From: Micrococcales bacterium
GTDB lineage: Bacteria > Actinomycetota > Actinomycetes > S36-B12 > UBA5976
NCBI GenBank assembly: GCA_024640585.1
Contig: JAHEEQ010000034.1
Location: 21,911-30,564 of the forward strand
Length of the DNA stretch: 8,654 nt
Direction: 5' to 3'
Shown here: in pieces, positions 1-8,654 of the stretch
Layout of the letters: every line of letters starts with the position of its first letter
Position numbering within the stretch: the stretch's first letter is position 1
Translations under genes and position numbers: made by a program
Notes under the pieces: generated by a model
What the model was told of the DNA's origin: nothing
Database searches by the model: none
Seen by the model: only the letters and a program-made list of their open reading frames with translations

Positions 1-1
1 C

Positions 2-883
2 GCATTCTGTAGCGCAACCAAAGCCAATCGTTTAAAGCTACATCGACTTCCATACAACCCGTTAAGTTTGTATGGCGACATGCCAATGTTGCCGTTGCAC
101 ATTGCAACAGGTTTTACTGAAACGATGGCTAAAGCATTTGGCCTTGGACAGAAGCAGCAACTTCGCTTGAGAAAGCTGATCCTTGATGCATACGAAGGGG
201 CTGGAATTGTGTTGGCTGATAGCGCCACTTGGAAAAATCCCGCTCCAACACTGGCTACAGTTTGGGAGCTATTTCTTCAGCAAGATAAGGTTGAAGAGGA
301 TTCTTTATATGCAGCACTGGACAGTTTGGTCTCCTATCAAATTTTCGAACCGAATGCTCAGATGGTGCAGTCACTGTATGACATGCTTGATGATGTAACA
401 GTGATTGAACTGGCAGGCTACTCACCTCAGATTCAAAACTTGGTAGTAGCCTTAACTCTCGATCTGTTCTATTCTCAGATGCAAAAAAGAGGAAAACCTA
501 CTGTTAAAGGCGACTTTCGACAAATCACGAAAATGGTCCTCGTTGATGAAGCTGATAACTTCATGAAGGAAGACTTCCGTAGCTTGCGGAAAATCTTGAA
601 AGAAGGTCGTGAATATGGCGTTGGTGTGATTCTGTCAACTCAAGACATAACGCACTTTAAGACCGGAGAAAACAATTACGCTTCGTACATCTTGACGTGG
701 GTTGTTCACCGTGTTGCTGAGATTAAAAATGCTGACATCAAGGCAATTTTTAACAAAGACGATAAGACAGAGCAGGAAGGTCTTATGGAGACTATCCGTC
801 GACTTGAAAAGCACTACAGCCTTTATATCGACGGAGATAAGCATGTTCGAAAGATGCGAGACAAGGCGTTTTGGGAGCTCTAA
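2..883 (+). CDS. dptH: DptH-like phosphorothioation-dependent restriction ATPase, C-terminal fragment
   Basis: This is the last 293 codons of a gene that enters from the left edge. The frame is open from base 2, so the TTG at 68 and the ATG at 80 are internal codons, not starts. The fragment has the end of a HerA/FtsK-like P-loop ATPase: a Walker B strand KMVLVDEADNF (fragment residues about 177-187), an upstream strand VTVIELAGY (about 132-140), and a sensor-like VILSTQDITHF (about 209-219). The Walker A motif must lie off the window. In the DptFGH (DndFGH) family, DptH is the large ATPase subunit that, with DptF and DptG, damages DNA lacking phosphorothioate marks. The assignment rests on the ATPase tail plus its position converging on dndBCDE; dptF and dptG would be expected further left. 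A different HerA-type defence ATPase is the main alternative. Confidence 0.82.
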   Translation, partial: AFCSATKANRLKLHRLPYNPLSLYGDMPMLPLHIATGFTETMAKAFGLGQKQQLRLRKLILDAYEGAGIVLADSATWKNPAPTLATVWELFLQQDKVEEDSLYAALDSLVSYQIFEPNAQMVQSLYDMLDDVTVIELAGYSPQIQNLVVALTLDLFYSQMQKRGKPTVKGDFRQITKMVLVDEADNFMKEDFRSLRKILKEGREYGVGVILSTQDITHFKTGENNYASYILTWVVHRVAEIKNADIKAIFNKDDKTEQEGLMETIRRLEKHYSLYIDGDKHVRKMRDKAFWEL

Positions 884-884
884 T

Positions 885-902
885 AGAAGAGCCACGGCTT
901 CT
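885..902. terminator. Weak imperfect inverted repeat between convergent dptH and dndE
   Basis: The 20 bp between the two convergent stop codons contain AGAA-(GA)-GCC-AC-GGC-TTCT, a 7-bp stem with a 2-base bulge and too tight a loop, so the innermost pair must open. There is no T-run on either side. It could act as a weak bidirectional terminator, but that is inference from its position only. If it does not, transcripts from both sides run into the opposite gene. Confidence 0.25.
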
Positions 903-903
903 C

Positions 904-1275
904 CTAGGCGGCAAGCCTGATAAGGTCTTCAACTTTCAGCAGCTTCGGATTCCCTGACATGTAGGAAATTCCGCGATGCAAATGCAGCCGGAAATATCGT
1001 GTCAGGGATTCTTTGTTAAGTGAAATCCCTGCGTTATGTGCCCTTAGTTTGATCAAGGCTAGATAAATTTCTTCATCACCTCCAGTGAAGGTTTTCCAAG
1101 TCATCTCAATTGAACTGTCTGATGGAATATCTTCGTTTGGAGGTTCTGAATTTTCGTTCAAAGAAATGCACAGAGCCCATCGGCACAAAGTATTCCAGTT
1201 TTGTATGCCTGTTCTTCGTTTGAGAGTGATCAGCTGAACTTTTCCTTTTTCGGAAACTCGTACGGTATCAATCAT
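904..1275 (-). CDS. dndE: DNA sulfur modification protein DndE
   Basis: This 123-residue protein matches the usual DndE length and its place as the last gene of the dndBCDE set. Recognisable family stretches are RTGIQNWNTLCRWALCISL (residues 21-39) and the basic HLHRGISYM (98-106). DndE proteins are small helical DNA-binding proteins; the E. coli B7A member was reported as a tetramer that binds nicked double-stranded DNA through a lysine-rich surface. Together with DndC and DndD it forms the machinery that inserts sulfur into the DNA backbone, though its exact step is not settled. The ATG overlaps the dndD stop in an ATGA junction. A strong AAGGAGG ribosome binding site (plus-strand 1280-1286) lies inside the end of dndD, so this start is secure and DndE may be translated efficiently in its own right. 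Confidence 0.93.
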   Translation of the reverse strand: MIDTVRVSEKGKVQLITLKRRTGIQNWNTLCRWALCISLNENSEPPNEDIPSDSSIEMTWKTFTGGDEEIYLALIKLRAHNAGISLNKESLTRYFRLHLHRGISYMSGNPKLLKVEDLIRLAA

Positions 1276-3251
1276 GCAACCTCCTTCGAGTATTCGAAAT
1301 AGCCTTTAACAATTTCTGAGGACTGTTTTCGATCATCGTATTCAATTAAGTACTGATGCGAAATGTGTTTTTTTAGTGTGCGGTGGTAAGAGCCGATGAT
1401 CTCTTCGTCTGTTGATAGCAATATGACTTGTTCTCCGGCGTAAGGGAAGTAGTTCTGTACAAATGATTTGCGATGACTGCTATCCAGTCGTCCAAGTGGT
1501 GTATCAATCACGGTTGGCAACTTTCGTCCTGAAGCCTGTGCAAGAGCCCATAAGACTGCAACAGCTAGTAGTTGTCTTTCACCTGCGGATAATTTTGATG
1601 CTGGTACGGCACCTTCCCCGACGATTTTTATCGTTAACATGAAGGTGTCGGGACAAATTGAAATCGAGCTGACAAATGATTTTTTTCTCAGAAGAATTTC
1701 AAAGCCTTCACGAATCAGTTTTTGTAAATTCGCGATGTGTTTGTTTCTTATCTTTTCCTCAAAATTTGCGAGAACTTGACGTCCACGAACTAGTTGTTCA
1801 TGCATTTTGATGAGATGTTTTTCTTCAGCTTCATTTTTCCGAATTTCGTCTGAAGCTGTATGGAATTGCTTAGTTGACGATTCGAGATCTCTTTTGACTC
1901 TATCGATTTGGTCTTGATACCCATCACGCTTGGACTCATGAGATCTGATCTCATCTTCTGTTAATTTAATTTCTATGAATAGAGGTTCAAGCTTAACGGC
2001 GTCTGGGACGGCAAGAAGTTGACGTTCAATTTGATCGAGTTCTGTTTGAAATTTTCCTAACTCTAGCAATTGCTTTAAGGCGATTGAACGGTTGTGAGTG
2101 CCTTCAGTCCTGGTTCTGAAAATACTCTCTTTGGAAAAGTTGATTTCTGGCCTGGAGTCATCATCATTTTGAATTTCGATCAAAGTCGAGTGAATTTTTC
2201 TTAGAAATTCAATTTGCGATTCGGAAAATTCTGTGCGTCCAGAAAGCTCACTGATAACACTAGAGCTAAATGATGAAAGCGCGTCTTGAACAACTTCCTT
2301 TTGATCGAGTGTGAGACCATTTCTGGCCAATGCTTCTAATTGTTTGACCATCCCTTCAAGTAAAGTTAAAGGTAGATTCGAAGAGGCAAGTTCTATTAAC
2401 TCTGTTCGTTTGCTTGATACAAGTGATAGCAACTCATTTTGACGTTGAACAAGTAAGTCACGTTGCTCGAAAAGATCGCCACCTTGCTGCTTTAATTGCG
2501 ACCGGAGCGTTTCTAGTTGTGATTGCAGACCACTTAGTTTGGCCAAAATTTCCGACATCTCGTGATCTAAGCTTTGCTGTTGATCAGTAAGTACTGTGAC
2601 TTTTTCATTCAAGCGCAAAATCTTTTCTTTATGTTCCTCACTGACACCCTCTACCTTGAGTCGACGATCAAGGGTTTGCAGTGTTTTGGATAGATCAGTC
2701 ACAAGATCTAATCCCAGTAATGAATTTAGTCCTGTACGAATTAGTTCGCTGCAACGTGCAGGTTGAGCCAATGACTCAATTCGTTCACCGTCGAAGAAAA
2801 ACAAATCAGAAAGTTGGCTTGGGAAGAATGTCTCTGAGAGTTCCGGCCAGCGCTCAGAAAGCTCTAAGTCAAGCTCTCCATTTTTGAATACTTGAACAGT
2901 ATCGGCTGATGCTCCGTGAGTCTTTAAAGACCACGTTCTAACAACTTCAAACTGCTGTTGTCGCCCCCTTCGCTTCGTAATAAAGGAAACACTGACTGAT
3001 GCAGAGTCTTGAAGGTTCCGACGATTCACCGAATTTGTTAGGAAGTCTAGGTATGCAGTTTTGTTTTTGCCGAGAAATTTTGCAAATTTTCCGAATAATG
3101 CAAACTGGATCCCTTCAAGTAGTGTTGTCTTTCCAGAGCCGTTCAATGCTCCTATCAAGATGATTGGGCGGTCTGGTTTGGGCGTGATATCGATTTCATG
3201 TCGTCCGGCGTAAATACCGAAGTTGTGAAGGGCTAGTTTTGTAAGAATCAT
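1272..3251 (-). CDS. dndD: DNA sulfur modification protein DndD, SMC/Rad50-like ATPase
   Basis: This 659-residue protein has the split ATPase layout of the SMC/Rad50/RecN group. The N-terminal lobe carries Walker A GALNGSGKT (residues 34-42) and FFFDGERIESLA (151-162), typical of DndD. Residues about 200-270 and 400-510 are Glu/Lys/Gln-rich and heptad-like, consistent with an antiparallel coiled coil. The C-terminal lobe has the signature KLSAGERQ (553-560), Walker B and D-loop LPTVIDTPLGRLDSSHR (578-594), and LLSTDEE (611-617). No CxxC zinc hook is present at the turn of the coiled coil. In the family, DndD hydrolyses ATP and acts with DndC and DndE, probably altering DNA structure during sulfur insertion. 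Start and stop overlap dndC and dndE by 4 bp each (ATGA), indicating translational coupling. All ATPase motifs look intact. Confidence 0.95.
   Translation of the reverse strand: MILTKLALHNFGIYAGRHEIDITPKPDRPIILIGALNGSGKTTLLEGIQFALFGKFAKFLGKNKTAYLDFLTNSVNRRNLQDSASVSVSFITKRRGRQQQFEVVRTWSLKTHGASADTVQVFKNGELDLELSERWPELSETFFPSQLSDLFFFDGERIESLAQPARCSELIRTGLNSLLGLDLVTDLSKTLQTLDRRLKVEGVSEEHKEKILRLNEKVTVLTDQQQSLDHEMSEILAKLSGLQSQLETLRSQLKQQGGDLFEQRDLLVQRQNELLSLVSSKRTELIELASSNLPLTLLEGMVKQLEALARNGLTLDQKEVVQDALSSFSSSVISELSGRTEFSESQIEFLRKIHSTLIEIQNDDDSRPEINFSKESIFRTRTEGTHNRSIALKQLLELGKFQTELDQIERQLLAVPDAVKLEPLFIEIKLTEDEIRSHESKRDGYQDQIDRVKRDLESSTKQFHTASDEIRKNEAEEKHLIKMHEQLVRGRQVLANFEEKIRNKHIANLQKLIREGFEILLRKKSFVSSISICPDTFMLTIKIVGEGAVPASKLSAGERQLLAVAVLWALAQASGRKLPTVIDTPLGRLDSSHRKSFVQNYFPYAGEQVILLSTDEEIIGSYHRTLKKHISHQYLIEYDDRKQSSEIVKGYFEYSKEVA
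1280..1286 (-). promoter_or_regulatory. Strong ribosome binding site of dndE
   Basis: The minus strand reads AAGGAGG, then four bases, then the dndE ATG. It is the best Shine-Dalgarno match in the window and lies inside the last codons of dndD. It fixes the dndE start and suggests a higher translation rate than for dndD, whose own start has no clear site. Confidence 0.8.
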
Positions 3252-4762
3252 TTAACGATCTCGTCTTCGGGGTCAATTTCAGCTAAGTCACTCAGCTCAT
3301 CTTCAGAAGAAACTTCTGAGTAGGTATAAATCTGGTCTGTGTGACTCAACTTAAATTCAAGTGCTTCTTCTGCATTTATGAATGCGTGTTGCTTTAAGGT
3401 TTTTTCTAACGATTCGAAAATTCCGTGCCTCCGATAAGCGCCACGATAGTTTTGTTCTGTATGAAGCATTTCTCGCAACATTTGGTAATGAATGCCATCC
3501 GGGTCATCTTCGCTAGATGCAAGTTCTTTCAAGATGTCCAAGTCCTCTTTAGAAAAGAGTGGCTTTTCATCAGAGTCAGTAGCTGGATATTTCTTTCCTG
3601 TTGCAAGTTTGAAAATTCTAGGAAGGCTATCCTCGATTTCATGTTTTTCGTCAACCCAAATTCGCCGAATTTCTTCAAGTTCTTCGAGTGAGATTAGTTC
3701 GAAATTTTCCAAACCATGCGGAGCATCTTTTCTGATTTGACTTTGAGCTTTTAAAAGCTCAAGCAACAGCTCCTCTCGATAGGACTGCTTATATGGTCCA
3801 TGGATGAGGCCAGGACCTTCTTTCTTTTGATAAACCGTTAAAGTGCGGTCCATCCTTCTGAAGTCGCGATTCACAAAATCGTCGGACGTACTCAATTTAT
3901 TTTCACGCAGTTGAGCCAGTGGGATCATCCACTTCTTATCTTCATCGTTTTGAATCATCGCCATCATCGATTTGTCTTTATCGACCATCGTGCAGACAAA
4001 GCATCCGAAGCGACTGTCTCCACAACTCGGCGTTGTGCTATCAACGACTAAGGGGCACTCTGCGTCTGGTGTAGCACCTTTATATAGATGAAACAACTCG
4101 ATATTGCTGTGATCCCAAGCGTTTTCGTTTTCAATCAAGTATTCCCAAACGTCATCGCTACTCCAATCCGCGATAGGGGGGAAGATCCAGACTCTATCAA
4201 GACGAGGATCAGAGTTTCTACTAAGAAGCTCACGCGTGCTACCTTCGTGTCGCTCCATAACCTTCTTACGTGCTTGGCTTTCGCCTGAGCGTGTGCCGAG
4301 GAAAAGAATTGCTTCTCCACGTTCGGTCGCTACATTACGAACAAAGTCAGTAGACGCATTTATCTTTAATCGACTAGTGCACCATCTAAATTTTGGTCGT
4401 GGTGCTGGATAGCCTTTGCCAATTAAGTTCACCCAAAATCTATCCTCTAGTTTTGGGACCAATCGACGAGCTTCTATGTTCATCTTGCCTTTTTGAGAGG
4501 CAACATTAATTTTTGATAGTGATAGTTGTACCCAGCGAGCGACAACTGGATTCTCAACAAGTGTGTCTGTTGAAATTACATAGATTTTCTTTGTGCGCTC
4601 ATCTACTGGTATGGATTCAACTGCGCGCCAAACAAGCTGCAATACAGTTGTCGAGTCTTTGCCTCCGCTGTAGCCAATGATCCACGGTAATTCATCGGCA
4701 CGATATAAATCAGCAATGTTTTTTGTTGCTGAGTTAATTTTCACTGAAAGGTTAGATGCCAT
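3248..4762 (-). CDS. dndC: DNA sulfur modification protein DndC (PP-loop, Fe-S sulfurtransferase)
   Basis: This 504-residue protein belongs to the PAPS reductase/ATP pyrophosphatase (PP-loop) superfamily. The nucleotide-binding motif is YSGGKDST (residues 31-38). A second conserved block runs through FRWCTSRLK (125-133) and FLGTRSGES (154-162). Cysteines at 128, 236, 247, 254 and 257 (the last two in GCFVCT) are the likely Fe-S cluster ligands and sulfur relay sites; which ones bind the cluster is inferred. DndC receives sulfur from a cysteine desulfurase (DndA or IscS) and activates the DNA backbone with ATP. The last 28 residues or so are strongly acidic, which may be a contact surface for a partner. 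It lies 4 bp after dndB and overlaps dndD by 4 bp. The ATG at 4762 leaves the PP-loop about 30 residues from the N-terminus; only a weak GAG-type ribosome site precedes it. Confidence 0.96.
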   Translation of the reverse strand: MASNLSVKINSATKNIADLYRADELPWIIGYSGGKDSTTVLQLVWRAVESIPVDERTKKIYVISTDTLVENPVVARWVQLSLSKINVASQKGKMNIEARRLVPKLEDRFWVNLIGKGYPAPRPKFRWCTSRLKINASTDFVRNVATERGEAILFLGTRSGESQARKKVMERHEGSTRELLSRNSDPRLDRVWIFPPIADWSSDDVWEYLIENENAWDHSNIELFHLYKGATPDAECPLVVDSTTPSCGDSRFGCFVCTMVDKDKSMMAMIQNDEDKKWMIPLAQLRENKLSTSDDFVNRDFRRMDRTLTVYQKKEGPGLIHGPYKQSYREELLLELLKAQSQIRKDAPHGLENFELISLEELEEIRRIWVDEKHEIEDSLPRIFKLATGKKYPATDSDEKPLFSKEDLDILKELASSEDDPDGIHYQMLREMLHTEQNYRGAYRRHGIFESLEKTLKQHAFINAEEALEFKLSHTDQIYTYSEVSSEDELSDLAEIDPEDEIVK

Positions 4763-4766
4763 CTTT

Positions 4767-5864
4767 TTAATCTCTCATTGCTTTTCTTGATTTGTTGAAG
4801 GATGCATCGGCTTTTCGTTCATCAGGAGAAAGTTCTATTCCGATGGACTTCTTGATAAATGCGGATGCCAAAATTACGCTATTGGTTGCTTTATTCAGGC
4901 GGCCTCCTAGCATTACTCGCCCCTCCCAGTCTTTGGCATTAGCCCTAGACCAGTTAATTTTTTTTAAATTTGTTAGAGCCGAATAGTCAGCTTTATGTCC
5001 AGAGTTAAGGGCTGCACCAACTCTCCCAAATGCTTGTAGTAAGACTCCATGAGAGTGAACAAAATCACGTCTGATTTCTCCAGCAGTCATCTTTGACTTG
5101 CGAACAAGTTGCCATTCGGGGATGTGTTTTGACAATTCATCCCAAAACTTGATTGCTTCGTTAGCTGCATCCTCTTGTGTCTTGTATTCCTTAAGACCAA
5201 GAAAATCTGAAGTAGCAGAGCACAGAGCGCTTAGTGTGAAAAGTTTTCGTGAACGTTCAGAAAGTGTGCTTCTTTCAAGTTCAACCATGCCACTAAATGC
5301 CTCTGATTTCAGGGCGACAAGTTTTCCGATTTTGGCTAAATCATTTCGTTGGTCGTAAAGTAGACCAAGTGATTTAGAAGGCCGAATTGCATGTCGATTC
5401 AGGTCCGCAAACATCTGCTGGCTTCTTGATAAGCCCTGGTCAACAAAGAAGACAACGGCGATTGTTTCATCGCTCAGCGTTTGGTCTTCTTTGATTGCTT
5501 GTTCAATGGCAGCGCGTCGATGTTGTCCGTCATTTATGATGAATTGGTTCTTCATGTCTACATGAAGAATTCCCATCCGATCATCGCTAACTTTGTTGCC
5601 TATGGGTGTAAAGCGAACATCACCGTTAATTGAGGCGGTAATAGCTGAGAAAACATAGTCATTTTTGTTTTCAAGGATGTACCTAGACATTTCCGGTATG
5701 CGACTTCTGTTCAGCGTTCTTTGCGCCCGTAATTCTGGAGTTAGCTCTTCGTCGTCAAAAAGAAATATCCTAGGAATGAGGCGCAGTGGGCACATAGATA
5801 TGTAGTACTCCCTGCCGGCCTGAACACCTCTTATGGATGGAAAAGTATACTCAAAATTTGACAT
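4767..5864 (-). CDS. dndB: DNA sulfur modification protein DndB, transcriptional repressor of the dnd operon
   Basis: This 365-residue protein carries the DGQHR motif, NDGQHRRAAIEQAI (residues 111-124), followed by DQGLSRSQQMFADLNRHAI (142-160), both hallmarks of the DndB/DGQHR family. In Salmonella enterica Cerro 87, DndB was shown to bind two regions of its promoter and repress itself and dndCDE, with Cys29 important for binding. Cys25 here, in ISMCPLRLIPR, is probably the equivalent residue. It is dispensable for modification but tunes its level. An in-frame TGA five codons upstream rules out a longer start, and no good Shine-Dalgarno precedes the ATG. Instead, a perfect 12-bp palindrome covers the start codon. 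As first gene of dndBCDE, its expression sets that of the whole operon. Confidence 0.94.
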   Translation of the reverse strand: MSNFEYTFPSIRGVQAGREYYISMCPLRLIPRIFLFDDEELTPELRAQRTLNRSRIPEMSRYILENKNDYVFSAITASINGDVRFTPIGNKVSDDRMGILHVDMKNQFIINDGQHRRAAIEQAIKEDQTLSDETIAVVFFVDQGLSRSQQMFADLNRHAIRPSKSLGLLYDQRNDLAKIGKLVALKSEAFSGMVELERSTLSERSRKLFTLSALCSATSDFLGLKEYKTQEDAANEAIKFWDELSKHIPEWQLVRKSKMTAGEIRRDFVHSHGVLLQAFGRVGAALNSGHKADYSALTNLKKINWSRANAKDWEGRVMLGGRLNKATNSVILASAFIKKSIGIELSPDERKADASFNKSRKAMRD

Positions 5865-5872
5865 ACGTATGT
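5861..5872. promoter_or_regulatory. 12-bp perfect palindrome over the dndB start codon, candidate operator
   Basis: ACATACGTATGT is a perfect palindrome that includes the dndB ATG (complement of 5862-5864). Its core TACGTA contains the TACG and CGTA half-sites reported for Salmonella DndB (TACG-N10-CGTA), but here they overlap instead of being 10 bp apart. An autoregulatory DndB operator is the simplest reading; bound protein would block transcription just downstream of the putative promoter. The function is inferred. Confidence 0.5.
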
Positions 5873-5885
5873 GGATTCAAGTTCG

Positions 5886-5911
5886 TTGTTTGTTATTTTA
5901 CACACAAACAA
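5886..5911. repeat. 8-bp inverted repeat with 10-bp spacer around the putative -10 box
   Basis: TTGTTTGT (5886-5893) and ACAAACAA (5904-5911) are exact complements separated by 10 bp. The spacer holds the TAAAAT hexamer read as the dndB -10 box. It is AT-rich, has no following T-run, and is therefore a better candidate for a dimeric protein-binding site than for a terminator. Confidence 0.45.
5895..5900 (-). promoter_or_regulatory. Putative -10 element of the dndBCDE promoter
   Basis: The minus strand reads TAAAAT, 30 bases upstream of the dndB ATG, which would give a short leader of about 20-25 nt. No recognisable -35 hexamer is found 16-18 bp upstream (CCTCAT at 17 bp), so the promoter is weak or the call is wrong. 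The 78-bp space is the only plausible place for a promoter between the methyltransferase gene and dndE. Readthrough from upstream is also possible because no terminator is seen. Confidence 0.35.
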
Positions 5912-5942
5912 TATCTCATGAGGATCTTAAAACCACATACTT

Positions 5943-8531
5943 TTAATTGTTTTCCTGGCTAGGTTCAATCAACTGTCCAGGTTTAAGGGTCCTTGGGATC
6001 TTTTTACCCTCACCGTAGGTGAGCATCAAAGAAATTTGCTTTAGCGGGGCGTCGCTAACACTTACATGTAATGGTCTATTTCTTCCGTAATAGTAAAGAC
6101 GATCAAAGGTCGTGTTGCTTGCGATCCAATTAGCAACTTCAAGCATGTCTTCATCTTCGATATAGAAATCAACAGCTGCCCCTAGCCGATCACAAATTGG
6201 ATTTCCGAGCCGATTGCATTCATGGCCGCTGTGTTGGTCGAGCTTTGGGGCAATGTTTGAATCAATCTTCTTTGCGAGTTCGGATGAGCTAAATCCGTAT
6301 GTCAAGACGATTGATCCAAAGTAATCAATGACAGGATCTAAGACTTCCAAAGCTAGTCTTGAAAGTGCGTTGTAGGTTTTTGGATTGAGGGGGACATTAC
6401 TGACACCAAGCCGCTTTTGTGTTTGTCCGCATTCAACGAAGTCGCGATACTTAAAGTTGGCTCCACAGAAGTCATCCAGTGAAGGAATTGACTCTGAAGG
6501 CGTTAGCTCAAATCCTGAAATAGAGAGCCGTCTAGTTTCAAGTTGATTTGTTAGTTCTTCAAATCCAGGTCCAAACGATGTCACGTCTATCAAACCTGTA
6601 CTTTCTAGGGACTCATCGAATGCAAGTTGCTCAGCATAGCCATCCGTGTCTTCATTCATGTACCTGCTCTTTCTGTATAAAACCGTAGAAGGGTACTGAA
6701 GAGAGCCGTACTCAAATTCGTCATACTCTTGCTTTCGCAAGTTAATTTTGACTCTCCGCTTGAGAAGCGGAAGAGGGGTTGTATCAAAGTTTTCGAACTC
6801 TAAAAATGTCAGTTTCCCTGAGCCAATGTGAATCTTGACAAGATGCACTTCACTCATTGAGTCCCAAACGATAAGACCGCAAGTTACGTATGCTCTGAGC
6901 AAAACCGGAAGCCTTTCCAGGAGACTTATGTGGAAATGCAACGCTTGATTTGTATCAAGCCATCCAAGTCCCTCTTCAGACGCTTGATCGCATGCAGACA
7001 AAATTTCAGAGGGGTTGGCTGCTCTCATGATTAGCTGGAGTCCTGCGGTTTGCGCAGTCTTGTAATCATTGAAAAAGTACTTTATGTCACGCTGAAGTCT
7101 TGCTTCTAAATTTCTGTATGTCGGCCTTTTTTCAAACTGTTGAGCAGCCAAGTACAAAAGCAATTCGTCAGCTCTTTCAGTCGAAGCTGCTTCAAGTAGC
7201 GAATGGTCGAAATGTGTTTGCAGAAGTCTGAGTGCTCGGGAGTATCGATCGGTCTTTGCTAGTAACTCATCAAGAAAGCTAACCTCAATAGGCTCGGGAT
7301 AACGTCCTAAATCTAACGATAAGGTCCATAGCCTGTGAAGTACTTCAGAGGCTTCCTGAAACTGCCGTTCAGTTTTAGTTAAACGGGGGATTCTTGTTCT
7401 TGGAGTTCTAGCCTCTTTAACCCTTAGGAGTCTGGCAGTCAGCAATCTTTCAGTGAAATCAGTGCTTCTAAATCTCTTGGCGTTGAAATTTTGCTCTGCA
7501 TCCTTGTCTGCAAAAATTAGTGCTACACCTGGGCCTGCCATGAACACTTGCTGCCCAAGTGCATGCTCAAGATAGTCTTTGAGTTCACCCTGGGAAAAGT
7601 ATTTTTGGAAGGTGTTTCGTGAAGTTAAAAAGCCATCGCGAAATGGTTTTCCTGGCTGTTCAGGTCCGTACAACATCACTGAAACAGCAAGAACTTTGTT
7701 TGCTAAAGAAAATGCTTTTTGAATCGCTTCAACTCGTTCTGCTGAATCTTCGATCACATTAACCACGAAACCTAAATTAACGACATCAGCAGATTGAATT
7801 TCGTTTTCAGGTGCGTAGTGAGGGTCCCACCCTCCGACAGAAATTCCAGCATCCTTAAGTGCCGACATGTCTGTTCCTCGACCACAGCCATAGTCAAAGA
7901 AGGAACTCTCGGAGGACAAAAGTCCGTGCTTGATGAGGATCTGAACTGGAGCGGAAAGTGTTGCCCTGTTCAGTGCAGTAAGGTGACGTTGAACTTTGTC
8001 AGATCTCGATTCATTCTCAGTTTGTTCAATATCATGAGAATTTCCAAGAGGAGTAAAGCCTGTCGAGGAAAGACTGTAGCCTTTTCCCGCGACGAGTTGC
8101 AGCCAATTTTTCCTAAATCCAATTGTTCGAGTGTTATCGAATAAACCTAACTCTTCTGCCTCAGCTGTGAGCCTTTGCCATTCTTCGCGCCTTGGGTAAT
8201 TTGATGTAACTAGTAGTTCTTTCCTGTGAAGAATCGGTGGATTGAGCGATGTTCGATATGTTCTATAGGTTGGTGTGTCTGATGAGGGTTCTATGACCCA
8301 GCTACCTAATAAAGTTGGAAAAGCTGATTCCTCGAATGGCTCGTACTCAAGAAGCGAGATTTTTCCTGAGCGAAGATTAAGCTTAACTACATTTATTGCA
8401 GAAGATCTTTCTTCAGGTATGCATTTAAATGCAGCGTTTATTAAAGCTTGGTGTGCCTCTTCTTGCACTGTTTCAATGGCAGAAACATGCAGGTACAGAT
8501 CGTCAAAAACACGCTTCCCAATAAGTGTCAT
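5943..8531 (-). CDS. DNA phosphorothioation-associated putative methyltransferase with duplicated module and M15-like C-terminal domain
   Basis: This protein has 862 residues. A class I SAM-methyltransferase core shows motif I FFDYGCGRGTD (211-221) and the block VVNLGFVVNVIED (250-262), which resembles the putative methyltransferase family found in dnd loci. An N-terminal module (about 47-162) reappears at about 562-679, and residues about 380-530 look mainly helical. The C-terminus (about 690-830) resembles M15 peptidases: a helix-strand region ending YFGSIVLTYGFSS, then SGH at 768-770, GAAVDF (784-789) and RPLHVSVS (819-826). Candidate metal ligands are H770, D788 and H822. The true substrate is unknown. 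No catalytic DPPY/NPPY-type DNA methylation motif is evident, so DNA methylation is not shown. The ATG overlaps the upstream stop (ATGA) and follows AAGGG (8539-8543). Confidence 0.85.
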   Translation of the reverse strand: MTLIGKRVFDDLYLHVSAIETVQEEAHQALINAAFKCIPEERSSAINVVKLNLRSGKISLLEYEPFEESAFPTLLGSWVIEPSSDTPTYRTYRTSLNPPILHRKELLVTSNYPRREEWQRLTAEAEELGLFDNTRTIGFRKNWLQLVAGKGYSLSSTGFTPLGNSHDIEQTENESRSDKVQRHLTALNRATLSAPVQILIKHGLLSSESSFFDYGCGRGTDMSALKDAGISVGGWDPHYAPENEIQSADVVNLGFVVNVIEDSAERVEAIQKAFSLANKVLAVSVMLYGPEQPGKPFRDGFLTSRNTFQKYFSQGELKDYLEHALGQQVFMAGPGVALIFADKDAEQNFNAKRFRSTDFTERLLTARLLRVKEARTPRTRIPRLTKTERQFQEASEVLHRLWTLSLDLGRYPEPIEVSFLDELLAKTDRYSRALRLLQTHFDHSLLEAASTERADELLLYLAAQQFEKRPTYRNLEARLQRDIKYFFNDYKTAQTAGLQLIMRAANPSEILSACDQASEEGLGWLDTNQALHFHISLLERLPVLLRAYVTCGLIVWDSMSEVHLVKIHIGSGKLTFLEFENFDTTPLPLLKRRVKINLRKQEYDEFEYGSLQYPSTVLYRKSRYMNEDTDGYAEQLAFDESLESTGLIDVTSFGPGFEELTNQLETRRLSISGFELTPSESIPSLDDFCGANFKYRDFVECGQTQKRLGVSNVPLNPKTYNALSRLALEVLDPVIDYFGSIVLTYGFSSSELAKKIDSNIAPKLDQHSGHECNRLGNPICDRLGAAVDFYIEDEDMLEVANWIASNTTFDRLYYYGRNRPLHVSVSDAPLKQISLMLTYGEGKKIPRTLKPGQLIEPSQENN
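6042..6464 (-). other. M15-peptidase-like C-terminal domain region of the methyltransferase protein
   Basis: Residues about 690-830 have the order of elements typical of D-Ala-D-Ala carboxypeptidase-type (M15) metallohydrolases: NPKTYNALSRLALEVLDPVI, then YGFSS, SGH, GxAxD (784-788), FDRLYYYG (809-816) and LHVSV (821-825). Between SGH and GxAxD there is an insertion of 13 residues, longer than the usual SxHxxGxAxD spacing. Where many relatives have a catalytic Glu near the FDxLIYE strand, this protein has Tyr815. The comparison is from memory of the family pattern, not a computed alignment. Confidence 0.6.
6495..6848 (-). repeat. Internal module copy 2 of the methyltransferase protein (residues about 562-679)
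   Basis: Motifs parallel to copy 1 are HLVKIHIGSGKLTFLEFENF, then LYRKSRYM, then STGLID and a closing LSISGFELTPS. The module length (about 118 residues) is nearly the same as copy 1 (about 116). This copy directly precedes the M15-like domain, suggesting that each module is an accessory or recognition part serving the domain after it. Confidence 0.65.
8046..8393 (-). repeat. Internal module copy 1 of the methyltransferase protein (residues about 47-162)
   Basis: This module has the pattern VVKLNLRSGKISLLEYEPF, then LHRKELLV, then ELGLFD and a closing YSLSSTGFTPL. The same order of motifs returns in copy 2 about 515 residues later. It is diverged at protein level, so the duplication is old. 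Here the module directly precedes the methyltransferase core. Confidence 0.65.
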
Positions 8532-8654
8532 TCATAGACCCTTATGGCCTTTTGAATTTCATCTTTTACTTTCAATCTGAGGTCTTTGGGTGAGAGAACT
8601 TCAACTGATGAACCGTACTTTAGTAAATCTCCGATGAGTTCACGTTCATCAGAG
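8528..8654 (-). CDS. Probable WYL-domain transcriptional regulator, C-terminal fragment
   Basis: The last 41 codons of a gene run in from the right edge in the frame ending TGA at 8530-8528. The tail reads ELIGDLLKYGSSVEVLSPKD followed by LRLKVKDEIQKAIRVYE. The pattern 'L..YG..VEVLSP..LR..V..E...A...Y' is typical of the C-terminal extension that follows WYL domains. WYL proteins are usually HTH transcription factors that bind ligands or nucleic acid and are common in phage-defence loci. The stop overlaps the methyltransferase ATG (ATGA), so the two are co-transcribed and probably translationally coupled. The HTH and the WYL core lie outside the window, so the call rests on a short tail. Confidence 0.7.
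   Translation of the reverse strand, partial: SDERELIGDLLKYGSSVEVLSPKDLRLKVKDEIQKAIRVYE
8539..8543 (-). promoter_or_regulatory. Ribosome binding site of the methyltransferase gene
   Basis: The minus strand reads AAGGG, seven bases before the ATG at 8531, inside the last codons of the upstream regulator. It supports the 8531 start over other ATGs nearby. Confidence 0.6.

What the first reader, a model, noticed from the sequence alone, without database searches (positions are those of the whole stretch)
6042..6464. M15 metallohydrolase-like domain fused to the C-terminus of a phosphorothioation-associated methyltransferase
A fold normally associated with peptidoglycan cleavage appears inside a DNA-modification locus, in the same polypeptide as a SAM-binding core. 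Visible elements are SGH (768-770), GAAVDF (784-789) and LHVSV (821-825), in the right order and spaced over about 60 residues. It could have been repurposed for binding or hydrolysis of another substrate, for sensing cell-wall fragments or phage lysis proteins, or for metal-dependent processing linked to sulfur-modified DNA. I do not know whether this fusion is already described.
Basis: partly seen in the sequence, partly recalled or inferred. Interest (0 to 1): 0.75.

Follow-up and report, generated by a model that had tools for sequence, protein, structure and literature searches.

The report
Peptidase-like domain on DNA-sulfur methyltransferase
A protein of a bacterial DNA-sulfur-modification operon ends in a domain related to metal-dependent cell-wall peptidases, with the metal-binding residues kept but the rest of the active site changed; relatives of it are fused to or sit near similar methyltransferases in several defence operons, so it is probably a repurposed metal-binding partner whose target is unknown.

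Summary

New: in 398 genomes all 7 strong domain hits lie in TIGR04096 genomes, 5 fused, 2 as separate genes in dnd loci. In one order 8 of 12 separate genes lie within about 34 bp of TIGR04096; the other 4 lie near another class I methyltransferase and a PLD/helicase protein, in genomes without detected DndC, SspD or TIGR04096. Best reading: metal-dependent partner of class I methyltransferases in modification-based defence. Metal, catalysis and substrate are inferred. Nothing in the papers seen describes it.

The parts
5943..8531 (-). 862-aa protein: duplicated alpha+beta domain, class I methyltransferase, helical region, second copy of the duplicated domain, C-terminal M15-like domain
   Evidence: TIGR04096 E 5e-159 on residues 180-677; model mean pLDDT 83.3, pTM 0.60, so domain packing is not claimed
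5946..6500 (-). M15/Hedgehog-fold domain, residues 678-862
6231..6233 (-). H767, inferred first metal ligand (DQH)
   Evidence: 314 of 314 rows (74 of these rows had been picked by a QH pattern); aligns with SQH of phage M15 and through it with H154 of 1LBU
6168..6170 (-). D788, inferred second metal ligand (GAAVDF)
   Evidence: 314 of 314 rows; aligns with D161 of 1LBU through phage M15
6066..6068 (-). H822, inferred third metal ligand (LHVS)
   Evidence: 314 of 314 rows; aligns with the H of GW[VI]H in phage M15
6186..6227 (-). 14-residue insert between H767 and D788 (about residues 769-782) with E771, C780, R782
   Evidence: absent from the four phage M15 sequences aligned; E771 and R782 in 314, C780 in 313 of 314 rows
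6288..6290 (-). S748, at the position of the Arg of SGYRS in M15 peptidases
   Evidence: C, S or A in 120 fused, C in 120 stand-alone, C or S in 74 genome rows; R in 4 of 4 phage enzymes
7503..7997 (-). class I SAM methyltransferase fold, residues 179-343
8037..8531 (-). N-terminal copy of the duplicated domain, residues 1 to about 165
   Evidence: blastp to residues 501-680, E 1e-7; in three genomes and one plasmid the TIGR04096 profile hits this part a second time
6501..6944 (-). C-terminal copy of the duplicated domain, about residues 530-677
4767..5864 (-). dndB
   Evidence: TIGR03233 E 5e-154
3248..4762 (-). dndC
   Evidence: TIGR03183 E 6e-188
1272..3251 (-). dndD
   Evidence: TIGR03185 E 4e-160; PADLOC's PbeC model scores higher than DndD
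904..1275 (-). dndE
   Evidence: TIGR03184 E 7e-35
2..883 (+). C-terminal part of dndH, convergent with the operon
   Evidence: PADLOC DndH E 2e-169, profile positions 1386-1678 of 1678

Best explanation
SHOWN: residues 678-862 are a divergent M15/Hedgehog-fold domain. Its relatives occur fused to TIGR04096, as a separate gene directly beside TIGR04096, or inside a dnd operon. INFERRED: H767, D788 and H822 bind one metal, probably zinc. E771, C780 and R782 from the family-specific insert help form a new active site in place of the lost peptidase Arg, so the domain is a metal-dependent hydrolase or lyase acting on a cytosolic substrate, not on peptidoglycan. It works with a class I methyltransferase as one two-activity accessory module of modification-based defence (Dnd, Ssp, BREX-4 and a PLD/helicase cassette), for example methylating and cleaving the same small molecule or peptide. 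The substrate is not known.
For: Fold. Metal residues unchanged in 314 of 314 rows and in 14 of 14 divergent stand-alone proteins. The domain is closer to the window than the methyltransferase core is in 70 of 74 loci (median 54.6% against 43.8%); those loci had been ranked by the domain, but it also holds in 7 of 7 non-seed fused loci found by TIGR04096 alone (51-56% against 39-45%, one cut by its contig end), so it is under selection. Coupling: 7 of 7 strong hits among 398 genomes are in the 11 TIGR04096 genomes, 5 fused and 2 in the same locus (one of the 7, G003, was the seed); 8 of 12 in another sample directly upstream of TIGR04096; one overlaps the dndE end. Near a second class I methyltransferase in 4 loci, collinear in 3. 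Company of Dnd, Ssp and BREX-4 genes.
Against: No metal, activity or substrate has been shown and no ligand geometry was measured. Conservation would also fit a structural metal site as in Hedgehog. The peptidase Arg is lost. TIGR04096 exists without the domain: 4 of 11 over-cut-off genomes gave no domain hit; in the class sample, of 7 over the cut-off, 4 carry it (one seed, one partial at a contig end), 1 lacks it and 2 are cut off before it; only 3 of the 26 best plasmid rows reach the C-terminus. 28 of 80 domain loci showed none of the counted PT genes by the clustering used, 15 of them 15 kb or longer. 3 of 6 cyanobacterial plasmid copies had none annotated within about 12 kb. Foldseek alone found no PDB match at E 0.001 or below.
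Confidence: 0.45

Rival explanations
1. Metal-bound but non-catalytic binding module, like the Hedgehog N domain: it docks the methyltransferase to the Dnd/Ssp machinery, to a nuclease or to DNA.
Confidence: 0.35
2. Peptidoglycan hydrolase used as a lysis or abortive-infection effector.
For: Closest sequence relatives outside the family are phage endolysins, closest structure a DD-peptidase.
Against: Sits inside a large multi-domain protein; the Arg of SGYRS and the E and W that are invariant in the 4 phage enzymes aligned are missing. Lack of an export signal was judged by eye only, and phage endolysins often lack one too (recalled).
Confidence: 0.07
3. Sensor for cell-wall fragments or phage lysis proteins that triggers the PT defence.
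For: Fold kinship only.
Against: No evidence for such binding. In the Pseudomonadota samples the repeated neighbour is a class I methyltransferase.
Confidence: 0.06
4. Passenger domain without function.
For: TIGR04096 genes exist without it.
Against: Better conserved than the core, also in 7 of 7 loci not chosen by the domain; kept as separate genes in several gene orders.
Confidence: 0.03

Closest known systems
Peptidase_M15_3 (PF08291) phage endolysins and Streptomyces albus G zinc DD-peptidase (1LBU; organism recalled)
   Different: 14-residue insert between H and D, shorter loop before the last H, no Arg in SGYRS, near-invariant E, C and R of its own; below the Pfam cut-off
TIGR04096 dnd_rel_methyl
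   Same: Residues 180-677 match far above the cut-off; the locus holds dndBCDE
   Different: The model does not cover the C-terminal 185 residues, and part of the members lack them
Stand-alone ~190-aa proteins, cyanobacterial where named, some called 'Peptidase M15A C-terminal domain-containing' by UniRef
   Same: Same domain and signature; within 10 kb of TIGR04096 or other PT genes on 3 of 6 cyanobacterial plasmids
   Different: Separate gene; own branch of the tree; chromosomal neighbourhoods not seen
Hedgehog N-terminal domain
   Same: Fold; metal site in a binding protein (metal role recalled)

Membership tests
M15/Hedgehog-fold superfamily | fold shared with solved M15 enzymes | tested here: met
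Peptidase_M15_3 (PF08291) | Pfam gathering score 23.2 bits | tested here: not met
   12 bits on a 214-aa piece; at E 0.1 or below in 5 of 66 relatives, best E 0.0018
M15 peptidases | H, D, H metal residues | tested here: met
   sequence only, metal not tested
M15 peptidases | Arg of the SGYRS motif (catalytic role recalled) | tested here: not met
   S748 here; not R in 240 listed homologues, 74 genome rows or 14 divergent rows
M15 peptidases | peptidase activity | not testable with these tools
   -
TIGR04096 | curated cut-off 150 bits | tested here: met
   530 bits
TIGR04096 | methyltransferase activity | not testable with these tools
   class I fold and a glycine-rich loop (FDYGCGRGTD) only
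Dnd phosphorothioation locus | dndB, C, D, E together | tested here: met

The most novel reading that the evidence does not exclude
A class I methyltransferase plus this retooled M15-like metal enzyme is a portable two-activity module. It has been combined with Dnd, Ssp, BREX-4 and a separate PLD/helicase restriction cassette, and it makes or removes a modified small molecule or peptide that licenses or restrains the restriction arm. M15 chemistry would then be used inside the cell as part of immune signalling.
Probability: 0.15. Interest if true: 0.85.

Novelty: new variant of a known kind. Interest (0 to 1): 0.55.

Why it matters
The TIGR04096 protein is a named but, in the papers seen, unexplained companion of DNA phosphorothioation genes. 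A second domain with its metal residues kept, tied to it by fusion or by neighbouring genes, gives that protein a concrete second activity to test and a small set of residues to mutate. The cassette without detected PT genes suggests that the methyltransferase/M15-like pair is not tied to sulfur chemistry alone.

Tried and rejected
Rejected: H770 as a ligand; a domain restricted to PT systems; a one-off fusion. Led nowhere: sequence searches of solved structures with two alignments (nothing relevant) and Foldseek on PDB with the domain model (no match at E 0.001 or below). No phage match for the Pseudanabaena stand-alone gene. One related viral contig, carrying a fused copy. Rfam none. Promoter-like sites fewer than in shuffles. 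The paper search was of no use: its M15 term was in none of the 15 listed papers. A BrxP-type sulfurtransferase was not searched by its own model in the four cassette genomes.

Full report
OBSERVATION. The window holds dndB, dndC, dndD and dndE on the minus strand, the C-terminal part of dndH convergent with them, and, first in the run as far as the window shows, an 862-aa ORF at 5943-8531. The ORF matches TIGR04096 over residues 180-677; the last 185 residues lie beyond that model. No whole genome is held for the window.

ACTIVE SITE. Aligned to phage M15 and through it to 1LBU, whose residues 154 and 161 are H and D in the printed alignment (itself weak at E 0.064), the metal residues are H767, D788 and H822. 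That 1LBU uses H154, D161 and H197 is recalled. In the 120 listed proteins, the 120 listed and 74 fused genome ORFs, H767, D788, H822, E771 and R782 never change and C780 is lost once. These are the best-scoring rows of longer lists and are related to each other. The 74 were those of 83 clustered ORFs that had at least 400 aa and a [DE]QH pattern, so QH is biased there. H770 is His in 278 of 314. In 14 divergent stand-alone proteins the same six residues hold in 14 of 14, while positions 701 and 802 vary. The Arg of SGYRS, present in 4 of 4 phage enzymes, is not R in any of these rows. A 14-residue insert after H767 carries E771, C780 and R782. The metal residues are kept and the surroundings rebuilt.

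SELECTION. In 70 of 74 loci with at least 400 core residues aligned, the M15-like domain is closer to the window than the methyltransferase core is (median 54.6% against 43.8%). Those loci were the best 80 by domain match, which favours this. As a control, among the 10 fused loci found through TIGR04096 instead, 3 belong to seed genomes (G001, G002, G003; in G003 the core is the closer part, 67% against 63%); in the other 7 the domain is closer in 7 of 7 (51-56% against 39-45%, one cut by its contig end).

DISTRIBUTION AND CONTEXT. Residues 678-862 find 927 proteins at E 0.001 (120 listed); a profile with stand-alone forms finds 1523 (120 listed, 182-210 aa). The genome-contig scan gave 260 loci, 80 kept. 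In those, 52 of 80 hold at least one cysteine desulfurase, DndC, SspD-like PAPS reductase, DndD-like, DndB, DndE or SspB-like gene by simple clustering; 28 show none, 15 of them in loci of 15 kb or more. DndH-, BrxL- and PglZ-like neighbours were not counted there. One representative of each neighbour cluster was named: SspB, SspC, SspD, SspE (PADLOC) and BrxL and PglZ-like. So the protein goes with Dnd, Ssp and BREX-4 types.

COUPLING. In 398 genomes of the phylum of G003 (the genome of L015, titled Rhodoferax), 11 have TIGR04096 over the cut-off. The domain profile hits 17; the 7 strong ones (E 1.1e-38 or lower) are all among those 11. Five are one ORF. In two they are separate: in G629 the M15-like gene lies directly upstream of TIGR04096, in G612 it begins at the end of dndE, with TIGR04096 on the other strand about 1.2 kb on. 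G003 was the seed, leaving 6 of 6. The 10 weaker hits are 5 ordinary M15_3-like proteins and 5 of a degenerate family, judged from their sequences. Four of the 11 TIGR04096 genomes gave no domain hit. In 369 genomes of the class of G001, 7 are over the TIGR04096 cut-off: 4 carry the domain behind the core (G001 is a seed, one is cut at a contig end), 1 lacks it, 2 are cut off before it. The order of G612 gave 1 of 249, G612 itself. The order of G629 gave 12 of 247, all stand-alone. In eight the nearest candidate start of TIGR04096 lies between a small overlap and 34 bp behind the M15-like stop. The other four (L186, L187, L188, L190) lie near a ~200-aa class I methyltransferase and an 877-974-aa PLD/helicase protein, collinear in three, with one more gene between in L187; Pfam was run on the L186 and L190 copies (PLDc_2, ResIII, Helicase_C, S24-like end), the others were recognised by similarity or by eye. 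Those four genomes gave no DndC (3 of 3 positive genomes rang), no TIGR04096 (nothing rang in that call, but the same family rang) and only weak SspD matches, 21-23 bits against 439.5 in the positive genome. The architecture recalls SauUSI-type restriction enzymes (recalled); PADLOC calls a relative mREase_IV. On cyanobacterial plasmids, 3 of 6 stand-alone genes lie within 10 kb of TIGR04096, cysteine desulfurase or PAPS reductase genes, 3 do not show such genes. In a 4.9-Mb Aeromonas record labelled plasmid the gene is followed by an ORF in which 81 residues match the start of TIGR04096 (E 5e-20), which looks like a remnant.

HISTORY. In a tree of 77 domains the 29 fused ones need one change, in 84% of 200 bootstrap trees, with weak branch support (50/60); the cyanobacterial ones form one branch (100/99); several stand-alone rows are long branches whose place is unsure. 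One fusion event is compatible, not proven.

MECHANISM. Shown: fold by prediction and homology, conservation, coupling. Inferred: metal, catalysis, shared substrate with the methyltransferase. I give 0.45 to a catalytic reading and 0.35 to a Hedgehog-like binding module.

LITERATURE. PMC10853773 (passages by term search, abstract and outline) and PMC12839542 (passages and section 34) treat Dnd and type-4 BREX; the term M15 does not occur in their main texts. PMC3226654 (passages) reports related phosphorothioation families, not this one in the passages seen. PMC8416521 (passages) lists a gene with the TIGR04096 name among consecutive dnd genes of a Rhodococcus. PMC9927239 (passages) has an unrelated methyltransferase. 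The two papers with both 'phosphorothioation' and 'M15' use M15 as genotype or strain name. Other listings only. Within these searches the fusion and pairing are not described; subscription papers and supplements were not seen.

Noticed in passing
L158, L159, L160, L165, L167, L009: A ~210-260-aa family (SNExNxAxHIWDxRD...GAxACIV...AFN) looks like an M15 relative that shares the insert and keeps the Arg, but has lost the H, D, H residues.
   Followed up: partly
L186:9029-13243, L187:8934-13989, L188:4914-9199: Collinear cassette of M15-like gene, ~200-aa class I methyltransferase and PLD-SF2 helicase protein (Pfam run on the L186 copy, S24-like end), in genomes without detected DndC or SspD; a candidate defence system.
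   Followed up: partly
window 1272-3251: The DndD protein scores higher against PADLOC's PbeC model (E 3e-196) than against DndD (7e-168).
   Followed up: no
window 8037-8531 and 6501-6944: The methyltransferase is flanked by two diverged copies of one alpha+beta domain of unknown role.
   Followed up: partly
L169:8475-9620: An HNH endonuclease gene follows the M15-like gene in a dnd operon (HNH_4); a related gene pair stands beside TIGR04096 in L170.
   Followed up: no
L001:12013-13535: Aeromonas caviae record: M15-like gene followed by an ORF with a piece like the start of TIGR04096; a very similar M15-like gene heads a TIGR04096-dndB-dndC-dndD run in L189.
   Followed up: partly
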